Source: Alphaproteobacteria bacterium
Lineage (GTDB): Bacteria > Pseudomonadota > Alphaproteobacteria > Micropepsales > Micropepsaceae
Length of the DNA stretch: 64,000 nt
Assembly: GCA_013389115.1 (NCBI GenBank)
Contig: JACADY010000061.1
Location: 1 to 64,000 of the forward strand
Direction: 5' to 3'
Part shown: positions 1-64,000 of the stretch, piece by piece
How the letters are laid out: each line of letters starts with the position of its first letter
Position numbering within the stretch: the stretch's first letter is position 1
Notes under the pieces: generated by a model
What the model was told of the DNA's origin: nothing
The model's database searches: none
Seen by the model: only the letters and a program-made list of their open reading frames with translations
Position numbers and translations under genes: made by a program

Positions 1-837
1 CTCCTGCACCTCTTCCTTGGTGCGGTACTTCGCAGGATCAGACATCGAATGGCCGCGATAGCGATAGGTCTTCATCTCAAGGATGATGGGCCCGTTGCCC
101 TCGCGCGCCCAGGCGACCGCGCGCGTGCCGGCGCGATAGACGGTTTCCACGTCCATCCCATCCACCTCTTCGCCGGGGATGTTGAAGCTGGCCCCGCGGC
201 GGTGGAAATGGGTTTCGGAGCTGGCGCGCTGAACGCTCGTGCCCATCGCGTATTGATTGTTCTCGATGATGTAGACGACGGGCAGCTTCCACAGCGCGGC
301 CATGTTGAAGCTTTCATAGACCTGACCCTGGTTCGCGGCGCCGTCGCCGAAATAGGTGAGGCAGACGCGGCCATTGCCACGATAGCGGTTGGCGAAGGCA
401 AGGCCGGTGCCCAGGGGCACCTGCGCTCCGACGATGCCGTGGCCGCCGAAGAAGTTCTTCTCGCGGCTGAACATATGCATCGAGCCGCCCTTGCCCTTGG
501 AATAGCCATCCCGCCGGCCCGTCAACTCGGCCATGACGCCGTTCGGCTCCATCCCGCAGGCCAGCATATGGCCGTGGTCCCGATAGGCGGTGATGACCTG
601 GTCGCCCTTGTCCAATGCCGCCTGCATGCCGGTGACGACCGCTTCCTGGCCGATATAGAGGTGACAGAAGCCGCCGATGAGGCCCATGCCGTAAAGCTGG
701 CCCGCACGCTCCTCAAAACGGCGGATCAGCAGCATGTCGCGGTAGAAGCCGACGAGCTTTTCCTTGGATAGGGCCGCCACGGGAATACTCTCGAACTTGG
801 CGTGTGCCGCCGAATCCAAGGGCTTCACATCCGACAT
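1..837 (-). CDS. pdhA: Pyruvate dehydrogenase E1 component subunit alpha (C-terminus outside window)
   Basis: This is the TPP-dependent alpha subunit of the heterotetrameric E1 enzyme, which decarboxylates pyruvate and passes the acetyl group to E2 lipoyl. The reading frame runs unbroken for 279 codons from ATG at 837 to the window edge, so roughly the last 60 residues are missing. The protein shows FYRDMLLIRRFEER near the N-terminus, a TPP/Mg motif (GDGAANQG followed about 20 residues on by ENNQYAMG), and the loop YRGHSMSDP that corresponds to the phosphorylation loop of eukaryotic E1. It lies downstream of eno and ftsB on the same strand, the usual alphaproteobacterial eno-ftsB-pdhA order. 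pdhB and the E2 gene are expected to follow beyond position 1. Confidence 0.95.
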   Translation of the reverse strand, partial: MSDVKPLDSAAHAKFESIPVAALSKEKLVGFYRDMLLIRRFEERAGQLYGMGLIGGFCHLYIGQEAVVTGMQAALDKGDQVITAYRDHGHMLACGMEPNGVMAELTGRRDGYSKGKGGSMHMFSREKNFFGGHGIVGAQVPLGTGLAFANRYRGNGRVCLTYFGDGAANQGQVYESFNMAALWKLPVVYIIENNQYAMGTSVQRASSETHFHRRGASFNIPGEEVDGMDVETVYRAGTRAVAWAREGNGPIILEMKTYRYRGHSMSDPAKYRTKEEVQE

Positions 838-943
838 TCCCGCCTCGCTGGTTTTCAGGTGGCGCCGGCCGAAAAGGGGGAAGGGCCGGCTCTTCTCTGG
901 CGGAGATGATTAGCCCAAGCCCGTCAGCGCCGCTACCCCTTCA

Positions 944-1273
944 TTAGCGCTCAGGGACGCGCTTACGGTCAAGCACCGTCACCTCGCCGGGGGCTGTATA
1001 GCCAAGGACGGCGCGGGCCTGCTCATCAAGGAGGTCGGGGTCGAGACTCTCGGATCGCAAAAGCAGCACCCGGCGCTCCAGCCTTTCGCGCTGCAGCACG
1101 ACATCATCGAGCTCGGCCTGGCGCAATTCCAGCTCGCTCTTCGTTTTGACGAGCGTGATCAGCCCGTGCTGGCCATAGATGCCGAAATAGGAAAAGTAGA
1201 TGACGAGCGCAAAGCAGAATAGCGGGAGGGCCCCGCTCATCATCGCGCGTTTCGTCTTCATGCCGATCACCAT
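944..1273 (-). CDS. ftsB: FtsB/DivIC-like septum formation initiator
   Basis: This 109-residue bitopic membrane protein belongs to the FtsB/DivIC family, which joins FtsL and FtsQ in the divisome and signals to FtsW/FtsI. There is a short basic N-terminus (MKTKR), one membrane segment at about residues 12-31, then a coiled coil (about 38-75) rich in E, L and R heptads. A short globular tail ends the protein. The start can be ATG 1273, with AGGA three bases upstream, or ATG 1261. It sits between a small secreted protein and pdhA downstream of eno. The start region overlaps a remarkable cluster of GANTC sites, described separately. Confidence 0.88.
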   Translation of the reverse strand: MVIGMKTKRAMMSGALPLFCFALVIYFSYFGIYGQHGLITLVKTKSELELRQAELDDVVLQRERLERRVLLLRSESLDPDLLDEQARAVLGYTAPGEVTVLDRKRVPER

Positions 1274-1300
1274 GATTCCTAAGGAATCATATCGTGATTC
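1274..1300 (-). promoter_or_regulatory. Cluster of three GANTC (CcrM-type) methylation sites at the ftsB start
   Basis: Three GANTC sites (1274-1278, 1284-1288, 1296-1300) fall within 27 bp directly upstream of the ftsB start codon. The first two form a perfect inverted repeat with 8-bp arms around TAA. In Caulobacter and relatives CcrM methylates GANTC, and GcrA activates division genes from promoters carrying such sites. Whether these sites control ftsB is inference. Confidence 0.45.
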
Positions 1301-1421
1301 CAGGCGTCAAGCGGCATGTCTTCGCGTGACGCATTTCGCTGGCCCAGATTGGGTCAGGCGGCAGGAATTGCGCCGCGTCACCCTCACGCAGCGCCGGCCT
1401 CCAAAGGATGTGGGGCCGACC

Positions 1422-1790
1422 TCAATAGGGGTCTGAGATCTCTATGATCTCCTGCCCCATCAGCACGCAGCTTCCAGGGATCTGCGCATAAATAAAGCGC
1501 ATGCGATAGGTGGCCTTGTAGATGAAACCGTCGACCTCGAGCACGTCGAAGCGGCCATCGCCTTTGAGCGCCTTGATCGCGGGCAGGAGCCTCACCTCCT
1601 CGCCGACAGCGCCATTCAAGGGGAGGAGAATGCCCCCTTCCGCGGCCGGCGACTGATTGTCATCCGCATGCAGGGCGAGCAGCCTTGGCGCGCGGGCAAG
1701 AGCATCGGACGAACAGGGATGAGGCTCTGCACGTGCCGTTGCGCTCGCTCCTGCAAGCACCAACGCAGCCAGGAGAATTTCAGCTCGCAT
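1422..1790 (-). CDS. Small secreted protein of unknown function
   Basis: This is a protein of about 122 residues with an evident Sec signal peptide (MRAEILLAALVLAGASATARA). The mature part is about 100 residues with two cysteines, one near the mature N-terminus (HPCSSD) and one near the C-terminus (GSCVLMG), which could form a disulfide in the periplasm. The frame can also start at GTG 1796, but ATG 1790 follows a purine-rich AGGGG stretch and gives a better signal peptide. It begins about 27 bp after the eno stop on the same strand and so probably shares the eno transcript. I do not recognise a family. Confidence 0.65.
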   Translation of the reverse strand: MRAEILLAALVLAGASATARAEPHPCSSDALARAPRLLALHADDNQSPAAEGGILLPLNGAVGEEVRLLPAIKALKGDGRFDVLEVDGFIYKATYRMRFIYAQIPGSCVLMGQEIIEISDPY

Positions 1791-1817
1791 CGCCACCCCT
1801 CTCGCTATCGTTTGTCT

Positions 1818-3191
<1,374 letters not shown>

Positions 3192-3283
3192 TCACGACTG
3201 CGACGGGACTTGCATGCTGGGGCGTTTGAAATCTCGAACAAGGACGGCAACAAGCCGTTACGCCCCTGGCAAAGGAGAGTTTC

Positions 3284-4063
3284 ATGACGACCTTAACCAA
3301 GTTGGGAGCCGTGCTCTTGTCCGGCGTCTTCATCGCCGCCTTGTCGGTTGACATGGCTCTTTCGATCGACACGGCCGATGCGCGCGAGCGGAGCCGTTCG
3401 GGCACGTGGCAGGGCTCCCGGGGCGGCAGCGGCACCTGGAACCAGAGCGTCCAGCGGCAGAAGGGCTCTTCCTCGCGCCAGACAAGCGTCACCGGCCAGA
3501 ACGGCAAGACGGCGTCGCGCAATGTCGATCGCAACTGGGATGCCGAATCGGGCACCGCCTCGGCCACGATCACCAAGACCGGCCCCAATGTCGGCACGCG
3601 CACGACCAGCCAGTCCTCAACCCTGAACGAGGGCGGCGGGTATACGACAAACCGCTCGACGACGGGGAGCGGCGGCTATTCAGGCTCAGCCACGCGTACG
3701 GTCACTCCCAATGGCGATGGCTCGGCCAGCGTCTCGGGCTCCTATGAAAACAATCGCGGCCGCAGCGCGGACTGGAACGGCACGGTTTCCAAGACGGAAG
3801 AGGGCGTTGCACGCTCGGGCACTTACACGACCGGGTCGGGCGGCTCTGGCAGCTATTCGGCGAGCGCTACCCGCACCGAAAACGGCGTGTCGCGGTCGCA
3901 ATCGGTGACGACTGAAAACGGTGGCACCTATTCGCGCGATGTCGCGGGCACGTGGGACCCGGAAACGCAGACCTATACGCGCACAATCACCGGCACCGGC
4001 CCCAATGGCGGCTCAAAGAGCCGTTCGGTCGATATCACCGTCACGGACCCCGGAACCGAGTAA
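3284..4063 (+). CDS. Secreted Ser/Thr/Gly-rich repetitive protein
   Basis: This 259-residue protein has an N-terminal export signal (about residues 1-33, hydrophobic core AVLLSGVFIAAL). The mature part is almost entirely S, T, G, N and R. Two copies of one module can be seen: residues 79-109 (RNVDRNWDAESG ... TITKTGPNVGTRTTS) and 218-248 (RDVAGTWDPETQ ... TITGTGPNGGSKSRS), with looser copies between them. Such composition suggests an extended or beta-rich extracellular polypeptide, but no enzymatic motif is visible. The start is well supported by AAAGGAGAG before ATG 3284. The gene is monocistronic, divergent from eno and closed by a strong terminator. The function is unknown. Confidence 0.75.
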   Translation: MTTLTKLGAVLLSGVFIAALSVDMALSIDTADARERSRSGTWQGSRGGSGTWNQSVQRQKGSSSRQTSVTGQNGKTASRNVDRNWDAESGTASATITKTGPNVGTRTTSQSSTLNEGGGYTTNRSTTGSGGYSGSATRTVTPNGDGSASVSGSYENNRGRSADWNGTVSKTEEGVARSGTYTTGSGGSGSYSASATRTENGVSRSQSVTTENGGTYSRDVAGTWDPETQTYTRTITGTGPNGGSKSRSVDITVTDPGTE

Positions 4064-4092
4064 TCCCCCTTTCCTCTCCCTCGTTCCGGATA

Positions 4093-4127
4093 AGGGCTGC
4101 GAACCTCCAGGGCTCGCAGCCCTTTTT
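4093..4127 (+). terminator. Rho-independent terminator after the repetitive secreted protein
   Basis: A perfect 10-bp stem (AGGGCTGCGA paired with TCGCAGCCCT) with an 11-nt loop is followed by a run of five T on the plus strand, 30 bp after the stop at 4063. The T run is on one side only, so it mainly serves the plus-strand gene, although the converging transporter gene ends just beyond at 4148. Confidence 0.85.
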
Positions 4128-4147
4128 ATCTTTGACCTTCAGGGGAG

Positions 4148-5539
4148 CTATCCGCCCGCGTTGCCGCTGGGTGTGAACTTCCACACAAGGACAAGAATGA
4201 TGGCGAGAGGCGTGATGAAGCGAATCGCCAGAAACCAGGCCCAGGCGATCACGCCCTCCTTCCAGCCCAATTCCTCGAGTACGGCGCTGCGCCGCATCAC
4301 ATAGCCTGCGAAAACCGCGACGAGGATGCCGCCAAGCGGCAGCATGATGTTCGAGGTGAGAAAATCGAGCAGGTCATAGATCGTCTGATTCTCAAAGCCC
4401 CTCACACCGTCGAGCGGGTGCACGCCGCTCCAGAGATTGAAGGAATAGACTGTGCCGAGGCCCGCGAACCAGCATAGAAGCGCGGCGGAAGGAGCCGCGA
4501 TCAGGCGGGGGATACCGCTTTCGACCAGCCAGGAGACGAAGATCTCGAGCAGCGAAATCGCCGATGCCAGGGCCGATACGAAGAGAAGGACGAAGAACGC
4601 CGTGCCGACGAACGCGCCAAGCGGCATTTTCGAGAAGGCGACGGGCAGAACCTGAAACATCAAGGCGGGGCCTTGCGCGACATCGAGCCCGTAACTGAAG
4701 ACGAGCGGGAAAATCGCAAAACCCGCCATGAACGAAATGAACGTATCGGCAGCGATCGTAATCAGCGCCGTCTCGGACAGGTCGATGTCGCGCCCCGCAT
4801 AGGCGGCATAGGTGATCATCGCGCCCAGCCCCACGCTGATCGAGAAAAAGGCAAGGCCGATGGCGTCGATGACGACATTGGCCGTGATCTTCGAGAAGTC
4901 GGGCGTGAACAGGAACCTGGCGGCGGCGAACCCGTCGGCAGTCACCAGCGCATAGACCACAAGCACGGCCATGATCGCGAACATCAGCGGCATCAGGATG
5001 GTGACGGCGCGCTCAAGGCCGGAGATGACGCCCAGCATCACAATGACTGCCGTTACGCCCATGAAGAGCCCGTGATAGAGCGTCAGCGTCATGGGGTCGG
5101 CAAGAAGCGCGGTCAGATGGCCGGCAATCTCCGGCACGCCTGCACCCGTGAAGCTTCCCGATGCCGTCAGGGGAATGAAGGCGAGCGTCCATCCGCCCAC
5201 CACCGAATAAAAGCTCAGGATGAGGAAGCTTGCGACCGCCCCCAGGACACCGGCCAGCCCCCAGCTCCGCGAGGCGCCGCTTTCCTCCGCCACATTGGCG
5301 AAGCTGCCCACCGCGCTGCCCCCTCCCCTGCGGCCCACCGCAAATTCCGCGATCAACAGCGGCAGAATGATGATGAGGATCGCGCCTAGGTAAACGAGCA
5401 CAAAGGCTCCACCGCCGTTGTCGCCCACCATGTAAGGAAACTTCCAGATCGAACCGAGGCCAACGGCCGATCCGATCGTCGCCAACAAGAATGCTGTGCG
5501 CGAAGACCAGAATTGCCGCGCTGGAACCTTGCCGTTCAT
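4148..5539 (-). CDS. Sodium-dependent neurotransmitter:sodium symporter (NSS/SNF, LeuT-like) family transporter
   Basis: This 463-residue polytopic inner-membrane protein belongs to the neurotransmitter:sodium symporter family. These proteins use the LeuT fold to couple Na+ to uptake of amino acids or related solutes. The family hallmark is in the first unwound helix (IGSAVGLGSIWKFPYMVGDN), followed by GGGAFVLVYLG. About eleven to twelve hydrophobic segments follow. The substrate cannot be read from the sequence. ATG 5539 is the natural start because the hallmark begins about 25 residues later. It is transcribed alone, convergent with the secreted repetitive protein and divergent from the MAPEG-like gene. 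Confidence 0.9.
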   Translation of the reverse strand: MNGKVPARQFWSSRTAFLLATIGSAVGLGSIWKFPYMVGDNGGGAFVLVYLGAILIIILPLLIAEFAVGRRGGGSAVGSFANVAEESGASRSWGLAGVLGAVASFLILSFYSVVGGWTLAFIPLTASGSFTGAGVPEIAGHLTALLADPMTLTLYHGLFMGVTAVIVMLGVISGLERAVTILMPLMFAIMAVLVVYALVTADGFAAARFLFTPDFSKITANVVIDAIGLAFFSISVGLGAMITYAAYAGRDIDLSETALITIAADTFISFMAGFAIFPLVFSYGLDVAQGPALMFQVLPVAFSKMPLGAFVGTAFFVLLFVSALASAISLLEIFVSWLVESGIPRLIAAPSAALLCWFAGLGTVYSFNLWSGVHPLDGVRGFENQTIYDLLDFLTSNIMLPLGGILVAVFAGYVMRRSAVLEELGWKEGVIAWAWFLAIRFITPLAIILVLVWKFTPSGNAGG

Positions 5540-5628
5540 CGAATTATCCCCCCTTCGCGATGTCCTTGTGCCATTGCCCCCGCAGGCAGACTCAGGCTTT
5601 CCTCACTCTATCCGATGAGGGGGAAACC

Positions 5629-6018
5629 ATGTCCACTGCCCTGCCTGCGATTGTGACCTGTCTTGCCCTTGGCCTTTACTTCTACATGGGGTTGCGCGTG
5701 GGCCAGGCGCGCACCGCCTATGACATCAAGGCGCCAGCGACGACGGGCCATCCGGTGTTCGAACGGCTGTTCCGCATCCAGATGAATACGCTGGAGTGGC
5801 TGATCATCTTTCTTCCGTCGCTTTGGCTCTTCAGTGCCTTTGTGAGCCCATGGATCGCGGCCCTGCTCGGACTCGTTTGGATCGCGGGGCGCTATCTCTA
5901 CATGGAGGGCTATGCCCAGGCTCCCGAAGAGCGCGGCACGGGCTTCATCATCCAAGGGATCGCCACCGGGCTCCTGTTCCTCGGCGCCTTCATCGGGGCA
6001 ATCATCGCGTTGTTTTGA
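5629..6018 (+). CDS. MAPEG-family membrane protein
   Basis: This 129-residue protein has four hydrophobic segments and the MAPEG signature RIQMNTLEWLIIFLPSLWLF (about residues 45-64). The family groups glutathione-dependent enzymes and related membrane proteins. Bacterial members are mostly uncharacterised, though some have glutathione transferase or peroxidase activity. The open frame extends back to 5491, but the conserved part starts at ATG 5629, preceded by GATGAGGGGG. It stands alone, divergent from the NSS transporter, and is followed by a 300-bp repeat-filled gap. Confidence 0.85.
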   Translation: MSTALPAIVTCLALGLYFYMGLRVGQARTAYDIKAPATTGHPVFERLFRIQMNTLEWLIIFLPSLWLFSAFVSPWIAALLGLVWIAGRYLYMEGYAQAPEERGTGFIIQGIATGLLFLGAFIGAIIALF

Positions 6019-6049
6019 GGCGGGGGATGTTCGCAAAGGTCACCAAGAA

Positions 6050-6094
6050 CCTCATCCTTCGAGGCTCGCGAAGGGCTCGCACCTCAGGATGAGG
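6050..6094. repeat. Intergenic palindrome P1 (CCTCATCCT/AGGATGAGG)
   Basis: A 45-bp imperfect palindrome with 9-bp outer arms CCTCATCCT and AGGATGAGG and a GC-rich middle (GCTCGCGAAGGGCTCGC). It is of the kind widely scattered between genes in rhizobia and relatives. It lies in the 303-bp gap between the MAPEG-like gene and kdsA. Confidence 0.6.
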
Positions 6095-6110
6095 TATTTC
6101 TTGTATGTGT

Positions 6111-6155
6111 CCTCACCCGGAGGCGGCCGCTCTTCGCGGCCCTCGAAGGGTGAGG
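6111..6155. repeat. Intergenic palindrome P2 (CCTCACCC/GGGTGAGG)
   Basis: A second 45-bp palindrome, 16 bp after P1 and of the same length, with arms CCTCACCC and GGGTGAGG and an inner stem GGCCGC/GCGGCC. It looks like a diverged sister of P1 in which both arms carry the matching change, so the hairpin is kept. Confidence 0.6.
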
Positions 6156-6196
6156 CGCATGGGAATGACAATGGCCCGTACCCGCACCCGACCGGT

Positions 6197-6325
6197 TCTA
6201 GAGCTTTTCCCGATCACATAGAATCGGGAAATGCTCGCAAGTTGTTGTTTGGTCGCGCTTCTTTACGGCGAACCGGTACCCAGCCCCGCCTTCGCGGTGA
6301 CAGGCTTCGCCTGGAGGCGCTCTAG
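6197..6325. repeat. RIME-like mosaic element with TCTAGAGC/GCGCTCTAG ends
   Basis: A 129-bp element starts TCTAGAGC and ends GCGCTCTAG. Near its left end it has a stem-loop (TTTCCCGAT paired with ATCGGGAAA), and in its right half the block GCGAACCGG. This layout matches my memory of repetitive intergenic elements of Hyphomicrobiales (RIME-type). The right-hand CTAG lies on the kdsA stop: the TAG stop codon (6322-6324 on the minus strand) is built from the repeat end. Confidence 0.6.
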
Positions 6326-7158
6326 CGCGGACGCTTGGCCAGGCGATCGAATTCAACCAGGTCGGCCAGGAGCGCCGGCATATCCTTCAGGGGCACCATG
6401 TTGGGGCCGTCCGAGGGTGCATTGTCGGGATCTTCGTGCGTCTCCATGAACACAGCGCCGACGCCAACCGCAACCGCGGCGCGGGCGAGGATGGGCACCA
6501 TGTCGCGCTGGCCACCCGATTTCGTCCCCTGCCCGCCCGGCTGCTGCACTGAATGCGTCGCATCGAAAACGACCGGGCAGCCAATATCCTTGAGAACCGG
6601 CAGCGCGCGCATGTCGGAGACGAGCGTGTTATAGCCAAACGAGACGCCCCGCTCCGTCGCCATGACATTGGGATTGCCGGCGGCCGTCACCTTGGCGATG
6701 ACATTCTTCATGTCCCAAGGCGCAAGGAACTGACCCTTCTTCACGTTCACGACGCGGCCCGTCTTGGCCGCCGCGACGAGAAGATCGGTCTGGCGGCACA
6801 AAAAGGCCGGGATCTGGAGTACGTCCACGGCCTCAGCCGCAGGCGCGCATTGCTCGCGCTCATGCACGTCGGTGAGAACGGGAAGGCCGAGGCTTTCGCG
6901 GATCTCGGCGAAGATGGCGAGTGCCTTTTCCAGCCCCATACCGCGCTCTGCCGATGCACTCGTCCGGTTCGCCTTGTCAAAGCTCGTCTTGTAGATGAGG
7001 CCGAGGCCGAGCCTTCCTGTGATCTCCTTGAGCGCGCCTGCCATTTCAAGGGCATGGGCGCGGCTTTCAAGGGCGCATGGCCCCGCAATCAGTGTGAAGG
7101 GGCGGTCGTTGGCGATCGTCAAGCTGCCAAGCGTGATCGTGGAATTGGGATTGGTCAT
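6322..7158 (-). CDS. kdsA: 3-deoxy-8-phosphooctulonate synthase
   Basis: KdsA (EC 2.5.1.55) condenses phosphoenolpyruvate with arabinose 5-phosphate to give Kdo 8-phosphate, the precursor of the inner-core sugar of LPS. The product is 278 residues, the normal length. It shows the IAGPCALES block near residue 25, the KANRTS substrate loop and the C-terminal [12 protein letters not shown] region typical of the family. It lies between pyrG and eno, as in many alphaproteobacteria. Its stop codon is supplied by the CTAG end of an intergenic repeat, so the last residues may have been reshaped by insertion of that repeat. Confidence 0.96.
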
Positions 7159-7234
7159 GGACCGTTTCTAGCACATTGCGCGCTATTTTGAACATGTTCC
7201 AGAGAGCGTTCTTGAGGCTTCGGCCAACGCGGCC

Positions 7235-8932
<1,698 letters not shown>

Positions 8933-9523
8933 TCAGCGGCCGCCCGGCCCGCTCGGTTTCGGCGTTGGCACAACTGCCGGGGCGGGCTTGGATTCTTCGG
9001 CCGGCGCGGGCTCATCGGCGGCATCTTCGGCCTGCGAAGGCGGGCTTACGATCGAGGACGAGGGCGGCGCCTCGCTGGCCGGCGCGGGCGAATCAGTGGC
9101 GGGGGCGGTCGTCGCCGGCGCAGGTGCGGCCGAAGCCGGGGCTGCCGGCGCGGCGGGGGCGCCGGAGGAGGGTTGTGCGGGCCCAAGGTCAAGCGGGCGA
9201 AGGTCGTCCGTCCCCGACTGGGGCACGCTCGGCACGGCAGGCGCGCCCGTCTCGGCCGGGTTGTCGATGATCGACCGGGGAGCCCTCGTGTTCAGCGCAT
9301 AGAGGGTGAGGGCAATACTGGTGACAAAGAACATCGCGGCCAGAATGGCCGTCGTCCTCGTCATTCCGCTCGCCTGGCCGCGGCCCGAGAAAAGGCCCGA
9401 CATGCCCGCCTGGCCCCCCGTCACGCCAAGGACATTGCCCTCGGTCGGCTGGAGCAGCACAAGCCCGACCAGCGCGACGCAGACCAGGAGATGAACGATA
9501 AGGATCAGTACGCCGAAATCCAT
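8933..9523 (-). CDS. secG: Protein-export membrane protein SecG with Pro/Ala-rich C-terminal extension
   Basis: SecG is the small accessory subunit of the SecYEG translocon. Two membrane helices (about residues 4-24 and 57-77) flank the conserved loop LLQPTEGN ... GLFSGRG ... MTRTTAIL. The 196-residue product is well beyond the common 75-140 residues because of a low-complexity tail from about residue 85 rich in P, A, S and E. Tails of this sort occur in other alphaproteobacterial SecG proteins. It lies upstream of pyrG and downstream of tpiA and the receiver-domain gene on the same strand. Confidence 0.9.
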   Translation of the reverse strand: MDFGVLILIVHLLVCVALVGLVLLQPTEGNVLGVTGGQAGMSGLFSGRGQASGMTRTTAILAAMFFVTSIALTLYALNTRAPRSIIDNPAETGAPAVPSVPQSGTDDLRPLDLGPAQPSSGAPAAPAAPASAAPAPATTAPATDSPAPASEAPPSSSIVSPPSQAEDAADEPAPAEESKPAPAVVPTPKPSGPGGR

Positions 9524-9601
9524 AAGGGCCCTTGGCCTTTCAGTTCCCGCTTCAGGAAAGAGCCGAGGCTTTTAGCGCAGGCAGCCGGCGAAGGCAAAAC
9601 C

Positions 9602-10549
9602 TCAATATTCACGCCCGCGCGAGCGGATCTTCTCCAGGGCGGCCGCCAGCTCGGAGGAATGAGACTCCTCATCGCGCGCGGGGTCGATCTGAACCTGAAC
9701 CGCCAGGGCCAGCTCTCTTGCGAGGCGGGCGCTTTTGGGCCGCTCATCGCCGCTCAGGGTCGAGCGAAGGGTCGTTTCGAGGGCGCGGGAAAGCTCGGTA
9801 ATGCCCTCGATGCATTGTTCCGCGGCGCTTTCCGTCAAGGTTGCCAGCGTGCTCTGCGCCTTGGCGTGGTCGGTTGCGACGGCGTCATCTGTCGCCCCGT
9901 TGAGCAGCGCCTCCTCGATACAGCTCGCCAGAACGCCGAGCTGAAAGGCGAGCCGCTTGAGGCGCTCGCGGGCGATCTTCTGGCGCGCCAGGGAGATTTC
10001 GGTCTCCGCGCGGCTTTGCGCCGTATAACCGCCCTCTCCGCTCACCGTCTTCATCTTTAGCGAGTTGGGCACTTCGATCAGCGGCGCGTCGCCGCCGCGC
10101 GAGGGTTTGCGCCGGTCAGGCCCCACATATTCGCTCGTCACGACGAAGCCCTTGCGGTTCTCGATATGCGCGCGCAATCGCTCGATAATCTGCTGCGTCG
10201 AAAACGGTCGAACGATCAGATCGTCCGCGCCGCCGTTCAGAGTCTCGCGCACTGCCTCGGCACTCGTGCGCCAGGCGGTCGCGATGATGACGAGAAACGG
10301 ATTGGGAGCGATCTCGCCCAAACGAATGCGCTGCATGATGCGGCAGGCGGAGTTTTCATTGCCGCTGAGCTCGCAGAACAGCAGATCGAAATCGCCCGTC
10401 CTCAAGCTGCGCGTCAGCTCATCGAGCGTCGAGGCGGCAACTATTTCGCGAAAGCCCAGTGTGTGCAGCAATCCCCGCGTGACATTCCTGTTCACGCTCA
10501 CGGGGTCGTAGACAAGCACTTGGGCCTTTTCAAAGCGGGCGTCGATCAT
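9602..10549 (-). CDS. Response regulator with degenerate receiver domain
   Basis: A protein of 315 residues with an N-terminal CheY-like receiver fold (about 8-130), a linker containing YVGPDRRKPSR, and a helical C-terminal region without a recognisable output domain. The receiver is atypical. The phosphoacceptor position in DLLFCELSG is Glu60 rather than Asp. The acidic pocket keeps one acid (Asp15, VLVYDP), and the conserved Lys is Arg114 (DDLIVRPFS). Thr91 is retained. Such a domain probably cannot be phosphorylated in the usual way and may signal constitutively or by protein contact. No histidine kinase is adjacent. It sits between tpiA and secG on the same strand. Confidence 0.8.
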   Translation of the reverse strand: MIDARFEKAQVLVYDPVSVNRNVTRGLLHTLGFREIVAASTLDELTRSLRTGDFDLLFCELSGNENSACRIMQRIRLGEIAPNPFLVIIATAWRTSAEAVRETLNGGADDLIVRPFSTQQIIERLRAHIENRKGFVVTSEYVGPDRRKPSRGGDAPLIEVPNSLKMKTVSGEGGYTAQSRAETEISLARQKIARERLKRLAFQLGVLASCIEEALLNGATDDAVATDHAKAQSTLATLTESAAEQCIEGITELSRALETTLRSTLSGDERPKSARLARELALAVQVQIDPARDEESHSSELAAALEKIRSRGREY

Positions 10550-10647
10550 CGCCAGGCAGTTTACCCTTCGCGGCCCGCCATTCTGGCGCAGCCTTCCAGC
10601 AAGCCGACGCTAGCGGCCAGAAGTTGAGAAGACCTTCAGCCTCAGCC

Positions 10648-11544
10648 TTAAGATCGATAAACGTTAAGGATCTCGTTCAAGTCCGAGGCCTTGAGGCTCG
10701 CGCCTCCGACCAGCGCACCATCAACGCCCGGCACTTTGAGGATTTCGGCCGCGTTGGCGGGCTTGACGCTGCCACCATAGAGAATGCGGATCGCCGCCGC
10801 CGCCTCGCCGAAACGCTGCACGAGCGATTTCCTGATTGCGGCGTGGACCTCGCTTATGTCGTCCAAGGTCGGCGTCAGCCCCGTGCCGATGGCCCAGACC
10901 GGTTCATAGGCAATCAAGGTGTTTTGCGCCGTCGCCGCGTCGGCAAGGCTTCCCTTCAGCTGCCGCTCGATCACATCGAGGGTCCAGCCGGTCTTGCGCT
11001 CTTCTTGCGTTTCGCCGACGCAGATGATGGCAATGAGGCCCGCCCGATAGGCCGCCTCGGCCTTTGCGCGAACGAGTTCGTCGCGCTCGCCATGCAGTGT
11101 CCGGCGCTCGGAATGGCCAAGGATGACGGCCGTCGCGCCCGCGTCCTTCAGCATCGGCGCCGAAATGTCCCCCGTAAAGGCCCCCTTGTCTTCGGGGTGA
11201 CAATCCTGCCCTCCCAGCGCGATGCCGGCGGCCGCAGCGGGTTTGGCGAGCGGCGCGATCAAGGTCGCGGGCGGACAGATCAGGACGTCGCAACGCAGAC
11301 GCGCCTTCGCCTTGAAGGCGCCCATTGCCTTCAACTCCTTCGCCGAGCCCAGAAGGCCGTTCATCTTCCAGTTGCCCGCAACCATGGGAAGCAGGCCCTT
11401 TGCCTTGCCAGCGCGGGGGGCCGCCTTGGCGCGCGGTTTAGCCGCCGGCGCAACGATCGCCTTTGGCTTTGTGCCGGTGGCCGTCTTCCCCGATTTCGCC
11501 GCCCGTTTCGCCGGCGCCGACTTCTTGCGTGCCCCCATCGTCAT
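10648..11544 (-). CDS. tpiA: Triose-phosphate isomerase with Lys/Ala-rich N-terminal extension
   Basis: TpiA (EC 5.3.1.1) interconverts dihydroxyacetone phosphate and glyceraldehyde 3-phosphate. The TIM-barrel part starts at about residue 54 ([10 protein letters not shown]). It contains the catalytic His in ILGHSERR, the catalytic Glu in [11 protein letters not shown] and the phosphate loop LYGGSVKP. The frame begins with about 50 extra residues rich in K, A and P that are absent from ordinary enzymes of about 250 residues. ATG 11544 has AAGGGG just upstream. An internal start at ATG 11385 would give a normal-length enzyme, and the sequence alone does not settle which is used. It is divergent from ppiD. 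Confidence 0.93.
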
Positions 11545-11626
11545 CCGCCCCTTATCCGTTCAAATCAGCGTTGCGGTCCTCGCGATAGCAAATCGTCTTC
11601 ACGGCCGCCAGCGTTCACAGCTTTGC

Positions 11627-11655
11627 TTGCCGGGCCGGGGCTGGATTTCTATGAT
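11627..11655 (+). promoter_or_regulatory. Putative sigma-70 promoter of ppiD
   Basis: TTGCCG (11627-11632), a 17-bp spacer and TATGAT (11650-11655) lie about 60 bp before the ppiD ATG in the tpiA-ppiD divergent gap. This is a consensus-like prediction without experimental support. Confidence 0.4.
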
Positions 11656-11713
11656 GCGCCCCTCAAGCGGCCTGATTTGGGGCCCAAGGCGTTGTTTTCA
11701 CAGGATATTCTCT

Positions 11714-13594
11714 ATGCTCACGCAATTGCGCGACGCGTCGAAATCTTGGGTCGCGGCCGTGCTCATTGGCCTGCTCGTCCTCAGTTTCGCGATTTGGGGC
11801 ATCAACGACATTTTTTCCGGGCGGTCCTATGTCGGCCTTGCCAGCGTGGGTGATGAGGAAATCAGCGACGCGGAGTTTCATGCCGAGTTCCAGCGCCGGG
11901 TGAACCAGCTCCAGCGGCAGGCGGGCGCTCAATTCACCCTTGCGCAGGCCCGCGCCTTTGGCATCGACCGCCAGACCTTGAACGAAATGATGGCGCAGCG
12001 CGCGCTCGCGGGCCTTGCGCGCGAATGGGGCATGGTGGTCAGCGATGATGAAGTGCGCGCCATCATCCAATCTATTCCCTCCTTCAAGAACGCGGGCGGA
12101 GCCTTTGATCGCAGCGCCTATGAGCGGGCGCTGAAACAGGCGGGCTATAGCGAACCTGCGTTTGTTGAGGATCTGCGCCGCGATGTCCTGCGCCAACAGG
12201 TCTTCGCCATGTTCAGCGGCGTCACCGCGCCGCCCGGCATGGTGCACCTGCTCGAGAATTTTGAAAACGAGCGCCGTGTCATCGACTATTTCGTCATTCC
12301 GCCCGAAAAGGGGCCGGAGATTACCGATCCGGGCGATGAGGCACTCGCGACCTTCCTCAAGGAGCACGAAAGGGCCTTTACCGCCCCCGAGACGCGGGGC
12401 GGCGTCGCACTCGTCATCAATCCGGACGATTTCCTTAGCGCGGTCACGGTCGATGAGGGCGAAGTCGAGAAGATCTATCAGGCGCGCAAGGCCGATTTCA
12501 TCACGCCCGAGAAGCGCGTGCTCGAACAGATCCGCTTCAACAATGAGGTGGAGGCCCGGGCCGCGCGCGCCGAGATCGATGCCGGCAAGAGCTTTCAGCA
12601 AGTGGCTGAAGCGCGCGGGCTCAAGCCCGAAGACGTCGCGCTCGGCGAAATCTCGCGCGGGGATCCTTCTGTTCCCGATGCCGTGTTCGCACTCGCCGAC
12701 GGCGATGTCAGTGCCGCGCTTGAAGGCGCGTTCGGCTGGGTGATCGTGCGGATCCTCAGTTCCACGCCCGGCAGCGAAAAGCCCAAGGACGAGGCGATGA
12801 AGGAGATTCGCGAGGCGCTCGCCAAGCGCGCGGCGTCCGAACTCGTCTTCAACAAGACATCCGAGATCGATGAGGCCCGCGACAGTGGCCACCCGCTCGA
12901 GCAGATCGCGGCGGACCTGAAGCTGCCGCTCGTGAGCGTTCAATCCATCGATGCCCAGGGGCGCGATGCGAGCGGAACAAAGTATGAGGGGCCTATCGGT
13001 GATCCCGCCATCGTCACGGCCTTCTTTGAGACCAGCACCGGAACGGAATCGGATCTCGTGCGCACGGAAGGCAATGCCTATGTGATCGTGCGCCCGGATC
13101 GCGAGACGCCGGCCAAGCTGAAGGACCTCGCCTCAGTGCGCGAGGAGGTCCTCAAAGCCTATCAGCGGCTCGAGCGCGCAAAGGCGCTGGGCAAGCTTGC
13201 CGAGGAGCTGGCGGCGAAGGGCAAGGCGGGGAGCACCATCGAGGCGCTTGCGGGCGAGGTCGGCGCGAGCCTTACCGCGAGCGAAGCGCTTTCGCGTTCG
13301 GGCGGCGGCAAAGTACCCTCCGCGATGATCGCGCGTCAGGCCTTTGGCGAAATTTCCCCCGGCGACTTTCTGAGCGCCCCCGCCGATGACGGCGAGACCT
13401 ATATCGTTGCAAGGCTGACCAGCATCCGACCCGCAACCGCGGAAGAAAAGCCCGCGCCGCTTGAGGCGATCGCCGAGCGGACGAGCAAGGAGCTGAACGC
13501 AGACGCCGCCGACATGCTCACCAACTATGCCCTGCAGACGCTGGGCAGCAACATCGATGAAGCAAGGCTGGCCCGGGTTTCGGGCGGAGAGTAG
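11714..13594 (+). CDS. ppiD: Periplasmic peptidyl-prolyl isomerase PpiD/SurA-N family, membrane-anchored
   Basis: This 626-residue protein has one N-terminal membrane anchor (about residues 13-35, WVAAVLIGLLVLSFAIWGIN), a SurA-like helical chaperone domain, a central parvulin-type rotamase region (about 260-360) and a helical C-terminal part. This is the PpiD layout, a periplasmic chaperone associated with the Sec translocon. The open frame reaches back to 11222, but the family N-terminus MLTQLRDASKSW starts at ATG 11714. Eight bases separate its stop from the trpE TTG start, so the two genes are probably cotranscribed, as seen in several alphaproteobacteria. Confidence 0.9.
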   Translation: MLTQLRDASKSWVAAVLIGLLVLSFAIWGINDIFSGRSYVGLASVGDEEISDAEFHAEFQRRVNQLQRQAGAQFTLAQARAFGIDRQTLNEMMAQRALAGLAREWGMVVSDDEVRAIIQSIPSFKNAGGAFDRSAYERALKQAGYSEPAFVEDLRRDVLRQQVFAMFSGVTAPPGMVHLLENFENERRVIDYFVIPPEKGPEITDPGDEALATFLKEHERAFTAPETRGGVALVINPDDFLSAVTVDEGEVEKIYQARKADFITPEKRVLEQIRFNNEVEARAARAEIDAGKSFQQVAEARGLKPEDVALGEISRGDPSVPDAVFALADGDVSAALEGAFGWVIVRILSSTPGSEKPKDEAMKEIREALAKRAASELVFNKTSEIDEARDSGHPLEQIAADLKLPLVSVQSIDAQGRDASGTKYEGPIGDPAIVTAFFETSTGTESDLVRTEGNAYVIVRPDRETPAKLKDLASVREEVLKAYQRLERAKALGKLAEELAAKGKAGSTIEALAGEVGASLTASEALSRSGGGKVPSAMIARQAFGEISPGDFLSAPADDGETYIVARLTSIRPATAEEKPAPLEAIAERTSKELNADAADMLTNYALQTLGSNIDEARLARVSGGE

Positions 13595-13602
13595 AGGCGC
13601 GC

Positions 13603-15117
13603 TTGGCGATCCTTCCAGAGTTTCCGGCGTTCAAGTCCGCCTATGACGCTGGACGTCCGGGCGTCGTGTGGACAACACTCGTCGCTGATCTTGAGACGCC
13701 AGTTTCCGCGATGATGAAACTCGCCGGCCCAGAGCCCATGAGCTTTCTTTTGGAGAGCGTTCAAGGCGGGGAGACGCGCGGGCGCTATTCCATTATCGGC
13801 CTCAAGCCCGATCTCATCTGGCGCTGCATCGGCGGGCGAGCCGAAGTCAACACGCGCGCGATGATCGATCCGGATGCGTTTGCCGATGAGGGTCCCGATG
13901 CACTCGCCTCGCTGCATCGGCTGCTTTCCTCCATGCACATGGCGCTTCCCGCCGCTCTTCCCCCGATGGCGGCGGGGCTGTTCGGCTATCTCGGCTATGA
14001 CATGGTGCGCTTCGTCGAGCGCTTGCCCGAACCGAAGCCCGATCCGCTCGGCCTGCCCGACGCAGTGCTTCTGCGGCCATCCATCACCGCCATTTTCGAC
14101 AATGTGAAAGACGAGATCACCATCGTCACACCCGTCTGGCCGGATCGCGCCGCGACGGCGGAGGCCGCCTATGCGCGGGCATGCGAGCGGATTTCAGATG
14201 CCCTCGCCGCGCTCGATGCGCCTTTGCCGCCACAGCCCGTTGCGGCCGAAGCGCCGGTGCTTCTGCCTCCTGTCTCGAATACGCCGCATGCGGAATATCT
14301 CGAGATCGTCCGGCGCTGCCAGGAATATATCAAGGCGGGCGATGCATTTCAGATTGTGCCCAGCCAGCGATTTTCGGCGCCCTTCCCGCTGCCGCCCTTC
14401 TCGCTCTATCGCGCGCTGCGACGGATCAACCCTTCACCCTTTCTCTATTTCCTTGATTTCGGCGGCTTCCAGATCGTGGGATCGAGCCCTGAAATCCTCG
14501 TCCGCCTGCGCGATGGCCGGGTGACGATCAGGCCCATCGCGGGCACGAGCAAGAGAGGCGCAACCGCCGAAGAGGACGCCGCGCTCGCAGCGCAGCTCCT
14601 TGCGGACCCAAAGGAGCGGGCCGAGCATTTGATGCTCGTCGATCTCGGCCGGAACGATGTGGGCCGCGTGTCGAAAACGGGCAGCGTTCATGTCGTCGAG
14701 CAGTTCACGATCGAGCGCTATAGCCATGTGATGCACATCGTCAGCCATGTTGAAGGCGAAGCCGCCCCGGGGATGGATGCGCTTTCCTGTCTGATGGCCG
14801 GATTTCCGGCAGGCACGTTGTCGGGCGCGCCCAAGGTGCGGGCGATGGAGATCATCAACGAGGTCGAGCGGGAGAAGCGCGGCATCTATGCAGGCGGAGT
14901 TGGTTACTTCTCGGTCAATGGTTCGACCGATACCTGCATCGTGCTGCGCACCGCGATCCTCAAGAACGGCACCATGCATGTCCAGGCGGGCGGCGGCGTC
15001 GTTGCGGACAGCGCGCCGGAGGCCGAGTACCAGGAGACAGTGAACAAATCAAAGGCGCTGTTCCGCGCCGCCGAGGAGGCCGCGCGCATCGCCTCACTGG
15101 CCCGCCGCGGCCAGTGA
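13603..15117 (+). CDS. trpE: Anthranilate synthase component I
   Basis: TrpE (EC 4.1.3.27) converts chorismate to anthranilate with ammonia supplied by TrpG. The 504-residue protein carries the tryptophan feedback motif LLES (SFLLESVQGG) near residue 50. The chorismate-binding core includes RPIAGTSKRGAT, LVDLGRNDVGRV and PAGTLSGAPKVRAMEII. The start is TTG at 13603, eight bases after ppiD; no ATG is available before the conserved region. Its 3' end overlaps the convergent deacetylase gene by 24 bp. trpG lies 1.26 kb downstream beyond that antisense gene, so trpE and trpGDC need separate promoters. Confidence 0.96.
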   Translation: MAILPEFPAFKSAYDAGRPGVVWTTLVADLETPVSAMMKLAGPEPMSFLLESVQGGETRGRYSIIGLKPDLIWRCIGGRAEVNTRAMIDPDAFADEGPDALASLHRLLSSMHMALPAALPPMAAGLFGYLGYDMVRFVERLPEPKPDPLGLPDAVLLRPSITAIFDNVKDEITIVTPVWPDRAATAEAAYARACERISDALAALDAPLPPQPVAAEAPVLLPPVSNTPHAEYLEIVRRCQEYIKAGDAFQIVPSQRFSAPFPLPPFSLYRALRRINPSPFLYFLDFGGFQIVGSSPEILVRLRDGRVTIRPIAGTSKRGATAEEDAALAAQLLADPKERAEHLMLVDLGRNDVGRVSKTGSVHVVEQFTIERYSHVMHIVSHVEGEAAPGMDALSCLMAGFPAGTLSGAPKVRAMEIINEVEREKRGIYAGGVGYFSVNGSTDTCIVLRTAILKNGTMHVQAGGGVVADSAPEAEYQETVNKSKALFRAAEEAARIASLARRGQ

Positions 15118-16275
15118 GGCCGAAGCGGGCACATCGCGCAAATAGACAAAGACAAAGCCCCGGCGCTCGGCATCGGGCATCCAGCTCTCGAGCATGTCGA
15201 GCGTCTCGGGCAATGGGTGGCCGATCAGGATGGCCAGCCCCTTTCTTGCCGAGACCCGTTCGGCGTCCTCCAGCCTGGCGGCGATCTCGGCGCGATCGCG
15301 GGTATGGTCGATGAAGACGTCGCGGGCATAGGCGGTAAGGCCAAGCGCGCCGGCGACCTCATAGGCGATGCTGTCGGAGCTCGTGCGCGAATCAAGGAAG
15401 AAGACGCCACGGGCGCCGATTTCCTGCAACACGGGTTTCAGCGCCAGCGCATCGCGGGTGAAGCCCGATCCCATGTGATTGTTGACGCCATCAAAATCGC
15501 CGAGCCGCGCCATGTGCCAGCGCAGACGCGCAAGATTGTCCTCATCGCTCAAGTGAACAAGCAGCGGACGCTCGCCCGGGTCTTCCTTGCCGTCCGGCTC
15601 CATCGGCAAATGCAGCATAACGGAGCCGCCTTGCGCCCTTACCTCCGCCGCCAGACGCTGTGCATTGGGGGCTTCGGCAAGAAAGGCGAGCGTCACGGAT
15701 CCGGGCAGCGCCATGGCGCGGCGCGCCGCCGCCGCATCATAGCCCACATCATCGATCACGATCGCGATGCGCGATCCCCGGCCCGTTTGCTCCTCCATTG
15801 CCGGGGGCGCCGCCATGGCGGGCAGGAGGGGCGGGGCGGCTGCACCAGATTGCGATATGGGCGGGGGCACGGGCGCCTTCACCGCCTTGGGGCCTTGCGA
15901 CTCCGGCGGCGCGGCGGGCTCCAGCGCGAGCGTGGGGTCCTCGCCCGATGCGGGCGCCGATCGCCGAGAGAGCGATGCCAGGGTGTCCTCGATCGATGGC
16001 CCACTCGTCAGCGGCCAAAGGACGACCGGGCGCCCGCGCGGGGCGGGAAAGGCCTCGTCCAGCGTTTGCCGGGCGACGGGGCCAAAGAGCTGAGACGGGC
16101 GGGGCTCGCCGCGAGCCTGGGCGGACGCCTCCTCCATGGCAAGCGAGATCAACCACCCGCCGGAGGCGCCAAGAAATAATGCTAGGATGAAGACGATCCC
16201 GAAACGCAATGCCGCGCCCTGCCCCTTCTTGCTATCTGGCCCCCCTTTGCGCGTTGGACCAAAGCGAATCACCAC
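15094..16275 (-). CDS. Divergent polysaccharide deacetylase family protein
   Basis: This protein of about 393 residues has a cytoplasmic basic N-terminus, one membrane helix (about 24-46), a long P/A-rich linker (about 50-165) and a C-terminal domain of the divergent polysaccharide deacetylase family (YibQ-like). Visible family blocks are RIAIVIDDVGYD, MLHLPMEP, NNHMGSGFT and GVFFLDSRTS. The domain probably works in the periplasm. Links to peptidoglycan or division are suggested for relatives but not proven here. The start appears to be GTG 16275 (or the adjacent GTG). The gene is antisense between trpE and trpG, and its upstream region has a TTAA-N7-TTAA site. Confidence 0.85.
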   Translation of the reverse strand: MVIRFGPTRKGGPDSKKGQGAALRFGIVFILALFLGASGGWLISLAMEEASAQARGEPRPSQLFGPVARQTLDEAFPAPRGRPVVLWPLTSGPSIEDTLASLSRRSAPASGEDPTLALEPAAPPESQGPKAVKAPVPPPISQSGAAAPPLLPAMAAPPAMEEQTGRGSRIAIVIDDVGYDAAAARRAMALPGSVTLAFLAEAPNAQRLAAEVRAQGGSVMLHLPMEPDGKEDPGERPLLVHLSDEDNLARLRWHMARLGDFDGVNNHMGSGFTRDALALKPVLQEIGARGVFFLDSRTSSDSIAYEVAGALGLTAYARDVFIDHTRDRAEIAARLEDAERVSARKGLAILIGHPLPETLDMLESWMPDAERRGFVFVYLRDVPASASLAAAGQ

Positions 16276-16287
16276 CCAAGTATAGAG

Positions 16288-16302
16288 TTAAGAGGCCCTT
16301 AA
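16288..16302. promoter_or_regulatory. CtrA-type site TTAA-N7-TTAA upstream of the polysaccharide deacetylase gene
   Basis: TTAA (16288-16291), seven bases, then TTAA (16299-16302) exactly match the full CtrA recognition consensus. The site is in the deacetylase-trpG divergent gap, with a TATACT -10-like hexamer for the minus-strand gene close by (around 16279-16284). Function is inferred from the consensus only. Confidence 0.4.
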
Positions 16303-16378
16303 GAAGGGGCCGCTTGACGGCGAGCCTCAGGCGCGGCTTTCCTCACGCTTCAACCACAAGGCATGGCATATCGGCAGC

Positions 16379-16972
16379 ATGATCGTCCTTATCGATAACT
16401 ATGACAGTTTCACCTACAATCTCGTCCATTATCTGGGCGAATTGGGGGCCGAGGTGGTCGTGCATCGCAACGATCAGATCGGCACGGGCCAGGTCATTGC
16501 GTCCCGGCCCGAGGCCATCGTGCTCTCGCCAGGCCCATGCGATCCTGACCGGGCCGGCATCTGCCTCGACCTCATTGCCGCCGCCGCCCAAGAGAGACTG
16601 CCGCTTCTGGGCGTCTGCCTTGGCCACCAGGCCCTTGGCCAGTCCTTTGGCGGGCGCGTCATTCGCGCGCCCATTCCGATGCACGGCAAAATCAGCGACA
16701 TCCACCACGAGGGACGAGGGGTTTTCGCGGGTCTGCCCTCACCTTTCAAGGCTACGCGCTATCACAGCCTCATCGTTGAGCGCGCAAGCCTGCCCGGCGC
16801 CTTCGATATCACCGCCTTAACCGATGACGGGCTCATCATGGGGTTGCAGCACACGTCGTTGCCGCTCCATGGGGTGCAGTTCCATCCCGAATCGATCGCG
16901 ACCGAGCACGGCCACCGCCTGCTCCAGAACTTCCTTCATCTCGCGCGCGGGCCCGAGCGCAAGGCCGCATGA
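16379..16972 (+). CDS. trpG: Anthranilate synthase component II (glutamine amidotransferase)
   Basis: TrpG supplies ammonia from glutamine to TrpE. The 197-residue class I amidotransferase shows the N-terminal block LIDNYDSFTYNLVHYLGELG, the nucleophile elbow LGVCLGHQALGQ and the His-Glu pair in GVQFHPESIATEHG. The ATG at 16379 begins the conserved N-terminus directly. Its last four bases overlap trpD (ATGA), so translation is coupled within trpG-trpD-trpC-moaC. It is a separate protein here rather than a TrpE-G fusion as in some rhizobia. Confidence 0.96.
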   Translation: MIVLIDNYDSFTYNLVHYLGELGAEVVVHRNDQIGTGQVIASRPEAIVLSPGPCDPDRAGICLDLIAAAAQERLPLLGVCLGHQALGQSFGGRVIRAPIPMHGKISDIHHEGRGVFAGLPSPFKATRYHSLIVERASLPGAFDITALTDDGLIMGLQHTSLPLHGVQFHPESIATEHGHRLLQNFLHLARGPERKAA

Positions 16973-17988
16973 GCGGGCTCGCCCTCAAGCCCTTGCTCGC
17001 ACGGCTGATCGCGGGCGAGCGCCTTTCCGAAGCCGATGCGCAGGACGCGTTCTGCGCGATCATGGATGGCGATGCAACCGCCGCGCAGGCCGCATCCTTC
17101 CTGACTGCCCTACGCATACGGGGCGAAACGATCGCGGAGATCATAGGCGGCGCGAGGGCGCTGCGCGACCGGGCGACGGCGATCTTGGCGCCTGACAATG
17201 CCATCGACACGTGTGGAACGGGCGGCGACGGCCGGCATACGCTCAACATCTCGACGGCGGTTGCCTTTGTCGCCGCGGGCGCCGGGGTGCCCGTCGCCAA
17301 GCACGGCAATCGGGCCGCCTCCTCCCGCAGCGGCACGGCGGATGTGCTTGAGCATCTCGGTGTGAAGCTGATGCTGACGCCTGAGCGCGTCGAGGCCTGC
17401 CTCAGGGAAGCCGGCGTCGCCTTCATGTTTGCGCCGGCCCATCACGGCGCCATGAAAGCCGTCGGGCCGATCCGCGCCGAGCTCGGCTTTCGCACGGTCT
17501 TCAATCTGTTGGGTCCGCTCACCAACCCCGCACGGGTGCGGCGCCAGCTCCTTGGCGTGTTCGCGCCGCAATGGACTGAGCCGCTTGCCCTGGCGCTGAG
17601 GGAACTGGGTTCGGCGCGCGCCTGGGTCGTGCACGGCGCGGACGGGCTTGATGAGCTGAGCACGACGGGGCCGAGCCTCGTTGCCGAGTTGAAGGAGGGC
17701 GCCGTTACCAGCTTTTCCATTTCGCCCGAGGATCTTGGCCTTGCGCGGGCGAGCCTCGCGTCGCTGGTGGGCGGTGAGCCTAGCGTCAATGCTGGCGCGC
17801 TCGTCCGCCTGCTTTCCGGGGAGGCCGGGGCCTATCGCGACATCGTGCTTCTCAATGCCGCGGCCGCCCTTCTCATCGCGGACAAGGTTGCGGATCTTTC
17901 CGAAGGGATTAGCCTTGCGCGCCGGTCCATCGATGAGGGCCTTGCCCTTAAGGCACTCGAGCGGCTTATCGCGGTATCAAACGCATGA
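16969..17988 (+). CDS. trpD: Anthranilate phosphoribosyltransferase
   Basis: TrpD (EC 2.4.2.18) transfers the phosphoribosyl group from PRPP to anthranilate. The 339-residue protein has a helical N-terminal domain, the PRPP-binding glycine motif [15 protein letters not shown], the second motif [18 protein letters not shown], and [10 protein letters not shown]. It overlaps trpG and trpC by four bases each and is the middle gene of a tightly coupled tryptophan operon. Confidence 0.96.
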
Positions 17989-18782
17989 CGATCCTCGACA
18001 GAATCGCAAGCTATAAGCGCCTTGAAATCGAAGCCGCCAAGGCGCGTCTGCCCCTCGCCGCAATGCAGAGGGCGGCGGCGGAGGCACCGCCCGTGCGCCC
18101 CTTCCTTGAGGCAATCGAGGCAAGGCTGCAAAGGAGCGAAACCGCCCTCATCGCCGAAATCAAGAAAGCCAGCCCCTCCAAGGGCCTCATTCGCGATGCT
18201 TTCAATCCCCCTGACCTTGCGCGGGCCTATGAGAGCGGGGGGGCGGCGTGCCTTTCGATCTTGACCGACACACCCTCCTTCCAGGGTCAGCGGCAAGACC
18301 TTATCGACGCGCGATCTGCGTCCAGCTTACCGTGCCTTCGCAAAGACTTCCTCTTTGATCCTTACCAAGTTTATGAGGCGCGAAGCTGGGGCGCGGATTG
18401 CATCCTCATCATCCTTGCCGCGGTGACGGACTCCGAAGCTTATGAAATTGAGAATGCTTCTATTGACTGTGGCTTAGATGCTATTCTTGAAGTTCACGAT
18501 GAGGAAGAATTGCGGCGCGCCCTGCGCCTGCGCAGCCGGCTCATCGGGATCAACAATCGCGACCTGAAGAGCTTTGCCACGTCCCTTTCCGTTTCGGAAA
18601 GACTCGCCCCCTTGGTGCCAAAAACCCATATCGTAGTAGGGGAAAGCGGCATTGCCACGCCGGATGATGTCGCCCGCCTTGCCGCCTGTGGCATCCACAC
18701 GCTTCTGGTGGGGGAAAGCCTGATGCGGCAGGATGATGTCGAAGGCGCGACACGGGCGCTTCTGGCGCGGACAGGTTCATGA
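17985..18782 (+). CDS. trpC: Indole-3-glycerol phosphate synthase
   Basis: TrpC (EC 4.1.1.48) closes and decarboxylates CdRP to indole-3-glycerol phosphate. The 265-residue single-function TIM barrel has the hallmark [13 protein letters not shown], then [39 protein letters not shown] and VGESGI. It is not fused to TrpF, which is absent from this window. A segment around 18430-18500 is noticeably richer in A and T than its surroundings but remains in frame. It overlaps trpD and moaC by four bases. Confidence 0.96.
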
Positions 18783-19582
18783 ACAAACTCACGCACCTTA
18801 GCGACGCGGGCGAAGCACGGATGGTCGATGTCTCGGCCAAGCCCGCCACCTTGCGCAAGGCCATCGCCGAGGCTCGGGTGCGGGTGAGCGCCGACACGCT
18901 CACGCTTGTGCGCGAGGGAACGGCGCCGAAGGGCGATGTCCTCTCCACGGCTCGGATCGCGGGCATCATGGCCGCCAAAAAAACGCCCGAACTCATTCCC
19001 CTCTGCCACCCCTTGGCGCTGTCGCAGGTGCAGGTCGATCTGGCGCTTGAGGAGGGCCTTATCGTCGTTACCAGCAGCGTCACGACAACCGGCCCCACGG
19101 GCGTCGAGATGGAGGCGATGACGGCGGCGAGCGTCGCGGCGCTCACGCTCTATGACATGCTCAAATCCGCCGAAAAGGGCATCGTCATCGAAACGGTGCG
19201 GTTGCTATCGAAGGAAGGCGGGCGCAGCGGCATCTACGAGGCTCCGGCGCTATCGGCCCCGACTACCCCCGCGACGCGGCGGCGCGTCAGCCCGGCCGTT
19301 CCGGCGGCTTCGCCGCGCGCCAAGGCGAAACCGCAGGATCTCCTGGCGCTAAGGCCCCGTGCTGGCGCGGCCGCCGCCGACAGCCAACGGCGCGAGCATT
19401 TGCGCGCCTTCCTTCGCGACCACAGTCTTCAGGTGACGTCCTTCGCCGCCAAAGCCGGCCTTTCTCCTAACGTCGTCTATGGGTATCTGCGGGGCCAGAC
19501 GCGGCGCCTTGACGAAGCGGCCGAAACCGCACTTGCCCGCGCGGCGGGTGTCAGCCGCAAGACCCTCTTTGGTGAGGACTAG
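18779..19582 (+). CDS. moaC: Cyclic pyranopterin monophosphate synthase MoaC with C-terminal helix-turn-helix extension
   Basis: MoaC (EC 4.6.1.17) makes cyclic pyranopterin monophosphate, the first stable intermediate of molybdenum cofactor synthesis. Residues 1-153 are a complete MoaC domain ([51 protein letters not shown]). The normal enzyme ends at about 160 residues. This one continues through a P/A-rich linker (155-203) into about 64 residues (204-267). These have the look of a Cro/XRE-type helix-turn-helix: [35 protein letters not shown], then [13 protein letters not shown]. It is followed by moeA. The fusion is in frame and the linker shows no frameshift sign. Confidence 0.92.
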
Positions 19583-19585
19583 GCG

Positions 19586-20782
19586 ATGCTTTCCGTTGCA
19601 GAGGCGCGGATGCGGATGCTGGCCAGTGTCACACCGCTCCCGGCCCAGCCGGTCGCGTTGGCGGATGCCGGCGGGCGCGTGCTCTTTGCCCCGATCATCG
19701 CCAAGGTCACCCAACCGCCGCTTAGCGTGTCGGCAATGGACGGCTATGCGGTGCGCGGTGCCGATTGCCTCACGACGCCGACGCGGCTCACGGTCACGGC
19801 TGAAATCCCGGCGGGGCGGATGGCGCCAGGGCCCCTCCGGTCCGGCGAGGCCCACCGCATCTTCACAGGCGCCCCGCTGCCGGAAGGGGCCGATGCCATC
19901 GTCCTCCAGGAGGACACGGTGCGCGAGGGCGATATCGTCGTTGTTCGCGAAAGGGTTGAGGTTGGCCGGCATATCCGGCGGGCGGGCATCGATTTTTCCG
20001 CAGGCGATGTCGTTCTTGCGCCGCCGCTGCGGCTCACCGGGCGCCATATCGCGCTCGCCGCAGCATCAGGACATGGGCACGTTACCGTTGCGCGCCGGCC
20101 AAGGGTTGCGATCCTCTCGACGGGCGATGAACTGGTGCCGCCGGGCGCCCCCCCTGGCCCTGCCCAGATTACGGCATCGACCGGACCCGGCCTTGGCGCC
20201 CTCCTTTCCGCATGGGGTGCCGCAGTGCACGATCTTGGCATCGCGCGCGATAATGCGCCGGCGCTCTCCGCCTCCCTGCCCCGCCCCTCTTCCTTCGACC
20301 TTCTCATCACCTTGGGCGGTGCCTCGGTTGGCGACCATGACCTCGTGCGCGAGACCCTTGCGGCGCTTGGGTTCACCCTCGATTTCTGGAGGGTCGCGCT
20401 CCAGCCGGGCAAGCCGCTCTTGTTCGGGCAATGGGAGCGCATGCCGGTCATTGGGCTGCCGGGTAATCCTGTTTCGGCGTTTGTCTGCGCGCATCTCTTC
20501 GTGCGCCCTTTTCTCGATCGGATGCAGGGCCTGCCGGGAGAACCGCCTGTCACCGCCCGGGCCGTCCTTGGGTGCGCGCTTGGCGCCAATGGGAGCCGCG
20601 AGCAGTATTTGCGCGCGCATATCGAAACCGACGCGGATCAACAATGGATCGTCACTCCCGATGCGCGGCAGGACAGCTCGCTCCTCAGCGTGCTTGCCCA
20701 ATCAAATGCGCTTCTCGTGCGCCCCCCACACGCCCCCGCCGCCCCGGCGGGCGCCAAGGTGCGTGTCATCCTATTTGAGTAA
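19586..20782 (+). CDS. moeA: Molybdopterin molybdenumtransferase
   Basis: MoeA (EC 2.10.1.1) inserts molybdate into adenylylated molybdopterin. The 398-residue protein has the N-terminal region with SVSAMDGYAVRGAD, the GAPLPEGADAIVLQED block, the MoCF-binding core STGDELVPPG and TLGGASVGDHD, then the LPGNPVSAFV motif and a C-terminal beta domain. It starts three bases after moaC, consistent with one trpGDC-moaC-moeA transcript. lexA follows after about 110 bp with its own promoter region. Confidence 0.96.
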   Translation: MLSVAEARMRMLASVTPLPAQPVALADAGGRVLFAPIIAKVTQPPLSVSAMDGYAVRGADCLTTPTRLTVTAEIPAGRMAPGPLRSGEAHRIFTGAPLPEGADAIVLQEDTVREGDIVVVRERVEVGRHIRRAGIDFSAGDVVLAPPLRLTGRHIALAAASGHGHVTVARRPRVAILSTGDELVPPGAPPGPAQITASTGPGLGALLSAWGAAVHDLGIARDNAPALSASLPRPSSFDLLITLGGASVGDHDLVRETLAALGFTLDFWRVALQPGKPLLFGQWERMPVIGLPGNPVSAFVCAHLFVRPFLDRMQGLPGEPPVTARAVLGCALGANGSREQYLRAHIETDADQQWIVTPDARQDSSLLSVLAQSNALLVRPPHAPAAPAGAKVRVILFE

Positions 20783-20808
20783 AACTACTGCGTGTGTGGA
20801 AAAGGGGA

Positions 20809-20837
20809 TTGACGCGCCTCAAGAACCAAAATAGAAC
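20809..20837 (+). promoter_or_regulatory. Putative lexA promoter
   Basis: TTGACG (20809-20814), 17 bp, then TAGAAC (20832-20837) gives a plausible sigma-70 promoter. Its -10 element overlaps the first SOS box, the arrangement expected for LexA autorepression. Confidence 0.5.
20823..20837 (+). promoter_or_regulatory. LexA operator (SOS box) 1, perfect GAAC-N7-GAAC
   Basis: GAAC at 20823-20826 and 20834-20837 are separated by seven bases, an exact match to the alphaproteobacterial LexA recognition sequence (GTTC-N7-GTTC on the other strand). It overlaps the predicted -10 of lexA. Confidence 0.75.
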
Positions 20838-20845
20838 ACTTTCCC

Positions 20846-20860
20846 GTTGCGGTTTTGTTC
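20846..20860 (+). promoter_or_regulatory. LexA operator (SOS box) 2, GTTG-N7-GTTC
   Basis: A second site with one mismatch (GTTG in place of GTTC at 20846-20849, GTTC at 20857-20860) lies nine bases after box 1 and about 30 bp before the lexA start. Two boxes would allow tight autoregulation. Confidence 0.5.
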
Positions 20861-20891
20861 CATAGTCATTTGCAAAATAGGGGCACGGGAA

Positions 20892-21617
20892 ATGCTGACG
20901 CGCAAACAGTACGAATTGCTCATGTTCGTGCATCAGCGTGTGCGAGAAACAGGCGTTCCCCCCTCATTCGAGGAAATGAAAGAGGCGCTGGATTTGCGCT
21001 CCAAATCCGGCATTCATCGCCTCATCACCGCGCTGGAAGAGCGTGGCTTCATCCGCCGGCTGCAGCACCGCGCGCGGGCGATCGAGGTTGTGAAGCTGCC
21101 GGAGAATTCGGGTCAGGCGCATGCCCAAGCGCGGCGCGGATTTCAGCCCGCCGTGATCGACGCGCATGGGCGGCGCGATGTTCGCCCCGCCGTTGCACCC
21201 GCTGTCTCAAAGCCTGTCCCTGTTTCCGCCTCTCCCGGTGTCAACGTGCCGCTGATCGGGCGCATCGCCGCGGGTACGCCGATCGAAGCCCTGCAGAACG
21301 CCATCGACCAGATCCCCGTGCCGCCCGACATGCTGGGGACGGGGGAACATTTCGCGCTTGAGGTCACGGGCGATTCGATGATTGGCGCGGGCATCCTTGA
21401 TGGGGATACCGTCATCATCGCCAGGGCCGACACGGCGACAACCGGCGATATCATCGTTGCGCTTGTCGATGACGCGGAGGCGACGCTGAAGCGGCTGCGC
21501 CGGCGCGGTGATTCGGTCGCGCTTGAGGCCGCCAACCCGGCCTATGAGACACGCATCTTCTCGGCCGATCGGGTCAAGGTGCAGGGGCGGCTGATCGGTC
21601 TTTTGCGGCGCTATTGA
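20892..21617 (+). CDS. lexA: LexA repressor
   Basis: LexA represses the SOS regulon and is inactivated by RecA-stimulated self-cleavage. The 241-residue protein has an N-terminal winged-helix DNA-binding domain ([10 protein letters not shown] through about 65, with [12 protein letters not shown]). A long linker follows, then the S24 peptidase domain. The cleavage site is Ala127-Gly128 (GRIAAGTP), the nucleophile Ser162 (GDSMIGAGI) and the general base Lys200 (ATLKRL). The frame extends upstream to 20847, but the conserved start is ATG 20892. Two SOS boxes precede it. It converges on comEC with a 7-bp overlap at the stops. Confidence 0.96.
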
Positions 21618-23770
21618 ATGGACGGCGCGCGGGACCAGGGTCGTTTGCCGCGCTCGGCATTCGCTGTGTTGATGAGAATTCGGTCGCCGCGCAGCCAAAG
21701 CGCCGTCGCGCCGTCCCGGGCAAGGCGCGCCGCATCGAAGATGTGGGCCGGCCCCTCGCAATGCACGGCGCGCAAAGGCGTGACGAGAATATCGGCCGTG
21801 GCGCAGGCCTCCGCCAGGGACGCCCTGTCACCCGCCCAGGCGAGACGCCAGTTGCGGGTTTCACCCTCGAGGGTGCCGATACAGGCCTCCTTGTAACAGG
21901 AGAGCGGATCACCCTTCTTTCCCCTCGCTTCACCGGGCAGGCGTCCATCACCGGCAAGGCGCAACCATTGCTCGGCGCTGAAGCTCGGCCTTGCAAAGGC
22001 AAGCAGCAGCTCTCCCTCGCGCGTTCGCAAGGCAAGATTGCGCCCTTCCCCCTCGATGAGGAGGTCAGGCCCCCGATGCACGAAGCTCGTGAAAAAAATG
22101 AGTGCGATGAGCGGTGCCGACCATAGCCGCCAAACCCCACGCCACACGCACAGCCACAAGCCGCCCAGCGTCACCGCGATGAGCGCGCCGATGGGCCAGG
22201 CGGGAACCAATATGGCCGCGCCCGGCCAGCTCGCTACTTCATGCGCGATCGCGAGCGTGAGGGCGATGCCCCAGGATGCGGGGACGAGCGCCCATTCCTC
22301 AAGGCCCAAGGGCATCAATGCGAGCGCGGCCATGCCAAAGGGCATCACGAGCAAAGAGGCGACGGGCATCGCCGTCAGATTGGCGATGAGGCCATAACTC
22401 GCATAGCGGCCGAAATGAAAGCCGGCAAAAGGGGCCGTCGCGAGCCCCGCAACAAGGCTCGTCAGCGCAATGCCGCCAACGTAAAGCACCATGCTGATGA
22501 GGAAGCCGCGCTCGGCGGTCCATTGCCCAAGCTGGCTTTGCTTTGCCTTTTCGAAAGCCGCCACAAGCGCGATCACTGCCGCATAGGACATCTGGAAGCT
22601 CGGATCGAGCAGGCTCTCGGGCCAGAGCGATAAGACGATGAGGGCAGAGAGGGCGACGACCCGCATCGAAATGGCAGGCCGGTCGGCGAGAATCGCGCCG
22701 AACATCAGCGCAATCATCACATAGGAGCGGATGGTCGGCGTCGCGGCGCCCGAGAGCACGAGGTAGAGGCTCGTTGCGAGGAGCCCCGCAAGCGCGGCCC
22801 ATTTCTTTGCCGCAATACGCAACGCCAGATAGGGGATCGCCGCAATCAACGCCCGGACAAGGCCGAACATCGCCGCCCCAACCATCGCCATGTGCATGCC
22901 GGAGATGGAAAGCATGTGGGCAAGGCTCGAATCGCGCAGGGCGTCCAAATCCTCTTGCGGAATAAAGCTTCGGTCGCCAGCAAAAAGGGCGGCGGCGATG
23001 GCACCCTTCGATCCCGGCAGCGCGTCGCGGATGCGCCTTGCAATGCCAAGACGCCAGGCAGCGATCGCGCTTTCGGCTGTCGCCATCCAGCCACCCTCAT
23101 TCCCCGCCGGCAGGATCTCCGGGTCTGCGAGCGCATAGCCTGAAGCGCCGATACCCTGAAAGAAGGACCAGCGAGCAAAATCAAAGGCGCCGGGCGCGAC
23201 GGGCCCGCGCGGCGCTTCAAGGCTTGCCTTGATACGAACGCGCTGGCCCGGCCAAAGAGTGCCTGCCTCTCCGCGCAAGGTAATCCGCACCAGGCGCGGC
23301 AACGGCCGATCGGGATGGTTCGCGATCGCCTCCGGCGCGATGAGGATACGTTCGGCCGTCTCGCCGCCCGCCATCCCCGCAATCGTTCCTGTTACGACCG
23401 TCCGGCCGAGCGGCGCATCGAGAATGGGCGCATCGATGAGATGGGTGCGCAGGCTTGCCGCTGAAAAGCCTAGCGCCATGGTGATCGGCACGGCGAGCAG
23501 CCATGCCGCGCCATGTCCCTGCCAAAGCGAGAAGGCAACCACAAGACCCATTAGGACAGCCGGACCCGTCCACAGCGCTGGCTCTTCAGCCAAGGCGAAA
23601 TAAAGGCCGATGCCCGCTCCCAAGGCCACTACGAGCCATAAGGGATGCCGGTCGCGCTCGGCTGCGAAGTTGGCGGCGATCCCTTGGGCGAATGCGCCGC
23701 CCCCATTGCGAAGGCGCCGCCAAGCGCCGGCGATCCGGCCGCGCCAACGGCCTGAGGCGACCGCCGCCAT
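21611..23770 (-). CDS. comEC: ComEC/Rec2-family DNA uptake channel protein
   Basis: This 719-residue polytopic membrane protein belongs to the ComEC/Rec2 family, the inner-membrane channel for single-stranded DNA in natural transformation. An N-terminal DUF4131-like region with an OB-type segment (about 60-230) is followed by the competence domain with [12 protein letters not shown] and [14 protein letters not shown], and a hydrophobic core of about eight to ten helices. The C-terminal part is short, and I see no complete metallo-beta-lactamase HxHxDH motif. It is convergent with lexA and divergent from gltX. Whether the organism is competent cannot be told from this gene alone. Confidence 0.9.
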
Positions 23771-23870
23771 GATCCCTCCCCCCGCGCTCCCTCGTCCGTT
23801 GGCCAGGCCCGCGCAGTTTCCGTAAACGCCGCGCCCGTGCTAAGAGCAGCGCCGATCCATTCCTCCTGCC

Positions 23871-25307
23871 ATGACCATCCTGCCTTCCACCATGGTGCAA
23901 GCCAAATCCATCGTCACGCGGTTCGCGCCCTCGCCCACGGGGTTCTTGCATATCGGGGGCGCGCGCACGGCGCTTTTCAACTGGCTCTATGCGCGGCGCC
24001 ATGGCGGCACGTTCCGTTTGCGCATCGAGGACACCGACCGCCAGCGCTCGACAAACGAAGCCATCGAGGCCCTGATCGAGGGGCTCACCTGGCTTGAGCT
24101 CGGCTGGGATGGCGAGATCGTCTATCAGTTCGCCCGCGCCCAGCGGCACGCGGAGGTGGCGCATACGCTGCTCAAGCAGGGCCTTGCCTATCACTGCTAT
24201 GCAACGGCGGAAGAGCTGGAAGCCATGCGCGAGGCCCAGAAGGCGGCCGGCAAGCCCGTGCGCTATGACGGGCGCTGGCGCGACCGGCCCGCCAGCGACG
24301 CGCGGCCCAACGTGCCGCCCGTGGTGCGGATCAAAGCGCCGCAAACGGGCGAAACGGTCATCGCCGACAAGGTGCAAGGCGAGGTGCGCTTTGACAACGA
24401 CGTGCTCGATGATTTCGTGCTGCTGCGCTCGGACGGCACGCCCACCTATATGCTCTCGGTCGTCGTTGATGATTTCGACATGGGAATTACGCATGTCATC
24501 CGGGGCGATGATCATCTCACCAACGCGGCGCGGCAGCGGCAGATCATCGACTCGATGGGCTGGCCCCAGCCCGTCTATGCGCATCTGCCGCTTCTGCATG
24601 GCGAGGATGGCGCGAAACTCTCCAAGCGCCACGGCGCCCTCGGCATTCATGAATATGAAGCGCTCGGCTATCTGCCAGAGGCGATGCGCAACTATCTCCT
24701 GCGGCTCGGCTGGAGCCACGGGGATGACGAAGTCATCGCAACCGAGCAGGCGATCGCCTGGTTCGACCTTGAGCATATCGGGCGGAGCCCCGCGCGCATC
24801 GACCTGAAGAAGCTCGACAATCTCAACGGCCACTATCTGCGCGCGGCCGACAATGAACGGCTTGCCGATCTCCTTTGCGCGCTGCGCCGGAAGAAGGGTC
24901 AGCACGTACCTGGTGGCCAACAGCGCGATCTCCTCGTGCGCGCGATGAACGGCCTTAAAGAGCGCGCGAAGACGATGGTCGAACTCAATGACAATTCGTC
25001 ATTCCTGTTCGCGCCGCGGCCGCTCAGCCTCGATGAGAAGGCGGCCAAGATTCTCAGCCCGGCGGCGCGGGCCCTGCTTGCCAAGCTGGCAGCAGCCCTC
25101 GCGGCGACACCGTGGGACGCCGCCGCGCTGGAGGCGGCCGTGCGGGCGTTTGCCGAGACTGAAGGCGTCAAACTTGGCGATGCGGCGCAGCCCTTGCGCG
25201 CAGCGCTCACCGGGAAGGGAACCTCCCCACCGATTTTCGATGTCATGGCTGTTCTTGGGCGGGAGGAGTGCCTTGCCCGCATTGCTGATCAGGATGGAAT
25301 CCGATGA
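23871..25307 (+). CDS. gltX: Glutamate--tRNA ligase
   Basis: GltX (EC 6.1.1.17) charges tRNA with glutamate. The 478-residue class I synthetase has the HIGH-type motif [19 protein letters not shown] near residue 25, the block [10 protein letters not shown] and the KMSKS-type motif GAKLSKRHG near residue 245. A helical anticodon-binding C-terminus follows. ATG 23871 and ATG 23892 are both possible starts; the shorter one begins [11 protein letters not shown]. Alphaproteobacteria often have two gltX paralogues, one of which may be non-discriminating, and which this is cannot be told here. Its stop overlaps the leader of gltA. Confidence 0.95.
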
Positions 25308-25339
25308 GATGGTTGTTCGATTTTTTGCAGCCGCGAAAG

Positions 25340-25368
25340 GTGACGGGTACTGTCACAAGCGCTATACC
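25340..25368 (+). promoter_or_regulatory. Putative gltA promoter
   Basis: GTGACG (25340-25345), a 17-bp spacer and TATACC (25363-25368) lie about 55 bp before the gltA ATG. The -35 region is also the left arm of a small inverted repeat (GTGAC ... GTCAC, 25340-25356), which could be an operator. This rests on motif matching only. Confidence 0.35.
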
Positions 25369-25423
25369 TAATGTTCATCGGAATCCCCCAAAACTCCCTG
25401 AAACCCTTCAAAGCGAGGTCACC

Positions 25424-26749
25424 ATGATTTCGGCGCCGACCAGCCAGCACAAGCCTGGCACACCAGCAGGCACCGCCTCGGTCAGTCATGAAGGCAAGAC
25501 CGTCGAACTTCCCGTCCTTAAAGGAAGCGTCGGCCCGCATGTGATCGATATCCGCAAGCTCTATGCGGAGACGGATACGTTCACCTATGACCCGGGCTTT
25601 ACCTCGACCGCGAGCTGCGAATCCTCGATCACGTTCATCGATGGCGACAAGGGCGTCCTGCTCTATCGCGGCTATCCGATCGAGCAGCTTGCCGAGCACG
25701 GAGACTTCCTTGAGACGTGCTATCTGCTGCTTTACGGCGATCTGCCGACCGCCCAGCAGATGAAGGAATTCGACCGCGCCATCACCTATCACACGATGGT
25801 GCACGAGCAGATCAACTATTTCTTCCGCGGCTTCAGGCGCGATGCGCATCCGATGGCCGTAATGGTGGGCGTCGTGGGTGCGCTCTCGGCCTTCTATCAC
25901 GACAGCACCGATATCGATGATCCGCATCAGCGGATGGTCGCGTCCTACCGCATGGTCGCCAAGATGCCGACCATCGCGGCCATGGCCCACAAGTATTCCA
26001 TCGGTCAGCCCTTCGTTTATCCGCGCAACGATCTTGGCTATGCGGAAAATTTCCTGCGCATGTGCTTTGCGGTGCCGGCGGAGGAATACAAGGCAAGCCC
26101 GACACTCGCGCGCGCGCTCGACCGCATCTTCATCCTGCATGCGGATCACGAACAGAACGCCTCGACCTCGACCGTGCGGCTTGCGGGCTCTTCAGGCGCC
26201 AACCCGTTTGCCTGCATCGCGGCCGGTATCGCCTGTCTCTGGGGGCCCGCGCATGGCGGCGCCAACGAAGCGGCGCTGCAAATGCTGCAGGAAATCGGAG
26301 ACGTCAAACGCATTCCGGAATACATCGCCCTCGCCAAGGACAAGAACGATCCCTTACGCCTGATGGGCTTTGGGCATCGCATCTACAAGAACTATGACCC
26401 CCGTGCCAAGGTCATGCAGAAAACCTGTCACGAAGTGCTCGATGAGCTTGGCCTTAAGAACGATCCGCTGCTCGCGGTTGCGATGGAACTGGAGCGAATC
26501 GCCCTTAACGATGATTATTTCGTCGAAAAGAAGCTCTACCCGAATATCGATTTCTATTCGGGCATCACGTTGAAGGCGATGGGCTTTCCCACCGCCATGT
26601 TCACCGCACTCTTCGCCCTTGCCCGCACAGTTGGCTGGATCGCGCAGTGGACCGAGATGATCGAAGACCCGGCCCAGAAAATTGGGCGTCCACGGCAGCT
26701 TTACACGGGCCATCCGCGGCGCGATTATGTGCCCCTACAGAAACGATAA
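25424..26749 (+). CDS. gltA: Citrate synthase
   Basis: Citrate synthase (EC 2.3.3.16) condenses acetyl-CoA and oxaloacetate at the entry to the TCA cycle. The 441-residue protein is of the GltA type. Its catalytic residues appear in [11 protein letters not shown] (His), [15 protein letters not shown] (His) and NIDFYSG (Asp). The open frame runs back to 25304, but the usual N-terminus starts at ATG 25424, with AGCGAGG ahead. About 115 bp separate it from gltX, with a candidate promoter in between. Its TAA overlaps the ATG of the next small gene (TAATG). Confidence 0.96.
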
Positions 26750-27060
26750 TGTGGGTAGTGGGAACTATGGCGGTGGAAGTGGGGGATTCTGCTCGCGCGG
26801 ATGACATGCGAGCGAAGCTTGCATCGTCGGCGGGGGCGGGTGGCGCGACGCAGGAGGCGGCCCGCAAGGCCGGCGCTCGCAAGCTCCAATCGGCATTCGC
26901 ATTCGTCCGGACGGGTCCGCATGCGCGGGTGATGCGCGTCACCTTGGATGCGGCCAATGACAATTCTCCACCGGAGGTGCGCGGCCTTGACTGGGTGCAG
27001 GCGGCCATTTTTGCGGCCGGATTTGCGCTCTCGGGACTTGCCGTCTATTTCGGCTGGTAG
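26749..27060 (+). CDS. Small protein with C-terminal membrane segment, unknown function
   Basis: This predicted protein of 103 residues starts at the ATG fused to the gltA stop codon (TAATG), or of 97 residues from ATG 26767. The N-terminal two thirds are A/R-rich and probably cytoplasmic; residues about 83-101 (VQAAIFAAGFALSGLAVYF) form one membrane helix at the very C-terminus, giving a tail-anchored layout. The 3' end overlaps the convergent lpxB by 16 bp. I know no family. Translational coupling to gltA and the well-formed helix argue for a real gene, but codon evidence alone is weak. Confidence 0.5.
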   Translation: MWVVGTMAVEVGDSARADDMRAKLASSAGAGGATQEAARKAGARKLQSAFAFVRTGPHARVMRVTLDAANDNSPPEVRGLDWVQAAIFAAGFALSGLAVYFGW

Positions 27061-28253
27061 GCGATGGGGCGGGTCCTTTGCGGTCCGCCCTCGCCTGCAA
27101 TCCGCAAGATCTCCCTGGCCGCCCGCAGGCTGGGGCTCTCGCCCCCTTCGCCCAACGCCTTGGTCGCGGCCTCCATGCTCTCGACCTGCTCTTTCCTTGC
27201 CCCCTCATCGAGGAAAAGGCGCCGCAGGTGCTCCGCCGCGCGTCTGGGCGTGAGGTTTTCCTGAACGAGTTCCGGTACCGCCTCCCGGTCGAGGATGAGG
27301 TTGACAAGGGTGATGTACTTCACCTTCACCATGCGGCGCGCGATCGCGGCCGTCAGAGCGCCCACCTTGTAGCCCACAAGCATGGGTGTCCTTGAAAGCG
27401 CAAGCTCGGTCGTAACCGTGCCGGAGGCCGCAAACGCGACGTCGGCGGCATCGAAGCTTTGAAACTTGCTGGTGGGGTCCTCTATGAGGGTCAGCGGCAC
27501 CGGCCAATCGGCGATGCCCGCCTTCACCTTTGCTGCAACATTGGGAACAACGGGCAGGACACAGCGCAGACCCGGCACGTCCCTTGCCAGCAATTCCACC
27601 GTCTTCCTGAAGACCGGCAACAGAAAGCCGATCTCGCTCGTCCGGCTGCCCGGCAATACCAGGAGCAACGGGTCCGACGGGCCGATGCCGTGCCTTGCCC
27701 TGAAGGCATCGCCGCCGGTCATCGCCCGTGACCGCTCGATCACCGGGTGCCCGACAAAGCTCGCGGGCAGTCCATATTTTTCAAAGAAGGGCGGCTCGAA
27801 CGGCAGAAGACACAGCACATGATCGATGAACGCGCGCATTTTCTGCGCCCGTTCGGGCCGCGAAGCCCAGACCTGCGGCGCAACATATTTGATGAGCCTC
27901 AGATTAGCGCCCGCGCGCTTGCGAATGGCCCTTGCGACACGGTGAGTGAAATCCGGACTATCGATGAGTACGGTCGCATCGGGCATTGCCGTCAACGCCA
28001 GATCGCGCGCCTGTCTCACCCGCCTGAGGATCGCAGGCACCTTGGGCACGACCTCGCGCAGGCCCATCACCGCCGTATCCTCAAGTCCAAAGAGCGGCAC
28101 AAAACCTTCCCGCCGCATCAAGGGGCCGCCCGATCCGATCAGTGTCAGGCGATCGCCCTCAAGGCGGCGCAAGGCCTTGATAAGCTCAGCGCCCAGCGCA
28201 TCGCCCGAGGGCTCGCCCGCGACGAGCATGATTTTCAAAGGTGCAACGCTCAT
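27045..28253 (-). CDS. lpxB: Lipid-A-disaccharide synthase
   Basis: LpxB (EC 2.4.1.182) joins UDP-2,3-diacylglucosamine to lipid X, forming the lipid A disaccharide. The 402-residue GT-B glycosyltransferase of family 19 shows the N-terminal VAGEPSGDALGAELIKAL, GLEDTAVMGLREVV, IDSPDFTHRVA and the loop LLVLPGSRTSEI. It is the last gene of the lipid A run lpxD-fabZ-lpxA-lpxI-lpxB, and its ATG overlaps the lpxI stop by four bases. Confidence 0.96.
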   Translation of the reverse strand: MSVAPLKIMLVAGEPSGDALGAELIKALRRLEGDRLTLIGSGGPLMRREGFVPLFGLEDTAVMGLREVVPKVPAILRRVRQARDLALTAMPDATVLIDSPDFTHRVARAIRKRAGANLRLIKYVAPQVWASRPERAQKMRAFIDHVLCLLPFEPPFFEKYGLPASFVGHPVIERSRAMTGGDAFRARHGIGPSDPLLLVLPGSRTSEIGFLLPVFRKTVELLARDVPGLRCVLPVVPNVAAKVKAGIADWPVPLTLIEDPTSKFQSFDAADVAFAASGTVTTELALSRTPMLVGYKVGALTAAIARRMVKVKYITLVNLILDREAVPELVQENLTPRRAAEHLRRLFLDEGARKEQVESMEAATKALGEGGESPSLRAAREILRIAGEGGPQRTRPIAYQPK

Positions 28254-29077
28254 TCGCCCTCAGAAGGGATCGCGGCCACAAACAACCCCAGCCGATCCGC
28301 CGCCGTCTGCACGGCCTTGCGATCAACGATGAGGGTCGTCCCCGCCTCGATGAGGATGCCCTGGAGCCCCGCGGCAGCGGCGGCCTCCACCGTGTGGACG
28401 CCAATGGCGGGGGGATCGATCACCCGGAGCTGCGCGGGCTTCATCGCCTTTACAAGCATGCCGCCCTTTGCCTCCAGATTGAGGCGGCGCAGCATGGCAT
28501 CGGTGCCATCGCGTCCCTCGCGCGCCAGAACTTCACCGTCGCGGATGACAATCGCCTGACCGATGTCTGTTCCGCCATGCGACTTGGCGGCGCGCATGGC
28601 GGACGCGAACTGCTCACTCTGATGATGGTCGGGCAGGCGCAGCGTCAGCGTGCCAGCGGGCGCTGCAAGCTCTGGCGCGATGGCAAGCGGAGAGACGACC
28701 TCAAAACCGCGCCTGCGAAATGCATCCTCAACCGCGCGATGGATCGCATCATCGCCCGCACGCAATTGCCGGCGCTGCGTGATGAGAAACCACAGCGCCG
28801 TCAAATCGGGGCGCAGGCGGCGTGTTTCGGCAGGTCTTGTGAACTGGCCCGCGAACACGACCTCGCGGCAATGCGTGTTCTTCAGTGTACGGAATGCCTT
28901 TCCCAGCGCGCCCAGGGGCATCACGCTTGAGGGGATCGCGTGGGGAGCCGGATCGGCGAGGCCATCGATGAGAAGAAGATGAACGGGCGTTCCCTTTCCC
29001 AGCGCAAGCCGTGCCAGCAAATGGGGAAGCTCTCCCGCGCCGGCGATTATCCCCAGCTTTGGGCGCGCCACACTCAC
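28250..29077 (-). CDS. lpxI: UDP-2,3-diacylglucosamine pyrophosphatase LpxI
   Basis: LpxI hydrolyses UDP-2,3-diacylglucosamine to lipid X and UMP. It is the functional replacement of LpxH in alphaproteobacteria and was first characterised in Caulobacter. The 275-residue protein (former DUF1009) has the N-terminal [18 protein letters not shown] and the C-terminal catalytic region with [16 protein letters not shown]-like sequence, GREGTD-type residues ([12 protein letters not shown]) and [17 protein letters not shown]. It sits between lpxA and lpxB with four-base overlaps on both sides, which fixes its pathway role. Confidence 0.94.
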
Positions 29078-29868
29078 GTTTCGCGATTGGGCATGCAGAG
29101 CGGACGCTCACCGCCCTCGCGCACGAATTCGACGATGCTCATGACCTCAGGCCGGCTGACAAAGAGCTCGGCCACATCCTCGAGCCGCTCCTGGAAGGTG
29201 CCTTCCTCGGCGAATAGCAGGCGATAGGCGTTGCGCAAATCGTGAATGACCTCGCGCGAGAAGCCGCGGCGCTTAAGCCCCACAAGGTTCAACCCGGCCA
29301 GATGGGCACGGTTGCCCATCACCGAGCCGAAGGGAATGAGATCACCCTCGAGGCCCGCCATGCCGCCCACAAAGGCATGCATGCCGACGCGGCTCCATTG
29401 ATGAACGGCCGAGCCGCCGCCCAGCCAAACGTAATCGCCGATCGTCACATGGCCACCCAGCATCACGTTGTTCGCCATGATGATGTTGTTGCCAAGCCAG
29501 CAATCATGCGCGACGTGGCTTCCGGCCATGAACATGCAGTTGGAGCCGATGCGGGTTTCACCGCGCGCGCTGGCGGTGCCGGGATTCATCGTCACGCCCT
29601 CGCGGATCAGGTTCTTCTCTCCGATGATGAGCCCCGTATCCTCTCCCTTGTAGGCGATCGATTGCGGCGCATGGCCCAAAGAGGCGAAGGGATAGATCGT
29701 CGTGCCCGCGCCGATCTCGGTTCTGCCGTCAACGACGACGTGACTGACGAGATTGACGCCAGCCATCAGCGTCACTCTCGGCCCCACCGTGCAAAAGGGG
29801 CCGATGCGAACATCGGCAGCGAGACGGGCTTCAGGCGATACGATCGCGGTTTGGTGGATTTCAGGCAT
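29074..29868 (-). CDS. lpxA: Acyl-[acyl-carrier-protein]--UDP-N-acetylglucosamine O-acyltransferase
   Basis: LpxA (EC 2.3.1.129) performs the first step of lipid A synthesis, acylating UDP-GlcNAc at O-3. The 264-residue product folds as a left-handed beta helix of hexapeptide repeats (about residues 5-185) with a helical C-terminus. The catalytic His lies in [13 protein letters not shown], and the block [20 protein letters not shown] is typical. The frame could start at 29889, but ATG 29868 fits the family ([14 protein letters not shown]) and gives an 8-bp overlap with fabZ. Confidence 0.95.
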
Positions 29869-30355
29869 CGATGTTGAGCGGGGTTCCATCGCGGTTCATG
29901 ATCATGGCGCTGAACTCGGCTTCGGCGCAAAGCCGTTCAGCGACGATTGCCTCACCATCGAAGCGCCACACGGGGCCTCGATGGCGGGCGACCTTGACGT
30001 TCAATTCCAGCAGGTCGCCGGGCAACACAGGGTGGCGAAAGCGCGCCTTGTCTATCGTCATGAAGTAGACAAGGCTGTTTTCGCCCGCGGGCCCCATCGT
30101 TTCGACCACCAGCGCGCCCGCCGTTTGCGCCATAGCCTCAATGATGAGGACGCCCGGCATGATCGGATGGCCTGGGAAGTGACCCTGGAAATGGGGCTCG
30201 TTCATACTCACGGTCTTGATGCCGCGCGCGCTGATCCCGGGAACAATGTCGACCAGCTTCTCGATCATGAGAAAGGGCGGACGGTGCGGCAAAAGCTGAA
30301 GGATGCGATCGATCCCGACGCTGCCGTCCTTTGATTTGCGCTCCCCTTTGCTCAT
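29861..30355 (-). CDS. fabZ: 3-hydroxyacyl-[acyl-carrier-protein] dehydratase
   Basis: FabZ (EC 4.2.1.59) dehydrates beta-hydroxyacyl-ACP in fatty acid elongation and competes with LpxA and LpxD for the same acyl-ACP pool. The 164-residue hot-dog protein shows [15 protein letters not shown], the catalytic His block [21 protein letters not shown] and the Glu within it. The open frame continues upstream to 30424, but ATG 30355 overlaps the lpxD stop (ATGA) and gives the normal length plus a short basic N-terminus. It is embedded in the lpxD-fabZ-lpxA order common to Gram-negative bacteria. Confidence 0.95.
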
Positions 30356-31389
30356 ACGCCGCCTTCGCCCGCTCTTCCCTTTGATCTTGCCAACCTTGCG
30401 AGGGCCGCCACTTCCCTGCGCCATTCGGCGACGGGCTTGGCGGGAAAACCGCCATAGATCGCGCCGCCCGGCAAATTCCGCGTCACGCCAGAACGTGCCG
30501 CTACCATCGCCTTCGGGCCGATTTCCACATGGTCTGCCACGCCGACCTTGCCGCCCAGAACCACATAATCGCCCAGCGTGACGGAACCCGACATGCCGAC
30601 CTGGGCAGTGAGAATGCAGCCTCGCCCGATGCGGCAGTTGTGCCCGATGTGCACCGCGTTATCAATCTTCGTGCCCTCGCCGATGACCGTGTCGATGAGC
30701 GCGCCGCGGTCGATCGTCGAATTGGCTCCGATCTCAACATCATCCTGAATGATGACCCGCCCGATTTGCGGGATCTTCACGTGCCCGGTTGGACCTTGCG
30801 CGAACCCAAAGCCGTCCTGTCCGATTCGCACCCCCGGATGGACGATCACACGGTCGCCCAGGAGTGCGCAGCCAAGGCTCGCCCCCGCCCCGATGATGCA
30901 GTCATTCCCGATGGCGACACCCCGGCCGATGACCGCATGGGCGCCGATCCGCGTGCGCGCTCCAATCCTGGCGCCCGCCGCGACAACCGCTCCGTGTTCC
31001 AGTTCCACACCCTCCGCCAGCCTCGCCGTCGGGTGGACCGCAAAACCGGCACAGGGGGCCGCGAAGCCTGTTGCATCCGGATAAAAAAGCCCAACTACCC
31101 GCGCGAAGGCCAGCGCCGGCGACTTGGTGACAATTTGCGCCATTTCCGGTGGCACTTCACCAGCGTCCGTCTCGCTCACAAGAACGGCGCCTGCCTTGGA
31201 CGCAAGGAGGGCCGGCAAATGCCGGCGGCCCTCGAAATAAGAGAGGTGATCGGGGCCGGCATGGCTTAGCGGCGCGACATCATAGACGTGCTGATCCGGA
31301 GATGCCCGAAAGAGGCCGGCGCTCAAAAAGGCCGCAAGCTCATCAAGCCGCTTCGGGCCTGCATTGTCGAAAAAAGTCGGATCAGCCAT
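30352..31389 (-). CDS. lpxD: UDP-3-O-(3-hydroxyacyl)glucosamine N-acyltransferase
   Basis: LpxD (EC 2.3.1.191) adds the N-linked hydroxyacyl chain in the third step of lipid A synthesis. The 345-residue protein has an N-terminal uridine-binding domain (about 1-110, with DLSYFEGRRH-type sequence), a left-handed beta helix (about 110-300) including GQDGFGFAQG and NAVHIGHNCRIG with the catalytic His, and a C-terminal helix. The ATG at 31389 gives the usual N-terminus. About 130 bp separate it from skp, with a weak hairpin in that gap. Confidence 0.95.
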   Translation of the reverse strand: MADPTFFDNAGPKRLDELAAFLSAGLFRASPDQHVYDVAPLSHAGPDHLSYFEGRRHLPALLASKAGAVLVSETDAGEVPPEMAQIVTKSPALAFARVVGLFYPDATGFAAPCAGFAVHPTARLAEGVELEHGAVVAAGARIGARTRIGAHAVIGRGVAIGNDCIIGAGASLGCALLGDRVIVHPGVRIGQDGFGFAQGPTGHVKIPQIGRVIIQDDVEIGANSTIDRGALIDTVIGEGTKIDNAVHIGHNCRIGRGCILTAQVGMSGSVTLGDYVVLGGKVGVADHVEIGPKAMVAARSGVTRNLPGGAIYGGFPAKPVAEWRREVAALARLARSKGRAGEGGV

Positions 31390-31464
31390 GTCGCAAGTTT
31401 AGTGCATCGCCCTTGGAATTGAAATCAAGCCAGCTTGCGCGCTTCGAAGTCTGCACAATGAGAA

Positions 31465-31491
31465 CGCCCCCGGAACGGGTCCCAGGGGCGC
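31465..31491 (-). terminator. Hairpin between skp and lpxD, weak terminator or processing site
   Basis: On the minus strand GCGCCCC pairs with GGGGGCG around a 12-nt loop and is followed by TTCTCATT, an imperfect T tract. It could attenuate transcription between the skp end and lpxD or act as an mRNA 3' stabiliser. Confidence 0.3.
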
Positions 31492-31518
31492 ATGTCACTG
31501 GAGCAAACCCTTCGGCTA

Positions 31519-32130
31519 TTATTGGCCGGCGCCTTCGGCGGGCTTGGGCGGCTCGACGAGTTCAACCGTCACCTTGGGAAGCCGCTCGTTGAGACGCTGG
31601 ATGGCAGCCATCGTGATATCGACGTCGATCGCTCCCAGAACAACAGCACCGCGTTGAATGAGAAGATTGGCGCCCCGCTCAATCATGATTTCCTTCAGGA
31701 TCGGCTCCAGTGCCTCGGCAATTTGTTGGCGGACCTTATTGACCCCACCCTGAATTTGCGCCTGACGCTCCTGAACGCGGCGCTCAAGCGAGACCTGGCG
31801 GTCGCGAAGCGACTTCTGGCGCTGCTCGCGAACCTTGGCGTCAAGAACAGAGGCCTGTTCCTGGAGCTGCTTGGCGTCGTTCGCGATCTTTTTCTGCTCA
31901 GGCTCGAACTCTTCCTGCATTTTTTTGCTGTAGGCCTCGACCTGAGCCACCATGTCCTTGCCCGCCGCAGAAAGGCGGACGGCCTCGTTCTGGTCGACAA
32001 CCAGAATGAGGGGGGCCGGCGTTCCAGCCACCGGGGCGACCTGGTCTTGCGCTTGCGCCGTGGGCACCATGGTCAATGCCGCGGCGATAGCCAGGGCGAT
32101 GGCCGTCATCATCTTCTGCATGTTACGCAT
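31519..32130 (-). CDS. skp: OmpH/Skp-family periplasmic chaperone
   Basis: Skp keeps unfolded outer-membrane proteins soluble in the periplasm on their way to the BAM complex. The 203-residue product has a signal peptide (about 1-28, ending TAQAQ), then a short beta region with ILVVDQNEAV, and a long coiled-coil stretch rich in K, E, Q and R (about 65-150). These match the jellyfish-like trimer tentacles. It lies directly downstream of bamA, 14 bp from it, and upstream of lpxD, the standard bamA-skp-lpxD order. Confidence 0.92.
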   Translation of the reverse strand: MRNMQKMMTAIALAIAAALTMVPTAQAQDQVAPVAGTPAPLILVVDQNEAVRLSAAGKDMVAQVEAYSKKMQEEFEPEQKKIANDAKQLQEQASVLDAKVREQRQKSLRDRQVSLERRVQERQAQIQGGVNKVRQQIAEALEPILKEIMIERGANLLIQRGAVVLGAIDVDITMAAIQRLNERLPKVTVELVEPPKPAEGAGQ

Positions 32131-32144
32131 GTCCTTTGAGGGGC

Positions 32145-34499
32145 TTAGAACCGGGTTGCCGTGCTGAAACGGAAGAACTCGGTCTTATCATATTCCTCTT
32201 TGGCGATTGCCTGCGCGAAGTCAAGCCGCACGGGGCCGAAGGGTGAATCCCACAGCACACTCATGCCAGCCGATGCACGCAGCGACAAGTCATCCTCGAT
32301 GCGGCACGCCAGTGTCGCGTCCAGGCAACTCTGCTTTGTCTCGTCGTCGACGATGCCCAGCGTACCGATATCGGTGAACAGGCTGGTCTTGATGCCAAAC
32401 TCTTCCGGCAAGCCATTCGGGAAACGAACTTCGGCTGTGCCTACAGCGAAGAACTGGCCGCCGACCGCGTCCTGCGCACTGCCTTCCACATCGCGTGGAC
32501 CAACGCCGGAATTCTCAAAGCCGCGGAAAGTCGAGCCACCCTTGAAGAAGCGGTCATTGATGCGAACGCCGCTGCCGTCATAGTTGTCGATCCAGCCCGT
32601 GCTGAGCGTCAGGCTGCCCACGACGTCGTCCCAGATGAGCTTCTGGTATACGGATCCGTCAAACTGGGTGCGGTAATACTCAACATCGCCGCCAAGGCCC
32701 GCGAAATCCTGCTGGAAGGTGAACTGATAGCCGTCCGTCGGTTCCAGCGGGTCGTTCGTCTCGTTGTAGGAGTAGCTGTAGCCGATGACTGAGGTGAGGT
32801 AATCACCCTCAAGATCCTGGACCGCCTGCGAGGCCGTGGAGGAGGGGTCGATCGAGTCCGAGCGCAATGTGTAGCGGCCATTGAAGCGGCCAAACTCAGA
32901 TGTCGGAAAGCCAAAGCGCAGACCCATGCCGGTCGAGTCGGTGTCGTAGGACGACTCGTCATACTCCGACAGGATCTTGTAGAGGTCGACGCCGACCGCG
33001 AGGTTGCGGTCGAGGAAGTAGGGCTCGGTGAAGCGGATATCGGCCTGCTGACGCTCGCCAGAGGCACTGATGCGGAAGCGCAGGAACTGGCCGCGGCCAA
33101 GCAAGTTGCGCTCGGAGATACTGACGTCAGCAACGAAGGAGTCGGCGGAAGAGAAGCCGAAACCGAGCGAGAGTTCGCCGGTCGACTGTTCCTGAACCTC
33201 CACGTTCAGGATGGTGCGATCCGGGGCGCTGCCCGGTTCTTCTGTGATCTCCACCTTCTTGAAGAAGCCGAGGCCGCGAATGCGCGAGCGGGAACGGTCG
33301 ATGAGCACGCGATTGAAGGCATCGCCTTCGGCCAGGCGGATTTCGCGGCGAATGACGCGATCGAGCGTGCGGGAGTTGCCCACAACGTTGATCCGCTCCA
33401 CATAGACGCGGGGACCTTCCTCCACCGTGAAGACGACATCGATCTTCTTCGTCTCTCGGTTACGGCGCACGCGCGGCTTGATCTCGGCGAAGGCATAGCC
33501 CTTCGTGCCGGCATAGAACGTGAGCGCATCGATGCTCTTGTCGACAAGCTCAGCGTTATACGTTTCTTCTGGCTCGACCAGCAGAAGCGGCCGCAGCTCG
33601 CCCCCCGGCAATTCAGCCAGGTTCGTTTGAATCTCAACTTCGCCGAACTGATACCGTTCCCCTTCGTCGACCGTGAAGGTCACGAAGAAACCGCTATTGT
33701 CGGGCGCGAGTTCCGCCACGGCGGAGACCACCCGGAAATCCGCATAACCCCTCGTAAGATAGAAACGCCGCAGCTGTTCCTTGTCGAAGGTCAGGCGATC
33801 GGGGTCGTAGTTGTCATTCGACGACATGAAACGCCACCACGCCGATTCCTGCGTGGCGATTTCGTCCTTGAGCTCACTGTCGGAAAAGACCGTGTTCCCG
33901 ATGAAATTGATGCGGCTGATCCCGGTCGTCTCACCTTCGTTGATTTCAAAAATGAGATCGACACGGTTTTGCGGCAGCTGCACGATCTTGGGCTCAACCG
34001 TCGCGGCAAAGCGCCCCGAGCGGCGATACAATTCCATAATGCGCTGAACGTCGGATTGGACCTTCGCGCGGGTAAAGACGATACGGGGCTTAAGCTGGAC
34101 TTCCTTGTCGAGGTCCTCGTCGGAGAGCGAGGAGTTCCCCTCGAAAGCGACGCGGTTGATGATCGGATTCTCGACCACCGTCACGGTCACCTTCCCGCCC
34201 TGCTCGGCGATTTTCACGTCCGAGAACAAACCGGTCGCGAACAAGGTCTTCAGCGACAAATCGATGAGCTGATCGTTGAAGACCTGACCTTCCTGGACGG
34301 CAAGGTAGGAGATAACGGTCTGCTCTTCGATGCGCTGTGTCCCCTCCACAACAATCTGGCGGACAACGGTCTCGCCCTCAGGTTGTGCGCCCACTTCGCC
34401 CCCGGTCGTGGCGCTCTGCGCGAGCGCAACCATCGGCGAAACAGACAAAGCAAAAATGCTGCTACCCATCAACAGGGTGCGTGCGGCGAGCCACATCAT
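32145..34499 (-). CDS. bamA: Outer membrane protein assembly factor BamA
   Basis: BamA is the core of the beta-barrel assembly machine in the outer membrane. The 784-residue precursor begins with a signal peptide (about 1-28, ALSVSPMVALAQS). It continues with five POTRA domains (about 45-450; repeated motifs such as NRVAFEGNSSLSD and RINFIGNTVFSD) and ends in a 16-strand barrel. The RGF motif of loop 6 appears as GGSTFRGFENSGVGPRD, and the last residue is Phe (FSTATRF), as expected for barrel recognition. It lies between rseP and skp. Confidence 0.96.
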   Translation of the reverse strand: MMWLAARTLLMGSSIFALSVSPMVALAQSATTGGEVGAQPEGETVVRQIVVEGTQRIEEQTVISYLAVQEGQVFNDQLIDLSLKTLFATGLFSDVKIAEQGGKVTVTVVENPIINRVAFEGNSSLSDEDLDKEVQLKPRIVFTRAKVQSDVQRIMELYRRSGRFAATVEPKIVQLPQNRVDLIFEINEGETTGISRINFIGNTVFSDSELKDEIATQESAWWRFMSSNDNYDPDRLTFDKEQLRRFYLTRGYADFRVVSAVAELAPDNSGFFVTFTVDEGERYQFGEVEIQTNLAELPGGELRPLLLVEPEETYNAELVDKSIDALTFYAGTKGYAFAEIKPRVRRNRETKKIDVVFTVEEGPRVYVERINVVGNSRTLDRVIRREIRLAEGDAFNRVLIDRSRSRIRGLGFFKKVEITEEPGSAPDRTILNVEVQEQSTGELSLGFGFSSADSFVADVSISERNLLGRGQFLRFRISASGERQQADIRFTEPYFLDRNLAVGVDLYKILSEYDESSYDTDSTGMGLRFGFPTSEFGRFNGRYTLRSDSIDPSSTASQAVQDLEGDYLTSVIGYSYSYNETNDPLEPTDGYQFTFQQDFAGLGGDVEYYRTQFDGSVYQKLIWDDVVGSLTLSTGWIDNYDGSGVRINDRFFKGGSTFRGFENSGVGPRDVEGSAQDAVGGQFFAVGTAEVRFPNGLPEEFGIKTSLFTDIGTLGIVDDETKQSCLDATLACRIEDDLSLRASAGMSVLWDSPFGPVRLDFAQAIAKEEYDKTEFFRFSTATRF

Positions 34500-34562
34500 C
34501 GGTACCTAAACGCCTCCGACGTTATCCCCTCGGTTGATCCCCCCGGACCCGCCGTCAGAAGA

Positions 34563-35717
34563 TTAGAAAATTCCCGACTTGGACAAATCATTCCATGTCG
34601 CGAAGATCATCAAAAAAAGGACGAGCGCAAGCCCTACGCGGAAACCCATTTCCTGAGCCTCCTCCCCCAGCGGCCTGCCCCGGACTGCCTCAAAGGCATA
34701 ATACAGAAGATGGCCGCCGTCGAGCATGGGAACCGGAAAAAGGTTGATCAGGCCGATACTGACCGACAGAACGGCGATCAGGTTGACATAGAATGCCACA
34801 CCTTCCTGCGCCGCCTGTCCTGAAATCTTTGCAATGCCGAGCGGACCGGAGATCTGAGAGCTGTCGCCTTTGCCCGTGACGATTCGGCCAAGGAAGGTGA
34901 GCGTATCGCCAACGATGGCGAATGTCCTGTCGATGGCCCTAAAGGCGGACTGAAGCGGGCCATAGGTGATGTGCTCATAGACGGGGGTTTCGCGCGCAGG
35001 GCTGATACCCAATTGCCCCCCCGTCATCTTATTGCCGAGAGGGTCAACGATCTCCGTTTTGCGCGGAGTAGCCTCCAAGGTGATTCGTTCGCCCGCCCGG
35101 TCGATCTCAATGCGCATCTGATCGCCATCACGCAGCACCACATAGCGCGCAATGTCGCCAAAGGATTCGATCGTCCGGCCATCGATCGACAAAACGCGGT
35201 CTCCAGGCTTGAACCCGGCCGCCTCGGCGACCGAGCCCGCCTTTACCTCAGCAATGATGGGAAGCACGCGCAGCTCGCCGAAGGTGAAAATGAGGCCCGA
35301 CAGGATGACGAAGGCGAGCAGAAAGTTCGCAAATGGCCCTGCCGCGACAATGAGCGCGCGCTGCCAGACCGGCTTTACATGGAAGCATGTGGCTGCTTCG
35401 CCACCCTTCTCCTGGATCTCGCGGATCTTCTCGCGATCGGGCGTGGATGCGGCACCCTCATCGCCCCAGAATTTCACATAGCCGCCCAAAGGAAGCGCGC
35501 TCACCTTCCAGCGTGTGCCGTACCGGTCATTCCAGCCATAAAGCTCCTTGCCGAAGCCGATCGAGAAGATTTCCACCTTCACATCAAAGAAGCGGGCGAC
35601 AAGGAAGTGCCCCATCTCGTGAATGAACACGACGATGGACAGCAGCAAGATGAACGGTACACCGGTAAAGACGATCGCTTCAAAAACTGTGCGGATCAGA
35701 TCAAGGATCATGTCCAT
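34563..35717 (-). CDS. rseP: RIP metalloprotease RseP (site-2 protease)
   Basis: RseP is an intramembrane zinc protease of the site-2 family that cleaves anti-sigma factors such as RseA and remnant signal peptides. The 384-residue protein has the zinc motif VVFIHEMGHFLVARFF in its first membrane segment, a periplasmic PDZ domain (about 135-215 with AAGFKPGDRVLSIDG), and the third zinc-ligand motif in PVPMLDGGHLLYY. Four hydrophobic segments are visible. Its position between dxr and bamA is conserved. ATG 35717 gives the standard N-terminus. Confidence 0.95.
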   Translation of the reverse strand: MDMILDLIRTVFEAIVFTGVPFILLLSIVVFIHEMGHFLVARFFDVKVEIFSIGFGKELYGWNDRYGTRWKVSALPLGGYVKFWGDEGAASTPDREKIREIQEKGGEAATCFHVKPVWQRALIVAAGPFANFLLAFVILSGLIFTFGELRVLPIIAEVKAGSVAEAAGFKPGDRVLSIDGRTIESFGDIARYVVLRDGDQMRIEIDRAGERITLEATPRKTEIVDPLGNKMTGGQLGISPARETPVYEHITYGPLQSAFRAIDRTFAIVGDTLTFLGRIVTGKGDSSQISGPLGIAKISGQAAQEGVAFYVNLIAVLSVSIGLINLFPVPMLDGGHLLYYAFEAVRGRPLGEEAQEMGFRVGLALVLFLMIFATWNDLSKSGIF

Positions 35718-35841
35718 CGGCGGGGCGGTTCCTTCATCTCGTGGCAGGCATTGTTGCGACGCGGTTCGGTTTCTGGCTGCTCATATCGCGACTTCGATGC
35801 CGGCCATGGCGGCAACACCGCACATGACACGGATTTCGGCT

Positions 35842-37053
35842 TCACGATACGAGCGCCTTGGCGCTTTCCTCGGCGCAGCTGCGGGCTTCGCGATCCAAAC
35901 TTAGCACATCCTCTATTGTTGTGAGTGTTAACGGGCGTCCAGAAACGCAGCGCGTCATCACCTCTTCCACAACATGAGAAATGTCGAGGAACCCCAGTCT
36001 CCGCTTCAGAAAAGCGGCGACGGCGATCTCATTTGCGGCGGTGAGCACGGTGGGTGCGATACCGCCTTCCTTAAGGGAAGCCTCCGCCAGGGCGAGGCAG
36101 GGAAACCTCGCAAGGTCCGCCTTTTCAAAGGTGAGTGCGCCCATCGCGATCAGGTCGAGACGGGGCGCCGGCGCCTCGATGCGCTGGGGGTATCCCAATG
36201 CATAGGCAATGGGTGTGCGCATGTCCGGGCTTGCCATCTGAGCCAGGACCGAGCCGTCCTTGTAGCTCACGAGGCTGTGCACGATCGATTGGGGGTGAAC
36301 GACGATATCGAGCTGGGAAGGCGGCATGTCGAAGAGATAATGTGCCTCGATCAGCTCCAGCCCCTTGTTCATGAGCGTGGCGCTGTCGACGGAAATCTTC
36401 ATACCCATCGACCAGCGTGGATGCGCGACCGCTTGCTCGGGCGTCGCTGCGCGCATCTGCTCGCGCGTCCAGGTGCGGAAGGGTCCGCCCGAAGCCGTCA
36501 GGATCAGCCGGTCGATCGCAGCGCGATTGGCGGGCTCAAAGACCTGGAAGATGGCGTTGTGCTCACTGTCGACGGGGAGCAGCCTTACGCCCGCTTCGGC
36601 GACGCGGGCCATGAAGAGCGGCCCTGCCGAAACCAGGCATTCCTTGTTGGCAAGGGCGAGCGTCACGCCGGGGCGCAGCGCCGCCATGGCTGGGCGCAAG
36701 CCCGCCGTCCCCACGATGGCGGCCATTATCCAGTCGGCCGGGCGCAGTGCGGCTTCCTCGACGGCCATGGCGCCGGCCGCCGTTTCGATCCCCGTTCCCG
36801 CGAGCGCCGCTTTCAGCTCTCCATAGCGCGAGGGATCGCCGATAACAGCAAGCCGGGGGCGAAAGCGCATGGCAAGTCCGGCCAGTTCCGCGACCCGGCT
36901 TTGCGCCGTCAAGGCCTCGATCTCAAAGCAGCCGCTATCCCGCGATCGATGGTGTGCGATGAGATCCAGTGTGCTTGCCCCCACCGATCCCGTCGCCCCC
37001 AGGATTGAAATCCGCCGGGGCGGTACGGAAACGCGAGGCGTCACTTCAGCCAT
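35842..37053 (-). CDS. dxr: 1-deoxy-D-xylulose 5-phosphate reductoisomerase
   Basis: Dxr (EC 1.1.1.267) makes 2-C-methyl-D-erythritol 4-phosphate, the committed step of the MEP isoprenoid pathway, which feeds undecaprenol and quinones. The product of about 403 residues has the NADPH motif ISILGATGSVGAST, the block ALANKECLVSAG and metal/substrate residues in PVDSEHNAIFQ, followed by LTASGGPFRTW. Start choice: ATG 37062 has its GGAGGG too close, whereas ATG 37053 has it at a good spacing. The 5' end overlaps cdsA. Confidence 0.95.
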   Translation of the reverse strand: MAEVTPRVSVPPRRISILGATGSVGASTLDLIAHHRSRDSGCFEIEALTAQSRVAELAGLAMRFRPRLAVIGDPSRYGELKAALAGTGIETAAGAMAVEEAALRPADWIMAAIVGTAGLRPAMAALRPGVTLALANKECLVSAGPLFMARVAEAGVRLLPVDSEHNAIFQVFEPANRAAIDRLILTASGGPFRTWTREQMRAATPEQAVAHPRWSMGMKISVDSATLMNKGLELIEAHYLFDMPPSQLDIVVHPQSIVHSLVSYKDGSVLAQMASPDMRTPIAYALGYPQRIEAPAPRLDLIAMGALTFEKADLARFPCLALAEASLKEGGIAPTVLTAANEIAVAAFLKRRLGFLDISHVVEEVMTRCVSGRPLTLTTIEDVLSLDREARSCAEESAKALVS

Positions 37054-37910
37054 TCCTGCCATCCCTCCCCTAGCGGCCCTGCCGGTACTATTATCGTATA
37101 GACGGCCGTCACCACGACAACCGCGATCATGCTGTCGAGCCGGTCCAAGACGCCGCCATGGCCGGGGATGATTTGCCCTGCATCCTTGACGTGAAAACGC
37201 CGCTTCAGCCCCGATTCCGCAAGGTCACCGACCTGCGCTACGGCTGCTGCGACAAGGCTAAGGCCTGCGACAATTAGCGGCTGCTCCACACCCACCGCAA
37301 TGCCGACGATGAGGCCACCCGTGAGCCCTCCCAGAAAGCCGCCCGCCATTCCCGCCCAAGTCTTTTTCGGAGAGACCTCCGGCCAGAGACGCGGGCCGCC
37401 GATCAGCTTGCCGCCTGCCCAGGCGAAGGTGTCGGTTCCCCAGGTCGTCAACAGCATCCAATAAAGTGTCGCGGTGCTCCATGGCGTCGCGCCACCCAGC
37501 CATTCGAACGCGATCAGGGGCAAGGCCAGATAGGGAACGCCCAAGGCGGCGCCGTCTGGGTCGGCATGGAGCCGATTGGCAATGACGGCGCCAAGCGCCG
37601 CGCCTGCCGCCACGATCGCGAAGGCAATCTCATAACGCCCCCATCCCCCAACGAGCACCGCCGCCGCGACCGTGCCCCCCATGATCAGGGTCAGAAGGGT
37701 CCAGGACATGCCGGTCAAGAGCCTTGCCCATTCGAAGGCCATGCGGGCGCCGATCAGGGTGAGCCAGGCGGTGAGCAGCCAGCCGCCCTCAGCAGACACG
37801 AACAGGCCCAAGGCCGCCAGGAGCACGCCCGATACAATCCGGCGCACGAGGGGATCGCGCCAATCAAGGCCGATGCCGAACGCAGACTTGTCTTCGCTAT
37901 GCGCACTCAC
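37041..37910 (-). CDS. cdsA: Phosphatidate cytidylyltransferase
   Basis: CdsA (EC 2.7.7.41) makes CDP-diacylglycerol, the precursor of all bacterial phospholipids. The 289-residue integral membrane protein has about eight hydrophobic segments. It carries SPKKTWAGMAGGFLGG and the C-terminal family signature spanning VGDLAESGLKRRFHVKDAG and IPGHGGVLDRLDS. The start is GTG 37910. It lies between uppS and dxr, as in most proteobacteria. Confidence 0.95.
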   Translation of the reverse strand: MSAHSEDKSAFGIGLDWRDPLVRRIVSGVLLAALGLFVSAEGGWLLTAWLTLIGARMAFEWARLLTGMSWTLLTLIMGGTVAAAVLVGGWGRYEIAFAIVAAGAALGAVIANRLHADPDGAALGVPYLALPLIAFEWLGGATPWSTATLYWMLLTTWGTDTFAWAGGKLIGGPRLWPEVSPKKTWAGMAGGFLGGLTGGLIVGIAVGVEQPLIVAGLSLVAAAVAQVGDLAESGLKRRFHVKDAGQIIPGHGGVLDRLDSMIAVVVVTAVYTIIVPAGPLGEGWQEWLK

Positions 37911-37934
37911 GCGTGGCGGCGCCTTTTTATTTTC

Positions 37935-38666
37935 TCAGCTTGCCCCATAGCGCCGATGGCGGCGTTGATACTCGGCAACGGCATCCAGCAATGACTGTTT
38001 TGTGAAGTCTGGCCAGAAAATGTCGTCAAAAACAAGCTCGGCATAGGCCGTCTGCCAAAGCAGGAAGTTGCTGAGACGCTTTTCACCGCTGGTGCGGATG
38101 ACGAGGTCCGGGTCGGGGATGCCGGCCGTGCTGAGGCGGCCTGCAATCATATCCTTTGTGATCTCATCGGGACGCAACCGCCCTTCAGCCACATCCCGGG
38201 CGAGGCCCCTGACGGCCGAGAGGATCTCATCCTGTCCACCATAGTTGAAGGCGATGATGAGGGTGAGGCCCTGATTGGCGTTGGTGAGGTTTTCGGCCTC
38301 CTCGATCAAGGCGACAATATCGGGCGCCACGCGGTCACGGCTGCCAATGATGCGGATGCGAACGCCCTTGCGATTCAGCTCGGCCAAATCCTCGCGGATG
38401 TACCAGCGCAGCAATCCCATCAGGTCGGACACTTCATCCGCCGGACGGTTCCAGTTCTCCGAAGAGAAGCTGTAGAGCGTGAGCACCTCAAGCCCCATGT
38501 CGCCCGCCGCGCGCACGACTTCACGCACGGCGTTGACACCCTGGCGATGGCCCAATGTGCGGGGCAACATCCGCGCCTTGGCCCAGCGCCGGTTGCCATC
38601 CATGATGATGGCGATGTGGCGGGGAAGAGGGTTCAAGCCCGGATCGGGCGCGCTGGCAATCGACAT
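37935..38666 (-). CDS. uppS: Isoprenyl transferase (undecaprenyl diphosphate synthase)
   Basis: UppS (EC 2.5.1.31) extends farnesyl diphosphate with eight cis isoprene units to the C55 carrier lipid used for peptidoglycan and O-antigen. The product of about 243 residues shows the catalytic [14 protein letters not shown] motif near residue 25, [12 protein letters not shown] and the C-terminal [15 protein letters not shown] block. The frame opens at GTG 38672, but ATG 38666 is the more likely start. It follows frr after about 110 bp and is 24 bp from cdsA. Confidence 0.95.
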
Positions 38667-38777
38667 GTGCACTCATTCGCGCCGCAAAATGTCCGGGCGC
38701 CAGGACAAGCTTATCGAGGGTAATCCTGCGAGGCTAGCACAGACCGGTTACTAAAGACCTGTCCTGTTCCTCCAAGC

Positions 38778-39344
38778 CTAAACCTGCATGATTTCCTTTT
38801 CCTTGACCTGGAGAGCCTCATCAATTTCCTTGATGCTGGCGTCGGTGATCTTCTGGACTTCTTCCTCGAGCCGCTTGTGCTCGTCCTGGCCGATCTTGCC
38901 GTCCTTTTCCATTTTCTTCAGCGCGTCCATGCCGTCGCGGCGGACGTTGCGCACAGCCACGCGGGCACTCTCGGCATATTTGTGGGCGAGTTTGACAAGT
39001 TCCTTGCGCCGCTCCTCGGTGAGGGGCGGAATCGGAATGCGGATCAGCGTGCCGTCGACCTGGGGGTTGACACCAAGACCCGCCGCGCGGATCGCCTTAT
39101 CGACGGGGATGACGAGCCCCTTATCCCACACCTGTACCGTGATCATGCGGGGCTCCGGCGTGTTCACGGTGCCCACCTGATTGATCGGCATCGCGCTGCC
39201 ATAGGCATCCACCATTACAGGATCCAGCAGGCTGACCGACGCACGACCCGTTCGCAGGCCGTTGAACTCCTGTTTCAGCGTCGCCGCCGCACCCTTCATG
39301 CGCTTTTGCAGATCGTCTTTGTTGAATGGAGCGCTCACGTTCAT
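38778..39344 (-). CDS. frr: Ribosome recycling factor
   Basis: Frr splits post-termination ribosomes together with EF-G. The 188-residue product has the usual length, consistent with the three-helix bundle plus beta domain. Recognisable blocks are [20 protein letters not shown] near the N-terminus and [20 protein letters not shown] in the centre, followed by [10 protein letters not shown]. It is downstream of pyrH by 30 bp, as in nearly all bacteria. Confidence 0.96.
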
Positions 39345-39374
39345 GGTCCTCCCTCTTGCGGCGGCCTTCCCGCC

Positions 39375-40106
39375 TTACGCGGCCGCCGGTTCCTCGATCA
39401 CCGTACATTTGCCATTGCCGCGCAAGACGTCCACGAACCGGCCTTGCTCATGAATATTGAAAACAATGATCGGAATGCGGTTCTCGCGTGACAAAGAGAT
39501 GGCGGAGGCGTCCATCACCTTCAAATCCTTGGCGAGGACCTCATGATAAGTCAGCCGCTCAAAGCGGGTGGCGGTTGGAACCTTCTTGGGATCGGCCGTA
39601 TAAACGCCGTCGACCTGGGTTCCCTTGAGCAGAGCGTCGCAACCCATTTCGGCGGCGCGCAGGGCTGCTGCCGTATCGGTTGTGAAAAAGGGATTGCCGG
39701 TGCCGGCCGCGAAGATCACCACGCGGCGCTTTTCCATGTGGCGGATGGCGCGGCGGCGGATGTAAGGCTCGCACACCGTCGTCATCGGAATGGCGGATTG
39801 CACGCGGGTGTGAACGCCCAGGCGCTCCAGCGCATTCTGCATCGCAAGCGCGTTCATAACGGTTGCGAGCATGCCCATATAGTCGGCACTCGCCCGTTCC
39901 ATCCCCTCGGCGGCCCCTGACAGCCCGCGGAAGATGTTGCCGCCGCCAATGACGAGACAGACCTCGGCACCGATCTCGATGGCGTCGCGGACCTCGCTCG
40001 CGATGCGCTCCACCGTTTCAAGATCGATGCCGTATTGCTGCTTTCCCATCAGCGCTTCGCCCGAAATCTTCAGAAGGACCCTGCGATATCGCGGTTTTGC
40101 ACTCAT
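39375..40106 (-). CDS. pyrH: Uridylate kinase
   Basis: PyrH (EC 2.7.4.22) phosphorylates UMP to UDP and is a hexameric, allosterically controlled member of the amino-acid kinase fold. The 243-residue protein has [13 protein letters not shown] at the N-terminus, the loop [10 protein letters not shown], and [19 protein letters not shown], which carries nucleotide-binding residues. A clear AAGGAG precedes ATG 40106. It lies between tsf and frr in the conserved rpsB-tsf-pyrH-frr order. Confidence 0.96.
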
Positions 40107-40160
40107 CGCCGGGTTCTCCTTGGTTCTCGATTTCAGGTCTTGCGCTGATAGGGTGGCGGC

Positions 40161-41084
40161 TCAGCCCTTTGCTGCTGCGGCGACTTCGGCGGCGAAATCG
40201 GACTCTTGTTTCTCGATTCCCTCGCCAAGCGCCATACGTACGAAGCCTGAAATCGTCACCGGCGCGCCGACGCGGCCCTCCGATTCCTTCAGGACCTGCG
40301 CGACGCTCTTGCCGCTGTCGTGGACATAGGCCTGCTCAAGGAGACAGACCTCCTTATAGTAGGTCTTCAGTCCGCTCTCGAGGATCTTCTCGATCACGTT
40401 GGCGGGCTTGCCTTGCGCCTTGTACTTGTCGGCCAGAATGTCGCGTTCGCGCGCGACCGTCTGGGGGTCAAGGCCGGCCGGGTCGAGCGCGAGCGGGTTC
40501 TGGGCGGCGATATGCATGGCGATCTGCCGCCCAAGCGCGGCAAGCTCTTCCGTGCTGCCCGTCGATTGCAGCCCCACGAGCACGCCGATGCGGCCCAAAT
40601 TGGGTGCCGCCTGATTGTGCACATAGGAAGAGACGACGCCCGCCGTGACGCTGACCTGCGCCGCGCGGCGCAAGGTCATGTTCTCGCCGATCTTCGCGAT
40701 CGTCGCTGCGATCTTCTCGGCAACCGTGCCGCCGCCTGGATAGGCGGCCGCTGAAAGCACCTCAAGGGATGAGCCGGCCCCGAGCGCGACGCCCGCGATC
40801 GCGGCAACCATTTCCTGGAACTCAGGATTGCGGGCCACGAAATCGGTTTCGGAGTTCACCTCAACCGCCACGCCCTTGGTGCCGCTCAAGGCGATGCCCA
40901 CGAGGCCCTCGGCCGCGATACGCCCGGCCTTCTTAGCCGCCTTGGCAAGACCCTTCTTGCGCAGCCAATCGACCGCCGCCTCCAGATCACCCTTCGTTTC
41001 ATTGAGCGCGGACTTGCAGTCCATCATGCCCGCGCCCGTCTTTTCGCGCAGTTCTTTGACCATGCCGGCGGAAATCTCAGCCAT
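40161..41084 (-). CDS. tsf: Translation elongation factor Ts
   Basis: EF-Ts exchanges GDP on EF-Tu. The 307-residue product has the N-terminal UBA-like domain with [20 protein letters not shown], the core region [16 protein letters not shown] that contacts EF-Tu (the TDFV motif), and a C-terminal module with [14 protein letters not shown]. It is 54 bp downstream of rpsB and probably cotranscribed from the rpsB promoter. Confidence 0.96.
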
Positions 41085-41138
41085 GCTCCGTCCTCATCTG
41101 TTCCTGCGTTTCAACCGTTCTTGAGTGACCCGTCCGTC

Positions 41139-41924
41139 TCATTCGGCTGGGGGAGGCGTCGCCTCACCCATCGCCGGGGGCGGCAGATCAACGAGCGGCG
41201 CCTCGCTTGCGCCAAGGTCGACGCCGGAGATCTGCTGGCTGTCTTCCAGGCCCGCGATCACCGCGCGCGCGATGAGATCGCAATAGAGCTGGATCGCTCG
41301 CGCCGCATCATCATTGCCAGGAATGGGATAGGAGATACCATCAGGATCACAATTCGAATCAAGGATCGCCACGACCGGGATGCCAAGCTTGCGCGCTTCG
41401 GCGATCGCGATCTCCTCCTTGTTCGTATCGATGACGAACATGAGGTCGGGAATGCCGCCCATGTCCTTGATGCCGCCCAATGCCCGCTCGAGCTTGTCGC
41501 GCTCGCGCGTCATGTTGAGCAGCTCCTTCTTCGTCAGACCGATGCCGCCGCCGTCGATCGTCTCCTGGATCTGGCGCAGGCGCCGGATCGAGTTCGAGAT
41601 CGTCTGCCAATTGGTCAGCGTACCGCCAAGCCAGCGGTGATTGACGAAATATTGTGCGCAGCGCCGGGCCGCATCGGCGACGGGCTCGGAGGCCTGGCGC
41701 TTCGTGCCCACAAAGAGCACGCGGCCGCCCTGCGCGACCGTATTCTTTACCGTAAGCAGCGCCTGGTGCAGCAAGGGCACTGTCTGCGAAAGGTCGATGA
41801 TGTGGATCTTGTTGCGAGACCCGTAGAGATAATGCTGCATCTTCGGGTTCCAGCGATGAGTCTGGTGGCCGAAGTGGACGCCAGCTTCCAAAAGCTGACG
41901 CATCGAAAAATCGGGCAATGCCAT
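41139..41924 (-). CDS. rpsB: 30S ribosomal protein S2
   Basis: S2 binds the 30S head-body junction and is needed for S1 attachment. The 261-residue product has [20 protein letters not shown] at the N-terminus, [16 protein letters not shown], and the C-terminal domain with [20 protein letters not shown]. The reading frame is open to 42014, but the conserved N-terminus begins at ATG 41924, with GAAGGAG ahead. The C-terminal tail is slightly long, with P/E-rich sequence. A promoter and a leader hairpin lie upstream. Confidence 0.97.
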
Positions 41925-42012
41925 TGCCTCTGCTCCTTCACGTCTTAACCGGTTCTGCCTCCGCGGGTGACACCGACCCCCTTTTGGGGCGCCGGACCGG
42001 CGGGCGTTTGCC

Positions 42013-42036
42013 AAAACGGACGGGGTTCCCCGTCCG
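42013..42036 (-). promoter_or_regulatory. rpsB leader stem-loop followed by U tract (possible attenuator)
   Basis: On the minus strand CGGACGGGG pairs perfectly with CCCCGTCCG and is followed by TTTT. The hairpin lies in the roughly 140-nt leader between the predicted rpsB start of transcription and ATG 41924. It has the form of an intrinsic terminator and could provide S2 feedback or attenuation. This rests on structure only. Confidence 0.45.
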
Positions 42037-42073
42037 GTTCGCTTTGCCCATTCCCGCGTGTGGAATGCGGCGG

Positions 42074-42102
42074 GTTATAGAGAGGCGGGGCGCAGGACGC
42101 AA
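42074..42102 (-). promoter_or_regulatory. Putative sigma-70 promoter of rpsB-tsf
   Basis: On the minus strand TTGCGT (42102-42097), exactly 17 bp, then TATAAC (42079-42074) forms a good promoter about 150 bp upstream of rpsB. The 42037-42234 gap otherwise holds only the start region of the divergent aminotransferase. Confidence 0.6.
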
Positions 42103-42234
42103 GGGCGGGGTTTCCGGGCGGCCTGCGCGGCCTTGCGTTTCCTTAACTTTAGGCGCCATCCGGGCAAATCTGGCCTATATTTCAACATGGCGCACCAGCG
42201 CGCCACTCCTTCATCCTTGGCCTCAAAGACAAGC

Positions 42235-43428
42235 ATGCCCTTCAGCGATCCCATACGGCCTGCCATATCCGGTCTCTTGCGGAACGGCATCGGCGAAGTC
42301 TCAAGGCTTGGCCTTGGCAATCCCGACATCATTCCCCTTTGGTTCGGGGAAAGCGACCTTGCGACGCCTCCCTTCATTCGCGAAGCGGCCAAGCAGGCGC
42401 TCGATGAGGGCCGCACCTTTTATACCTGGGCGGTGGGTTTACTTGAACTTCGCGAAGCGATCACGCGCTACATGGCACGCTGGACGGGCGCACACATTGG
42501 GCTCGACCGGGTCACAGTTCCTGGTTCCGCGATGCTCTCGATCATGATTGCGCTGCAATGCGTGCTGGAGAGGGGCGACAATGTCGTCATCATCACCCCC
42601 GTCTGGCCCAATATCTTCCAGGCCGTGATCGCGGCCGGGGGCGAGCCGCGTTTTGTGCCGCTCGATCCGCCTATGGAAACGGGGCAATGGCGCCTCGACT
42701 TCGACACGTTGCGCGCCGCCTGCGATGCGCGCACGAAGGCCATATTTGTTGCAAGCCCGGGGAACCCGACGGGATGGGTGATGCCGGCCGCGCAACAAGA
42801 GGCGCTTCTGGCCTTTGCGCGCGAAGCCGGATTGGCGATCCTATCCGATGAGGTCTATGGACCCATCATGTATGACCGACGGCATGCCCCATCCTTCGCC
42901 ACGCTTGCGCGGGATGACGACAATGTCTTCATCATCAACTCTCTCTCCAAGGCCTGGGCAATGACGGGCTGGCGGATCGGCTGGCTCATTCATCCGCTGC
43001 GGTTGGCGGGGCCAATGGCGACCCTTGCGGCCGTCAACAACACCGGCGCCACCACTTTTGCGCAATATGGCGCCATTGCCGCGATCGACAAGGGCGATGA
43101 TTTCATCGCGTTCATGGTCGAGCGCTGCCGAAAGGGACGCGCGATCGTGTGCGACTTCGTGCGCCAGCACCAGCGGGTCAGCTGGGCCGAGCCCGAAGGC
43201 GCCTTCTATGGCTTCCTGAACATCGCCGGCGTCACCGACAGTCTTGCCTTCGCCAAGTATCTCGTTACGGAAGCAAAGGTGGGTGTGGCGCCCGGCAGCG
43301 CTTTCGGGCCGCCGAATGGGGCGGGCACGGGTTCCTTCATCCGCATCTGCTTTGCACAGGATCCCGGCCGCCTTTGCGAAGCCCTGGAGCGGATCGCCGG
43401 CGGAATCGATGCCTATCATCCGCGTTGA
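42235..43428 (+). CDS. Pyridoxal-phosphate-dependent class I/II aminotransferase
   Basis: This fold-type I aminotransferase (aspartate aminotransferase-like) has 397 residues when started at ATG 42235 (MPFSDPIRP). ATG 42187 is an alternative, and neither has a clear ribosome-binding site. Visible family blocks are TFYTWAVGLLELREAI near the N-terminus, the substrate/PLP Asn in SPGNPTGW, the Asp-Tyr in LSDEVYGPI, and the Schiff-base Lys in NSLSKAWAMTGWRIGW. Substrate specificity cannot be told. It is divergent from rpsB and convergent with dnaE, ending 16 bp from the dnaE stop. Confidence 0.88.
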   Translation: MPFSDPIRPAISGLLRNGIGEVSRLGLGNPDIIPLWFGESDLATPPFIREAAKQALDEGRTFYTWAVGLLELREAITRYMARWTGAHIGLDRVTVPGSAMLSIMIALQCVLERGDNVVIITPVWPNIFQAVIAAGGEPRFVPLDPPMETGQWRLDFDTLRAACDARTKAIFVASPGNPTGWVMPAAQQEALLAFAREAGLAILSDEVYGPIMYDRRHAPSFATLARDDDNVFIINSLSKAWAMTGWRIGWLIHPLRLAGPMATLAAVNNTGATTFAQYGAIAAIDKGDDFIAFMVERCRKGRAIVCDFVRQHQRVSWAEPEGAFYGFLNIAGVTDSLAFAKYLVTEAKVGVAPGSAFGPPNGAGTGSFIRICFAQDPGRLCEALERIAGGIDAYHPR

Positions 43429-43443
43429 GTCCCCCCCCCGCCG

Positions 43444-46400
43444 CTAGACCTCCTCGACCTCGAGGACGCCCGGCGCGGACTTGATCGCGTCGCGCAGCTC
43501 GCGCGTGATGCCATAGCGGCCGGGAAGCTCAATATCGACCTCAAGCCCCTCGCCCAGCATCGCGGTCACGATCACCTGCCCCTTTCCCGGACGAACCAGG
43601 CGCGCCGCCAGCGCTGGGAGCCCAGCACTCTCGTTCACAAAGACACGCAGGCCCGTGCCGGTTTCGGCCGTCACCTCATCGAGGGGTCGCACATTCTGGA
43701 TACGCAGCTTCACATCATCATTCTGCCATTCGGCGATGGCGTTGATGACGACGGGCGCTCCCACCTGCAGGTGAGAGCCTGCAAGGCGCAGCGTGTCTGA
43801 AAAAACAATGGCCTCAAAGACGCCGGAGGGATCAGAAAAGGTGACGAAAGCGTAGGGCGTATCGCGCTCGCGGGACTTACGGTCCTGACGGGCCAGCACG
43901 GTGCCGGCCAGCATGACGATGGCGGTTTCGCGCTTGGCCTCTTTCAGAAATTCGCCGAAAGGGCGCACGCCGGCCCGGCGCAGGGCTGTCATCGCGCTGT
44001 CGATGGGGTGGCCTGAAAGGTAGAACCCGATCGCGTCGAATTCGCGCTGCAGCCGCTCAGCCTCGCTCCAGGGAAGCGTCTGGGGGAGCGGCGGATCGCT
44101 CAATGATGCGCCCGCATCGCCAAACAGGCTCGACTGGCCGGCGCCCCTTTCCCTCGCCGTGCCATTGGCGTGGGCGATAAGGGTTTCGGCGCCGGCCATC
44201 ACCTGGGCGCGGTTGGGATTGAGGCCATCAAAGGCGCCCGCGGCGGCGAGGCTTTCGAGGGCACGCTTGCTGACGTGCCGGGGGTCAACGCGGCGGGCGA
44301 AGTCAAACAGCGAGCGAAAGGGTCTGCCCGAGGCTCTCACCTCAACCAGGTGATCCATGGCGGGCCGCCCGACATTGCGGATGGCGGCCAGCGCATAGCG
44401 GATGGCAGGCTTTCCCGCCGCGTCGAAGGCAACGGCAAACGTCGCTTCGGACTCATTGATCGAGGGGGGAAGCACGGGAATGCTGAGGCGCTCGGCCTCC
44501 TGGCGGAAAATATTGAGCCGGTCTGTCGCCCCGATATCCAGCGTCATCGAGGCGGCGATGAACTCGGCTGGATAGTTCGCCTTCAAATAGGCCGTCTGAT
44601 AGGCAACCTGCGCATAGGCGGCGGCATGGCCCTTGTTAAAGCCATAGCCGGCGAATTTCTCGGCCTGTTCGAAAATCTCCGCCGCCGCCGCCTTCGGGAT
44701 GCCACGGGTTTCGGCGCGCGAGGTGAAGATCTCGCGATTGCGAGCCATCTCGGCCTGGTCCTTCTTGCCCATGGCGCGGCGCAGATTGTCGGCCTCGCCC
44801 ATCGAATAGCCGCCCAGCTCACGGGCGATCATCATGACATCCTCCTGATAGGTCATGACGCCATAAGTCTCGCGCAAAATCGGCTCCAGCGCGGGGTGGA
44901 CGTAGTAGGGCTCCTCCTGCCCGTGCTTGCAGGCGATATATTTCGGAATGCTCTGCATGGGGCCGGGGCGGTAGAGCGCCACAAGGGCGATGAGATCCTC
45001 GATCCGGTCGGGCTTCAGCTTGCGGATGAGGTCGCGCATGCCTGAACTTTCAAGCTGGAAGACGCCGACCGAATCGCCGCGCGAGAGCATCTCGAAGGTG
45101 GCGCGGTCCTCAAAGCCCACTTCTTCGGACTTCACCTTGATCCCCCGCGCCGCCAGCATCTTCTCGGTAAGGGCGATCACGGTCAGGGTTTTGAGCCCCA
45201 GAAAGTCGAACTTCACGAGGCCGACCTTCTCATTGTTCTTGTAGTCGAACTGCGTCACCGGCATGTCCGAGCGCGGATCACGGTAAAGCGGTACGAGATC
45301 CTCAAGCGGGCGGTCGCCGATGACGATGCCGGCCGCGTGCGTGGAGGCGTGGCGGTAAAGCCCCTCGATCTTACCCACGATGTCGAACAGGCGGGCAACG
45401 TTTTCCTCGGAAGCCTCCATGTCCTGGAGGCGAGGTTCGGCCTCAATCGCCTCGCGCAGGCGCACCTGCTTGCCCGGCGGATTGGGGATCATTTTCGAGA
45501 TGCGGTCGACCTGGCCATAGGGCATTTCAAGGACGCGGCCGACATCGCGCACCGCGGCCCTCGCCTGCAGCGTACCAAAGGTGATGATATGGGCGACGCG
45601 ATCGGCGCCATAGCGCTCCTTTACATAGCGGATCACCTCCTCGCGCCGCTCCTGGCAGAAATCGATGTCGAAATCGGGCATCGATTTGCGCTCAGGGTTC
45701 AAGAAGCGCTCGAAAACCAGCTTGAACCGCAAGGGGTCAAGAGCCGTGATCTCCAGCGCCCAGGCGACGATCGAGGTGGCGCCCGAGCCGCGCACGCCAA
45801 CGGGGATGCCCTGAGCACGCGTCCATTTCATGAAATCCGAGACGATGAGGAAATAACCCTCAAAGCCGATGCCCGTGATCACCGAAAGCTCATAATCGAG
45901 GCGCTTCCAATAATCGTCCTCCGGGGCAAAAAGACCGGAAGCGGCGAGGCGCTTCCTCAGACCATCCTCAGCCTGCAGGCGCAACTCCTCCGCCGCCGAG
46001 CGGCCGCCCGGAAGATCGAACCGGGGCAGGATCGGGTCGCGCTTCCGGGGTATGTAGGCGCATCGGCGCGCGATTTCGACGGTATTCGCAATCGCCTCAG
46101 GCAAATCCTCAAAAAGCTCCGCCATCTGCCCGGCGCTCTTGAAGAAATGTTCTGGCGTCACGCGCCTGCGATCCGCCTGGCTGACATAGGAGCCGGTGCC
46201 AATGCACAGAAGGGCATCGTGCGCCTCGAACAGATCCTCCCGGGCAAAAAAGGGCTCATTCGTCGCCACCAGCGGCAGACCCAGCGCATAGGCGGCGTCA
46301 ACGAGCCAGCCTTCGGTATCAATTTCCTCTTGTGCGCCATGGCGTTGCAGCTCGACGTAGAGGCGGTTTTTGAAGATACGCGCAAGGTTCTCCAAATGCC

Positions 46401-46959
46401 GGCGGGCGGCATCGCCCTGCCCGGCGGCGACGAGCGCGTTGATGGCGCCGCTCGGCCCTCCCGTCAGACAGATAAGGCCCTCGGCCATCCCCTCCAAATC
46501 GGCCAATTTCACGTGCGGCGGCTCAGCCGGGCCAACGCCAAGGAATGAACGGCTGACAAGCTTGGAGAGATGGCGCCAGCCCGTTTCATTCTGAACGAGC
46601 AAGACGAGATAAGAGGGGTCACGCCTCGAGGCAGCCTGCCCCCCAGCCTTGAGGCTGCGGGTATCATCCTCGCCCAGATCAACCGCAAGCTGGCAGCCCA
46701 TGATTGGCTGGAGCCCCTTGTCAGCCAGCACCTGAGCAATCTCGACCGCACCAAAGAGATTGCCGGTGTCCGTGACGGCAACGGCCGGCATGCCATTGGC
46801 CCTGCAAAGGGTCGGGAGGTCCTTGACCGGAATTGCACCCTCCAGCAACGAAAACGCGCTGTGCACCCGCAAATGCACAAAGGTCGGCGGCGATGCCGCC
46901 GCCTCCTTGGTGCCGGGGAAGCGAATGACCTCCCCTCTTTCGATTCGATTCTCTGCCAT
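43444..46959 (-). CDS. dnaE: DNA polymerase III subunit alpha (replicative, DnaE1 type)
   Basis: DnaE is the catalytic subunit of the replicase. The 1171-residue protein has the length of DnaE1. It has an N-terminal PHP domain (TFVHLRVHSAFSLLEG), then the polymerase core with catalytic acids in KSMPDFDIDFCQERREEVI and in KFDFLGLKTLT. Helix-hairpin-helix, OB-fold and C-terminal regions follow. It is not an ImuC/DnaE2, since there is no imuA-imuB neighbour and the length is that of the replicative enzyme. The frame is open to 47010, but ATG 46959 (MAENRIERGE) is the best start. A 33-residue SOS-box gene lies 60 bp upstream. Confidence 0.95.
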   Translation of the reverse strand: MAENRIERGEVIRFPGTKEAAASPPTFVHLRVHSAFSLLEGAIPVKDLPTLCRANGMPAVAVTDTGNLFGAVEIAQVLADKGLQPIMGCQLAVDLGEDDTRSLKAGGQAASRRDPSYLVLLVQNETGWRHLSKLVSRSFLGVGPAEPPHVKLADLEGMAEGLICLTGGPSGAINALVAAGQGDAARRHLENLARIFKNRLYVELQRHGAQEEIDTEGWLVDAAYALGLPLVATNEPFFAREDLFEAHDALLCIGTGSYVSQADRRRVTPEHFFKSAGQMAELFEDLPEAIANTVEIARRCAYIPRKRDPILPRFDLPGGRSAAEELRLQAEDGLRKRLAASGLFAPEDDYWKRLDYELSVITGIGFEGYFLIVSDFMKWTRAQGIPVGVRGSGATSIVAWALEITALDPLRFKLVFERFLNPERKSMPDFDIDFCQERREEVIRYVKERYGADRVAHIITFGTLQARAAVRDVGRVLEMPYGQVDRISKMIPNPPGKQVRLREAIEAEPRLQDMEASEENVARLFDIVGKIEGLYRHASTHAAGIVIGDRPLEDLVPLYRDPRSDMPVTQFDYKNNEKVGLVKFDFLGLKTLTVIALTEKMLAARGIKVKSEEVGFEDRATFEMLSRGDSVGVFQLESSGMRDLIRKLKPDRIEDLIALVALYRPGPMQSIPKYIACKHGQEEPYYVHPALEPILRETYGVMTYQEDVMMIARELGGYSMGEADNLRRAMGKKDQAEMARNREIFTSRAETRGIPKAAAAEIFEQAEKFAGYGFNKGHAAAYAQVAYQTAYLKANYPAEFIAASMTLDIGATDRLNIFRQEAERLSIPVLPPSINESEATFAVAFDAAGKPAIRYALAAIRNVGRPAMDHLVEVRASGRPFRSLFDFARRVDPRHVSKRALESLAAAGAFDGLNPNRAQVMAGAETLIAHANGTARERGAGQSSLFGDAGASLSDPPLPQTLPWSEAERLQREFDAIGFYLSGHPIDSAMTALRRAGVRPFGEFLKEAKRETAIVMLAGTVLARQDRKSRERDTPYAFVTFSDPSGVFEAIVFSDTLRLAGSHLQVGAPVVINAIAEWQNDDVKLRIQNVRPLDEVTAETGTGLRVFVNESAGLPALAARLVRPGKGQVIVTAMLGEGLEVDIELPGRYGITRELRDAIKSAPGVLEVEEV

Positions 46960-47019
46960 GGCCGGATTATGCCGATTGCGTGAAGGGCCGCAGCCCCTGC
47001 CTTCAAACACTCACAGAAT

Positions 47020-47121
47020 TCAGCGCGTCAACGCCTCGGCGATGATGAACCAACTGACGGTTGCGCCTGCAAAGGCCATGAAACCAGCCGCCGCCATGAT
47101 TTCCTCGATCCAGGTGCGCAT
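47020..47121 (-). CDS. 33-residue single-pass membrane protein behind a perfect SOS box (SidA-like candidate)
   Basis: This short frame reads MRTWIEEI, then the hydrophobic stretch MAAAGFMAFAGATVSWFII (residues 9-27), then AEALTR and TGA. A strong Shine-Dalgarno (GGAGG, six bases before ATG 47121) supports translation. A perfect GTTC-N7-GTTC LexA box lies about 40 bp upstream (47161-47175), and a TTGACA -35-like hexamer (47186-47181) beyond it. Size, topology and SOS control recall SidA of Caulobacter, a 29-residue inner-membrane division inhibitor that acts on the FtsW/FtsI/FtsN complex. Homology to SidA is not shown; the resemblance is in layout. dnaE follows 60 bp downstream on the same strand. 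Confidence 0.6.
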   Translation of the reverse strand: MRTWIEEIMAAAGFMAFAGATVSWFIIAEALTR

Positions 47122-47160
47122 AGGGAACCTCCATGCCGTTTGTTTATGATATGTTCTTTT

Positions 47161-47175
47161 GTTCCTCTTACGTTC
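47161..47175 (-). promoter_or_regulatory. LexA operator (SOS box), perfect GTTC-N7-GTTC
   Basis: GTTC at 47161-47164 and 47172-47175 with seven bases between is an exact alphaproteobacterial SOS box, the same motif as box 1 at lexA. It lies between a TTGACA (47186-47181, minus strand) and the small-protein ATG, so a bound LexA would cover the promoter. The -10 is poor (AACAAA at 47163-47158). Confidence 0.7.
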
Positions 47176-47393
47176 CTAGTTGTCAACCCTAAACATCCCT
47201 TGCGGGATGATGTTGAGAAATTTGGGAGCATTCTCGTCTCCGGGAGGTCCGTCGGCACAGTCAGGAAAGCATACAAACCCGAGCGGGCTCACGGCCAAGT
47301 TGCCGCCACCGCAGATAGATCCCTGTGACTGCACCCGGCGCTACCTTCCTGGCAGAGAGGCGGACCAGCAGTCCTTTTGATTCTCGATGAGTA
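47176..47393. other. Gene-free gap with degenerate B-palindrome remnants
   Basis: No credible gene is visible here. A small hairpin (CATCCC/GGGATG, about 47197-47212) lacks a T tract. At 47361-47383 the sequence resembles the right end of a B palindrome (CGGACCAGCAG against CGGACCACTAG) abutting a left end (GTCCTTTTGATTC), suggesting worn copies of the array found at 48.8-49.1 kb. Confidence 0.4.
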
Positions 47394-47459
47394 TTTGAAT
47401 TTGACATTTATGTTGGGGCTGCTGCGAGCCGGGATCAAATGTCAAATTCGCTCCACTAG
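47394..47459 (-). repeat. Palindrome A3, inverted and left-truncated copy of the A element
   Basis: TTTGAATTTGACATTT ... ATCAAATGTCAAATTCG, ending in CTCCACTAG, is a copy of the A palindrome in the orientation opposite to A1 and A2, lacking its left CTAG end. The CTAG at 47456-47459 supplies the TAG stop codon of the adjacent 104-residue gene. Confidence 0.7.
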
Positions 47460-47770
47460 CAGCGTGTGAATGGAAAGGGCGCCGAGCCGATGTTTCCGAA
47501 TTCCATTTTCCCTGAGCGAGGTCCGGCAACGAGTTCGGCGTGAAACACCGGAAAGCTCATTGCGTCCGGCACTGAGAGGCACAAGATCCGATAGCGACGC
47601 CCGTGTTCCATCTGCCCCAGGAGCGTGCGCTCCCCAGGTGTCATGCCCTGCTTTTTCTTGACCTTGATACGAAACACGCCACCATTTTGACAAAGCACAT
47701 CCGCCTCGGCGCCTTCAAGAATGACGGTCAGACCCGTTTCGTCGGTCACTGAAATGCCGTGATATGTCAC
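47456..47770 (-). CDS. Hypothetical protein of 104 residues (downstream cassette gene)
   Basis: This unknown protein starts at GTG 47770, preceded by an excellent Shine-Dalgarno (AAGGAGGGGGG). The sequence is mixed polar, probably soluble and beta-rich (GLTVILEGAEADVLCQNGG, then FRIKVKKKQG, then RRYRILCLSVPDAMSFPVF), with no signal peptide. The stop codon lies in the CTAG end of palindrome A3. It follows the 273-residue gene after 70 bp and is likely its operon partner. I know no family. A toxin-immunity or enzyme-regulator relation between the two would be speculation. Confidence 0.6.
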   Translation of the reverse strand: MTYHGISVTDETGLTVILEGAEADVLCQNGGVFRIKVKKKQGMTPGERTLLGQMEHGRRYRILCLSVPDAMSFPVFHAELVAGPRSGKMEFGNIGSAPFPFTRC

Positions 47771-47840
47771 AGTCCCCCCTCCTTCTGCCTCGACCTGCGA
47801 TGATCCTCGGCTGGCGGGGATGCGCCAGCTGGTTCGCCCA

Positions 47841-48662
47841 TCACGCGCTTCTGCGATAGAGCTTTGCCTTCAGGTTCAGGAGTTTGGCCTGCGTTGCATC
47901 GATGAGGTCGTTCCAGGCCTTCGACTGATCGACATATTCGGCGGCCGACAATTTGCCCGCCTGCACCTTGCCATCCAAATCGTTCAGGCGCGTCTCAAAG
48001 GCCGCCAGAGCATTCTCATATTGGCGGACAAGGTCTTGCTTACCTTCCGACTGCGCCTGAAGCACCGAGAAACGCACCTCGTAGAGGAAAAGGTACTGGA
48101 AGATATACTCGTCGTTGAAAAACGATTGTGACTGGTAAGATTCGGCCGCTACCGTGCAAAACAACGTCATGCCATAGCCCAGGCTCTCCGATTTATAGGA
48201 ATGCGTGTAGGCTAGCTTCGTCGATGCGTCGAAGCTCATGAGCACGCCGCTCAGAATGTCGAATACTTTGCCCGCGATATAAAGTCCGACCGTTGCGGCA
48301 TCCGCCGCGGCTCCACCCATCGTGACCGCAGCCTGGACGGCTTTTTTTCCTGCGTCAGCATCGGTCTTGGCGCCAGGAACAGATGATCCACTCGAGAACA
48401 GTGCGCCGCCGATCGCATCAATGATGGCCTTCAAATTTTTCAGCGTGAATTCCGATTCGTGCTGAAAATCGGCATTGGCGCCCTGCACGCAGACGATCGA
48501 GTCGTTCCAGCCGCTTTTGGCGAAGAAGGCGTCAATTTGCTTTGCCTGAACGCCCCCAAGATCTGTCGCGCTTTGTTCCAGATCGGCCTTTCTCGCAGCA
48601 ATCCAATCGCTGAACTGCTTTTCTTTCGCCATCATGTCTTGAATCGATGGTGAAGTACCCAT
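47841..48662 (-). CDS. Hypothetical helical protein of 273 residues (upstream cassette gene)
   Basis: This unknown, mostly alpha-helical protein has no signal peptide. A charged helix (about 10-48, KEKQFSDWIAARKADLEQ) is followed by a hydrophobic, small-residue-rich stretch (about 108-142, VTMGGAAADAATVGLYIAGK then VFDILSGVLM). An aromatic-rich segment (160-200) and a C-terminal coiled-coil pair (205-268) come next. Long helices around a hydrophobic hairpin recall alpha-helical pore-forming proteins, but that is only a structural impression. ATG 48662 has GGGGAG upstream. Base composition is lower in GC than the neighbouring housekeeping genes, which suggests acquisition. Confidence 0.65.
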   Translation of the reverse strand: MGTSPSIQDMMAKEKQFSDWIAARKADLEQSATDLGGVQAKQIDAFFAKSGWNDSIVCVQGANADFQHESEFTLKNLKAIIDAIGGALFSSGSSVPGAKTDADAGKKAVQAAVTMGGAAADAATVGLYIAGKVFDILSGVLMSFDASTKLAYTHSYKSESLGYGMTLFCTVAAESYQSQSFFNDEYIFQYLFLYEVRFSVLQAQSEGKQDLVRQYENALAAFETRLNDLDGKVQAGKLSAAEYVDQSKAWNDLIDATQAKLLNLKAKLYRRSA

Positions 48663-48796
48663 GGTGAATTCTCCCCGGAAGTTTTGTTTGGGTTACACGC
48701 GCCAGATAACGCCGCGCCAGAACCATCCAGCACGGAAAGAACAGATCGCGCCCAGACGACCTTCGCATTATGTAGAATAACAGATCACACATGACG

Positions 48797-48875
48797 CTAG
48801 TGGAGCGAAGTTGACATTTGATCCCCGCTCGCAGCGGCCCCAGTATCAAATGTCAAATTCAAAAGGCTCCACTAG
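48797..48875 (+). repeat. Palindrome A1
   Basis: A 79-bp palindrome starting CTAGTGGAGC and ending GGCTCCACTAG, with inner arms TTGACATTTGAT and ATCAAATGTCAA around a GC-rich centre (CGCTCGCAGCGG). It lies about 135 bp upstream of the 273-residue gene. It differs from A2 by four substitutions and one indel. Confidence 0.85.
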
Positions 48876-48888
48876 AATCACATCGTTG

Positions 48889-48965
48889 CTCGTGGTCCTT
48901 TTGATTCCGACATTTACTCAACTGCTCGCTGCAACGGGATGCAAATGTCGAAATCGGACCACTAG
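48889..48965 (+). repeat. Palindrome B1
   Basis: A 77-bp palindrome of the same plan as A but with other arm sequences: CTCGTGGTCC ... GGACCACTAG outside, GATTCCGACATTT ... AAATGTCGAAATC inside, and centre GCTGCAACGGG. It follows A1 after 13 bp. Its final CTAG is shared with the start of A2. Confidence 0.85.
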
Positions 48966-49039
48966 TGGAGCGAATTTGACATTTGATCCCCGCTTGCAAC
49001 GGCCCCAGCATCAAATGTCAAATTCAAAAGCTCCACTAG
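48962..49039 (+). repeat. Palindrome A2
   Basis: A second A copy of 78 bp (CTAGTGGAGC ... GCTCCACTAG), directly fused to B1 through a shared CTAG. About 94 percent identical to A1 by manual alignment. Confidence 0.85.
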
Positions 49040-49052
49040 AATCATAGAGTTG

Positions 49053-49129
49053 CTAGTGGTCCTATTGATTACGGCATTTGCCTACTTGTTTGCCGCAACG
49101 GGATGCAAATGTCGGAATCGGACAACTAG
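49053..49129 (+). repeat. Palindrome B2
   Basis: A second B copy of 77 bp (CTAGTGGTCC ... GGACAACTAG), 13 bp after A2 with a spacer related to that between A1 and B1 (both AATCA ... GTTG). It is more diverged from B1 than A2 is from A1. Confidence 0.85.
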
Positions 49130-49446
49130 AGACCTGGAACGGGCTTCAATAGAACGGGCACGCAAAGCACGCCTACAGAACTTCAAAGCCGTTTATGCTC
49201 TTGTATAGTTATGACATCGCCTAAATAATTAAAAAATGAACAAATAATTCCCATCAATATATATACATTGCGATAAGTTGTCAGTAATTTCTTCCGATTA
49301 TTCTCATTGTTACACATTTTATTACTTTATACTTTTGGTATCCGACAAATGCTAGCCACAATAACGCGATGCGTCAATGGCCGCGCCATGATTTTCATCA
49401 AAGCGCCCTCGAACGATGTAGCAACGCTGGAAATCGGTCGCCTTGA
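49130..49446. other. AT-rich gene-free gap upstream of the lolD stop
   Basis: No gene is seen. From about 49195 to 49365 the sequence is strikingly AT-rich (AATAATTAAAAAATG, ATCAATATATATACATT, TTTTATTACTTTATAC), unlike anything else in the window. Together with the adjacent palindromes it marks a foreign or decayed patch between the cassette and lolD. Confidence 0.6.
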
Positions 49447-50214
49447 TCAGCCGCTTGACTGAGCTTGCGCAGCGGCCGGGCGCCGGGCCGCCTCGGCCAA
49501 ACGCCCCTCGTGCAGCAGCACGACGCGGTCCATGCGCTTTGCAAGGTCGAGGTTGTGGGTCGCGATGAGTGCGCCGACCCCCTCACCGCGGACGAGCCCC
49601 ACAAGGGCATCGAAGACCCAGGCCGAGCTGCGGGTGTCGAGATTGCCGGTCGGCTCATCGGCCAGGAGCAGCTTGGGACGGTTGGCGAGCGCGCGGGCAA
49701 TGGCGACACGCTGCTGCTCGCCGCCCGAGAGCTGACCGGGCCTGTGCGTCGCACGCGCGGCAAGACCCATCAGGTCGAGCAGGCGACGCGCTTCAGCTTC
49801 GGCGGCCTGTCGCGGCTCGCCAGCGATGCGGCGCGGCATTGAGACGTTCTCAAGCGCCGAGAATTCGGGCAGCAGGTGGTGGAACTGGTAGACGAAGCCG
49901 AGCTCACCCAAGCGGATCTCGGTGCGGTCGGCATCAGGGAGGCCCGAGGCCATGCGGCCGCAGATGCGCACCTCGCCGCTCGTTGGCGTGTCGAGAAGCC
50001 CGGCAATATGCAGCAGGGTCGACTTGCCCGCCCCGCTTTGCCCGACAAGGCCGACGATCTCGCCCCGCTCGACCGTCAGATCAAGGCCCTTGAAGATCTC
50101 AAGCATGCCCTCGCCTTGCGCATAGGCGCGGGTGACATCGATGAGCTCCAGCACCGGGGCGGTCAAACCCTTTGCAGGCTCGGGCGGCAGAAAGGGCGCG
50201 TGCAAGTCACTCAT
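49447..50214 (-). CDS. lolD: Lipoprotein-releasing ABC transporter ATP-binding protein
   Basis: LolD powers release of outer-membrane lipoproteins from the inner membrane to LolA. The 255-residue ATPase has the Walker A motif GQSGAGKSTLLH, a Q-loop region ending VYQFHHLLPEFSALENV, the signature LSGGEQQRVAIARAL, Walker B LLLADEPTGNLD and the H-loop IATHN. The N-terminus is about 20 residues longer than usual and the C-terminal tail is A/Q-rich. It overlaps lolC by eight bases, so the two are translated together. Confidence 0.95.
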   Translation of the reverse strand: MSDLHAPFLPPEPAKGLTAPVLELIDVTRAYAQGEGMLEIFKGLDLTVERGEIVGLVGQSGAGKSTLLHIAGLLDTPTSGEVRICGRMASGLPDADRTEIRLGELGFVYQFHHLLPEFSALENVSMPRRIAGEPRQAAEAEARRLLDLMGLAARATHRPGQLSGGEQQRVAIARALANRPKLLLADEPTGNLDTRSSAWVFDALVGLVRGEGVGALIATHNLDLAKRMDRVVLLHEGRLAEAARRPAAAQAQSSG

Positions 50215-51463
50215 AGCGCAAGGCCTCGACAGGATCGAGGCGGGCGGCGCGCCAGGAGGGATAGAGCGTCGCGATGAAGGCGAGCGTCAATGACATGACG
50301 GCAACGGCGATCACCTCATCGACCTCCATCTGCGCAGGCATCTTGCTTAAGAAATAGATCTCCGGCGAGAAAAGCTGCGTGCCCGACAGCCAGGACATGA
50401 ATTGCCTGATTTCCTCGATGTTGAGGCAGAACAGCACCCCTAGGATCAGCCCCAAAATTGTGCCCACAAAGCCGATGGCTGAGCCGGCGATGAAGAACAC
50501 GCGCATGACACCCCATTGGCTCATGCCCATGGTACGCAGGATCGCGATATCGCGCCCCTTGTCCTTCACAAGCATGATGAGGCCGGAAATGGTGTTCAGG
50601 GCCGCCACGAGAATGACAAGGGAAAGGATTAGGAACATCACGTTCCTCTCAACGATCAGGGCGTCGAAAAAGGCGGCGTTGATCTGCTTCCAGTCGTAAA
50701 GCCGCGCATTCGGAGGCGAGGCGAGGCGAACGGGCTCACGCCAGTTTTCGACCGTGTCTGGGTCATTGATCATGACCTCGATCGAGTCCGTCTTGTTGCC
50801 CCGGCCGAAGAAGAGCTGCGCCTCCTTCAGCGGCATGTAGATGAAGCTTGAATCATACTCGATCATGCCGACCTCGAAGATGCCGGCAACGACATAGGTT
50901 TTCTTGCGCGGGGCGCGGCCCATCACGGTGACATCCCCTTCGGGCGAGAGAAGGGTCACGCGCATGCCAGGGCCAAGGCCCAATTGCTGCGCCAGCCGGG
51001 CGCCCAGGATCACCATCGAGCCTTCAAAGGCATCAGCGGCGCCCTGCGGCTCCAGGCCCTTTGCCACGAGCGGCAGGTTGAGGAGGTTTTCGCGCGTGAG
51101 GCCGCGGACAAGCGCACCGGACTGCACGCCATTGGCGCTTGCCAGCACTTGGCCCTGCACCATCGGCGCGGCACGCACGACACCTGGAACGGCCAGGATC
51201 TTCGCGGCCTCGGCATCATAATCCTCAAAGCCGCCGGTGAGGCTGTCGATGCGCATATGGCCATTGATGCCCAGCACGCGCGAGAGCAGCTCGATGCGAA
51301 AACCGTTCATTACCGCCATGACGATGATGAGCACCGCAACGCCGAGCGCGATGCCGACAAAAGAAAAGCCGGCGATGACGTTCACGAAGCTTTCCTGCTT
51401 TTTCGTGCGCAGATAGCGCCCGGCCAGAAGCCACTCGACCGAGGAAAATGGCACCGCCGCCAT
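50207..51463 (-). CDS. lolC: Lipoprotein-releasing ABC transporter permease (LolC/LolE)
   Basis: This 418-residue permease of the LolCDE complex has four membrane helices: one near the N-terminus (about 25-50, SFVGIALGVAVLIIVMAVMN) and three in the C-terminal third, with a large periplasmic domain between them. The motif SFVNVIAGFSFVGIALGVA is typical, and the C-terminus ends PVEALRYE. Only one permease gene is present here, so it may act as a homodimer (LolF-like) as in other alphaproteobacteria. Its ATG overlaps the proS stop (TGATG). Confidence 0.94.
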   Translation of the reverse strand: MAAVPFSSVEWLLAGRYLRTKKQESFVNVIAGFSFVGIALGVAVLIIVMAVMNGFRIELLSRVLGINGHMRIDSLTGGFEDYDAEAAKILAVPGVVRAAPMVQGQVLASANGVQSGALVRGLTRENLLNLPLVAKGLEPQGAADAFEGSMVILGARLAQQLGLGPGMRVTLLSPEGDVTVMGRAPRKKTYVVAGIFEVGMIEYDSSFIYMPLKEAQLFFGRGNKTDSIEVMINDPDTVENWREPVRLASPPNARLYDWKQINAAFFDALIVERNVMFLILSLVILVAALNTISGLIMLVKDKGRDIAILRTMGMSQWGVMRVFFIAGSAIGFVGTILGLILGVLFCLNIEEIRQFMSWLSGTQLFSPEIYFLSKMPAQMEVDEVIAVAVMSLTLAFIATLYPSWRAARLDPVEALRYE

Positions 51464-52797
51464 CAGGGCGCCGCCGTCAGCAGATTGATCGCCGCATCGG
51501 GGGTCATGGTCCGCCGCTCGCCCGTCTTGCGGTTCTTCACCTCGATCTCACCTGCAGCAAGGCCACGCGGCCCCACGATCACCTGCCAGGGGAGCCCGAT
51601 GAGGTCCTGCACCGCGAATTTCTGGCCCGCGCGCTCATCGGTGTCGTCATAGAGCACGTCCTTGCCGGAATTTTGCAGACGCTCATAGAGGTCGAGGCAG
51701 GAAGCGGATGTTTTCGCGTCATCGCTCTTCAGGCTCACAAGGCCGATATCGAAGGGCGCGACGGCATCAGGCCAGACCAGCCCCGCCTCATCGTGGCTCG
51801 CCTCGATGATGGCGCCCACAAGGCGCGAGACGCCGATGCCATAGGAGCCCATTTCGAGGAACACGTCCTGGCCTTCGGGTCCGGCCACCTTCGCGCCCAT
51901 GGCCTTTGAGTATTTGGTACCGAAATAGAAAATATGCCCAACCTCGATGCCGCGCGCGGAGAGGCGCTTGTCCTGCGGGATGGCCTCAAAGGCGGTGGGG
52001 TCGTGCTTTTCCTCGGTCGCCGCGTAGAGGCTCGTACGCTCCTTGATGTAAGGCGTGAGGTCCGCCTCATAGTCGATCCCGGCAGGCGGCACGGGCATGT
52101 CGATGAGATCGCGATGGCAGAAGACCTGGCTCTCGCCCGTCTCCGCCAGGATGATGAATTCGTGACTGAGATTGCCGCCAATGGGGCCTGTGTCAGCCTG
52201 CATCGGAATCGACTTAAGGCCGAGACGATCGAAGGTGCGCAAATAGGCGACAAACATGCGGTTATAGGCGCGACGGGCACCCGCCGCGTCGATGTCGAAG
52301 GAATAGGCATCCTTCATCAGAAACTCGCGGCCGCGCATGACGCCGAAACGGGGGCGCACCTCGTCCCTGAACTTCCATTGGATATGATAGAGGTTCAAGG
52401 GAAGCTGCTTATAGGAGCGGACATTCGCGCGCACGATCTCGGTGATCATCTCCTCGTTGGTGGGGCCATAGAGAAGGTCGCGGTCGTGGCGGTCCTTGAT
52501 GCGCAGCATCTCCTTGCCATAGTCGTCATAGCGGCCGCTCTCGCGCCACAATTCGGCCGATTGCAGCGTCGGCATCAAGACCTCGATCGCCCCGGCCCTG
52601 TTCATCTCCTCGCGCACAATGGCCTCGATTCGGGTGAGGACACGCAGGCCCAACGGCAGCCAGGAATAGATGCCGGCGGATTGCTGGCGAATGAGCCCAG
52701 CGCGCAGCATCAAACGATGCGACACGATCTGGGCGTCGGCGGGGGTCTCCTTCAGGAGCGGCATGAAAAAGCGTGAGAGGCGCATGGGATAAGCCAA
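51463..52797 (-). CDS. proS: Proline--tRNA ligase (short alphaproteobacterial type)
   Basis: ProRS (EC 6.1.1.15) charges tRNA with proline. At 444 residues it is the short class II form without the roughly 180-residue editing insertion found in E. coli ProRS. Visible are [20 protein letters not shown] near the N-terminus (motif 1 region), the motif 2 region [20 protein letters not shown], motif 3 [17 protein letters not shown], and an anticodon-binding domain to the end. Mischarged tRNA would need a separate editing protein. It is followed by lolC-lolD, a conserved order. Confidence 0.96.
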
Positions 52798-52844
52798 ATC
52801 AAGGAATTATGGCTCCTTGTAGGCGATGGCGGCCGGGGGCGCAA

Positions 52845-53741
52845 TTAACGCCGCCCTGCTCTTCTGCTGAGCGCCTCGCGGTGGAGCGTATAGAGGCCGC
52901 TGGCGATGATGATGCCGGCGCCCACAAAGCTGAGCTCGTTGGGAATGTCGCCCCAGACGGCAAAGCCCAGGATCATGGCCCAGACGACGACCGCATAGCG
53001 AAAGGGCGAGACGACCGAGATCTCAACGCCTCTGAAGGCAAAGACGATGAAGAAATTGGCGCCTGTGATAAAGGCGGCGGCGCCGATGAGATAGAAAAGC
53101 GCCTCCGCCGGGATCGGCTTCCATGCCTGAACGAGGCCGCCAAGGAGGCCCAGCAAGCCCACCGCTATCGTCGTTGCAAAGGTGACGAGCAGTGAGGGCA
53201 GGTCATCGGGGAGATAGCGGGTCAGGAGATCGCGGATCGCCACCAGCAGCGCCACGAAAAGCACGAGCAGCGCATAGGCGTTGAAGCCCTCGCCCGTTGG
53301 CTGAACGACAAGGACGACGCCGATAAAGCCGACGATCACGGCCGCCCAGCGCCGCCAGCCCACGTGCTCGCGCAGGATGACGACCGAGAGGACCGTCAAA
53401 CAGAGCGGCGCGACCTGAAGAATGGTCGTGATGTCGCCCAGCGGCAGGTGCGCCAGCGCCGTGATGAAAGTCAGGGCCATCAATGCTTCAACACCGTTGC
53501 GCGCGAGCACGACAGATGTGATGACGCGCGGCAATTCGCGGTGCAGGTTCATCGCATAGAGCAAACCGCCAATGCCCACCGCCGCGATGGCGGCACGCAG
53601 GGCCATGATCTGGGTCGCAGGCAGGCCGGCCTCGTTCGCGGCCAGCTTGACGAACATGTCGTTGAGCACAAAGCAGGCCTGGGAGACGAGCATGCCGATA
53701 ATGCCGCGCAAATTGGCGGCGGCGGTCGTGGAGGTGTTCAT
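52845..53741 (-). CDS. DMT superfamily (EamA-type) transporter
   Basis: This 298-residue inner-membrane protein has ten hydrophobic segments arranged as two EamA repeats (about 10-140 and 150-285). The N-terminus GIIGMLVSQACFVLNDMFVK and the block FITALAHLPLGDITTILQVA are typical of the S-adenosylmethionine/solute-exporter branch of the drug/metabolite superfamily. The substrate is unknown. The frame opens at 53804, but ATG 53741 places the first helix at the usual distance. It is 47 bp from the proS start on the same strand. Confidence 0.88.
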   Translation of the reverse strand: MNTSTTAAANLRGIIGMLVSQACFVLNDMFVKLAANEAGLPATQIMALRAAIAAVGIGGLLYAMNLHRELPRVITSVVLARNGVEALMALTFITALAHLPLGDITTILQVAPLCLTVLSVVILREHVGWRRWAAVIVGFIGVVLVVQPTGEGFNAYALLVLFVALLVAIRDLLTRYLPDDLPSLLVTFATTIAVGLLGLLGGLVQAWKPIPAEALFYLIGAAAFITGANFFIVFAFRGVEISVVSPFRYAVVVWAMILGFAVWGDIPNELSFVGAGIIIASGLYTLHREALSRRAGRR

Positions 53742-53845
53742 GAATGGCCGGTGACGTATAGAAAGAAGGGGCCGCATCAAACGCCTTTGTCCCTCCCCAG
53801 GCAAGACAGGGAAGCCTCAGGCGCGCTTGATCGTACTTCCTTTGG

Positions 53846-53880
53846 GCGAACCGGCTTTTTTCCCCGTCTTCGCGGGGACA
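53846..53880. repeat. Fragment related to the right half of the RIME-like element
   Basis: GCGAACCGG, eight variable bases, then CCCGTCTTCGCGG followed by GACA matches positions 6268-6302 with the same 35-bp spacing (26 of 35 identical by eye). It contains a CCCCG/CGGGG hairpin but no T tract on the correct side of either strand. Confidence 0.35.
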
Positions 53881-53897
53881 AGTTCTTCACAGTTTCC

Positions 53898-55538
53898 CTA
53901 TAGCCCGACGGGCTTCATGCCTTCGAATTTCTGCCGTGGCCCCAGATTCATGATCAGGGATTTGACGTCCACATTCGGCGGCGAATCGACGCCGGAACCG
54001 GGTGCCTCGTCCCTCAGGTCTCCAAGGTCGAAGTTCATGACCTGATCATATTTGCGGTCGATCTGATTACGCAGACGCTGTTCGGCCTCATACCAACGGC
54101 GCTTCGTGCCGTCGTCGTCGCAGCTTTCCAGTTCCTTTTCATCCTTTGCTCCCCAGCGCCGCTCTATGCAGTGATAAGGGTCAAAGGAGAGATCAAAGAG
54201 CCGCCTCATCACCATCTCATAGGTGAGCACGACCGGCTGGCCGTTCGAATTCGTATAGACAATCCGGCACTTCGCGCTTTCCTCCTCGAAGGCCTCGATC
54301 AGCTTGTCCTTCAAGTGGACGCCGTCGAACGCCACACGCGGATCGCGCTTCTGATAGAGATCCAGCAGATGTGCCATGTTATCATGGACTTCCTTGAAGC
54401 GTGTCTTCAGCCGGGCGTCGCGTGAAGGGGTGGAATAGATCTCCCACTCCATGCTGTTCGTGCCATAGATGTTGTCTGGCAGGCGACCGGGTTGATCCTT
54501 GATATTGATCCGCGCGTCGATTGCCGCATCGACCGCCATGCCGCGATCGCGCAAGTCGCTGCAAATGGAACGCATGGAGGCGCGCAGCTCATAGAGGGGA
54601 TCATAGAGCAGCTTGCCATCGGAGAGTTTGAGGCGGGTATACTCCACGAACCCCACCTCGATACCCTCATTGACGAATTTCCCGTTGCGCCAGTTGCCGT
54701 CGGCGTCGGGAGCGTTGCCCACATATTGCTCGGGTGAGAAATCAGCGATCTGCTCGTTGGAGGCAAAGACGACGCGCCCGCCGCGATAGACGCCGTCGCC
54801 GCCGCGGGTCGCGCCCACCAGCTTCACCGGACGAAAGGTCTTGAAGCCCGAGCCGAGCACGGGATCATCGCGCATGAATTGGGCGCCGAAGGTCGAGCGC
54901 GTCAACGTCAGGTCCGGGTGGCTGTCCATGTAGCGGATACGGCCGTCGGGATCGATCTTGTAGACGATCGTCACATGGCCGTTGATGTCGTAAATGACAG
55001 TTCCGGGCCGGATGGAGCCCTTGTCAATCTTCGGCGAATAGAAATCGGTCACGCCCGCGCCGCTGTCGAAGGTGTGCGCGACACGAAAGGTCGCGGAGGA
55101 AACCGAGTTCTTGATCATATCGAAGATCTGCTGGGCATTGTCGCCCGTTCGCACATCCCGGCGGGCAACGATGCGATTGCCAGAAGTGTTGAAGCGGATG
55201 TCGCCCCCGCCCCCCGCCCGCGGGCTAACCGCCGCGGCAAAGGAGAACGGCAGGCCGTGCTTCCAGGCATAGTAAGCCCGCATGAGATAGGGGAGATCCG
55301 CGCAATCGCCGCTGATGCGCAGGCCCCGTGGGTCGGTGTCACGAAACGGATTGGCGGAGGAAGCAAAGCACTCTTCGGCTGTCGAGCAATTGCTCTCACC
55401 GAGCGCGGTTACGAAGCTGGAAAACCCTTCCTCGTCCTCGGCCGTCCATTCGGTCTTGGTGATCTTCCATGTTGCACCTGCAAAGGCAGGACCCACAGAC
55501 AATGCCAAAACAGCAAATACTGCGACAACCAAACGCAT
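53898..55538 (-). CDS. Secreted protein with candidate Cys-His-Asp papain/transglutaminase-like domain
   Basis: This 546-residue precursor has a clear signal peptide (MRLVVAVFAVLALSVGPAFA) from ATG 55538; the frame opens at 55565. The mature N-terminal half contains Cys79 in ISGDCADLPYLMRAYYAWKH, His188 in YDINGHVTIVYKI and Asp205 in RIRYMDSHPD, spaced like the triad of NlpC/P60 or transglutaminase-like enzymes. That reading is inference; no database family was checked. The C-terminal half is helical and charged with three further cysteines. It probably acts in the periplasm or outside. It is the last of a row of secreted unknowns between DUF1467 and the EamA transporter. Confidence 0.7.
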   Translation of the reverse strand: MRLVVAVFAVLALSVGPAFAGATWKITKTEWTAEDEEGFSSFVTALGESNCSTAEECFASSANPFRDTDPRGLRISGDCADLPYLMRAYYAWKHGLPFSFAAAVSPRAGGGGDIRFNTSGNRIVARRDVRTGDNAQQIFDMIKNSVSSATFRVAHTFDSGAGVTDFYSPKIDKGSIRPGTVIYDINGHVTIVYKIDPDGRIRYMDSHPDLTLTRSTFGAQFMRDDPVLGSGFKTFRPVKLVGATRGGDGVYRGGRVVFASNEQIADFSPEQYVGNAPDADGNWRNGKFVNEGIEVGFVEYTRLKLSDGKLLYDPLYELRASMRSICSDLRDRGMAVDAAIDARINIKDQPGRLPDNIYGTNSMEWEIYSTPSRDARLKTRFKEVHDNMAHLLDLYQKRDPRVAFDGVHLKDKLIEAFEEESAKCRIVYTNSNGQPVVLTYEMVMRRLFDLSFDPYHCIERRWGAKDEKELESCDDDGTKRRWYEAEQRLRNQIDRKYDQVMNFDLGDLRDEAPGSGVDSPPNVDVKSLIMNLGPRQKFEGMKPVGL

Positions 55539-55630
55539 GACCCTGCCCCCAATGCCCAGTCGCACCCGGTCCTATCATGGGGACGTCCCGTTCTGGGTCA
55601 AGGTGTTAGCGGGGCACTAGGCTATTCAAT

Positions 55631-56026
55631 CTAATGTCGTCGACAGGCTGCCTCGATGTCGACGGGGCCGGGCATGGGGAAGGGCTCGCCATCCGGACCT
55701 GTGATTTTGCCCGTTTCCAGGTCGAGATAGAGGGTGAAAAGCTTGATCTCGGTTTGCCAGCCCGCGCCCTTGACCGCCGGGACTTCGATCGTGATGGGGA
55801 TGCGTGGCGGGGGACCGCCAGCCCGCTCATCCGGCAAGTCGGCCGGGGCAACAGGGCGTCCGTTAACATCGACGCCCGGCGTGTAGTCCGCGCCGGCCGG
55901 AGCGCGGGCGGCCTTATAGGCCTCGCACCCTTGCGGCGTGATCGTCACCTTCATGGGAGCGCCGACGCTTTCCTCCGCCAGCGCCGACCCGCCCGGCAGG
56001 AAGGCAAGACAAAGGCTCAAAAACAT
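55631..56026 (-). CDS. Small secreted protein of unknown function
   Basis: This protein of about 131 residues is started at ATG 56026, which gives a good signal peptide (MFLSLCLAFLPGGSALAEE). The frame is open to 56158, but the extra residues do not look conserved. The mature protein contains KVTITPQGCEAYKAARAPAG, YTPGVDVNGRPVAPADLP and a final Cys (IEAACRRH), so one disulfide is possible. I recall similar P/G-rich proteins annotated as hypothetical in other alphaproteobacteria but know no function. It precedes the 546-residue secreted protein by about 90 bp on the same strand. Confidence 0.6.
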   Translation of the reverse strand: MFLSLCLAFLPGGSALAEESVGAPMKVTITPQGCEAYKAARAPAGADYTPGVDVNGRPVAPADLPDERAGGPPPRIPITIEVPAVKGAGWQTEIKLFTLYLDLETGKITGPDGEPFPMPGPVDIEAACRRH

Positions 56027-56247
56027 GAGCCAACATCCGGGAATGGCGTGGGAGGATTTTCGCCCGATCTGAAAGCGCAACGCCTTGCGCCGCGCATTTC
56101 CTGGCACGAGCCCAAGGCGGCAATCCGCTTGAAAAAATCCCGGCAGCGGGGCGATCATTGGTTGCTCTTAGCAGCCATTCGTCACGCAATCGCTAACCAA
56201 CGGGACGTTTCGTGTCGGAATTGGTGCGGTGCAGCAACGATTGTTGC

Positions 56248-56276
56248 GTGACTCCCTTAATTTCTTTTGACATATT
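56248..56276 (+). promoter_or_regulatory. Putative promoter of the 56.3-kb small RNA
   Basis: GTGACT (56248-56253), 17 bp, then CATATT (56271-56276) would start transcription near 56283. Each hexamer matches consensus at four of six positions. It is the best candidate in a gap without plus-strand genes. Confidence 0.35.
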
Positions 56277-56282
56277 GCGGAC

Positions 56283-56394
56283 ATAAAGAAGAAAGGGGCC
56301 TTAACGGCCACAAAGTTTGGGGAGGAGCAAACCGCAGGACGTGACCCCGTTTTGCGGCTAGGAGGCAGGACCGCTGGTCCTGCCTTTTTCTTTT
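56283..56394 (+). ncRNA. Candidate small regulatory RNA of about 112 nt
   Basis: An intergenic plus-strand unit sits between two minus-strand genes, with a plausible promoter and a strong terminator but no frame longer than a few codons. Three hairpins can be drawn: GGCC-UUAAC-GGCC (56297-56309), CCGCA...UGCGG (about 56332-56357), and the terminator stem. A purine-rich GGGGAGGAG (56319-56328) lies between the first two. A GTG at 56341 opens only six codons. It matches none of the housekeeping RNAs (SRP RNA, 6S, RNase P, tmRNA) that I can recall. Confidence 0.45.
56364..56394 (+). terminator. Strong rho-independent terminator of the candidate small RNA
   Basis: A perfect 9-bp stem (GGCAGGACC with GGTCCTGCC), a 3-nt loop and the tract TTTTTCTTTT follow in order. 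No plus-strand gene ends nearby, so it must serve a noncoding transcript or be a relic. Confidence 0.8.
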
Positions 56395-56430
56395 CCGCCC
56401 CTCACTGTCCCAATCTACGGGCCGATCCCG

Positions 56431-56697
56431 TCACTGCGGACGTGGAAAAAACGGGATGTCATCGAGGGTTAGGAGCTGAAACTCGATCACCGCGAAAAGA
56501 ACCCCCCAGATCACGAGCGCGGCAAAGGTCGCGGCCAGCGCCTTGTAAAAGAGGAAGGGATTCTCCGGCGCGGCAGGTTCGGAGCCCGGCACCACTTCGC
56601 CGGCCTCGGCCTGGGATCGACCGCCCCAGGAGGAGACGGCGATGAACGACAACCACCAGGCGATCGCCAGAACCACGATGCTGCCACCCACACCCAT
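56431..56697 (-). CDS. DUF1467 family small membrane protein
   Basis: This 88-residue protein has two membrane helices (about 3-24 and 51-72) separated by the conserved loop GRSQAEAGEVVPGSEPAAP. Layout and motif match DUF1467, a family of unknown function confined to alphaproteobacteria and usually found next to mce, rnj and proS, as here. Its ATG overlaps the stop of the upstream secreted protein (TGATG), so the two are translationally coupled. Confidence 0.85.
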   Translation of the reverse strand: MGVGGSIVVLAIAWWLSFIAVSSWGGRSQAEAGEVVPGSEPAAPENPFLFYKALAATFAALVIWGVLFAVIEFQLLTLDDIPFFPRPQ

Positions 56698-57965
56698 CAG
56701 TTTTCCTCCCCGCCCGGCAGGACCGACAAAGACGCCGCGCCCTCGCGCACAAAGGCGCCGCCGCGGACCGCGCAGCGATAGGCGTTGGCGCCGGGATAGC
56801 CAAACTCGCCCAAGGACATCCGGTCCGCGAATTTCACCGGGCTGGTTGCGATCAACCGTTTCTGCGCCTTGCCGTCGTCGCTGTCGGAATAGACAAGGGT
56901 GATCCGGTTGGGCATCTGCTCAAAGCGAACGATGAGGCTGGCCGCGACCCGGCCATCCTGACCCACCGACACACGGGACGTCGCGACCGGCGCGGCCGTT
57001 TTGGGCCCCGACGCCACGATGGCCTGCGGTTTGCGAAGCGGGATCGCGAATTGCGAGGGCTTGTCGTCTTCCCGGTCGCAGAGAGGCTCATTGATGTCGC
57101 CGACCCAGATTTCCAGATGGTCGTCGTAGAGCCAATTCTCCCCATCCTCGATTAAGCGGTCGTCGGTCACGGCGATCCACAGCGACTTCTCGTCGATGGC
57201 GATCACCTTCAGCGTCGCATCGTCCGGGGCGCCGGGTTTGCCGTGCACGATGAAGCCGTCCTTCCCGTCCGACGTGGCCGTGGCGGCGCAGTCCACGATC
57301 TGCGTGGCGAGCAGCGTCTCATCGGGCAGCCCCAGATAGAGGCGCGGGATGGGCGAGTAGGCGATGGTCTCCTCCCCTGGCACGCAGCCGCCCGCGATCT
57401 CTTCCTCTGGCAGGTCGGGTTCGCCTTGCGCGTTGCAGACCAGACGGCGGGCCAAGGCGCGGCCCTTCTGCGCGCGCAGGTCCCATTCGTTGTATTGCCA
57501 GCCCGGGCCGAAGACATGGTACGAGCAACTCGCCGATTTCAGCACTTCGAGGGGTGAGAGCTGAAGCTCGGTCACCGTCTCCCAGCGCCAATTCGAGCCG
57601 CCATATTGGGTGTGCGTCAGGTGGTTGGGGGTGACGGCGATGTCGTCCTCGCCGACGCTCGCGGCGCCATAGCCATCGTTACAGAGTTCCTGGAGCTTCT
57701 TGGTGGCGGCGGGCACGCCCGGCTTTTCGCCGACGAGCCAGATTTCGCGGCGGGCGGGCTGACATGACACATCGTCGTCGGGCTCGTTCGGCAGCGCCAG
57801 TTCGACAATGGTCAGCCGCTCGCCCTCGGCCCCGGTACCGGCATCCGTCTTGGCGGTGAGTATGCAGCCCGCGCGGCCGGCGCAAAGCGCATCAGCGCCC
57901 TCGGCTACGGCGTTGGCCGACGCCAGCGCGGCGAGGATCATCAGCCCTGGCGCGAGGTGCCTCAC
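56697..57965 (-). CDS. Secreted protein of unknown function with possible CBM9/DOMON-like region
   Basis: This 422-residue precursor starts at GTG 57965, which overlaps the mce stop (GTGA), and has a signal peptide of about 21 residues (PGLMILAALASANAVAEG). The mature protein has about eight cysteines. A stretch near residue 240-300 (SLWIAVTDDRLIEDGENWLY then DDHLEIWVGD) resembles the beta-sandwich of CBM9/DOMON modules, which bind sugars or haem; this is a weak impression. It is an insertion in the otherwise conserved mce-DUF1467 order and is coupled to both neighbours. Confidence 0.7.
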   Translation of the reverse strand: MRHLAPGLMILAALASANAVAEGADALCAGRAGCILTAKTDAGTGAEGERLTIVELALPNEPDDDVSCQPARREIWLVGEKPGVPAATKKLQELCNDGYGAASVGEDDIAVTPNHLTHTQYGGSNWRWETVTELQLSPLEVLKSASCSYHVFGPGWQYNEWDLRAQKGRALARRLVCNAQGEPDLPEEEIAGGCVPGEETIAYSPIPRLYLGLPDETLLATQIVDCAATATSDGKDGFIVHGKPGAPDDATLKVIAIDEKSLWIAVTDDRLIEDGENWLYDDHLEIWVGDINEPLCDREDDKPSQFAIPLRKPQAIVASGPKTAAPVATSRVSVGQDGRVAASLIVRFEQMPNRITLVYSDSDDGKAQKRLIATSPVKFADRMSLGEFGYPGANAYRCAVRGGAFVREGAASLSVLPGGEEN

Positions 57966-58369
57966 ACCTGCTCCAGCTCAATGAGCGTACCGCCGAAATC
58001 CTTGGGGTGCAGGAAGATCACGGGTTTTCCGTGCGCGCCGATCTTCGGGCGGCCATCGCCTGTGATGGTCGCACCCTTGGCCTTCATCTGGGCGCAGGCC
58101 GCCTCGATATCTTCCACCTCATAGCAGACATGGTGAATGCCGCCCTTCGGGTTCTTTGAAAGGAAGGAGAGGATGGGAGAGTTTTCGCCGAGCGGTTCCA
58201 GAAGCTCGATCTTGGTGTTCGGCAACTCAACGAATACCGTCACGACGCCGTGATCCGGCTGAGGCACGGGGGCAGAGACCTTGGCGCCCAAAATGTCCTT
58301 GTAGATCTTGGACGAGGCAGCGATGTCGGGCGTCGCGATCGCAACGTGATTGAGGCGGCCGATTTCCAT
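57962..58369 (-). CDS. mce: Methylmalonyl-CoA epimerase
   Basis: Mce (EC 5.1.99.1) interconverts (R)- and (S)-methylmalonyl-CoA on the route from propionyl-CoA to succinyl-CoA. The 135-residue vicinal-oxygen-chelate protein has the metal-binding N-terminus IGRLNHVAIATPDI, IELLEPLGENSP, the second metal His in GGIHHVCYEVEDI, and the final Glu in GGTLIELEQV. It follows rnj by about 70 bp and is coupled to the following secreted protein. Confidence 0.94.
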   Translation of the reverse strand: MEIGRLNHVAIATPDIAASSKIYKDILGAKVSAPVPQPDHGVVTVFVELPNTKIELLEPLGENSPILSFLSKNPKGGIHHVCYEVEDIEAACAQMKAKGATITGDGRPKIGAHGKPVIFLHPKDFGGTLIELEQV

Positions 58370-58441
58370 GACGCGGGCTCCCGTGTGGTGTCTATATTCA
58401 TTCTAGAATTAGAGACGGCGCGCGGTCGAAGCAAGCCTGCC

Positions 58442-60109
58442 TCATTCCTCGAGCCAGACGAGCTCCACCTTGGTTACCGGGCGCTTGCCCCAGGCATCAT
58501 TGGCTTCCTTGCGCACCGCCCTTCGGACGGTCTCGATGAGCTCGGCATCATCATCGCGTTGGCGCTTGGTCAACCGGTCCATGGCGAGCTCGATGGCGGC
58601 TGAAAAACGCTTCACGACGACTTCAGGGATCCCTTCGGCGTGGATCACCGGGTCGAACGCCAGCCTCGCCTTGCGGTCGAGGATGGCGGTCACGCCCACA
58701 AAGCCGGCGAAGGAAAGGCTCTTGCGCGCCTTCACCGCCGCATCTGCATTACCCGTCATCAAGATGCCGTCACGATAGAGGCGGCCCGAGGGCACTTCAT
58801 CGACCACGCCCGGCGCGCCCGGCGCCAGCCGCACGAGGCTGCCATTGGGGGCAAGGATCGATTCAGGCACCTGCAGTTCCTTCGCGAGCCGCGCATGTTC
58901 GGTCATGTGGCGCATTTCGCCATGGACCGGAATCGCGATCTGAGGACGGACCCATTGATACATCTTCGTCAACTCGTGCCGACACGGGTGGCCCGAGACG
59001 TGGATGAAATGGTCGCGATCGGTGATCAGCTGAACGCCCTTGGCCGCAAGCGCGTTCTGAACGGCGAAGATGCTCTTCTCATTGCCCGGGATCACCCGGG
59101 AGGAGTAGACGACGGCATCCCCCTCCTCCAGCGTCACGCCGCCAAAATCATCCCGCGCGATCCTGCTGAGCGCGGCGCCCGACTCTCCCTGGCTGCCGGT
59201 GCAGAGATAAAGAACCTTCCCGCGCGGTAGCTGAGCGGCCGCCTCAAGGTCGATGAAGGGCTGGAAGTGATCGAGAAATCCCGTTTCGCGCGCCGCTGCC
59301 GTGATGCGGTGCATGGCACGGCCGACCAGCGCCACGTGGCGTCCATGCAAGTGCGCCGCGTGGACGACGCTTTCGAGCCGCGCGAGGTTCGATGCAAAGG
59401 CGGTGACCGCGATCCGGTTCTTCAGCGTGCCAATGAGATGAACAAGGCTTTCGCGGACAGAAGCCTCCGATCCCGACTCGCCCTCGACGAGCGCGTTCGT
59501 CGAGTCGCAGACCATGGCCAGGACACCTTCCTCGCCCAGGCGGCGCAGCGCCGCCTCGTCCGTCACATCGCCGATCAGCGGATCAGGATCTATCTTCCAA
59601 TCGCCCGTGTGCAGCACGCGGCCCAAGGGCGTCGTGATTGCTACCGCATTGGGCTCAGGGATCGAGTGGGTGAGCGTGATGAGCTCGAGCGCGAACGGAC
59701 CGAGCTCAAACTTTGCGCCAAGCGGTATGATGCGCAGCTTCACCTCGTCGATGAGATCCTCTTCCTCCAACTTCCCGCGCAACAGTGCCGCGGTGAAGGG
59801 CGTCGCGTAAACGGGGCATCTCAGCTGCGGCCAGAGATAGGCGACCGCGCCCAGGTGATCCTCGTGACCATGGGTGAGGACGATGCCCAGGAGATCGCGC
59901 CGGCGCTCTGCGATAAAGGCAGGATCGGGCATGATGACGTCGATGCCGGGCGTATCCGTCTCGGCGCCAAAGGTGACGCCGCAATCAAGCATGATCCACT
60001 TGCGCGCTTCGGGCGGACCGAAACCGTAGAGGTTCATGTTCATGCCGATCTCGCCTGCCCCTCCCAGGGGAAGGAAGACGAACTCGTCTGCGGAAGCGGG
60101 CGTTTTCAA
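58442..60109 (-). CDS. rnj: Ribonuclease J
   Basis: RNase J is a metallo-beta-lactamase/beta-CASP nuclease with 5'-3' exo- and endonuclease activity in mRNA decay and rRNA maturation. The 555-residue protein shows the zinc motif [10 protein letters not shown] (His80, His82, Asp84, His85), [12 protein letters not shown] and [10 protein letters not shown] of the beta-lactamase part. The beta-CASP block [13 protein letters not shown] and [10 protein letters not shown] follow. Its ATG overlaps the coaX stop by four bases, and mce follows, the order seen in other alphaproteobacteria. Confidence 0.95.
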
Positions 60110-60882
60110 AGCGCGCCGCCATTCCGGCGGAAGATCTCAAGGAGTCCGCGCGAGGTAATATCCTGGTCGAAATGGTCGATGGTGGGAAACGCGCCCTCGA
60201 ACAAGGAAGCGACGCCGCCCGTCGCAATGGTCTTCATCGGCTTGCCGTATTCATCGCGAATGCGCCGGCACAATCCTTCGATCATCTCGATCGAGCCCCA
60301 ATAGATCCCCGATTGCATCGCGCTAACCGTATCGTAGCCGATGACGCAGCCAGGATCGCGGATCTCAACTCTGGGCAGGCGCGCGGCGTGCTCGTGCAGC
60401 GCCTGCAAGGAGAGATTGATGCCCGGCAGAATCACGCCACCCTCGAACGCACCGTCGGCGCCTACAATGTCGAAGGTCGTGGCCGTGCCGCTGTCGATGA
60501 CGATGGCCGGGCCACCATACTGAACGAAGGCGCCCACGGCATTGACGAGGCGGTCGGCGCCCGCCTCGCGCGGCTTCTCGATGCGCACCTCGATGCCGAG
60601 ATCGAGCCCGCCCTCTCCGATCACCATCGGCTCGGCGCCCACGTAACGGCGCGAGAGATTGCGCAGATTGAACAGAGCCTGAGGCACGACGGTCGAAATG
60701 ATGCACGCCGACAGGTCAGCGAATGACAAGTCCGCGAGTTGCATCACCTGATACAGCCAGGGCGCGTATTCGTCGGCGGTTCGGCTCGTGTCCGTGGAGA
60801 TGCGCCACTGCGCGCGCCAAGCCTCGCCGTCCCAAACGGAGAACTTGGTGTTGGTATTGCCGACATCGATGGCCACAAGCAT
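60106..60882 (-). CDS. coaX: Type III pantothenate kinase
   Basis: CoaX (EC 2.7.1.33) phosphorylates pantothenate in the first step of CoA synthesis and is not feedback-inhibited by CoA. The 258-residue acetate/sugar-kinase-fold protein has the phosphate motif [18 protein letters not shown] at the N-terminus, [14 protein letters not shown] with the catalytic Asp, [12 protein letters not shown], and [15 protein letters not shown]. It lies between birA and rnj and overlaps rnj by four bases. Confidence 0.95.
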
Positions 60883-60917
60883 GGCGTTTCCACAGACTCT
60901 GTTTCTTGTTGAGAAGT

Positions 60918-61661
60918 TTAGAAGAATACCTCGCCCGCCGTGATGAGTCGCGTCAAGCCGTTCGGCTGCTGAAGGATGAGGGCGCCATCCTTGTCAAGGC
61001 CTTGGAAAATGCCCTCCAGCTCCTCCTCCGCAAGGCGTACAAGCACGGGCCTGCCCACCCCCTTTGCCCGCTTCAGCCAGCCGTCGCGGATCGGCTCAAA
61101 GCCGTGTGCGCGCCACATGCGCAAGGCCCTGTCAAATCCTTGCGCCAGCAGCCCAAGCGCCGTCTCGGGTTCGGGCACGCTTGCCGTCTCGGCGGCCAGC
61201 GAAGTCACGGGATAGGGCGTGCCGTCGGGGTGGTGGCGCAGGTTGACGCCAATGCCGATGGCCAGAAACTCCAGCGCGCCTGTGGGGCTGGAGGACGATT
61301 CCAGCAGGATCCCCGCGATTTTCTTGTCATGCACGAGGACGTCGTTCGGCCACTTGAGCGTGATCTCGAGGCGCGGATCGATGCCCTGGATGAGATCGGC
61401 AACGGCGAGGGCCGCCACAAAGGAAAGCTGGCCCGCCGCGACGGCCGGACAGTCGGGACGCATCACCAATGTCGCCATCAGATTGCCAGGCGGGGAGACC
61501 CAGGCGCGTCCGCGCCGACCGCGGCCCGCGGTCTGGGTTTTGGCCATGATCCATAGCGGCCCTTCAACCCCTGCCCGGGCAAGGCGGCGGGCCTCCTCAT
61601 TGGTTGAGTCAATTTCCTCCAGCAAGCGCGCGGCATAGCCAGCGGGAAGAGCGAGCCCCAT
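60918..61661 (-). CDS. birA: Biotin--[acetyl-CoA-carboxylase] ligase
   Basis: BirA (EC 6.3.4.15) activates biotin as biotinyl-AMP and transfers it to the carboxylase carrier protein. The 247-residue protein is the short, monofunctional type without an N-terminal DNA-binding domain, so it is not a biotin repressor. The biotin/AMP loop is [18 protein letters not shown], and [18 protein letters not shown] is the catalytic block. Its start overlaps the nuoN stop by one base (TGATG), the usual nuoN-birA-coaX arrangement. Confidence 0.95.
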
Positions 61662-63103
61662 CAGTTGAAGAGCGCCTGTGCCGCAGCCCCCGCGATCGCG
61701 ATCACGGGCGCCGCGAAAAGAATGAAGGCGAGGTTGTAGAGGGCGGCGCCGAAGAGGATGACGCGCAGCTCAAAGCCCAGATTCTGCTCGAAAGGCGCCG
61801 CGGGCTCCCCATTGACCATGATCATGACGATCCGGATGTAGTAGTACGCGCCAACAACCGAGGCGAGAATGCCGATCACAGCGAGCGGCCACAGCCCCGC
61901 ATTCACAGCCGCCAGGTAGACATAGAACTTCCCAAAGAACCCGGCCATCGGCGGAATGCCGGCGAGCGAGAACATCAAGATGAGCAATGCGGCCGCCATG
62001 GCAGGGCGCGTCTGGGCGAGGCCCGAGAGATCGTTGATGTCCTCAACCATGCCTTCCGGCCGGCGCATCGCAAGAATGCAGACAAAGGTTCCGATCGTCA
62101 TCGCCAGGTAGATGGCCAGGTAGATGATGACGCCCTGCACGCCTTCCTGCGTTCCCGCCGCAAGGCCGACCAGCATGTGCCCTACATTGGCGATCGAGGA
62201 ATAGGCCATCAGGCGCTTGATATTGGTCTGGCCGATCGCCGCAAACGAGCCGAGGAGGATCGAGGCAATCGAGACAAAGACGATGATCTGCTGCCACTGA
62301 ACGGCGATGGCAAACAGCGGATCGATCAGTACGCGCAAGACCAGCGCCATCGCCGCAAGCTTTGGCGCCGCGGCGAAGAAGGCGGTTACGGGCGTCGGTG
62401 CGCCCTCATAAACATCCGGCGTCCACATATGGAAGGGGACGGCGCTGATCTTGAAGGCAAGGCCTGCAAGCAGGAACACAAGACCGACCGTGAGGCCGAT
62501 GTTTTGTCCACCGCTCGCAACGGCATTGCCGATGGCGTCAAAGCCCGTCGCGCCGGAAAAACCATAGATGAGCGAGGCGCCATAGAGCAGCAGCCCGGAT
62601 GAAAGCGCGCCCAAGACGAAATATTTGAGCCCGGCTTCCGTCGATCGCACCGAGTCCCGGCTATAGGCGGCAAGGACGTAGAGCGCCAGACTTTGCAGCT
62701 CTAGCCCGATATAGAGCACCACAAGGTCGTTGGCCGAGATCATCAGCATCATGCCCGTCGTCGCAAAGACGATGAGCACGGGGAACTCAAACCGGCGCAG
62801 ACGCTCCGTCGCGATGTAGCGCGCCGACATGATGACGGCGAGCGCCGCGCCCGTCAGCACCAGCAGCTTCATGACGCGCGTGAAACCATCGGCGATGTAG
62901 GTGCCATGAAAGGCGAGCCGCTCCTCCGGCGCACCGGAAAAGACGCTGATCGAGACGAGCGCGAAGAGCACAAGGGTGAGGATGTTCAACTCGCCGGTCG
63001 CGCCATCGCCGCGAAAGACGCCCCACATCAAAAGCGTCATCGCGCCAAGCGCCAGGATGAGCTCGGGGAGGATGATCAAGAGATCCTGCTGCAGGGTTTC
63101 CAT
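61661..63103 (-). CDS. nuoN: NADH-quinone oxidoreductase subunit N
   Basis: NuoN is one of the three antiporter-like proton-pumping subunits of respiratory complex I. The 480-residue protein has about fourteen membrane helices and the conserved blocks IGLELQSLALYVLAAY, KYFVLGALSSGLLLYG and FHMWTPDVYEGAPTPVTAFF, with charged residues in the central helices. It follows nuoM by 11 bp and is the last nuo gene before birA. Confidence 0.96.
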   Translation of the reverse strand: METLQQDLLIILPELILALGAMTLLMWGVFRGDGATGELNILTLVLFALVSISVFSGAPEERLAFHGTYIADGFTRVMKLLVLTGAALAVIMSARYIATERLRRFEFPVLIVFATTGMMLMISANDLVVLYIGLELQSLALYVLAAYSRDSVRSTEAGLKYFVLGALSSGLLLYGASLIYGFSGATGFDAIGNAVASGGQNIGLTVGLVFLLAGLAFKISAVPFHMWTPDVYEGAPTPVTAFFAAAPKLAAMALVLRVLIDPLFAIAVQWQQIIVFVSIASILLGSFAAIGQTNIKRLMAYSSIANVGHMLVGLAAGTQEGVQGVIIYLAIYLAMTIGTFVCILAMRRPEGMVEDINDLSGLAQTRPAMAAALLILMFSLAGIPPMAGFFGKFYVYLAAVNAGLWPLAVIGILASVVGAYYYIRIVMIMVNGEPAAPFEQNLGFELRVILFGAALYNLAFILFAAPVIAIAGAAAQALFN

Positions 63104-63114
63104 CGTCCCTTCCC

Positions 63115-64000
63115 TTACGGATTCGGCGCCATGAGGAGCATCGATTGCGTGTGCTCTGAAATCAGCGCCTGAACGGCGGCGCCCGTCACCTCAAAGACCG
63201 GCATCGGATAGAGGCCGAAAACGATCGTCGCAACGACGAGCGGCGCCAATATTATCCATTCGCGCCAGTCCAGATCGGCAATGGTCTGCAGGGCAGGCTT
63301 TTCAAGCGCGCCGAACACGACGCGGCGATAGAGCGTCAGCGCATAAGCGGCAGACAAGATCACGCCCGTCGTCGCGAAAAGCGCGACCCAGGTGTTCACC
63401 TGGTAGGCGCCGACCAGTGTCAGGAATTCACCGACGAAGCCGCTCGTTCCCGGCAGGCCCACATTCGCCATGGTGAAGACCATGAACATGAAGGCGTAGA
63501 CAGGCATGCGGTTGACGAGGCCGCCATAAGCCGCGATCTCGCGCGTGTGCATGCGGTCATAGATGACGCCGACGCACAGGAACAAGGCACCCGAGACGAT
63601 GCCGTGGCTCAGCATCTGCATCAGCGCGACGTCAATACCCTGACGCGTGATGGTGAAGATGCCCATCGTGACAAAGCCCATATGCGCAACCGAGGAATAG
63701 GCAATGAGCTTCTTGATGTCTTCCTGGGCAAGCGCAACGAGCGATGTGTAGATGATCGCGATGATCGAGAGCGCATAGACAAACGGCGCAAACTCGACCG
63801 AGGCCAAGGGGAACATCGGCAGCGAAAAGCGGATGAAGCCATAGCCGCCCATCTTCAGAAGAATGCCCGCAAGGATGACCGAGCCGGCGGTCGGTGCCTC
63901 CACATGCGCGTCGGGAAGCCAGGTGTGGACCGGCCACATCGGCATCTTGACGGCAAAGGAGGCGAAGAAGGCGAACCAAAGCCATCGCTGCGCCTCGGCG
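63115..64000 (-). CDS. nuoM: NADH-quinone oxidoreductase subunit M (N-terminus outside window)
   Basis: This is the C-terminal 294 residues or so of the second antiporter-like subunit of complex I. The frame is open to the window edge, so roughly the first 200 residues and the start codon lie beyond 64000. The proton-channel block [20 protein letters not shown], with the first visible residues [18 protein letters not shown], identifies it. Further on come [18 protein letters not shown] and [13 protein letters not shown]. nuoL is expected upstream outside the window. Confidence 0.96.

Follow-up and report, generated by a model that had tools for sequence, protein, structure and literature searches.

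Division inhibitors induced by the SOS response are so short and evolve so rapidly that they escape detection by sequence. SidA of Caulobacter crescentus is a 29-residue, SOS-induced inner-membrane inhibitor that acts via FtsW and FtsN (PMC4211646) and bears the locus tag CCNA_02004 (PMC10769358). Here we describe a 33-codon gene that is very probably the SidA version of the bacterium under study, based on a stretch of DNA of 64 kb (the window) and on the corresponding regions of related genomes. The features of the window on which the comparison turns are the following.

47186-47181, minus strand: TTGACA, likely −35 element (from the sequence)
47175-47161, minus strand: LexA box GAACGTAAGAGGAAC, GAAC-GTAAGAG-GAAC, reading GTTC-N7-GTTC on the plus strand (exact motif)
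47156-47153, minus strand: third GAAC half-site, 4 nt past the LexA box (from the sequence)
47132-47128, minus strand: GGAGG ribosome-binding site, 6 nt ahead of the ATG (from the sequence)
47121 (ATG) to 47020 (end), minus strand: sidA-like gene of 33 aa, MRTWIEEIMAAAGFMAFAGATVSWFIIAEALTR (homologues upstream of dnaE; dN/dS in relatives)
43444..46959, minus strand: dnaE, replicative DNA polymerase III alpha (NCBIfam PRK05673, 1355 bits)
20809-20814, plus strand: TTGACG ahead of the lexA box (from the sequence)
20823..20837, plus strand: LexA box GAACCAAAATAGAAC of lexA (exact motif)
20892..21617, plus strand: lexA of this genome (TIGR00498, 180 bits; Pfam LexA_DNA_bind and Peptidase_S24)

The first-pass annotation had described the small gene as a 33-codon frame with a GGAGG site, one membrane helix, a perfect LexA box and a TTGACA element, all of which lie where it had placed them. 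The encoded protein has a single hydrophobic helix of the membrane type (about residues 8-28) and no match in Pfam below E 0.09. An alternative frame of 43 codons (47003-47134) was rejected: its product is non-hydrophobic, and the conserved frame is the one of 33 codons. TTGACA precedes the box by 5 nt, and a TTGAC ahead of the box is shared by most homologues of the same family and by the lexA gene of the window genome. At 17-nt spacing the −10 element of the small gene reads AACAAA, a poor match, and because of this weak −10 a strict σ70 scan of the promoter reported nothing. Tandem GAAC sites are seen also in Caulobacteraceae homologues; in three of these, from Brevundimonas-like genomes (L118, L134, and L135), the sidA promoter carries two boxes in tandem, spaced 18 bp from each other, in the form GAAC-N7-GAAC-N3-GAAC-N7-GAAC. 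The window's third GAAC may be what is left of tandem sites of this kind.

The regulatory context of the gene can be read from the same genome. The lexA promoter, with its TTGACG and box, has the layout of the small gene's promoter, recA (contig C3) has the box GAACGATCAGAGAAC upstream, and a further box stands between an ssb-like and a uvrA-like frame. Since the same box stands at lexA itself, at recA and at ssb/uvrA, the motif that LexA uses in this organism is, judged by sequence, GAAC-N7-GAAC. A candidate ftsW is present in the genome as well. Within the window, lexA and the sidA-like gene are just 26 kb apart, and the Caulobacter tag numbers of lexA (CC1902) and dnaE (CC1926) are close together too. 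Two other exact boxes in the window (29883-29897 and 31462-31476), one extending over the start of an lpxA-like gene and the other near an ompH-like gene, have spacers rich in G+C and are probably fortuitous. Elsewhere, the exact box GAACAATATGAGAAC (L177 1233-1247, G000:C72) is found 90 bp upstream of a DNA cytosine methyltransferase-like frame, ELCAGAGGQAVGLEQAG, which is possibly under SOS control as well.

We compared this locus with that of Caulobacter, whose family was picked by CtrA identity (f57, 88%) and whose genus was picked by the S-layer protein RsaA (87% in G434, 79% in G442). Genomes of that genus (g249) carry a 29-aa frame directly upstream of dnaE with a LexA box ahead of it, in close variants among the genomes, and the protein is recognized as “cell division inhibitor SidA” by the NCBIfam model NF033228 (71.3 bits, cut-off 35). 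The published tags point to the same place: Caulobacter dnaE is CC1926 and recN is CC1983 (PMC1839093), recN is also ccna_02062 (PMC12700426), and with the offset between the two tag series that we infer from these, dnaE would fall near CCNA_02003-02005, beside sidA. The Caulobacter SidA frame at dnaE, together with these tags, thus identifies the sidA locus with the position upstream of dnaE, and by its placement and motifs the window gene occupies this locus with the same type of promoter.

With sidA found at the same spot behind a LexA box, the SidA-like reading of the first-pass annotation is anchored more firmly than that annotation itself could do, but direct similarity between the proteins is not significant. 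NF033228, with its cut-off of 35 bits, gives no match to the window protein even at E 10. The model scores Caulobacter and Phenylobacterium-like forms at 66 to 71 bits and Brevundimonas-like forms at 26 bits, under the cut-off (the Phenylobacterium-like and Brevundimonas-like genus labels are a guess, made partly from relatedness), and it found nothing above the cut-off in a class sample of 289 genomes that includes the Brevundimonas-like ones. Direct profile proof of homology failed as well: the window's family compared with Caulobacteraceae SidA gave an hhalign probability of 16%, column shuffles were not significant (p 0.10-0.13), and a further test gave z −0.3. A bridging model was built solely from nine sequences of eight other families, picked for their position and hydropathy, and was compared with a null of shuffled columns in which hydropathy was kept. 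With this model, Caulobacteraceae SidA reaches 13.7 bits, where the null gives 2.7 (0 of 300), and the window's family reaches 11.1 bits, where the null gives 2.3 (0 of 200); at this level of comparison the two are thus linked through intermediate sequences. The pattern common to the families is [KRQE][DE]xx[AS][AGL], followed by the helix. Tested by itself, the window sequence fails to reach significance with the bridging model (z 1.2), and orthology therefore rests on the locus, the promoter and the relatives.

The best explanation of these data, to which we assign a probability of roughly 0.77, is that the frame is a genuine coding gene, a diverged orthologue of sidA, and encodes a LexA-controlled inhibitor of FtsW/FtsI/FtsN. 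The gene itself, its box, its locus identity with sidA, coding constraint in its relatives, and the presence of LexA, RecA and FtsW support this interpretation, and the earlier one is largely supported with it. On this model, LexA bound to GAAC-N7-GAAC between the −35 element and the −10 region would keep the gene off. After DNA damage, a RecA filament would stimulate LexA cleavage and the promoter would open; the 33-residue protein would then be made and would insert into the inner membrane by its single helix. There, like SidA (PMC4211646), it would hold the septal wall-synthesis complex of FtsW/FtsI/FtsN inactive, and the division block would be released once repair is done. Sequence supports the steps of this model as far as the promoter; the FtsW/FtsN target and the arrest of division are predicted here by analogy with the characterized relative at the same locus. 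FtsW changes that suppress the effect of SidA are known (A246T, F145L). For SidA-type inhibitors, a contact on FtsW TM7 has been reported (PMC13396833).

It is possible, if rather unlikely, that a LexA-controlled small membrane protein sits at the sidA locus and acts in another way, on another target in the divisome or envelope or through membrane stress. The sequences have diverged past direct recognition, and DidA, a further division inhibitor of Caulobacter, interacts with FtsN (PMC4211646), so the targets of such proteins can differ. Yet the locus, the box and the one helix are those of SidA, the size is similar, and the sequence similarity, though transitive, extends to SidA; these points weigh against a different action.

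The proximity of dnaE raises a different question, namely whether the frame matters as a protein at all. It could be a leader peptide of dnaE, with the LexA promoter raising dnaE during the SOS response and translation of the short frame merely tuning it. The small gene does adjoin dnaE, as had been noted at first pass, and the neighbor is confirmed as the replicative enzyme, with PRK05673 the best model at 1355 bits. Its identity as error-prone dnaE2 (ImuC) was rejected, the error-prone model scoring 633 bits against a cut-off of 939, and the small gene's neighbor is accordingly not the error-prone dnaE2 of an SOS cassette with imuA/imuB. Farther upstream of the small gene lie lolD, lolC/E, and proS; between lolD and the sidA-like gene there is a frame of 273 codons (47841-48662) without a Pfam or NCBIfam match. 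From the end of the small gene to the likely ATG of dnaE at 46959 there are 60 nt (the longest dnaE frame starts with a GTG at 47010), and no terminator-like site was seen in this interval, which makes it plausible from the sequence that SOS transcription reads on into dnaE and to that extent favors a leader. Against it, the segment ahead of dnaE has no notable fold, and in the Brevundimonas-like genomes L118, L134, and L135 the gene and the beginning of the dnaE match are separated by 266 to 343 bp. With gaps of >250 bp in some Caulobacteraceae, read-through into dnaE is no obligatory feature of the arrangement. Moreover, the Caulobacter gene at the same spot is a tested division inhibitor (PMC4211646), the membrane helix is kept across families, and the protein is under purifying selection, so we regard the leader peptide as improbable.

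This selection was seen in a check on coding constraint that the first-pass annotation had proposed, with an outcome that differs between relatives and the window itself. Close pairs of relatives have dN/dS values of 0.24 (6 pairs) and 0.34 (1 pair), with changes concentrated at third positions, and the Caulobacter gene has a dN/dS of 0.26, again with a third-position excess. The window compared with its sole genus-mate (36% identical), on the other hand, has no third-position excess, so the codon evidence within the window's genus is weak. The 33-aa query has two weak matches, both directly upstream of dnaE: one is in this genus-mate (39%, E 0.009), the other in a different genus of the same family (45%, E 0.003).

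The further expectation that frame and box would be conserved in relatives was borne out. In 17 of the 27 genomes of the same family, the 400 bp ahead of the dnaE match contain a GAAC-N7-GAAC box, compared with 0 to 4 genomes for the other 11 tetramer permutations and 0 to 2 for other spacers, and a small single-helix frame follows the box in every one of the 17. The remaining ten (L019, L020, L021, and L024, of genus g6, and L027, L033, L036, L039, L041, and L043) have no such gene; the same ten also have no box upstream of dnaE. A combined protein model that does not require the box, run over 87 dnaE-upstream regions, gave 24 matches, all with a box, and zero matches in box-less regions; this concordance arises partly by construction, since the model's members had been picked near boxes, but the absence of further matches does not. 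In one genome of the same family (L022 1175-1370), the box precedes a version of 49 residues, MLHTTRHSRLHTNNPGTGWAREIGATVLFLAFIYGAHICVSFLAAGQGL, which the model missed and which has an ARE-helix pattern like that of SidA. In these upstream regions, the pairing of small gene and box position is far beyond chance. The box alone was rejected as evidence: exact boxes number 4 in the window against 1.5 expected, and genome-wide there are 66, without enrichment and fewer than the 126 found for a backwards control pattern. Although a box count no higher than expected in the window genome would fit a chance frame and a chance box between two genes, this reading is excluded by the strict conservation of box position, frame and helix across genera and families, and not by the box as such.

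The same arrangement occurs in 8 of 60 other alphaproteobacterial families, each sampled by one genome (L045, L046, L047, L062, L076, L086, L097, and L103; in L097 the box reads GTTC), and upstream of dnaE in Sneathiella glossodoripedis (L159), GAACAAAAAGAGAAC is followed by MTGKNIIKSGFELLVFSGVLATMVFWAEIVHSFTG. These occurrences suggest, and we lean toward the view, that the SidA-type damage checkpoint is of ancient origin in the Alphaproteobacteria—a fast-evolving, LexA-controlled membrane inhibitor of 26 to 49 aa at a fixed site upstream of dnaE, present in at least 10 families, lost several times, and missed by annotation because only its Caulobacteraceae branch is recognizable by sequence. 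What is new here is a SidA-type gene at dnaE that is widespread yet invisible to annotation. The open literature searched, to which the original SidA paper did not belong, contains no report of SidA outside Caulobacter, so priority is uncertain, and no expression or function data for these genes outside that genus. If our reading is true, the division block may be tied to the supply of the replicative polymerase, with the SOS promoter able to read into dnaE. A LexA box and a tiny membrane frame directly upstream of dnaE would find such inhibitors by position, SidA would no longer be a Caulobacter speciality but a checkpoint that can be tested broadly, and many natural variants would be at hand for mapping how a helix of ∼20 residues inhibits FtsW.

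Among known systems, SulA of Escherichia coli is likewise an SOS-induced division inhibitor (PMC4211646) but is larger and soluble, blocks FtsZ polymerization, and bears no resemblance to the 33-aa protein. YneA of Bacillus and ChiZ of Mycobacterium are SOS-induced one-helix membrane proteins that target FtsW or late division (PMC13396833), yet both have a LysM domain, whereas the 33-aa protein has none. DidA, also from C. crescentus, is a small membrane protein too; it is induced by damage and inhibits FtsW/I/N (PMC4211646) but is SOS independent, in contrast to the LexA box of the window gene. SidA itself (NF033228, CCNA_02004) is the closest counterpart: although the window protein has 33 aa instead of 29, has an acidic IEE where SidA has RE, and goes undetected by NF033228, both are tiny single-helix proteins encoded behind a LexA box directly upstream of the replicative dnaE.

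Follow-up and report, generated by a model that had tools for sequence, protein, structure and literature searches.

The compact plus-strand unit at positions 56248-56394 of the 64,000-nucleotide stretch of DNA analyzed here (the window) probably encodes a small RNA (sRNA) of ~113 nt that antagonizes MmgR, an alphaR8 sRNA of the same genome. Its core, AAGUUUGGGGAGGA, is the reverse complement, with one G-U pair, of the conserved MmgR seed UCCUCCCUAAACUU, so that the sRNA probably switches MmgR off. That the unit is a self-contained small-RNA gene, as the original prediction had it, can be held with great confidence, as judged by its conserved place, strand and architecture. The further claim of a trans-acting RNA probably stands as well, the likeliest partner being another sRNA (alphaR8/MmgR) and not mRNAs directly.

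The unit consists, in this order, of a promoter-like site, a first hairpin, the GGGGAGGA box, a second hairpin and a terminator. These features and two neighbouring genes are:

56248..56276, plus strand: promoter-like site GTGACT-N17-CATATT (inferred; weak against the consensus)
56279..56391, plus strand: predicted sRNA of ~113 nt (ends inferred: 5′ by the -10 element, 3′ by the T tract)
56289..56300, plus strand: block 1, AAGAAAGGGGCC, which perfectly complements GGCCCCUUUCUU, the terminator tail of MmgR from the same genome
56297..56309, plus strand: hairpin 1, GGCC-TTAAC-GGCC (folding prediction)
56313..56326, plus strand: purine box AAGTTTGGGGAGGA, complement of the MmgR seed with one G-U pair
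56332..56357, plus strand: hairpin 2 (folding prediction and comparison with the congener)
56360..56389, plus strand: intrinsic terminator, 9 perfect pairs and flanking A-T/G-T pairs, then the T tract
56431..56697, minus strand: DUF1467 gene, convergent neighbour and syntenic marker (PF07330, 9e-20)
51463..52797, minus strand: prolyl-tRNA synthetase-like gene (proS), second marker (recognised sequence and tRNA-synthetase Pfam domains)

All elements originally listed for the unit, namely the GTGACT-N17-CATATT site, two stem-loops, a GGGGAGGAG patch and a 9-bp terminator with a T tract, are present in the sequence (GTGACT at 56248-56253, CATATT at 56271-56276, spacer N17). The predicted RNA folds with −49.4 kcal/mol compared with −37.5 ± 3.7 for shuffled sequences (z −3.2; 1 of 200 shuffles as good), and pairing probabilities leave nt 42-46 of the RNA, in the box, unpaired at ~0.99 and nt 41 at 0.62. 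Within 1.5 kb there are four terminator-like sites (shuffle mean 1.8), and the terminator of the unit is the longest of them. The unit would be transcribed from the promoter-like site, which scores 8/12 (shuffle mean 7.4) and is absent from the sigma-70 matches of a promoter scan. This weak site is supported by relatives: the −35-like GTGAC-N17 recurs, the congener carries GTGACA-N17-CATTAA at the same place, and the promoter consensus across copies is slightly higher than in shuffles (8.4 vs 7.1 of 12). The earlier statement that no coding frame exceeds six codons was inexact: the unit contains a 25-codon TTG frame, and a second TTG frame exits through the terminator. Because the congener unit has short indels, no frame is kept, and a leaderless or small ORF was rejected on this lack of a conserved frame.

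The neighbouring genes had been placed on the minus strand, which holds for all of them; their orientation towards the unit had to be corrected, as the DUF1467 gene is convergent and a gene for 175 aa without Pfam match is divergent. There is indeed no plus-strand gene nearby for the terminator to serve, and the genes for secreted proteins, named earlier as the setting of the unit, have no evident link to the sRNA. Three genes separate the unit from proS. At 53898-55565 (minus strand) the window carries a predicted protein of ~550 aa without Pfam match; in g4 genomes, too, the sRNA seems to have the end of a gene with similar sequence close by.

The unit is not really the orphan it was called: syntenic relatives occur at the DUF1467-proS locus. 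A BLAST search with positions 56200-56420 against 60 relatives, which made no use of the box, yielded one clear match, in the only congener (81% over 76 nt, E 2.2e-11), and again just past DUF1467 on the opposite strand. Hairpin 1 of the congener has a longer stem (GGCCGC..GCGGCC), and hairpin 2, whose conservation had been proposed as a check, keeps its pairing despite changes on both sides (A-U to C-G). DUF1467 was detected in 27 of the 96 genomes of the order, and the unit follows it in 15 of them: two in g1, seven in g4, four in g6, one in g3 and one in g7, the last with a damaged box (GGGACTA). No copy was seen there in the other 12, though most of these have mmgR. Among 32 named loci 13 have the unit (Tepidicaulis, a Rhodobiaceae MAG, three Methyloceanibacter, one unclassified alphaproteobacterial MAG and seven Microvirga), and 12 of these 13 copies lie between DUF1467 and proS; no unit was found at the other 19, mostly of Rhodobacterales. 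Most copies were found via the box or a model containing it, so the conservation of the box is partly circular; that of place, strand and terminator is independent of the box-based search. RNAalifold returned no structure on the full MAFFT alignment because the length of hairpin 2 varies, and on 8 rows it retained the terminator and two pairs of the box.

The complementarity to MmgR was revealed by a covariance model built from 8 copies: in many genomes it also matches a second place, the antisense strand of mmgR, and all 19 such loci given to Rfam were identified as mmgR (RF00519), read from the opposite strand. MmgR is present in 88 of the 96 order genomes. The genome of the window has one copy above the cut-off (75.4 bits) and two weak ones; the main copy lies near an N-formylglutamate amidohydrolase (FGase) gene with a GNAT gene between, and an FGase neighbourhood is described for the alphaR8 family (PMC12559287). 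The two weak, alphaR8-like elements lie at C23:16799-16872 and C82:6327-6411 (32.6 and 28.9 bits); by means of G-U pairs the seed of the former, UCUCCUCAAACUU, also pairs with the box of the window sRNA, at a strength reached by 65 of 500 shuffled boxes. Genus g5 carries extra mmgR-like copies with the seed CUGAACUU, as judged by eye in L193, L195, L196 and L198-L201; this genus is mostly without detectable DUF1467, and no sponge-like copy was found in it.

The duplex of the window sRNA with its own MmgR comprises one block of 14 bp, with a single G-U, and another of 12 bp with the MmgR tail, and its total of −91.0 was reached by none of 1000 shuffled sRNAs (−68.7 ± 5.8). The facing letters of MmgR and sRNA vary between lineages: AAGUCU faces AGACUU in Methyloceanibacter, AAGUUAA faces UUAACUU in G025, and AAGUUU faces AAACUU in others. 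Same-genome duplexes average −45.8 compared with −42.1 across lineages (24 of 28 genomes, four being without usable MmgR). A lineage permutation of box against seed gave P=0.09 for 8 lineages; the P of 0.0087 obtained only with g3 dropped was not counted, and the g3 and Tepidicaulis sRNAs fit their own MmgR no better than other MmgRs. Covariation between the two RNAs is thus suggested, not proven, by these sequence comparisons.

Among the alternatives, the one that deserves most attention is a conserved sRNA with a different use of its purine box, either as a Shine-Dalgarno mimic or on other anti-Shine-Dalgarno sRNAs or mRNAs; we consider it unlikely. GGGAGGA is a common ribosome-binding sequence, and the box alone is not extreme, as 18 of 500 shuffled boxes pair equally well with MmgR, which is explained by GGGAGGA matching any anti-Shine-Dalgarno RNA. 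Moreover, CCUCCUCCC loops are described for other alphaproteobacterial sRNAs (PMC3927594). However, the pairing runs past the anti-Shine-Dalgarno core into the lineage-specific MmgR letters (AAGUUU, AAGUUAA, AAGUCU) and in the window also reaches the MmgR tail. In addition, AGTTYAGGGAGGA is nearly absent elsewhere in the 96 order genomes: it occurs almost only in mmgR, mmgR-like siblings or this sRNA, with 8 control hits, and inspection by eye of the nine sites outside the listed mmgR matches gave seven mmgR-like siblings and two chance-like sites. The GGA exposed in the predicted loop would also suit a decoy for a CsrA-like or other protein, which is very improbable given that one or two GGA sites only are present and that the long MmgR complementarity would be left unexplained.

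The terminators speak for the strand on which the sRNA is proposed. All 28 copies sit on the strand opposite DUF1467, and in 27 of them a 9-bp T-tailed terminator follows the box (shuffles 0.9%), compared with 0 of 28 on the other strand; a looser scan, in which a shorter minus stretch was covered, gave 28/28 and 1/28 (G001), respectively. The stems vary (GGCAGGACC, GCGAGGC, GCAAGGC, CAGGCGCGC) but still pair. These counts led us to reject a degenerate mmgR paralog on the minus strand, which the weak mmgR match there (14.2 bits, gathering score 41) and the resemblance to the mmgR 3′ half might suggest; the promoter-like sites and the unit length likewise fit the plus strand, and the paralog retains hardly any probability. 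Equally improbable is a cis-element, either a terminator or 3′ region for DUF1467, just past whose end the unit sits, or the leader of a longer mRNA on the plus strand: only on this strand is the hairpin followed by a T tract, and no nearby gene is encoded on it.

For the proposed antagonist of MmgR, the loop and the sequence preceding it (AAGUUUGGGGAGGA) would pair in the cell with the single-stranded anti-Shine-Dalgarno seed of MmgR and the 5′ block of the sRNA with the MmgR terminator tail. Such pairing would mask MmgR or lead to its degradation and so release its target mRNAs, which in relatives are those of carbon-storage and transport genes; MmgR is reported to limit PHB granules in S. 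meliloti (PMC7143759). The sponge would thereby resemble CrfA, which acts on SisA-D in Caulobacter, and would probably work with Hfq, presumably under a physiological signal. An Hfq gene is found in 87 of the 96 order genomes, the congener included, and was not found in the window genome, a draft 88% complete.

Compared with known families, nothing in the window or in the sRNA loci of relatives reached an Rfam gathering score, an Rfam scan having been suggested earlier as a check; matches at permissive thresholds stayed below the cut-off. 6S RNA was ruled out, as the 6S RNA of this genome was located elsewhere. The suhB/MmgR family (RF00519, alphaR8) shares the box region with the window sRNA as its complement: the 14.2-bit match lies on the minus strand below the gathering score of 41 bits, and the RNA is an antisense-like partner of MmgR, not a member of that family. 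As a separate observation (L089-L111), the 5′ half of the window sRNA, with its A-rich run, GGGGCC hairpin and box, resembles the antisense of the mmgR 3′ half, as though derived from an inverted copy.

Closest in location is the rhizobial sRNA ar9 (RF02343; SmrC9/SmelC289). We take SmrC9 to be the ar9 of Rfam by its matching name and length. In S. meliloti the 149-nt SmrC9 lies between SMc01933 and proS (PMC2780559, PMC2573895) and is reported to bind Hfq (PMC2848018); nearly all of its relatives are described as adjoining proS with one fully conserved hairpin, no target being named in the passages covered (PMC3927594). The window sRNA likewise has the proS locus, the opposite strand, a conserved middle hairpin and a strong terminator, and the core of the ar9 model, CAAgUCuUGGGAgGA, resembles its box; it differs in being shorter (~113 vs 149 nt) and three genes away from proS. 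The position beside proS on the opposite strand is shared by 12 of the 13 named copies and loosely by the window. RF02343 did not match the window at its gathering score of 45 bits nor at any E up to 10, so we do not file the RNA as ar9 and call it a divergent syntenic relative. Relatives score 24.8 bits (L051, E 0.045), 17.8 (L072) and 35.3 (L202), all below 45. A class-wide search gave matches at E<=0.01 in 3 of 385 genomes, none above the cut-off (controls 0/14); only L202 has both an adjacent proS and the box, carrying AAGTTTGGGGAGG with 13 letters as in the window.

Rhizobial ar9 has been on record since 2007 with no target named in the literature covered, and the control of MmgR is only partly understood; none of the titles, abstracts and passages covered, which included few subscription journals, joined the two. 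A role as MmgR sponge would give a testable job to an RNA family of hitherto unassigned role. If RNAs of the ar9 locus sponge MmgR, a switch of carbon metabolism made of two RNAs, which is known from a single species, would become a circuit general to Alphaproteobacteria and open to immediate tests in Sinorhizobium, Methyloceanibacter or Microvirga.

That one species is Caulobacter crescentus, in which CrfA is described as a proven sponge of the alphaR8 sRNAs SisA-D: its G/A-rich second loop pairs with UUUCCUCCCU of these RNAs, and compensatory mutations prove the pairing (PMC12559287). Compared by description, CrfA and the window sRNA share a hairpin followed by a G/A-rich loop that complements UUUCCUCCCU, the alphaR8 core, and the same kind of partner, whereas only for CrfA have a transcript, binding to Hfq and action as a sponge been proven. 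Tentatively, the sRNAs of the DUF1467-proS locus, rhizobial ar9 included, might belong to a single ancient lineage of alphaR8 antagonists in Alphaproteobacteria. This lineage may have arisen from an inverted copy of the alphaR8 3′ half, its matched pairing then being kept through lineage-specific changes on both RNAs, and CrfA would be its Caulobacter ortholog or a convergent twin.
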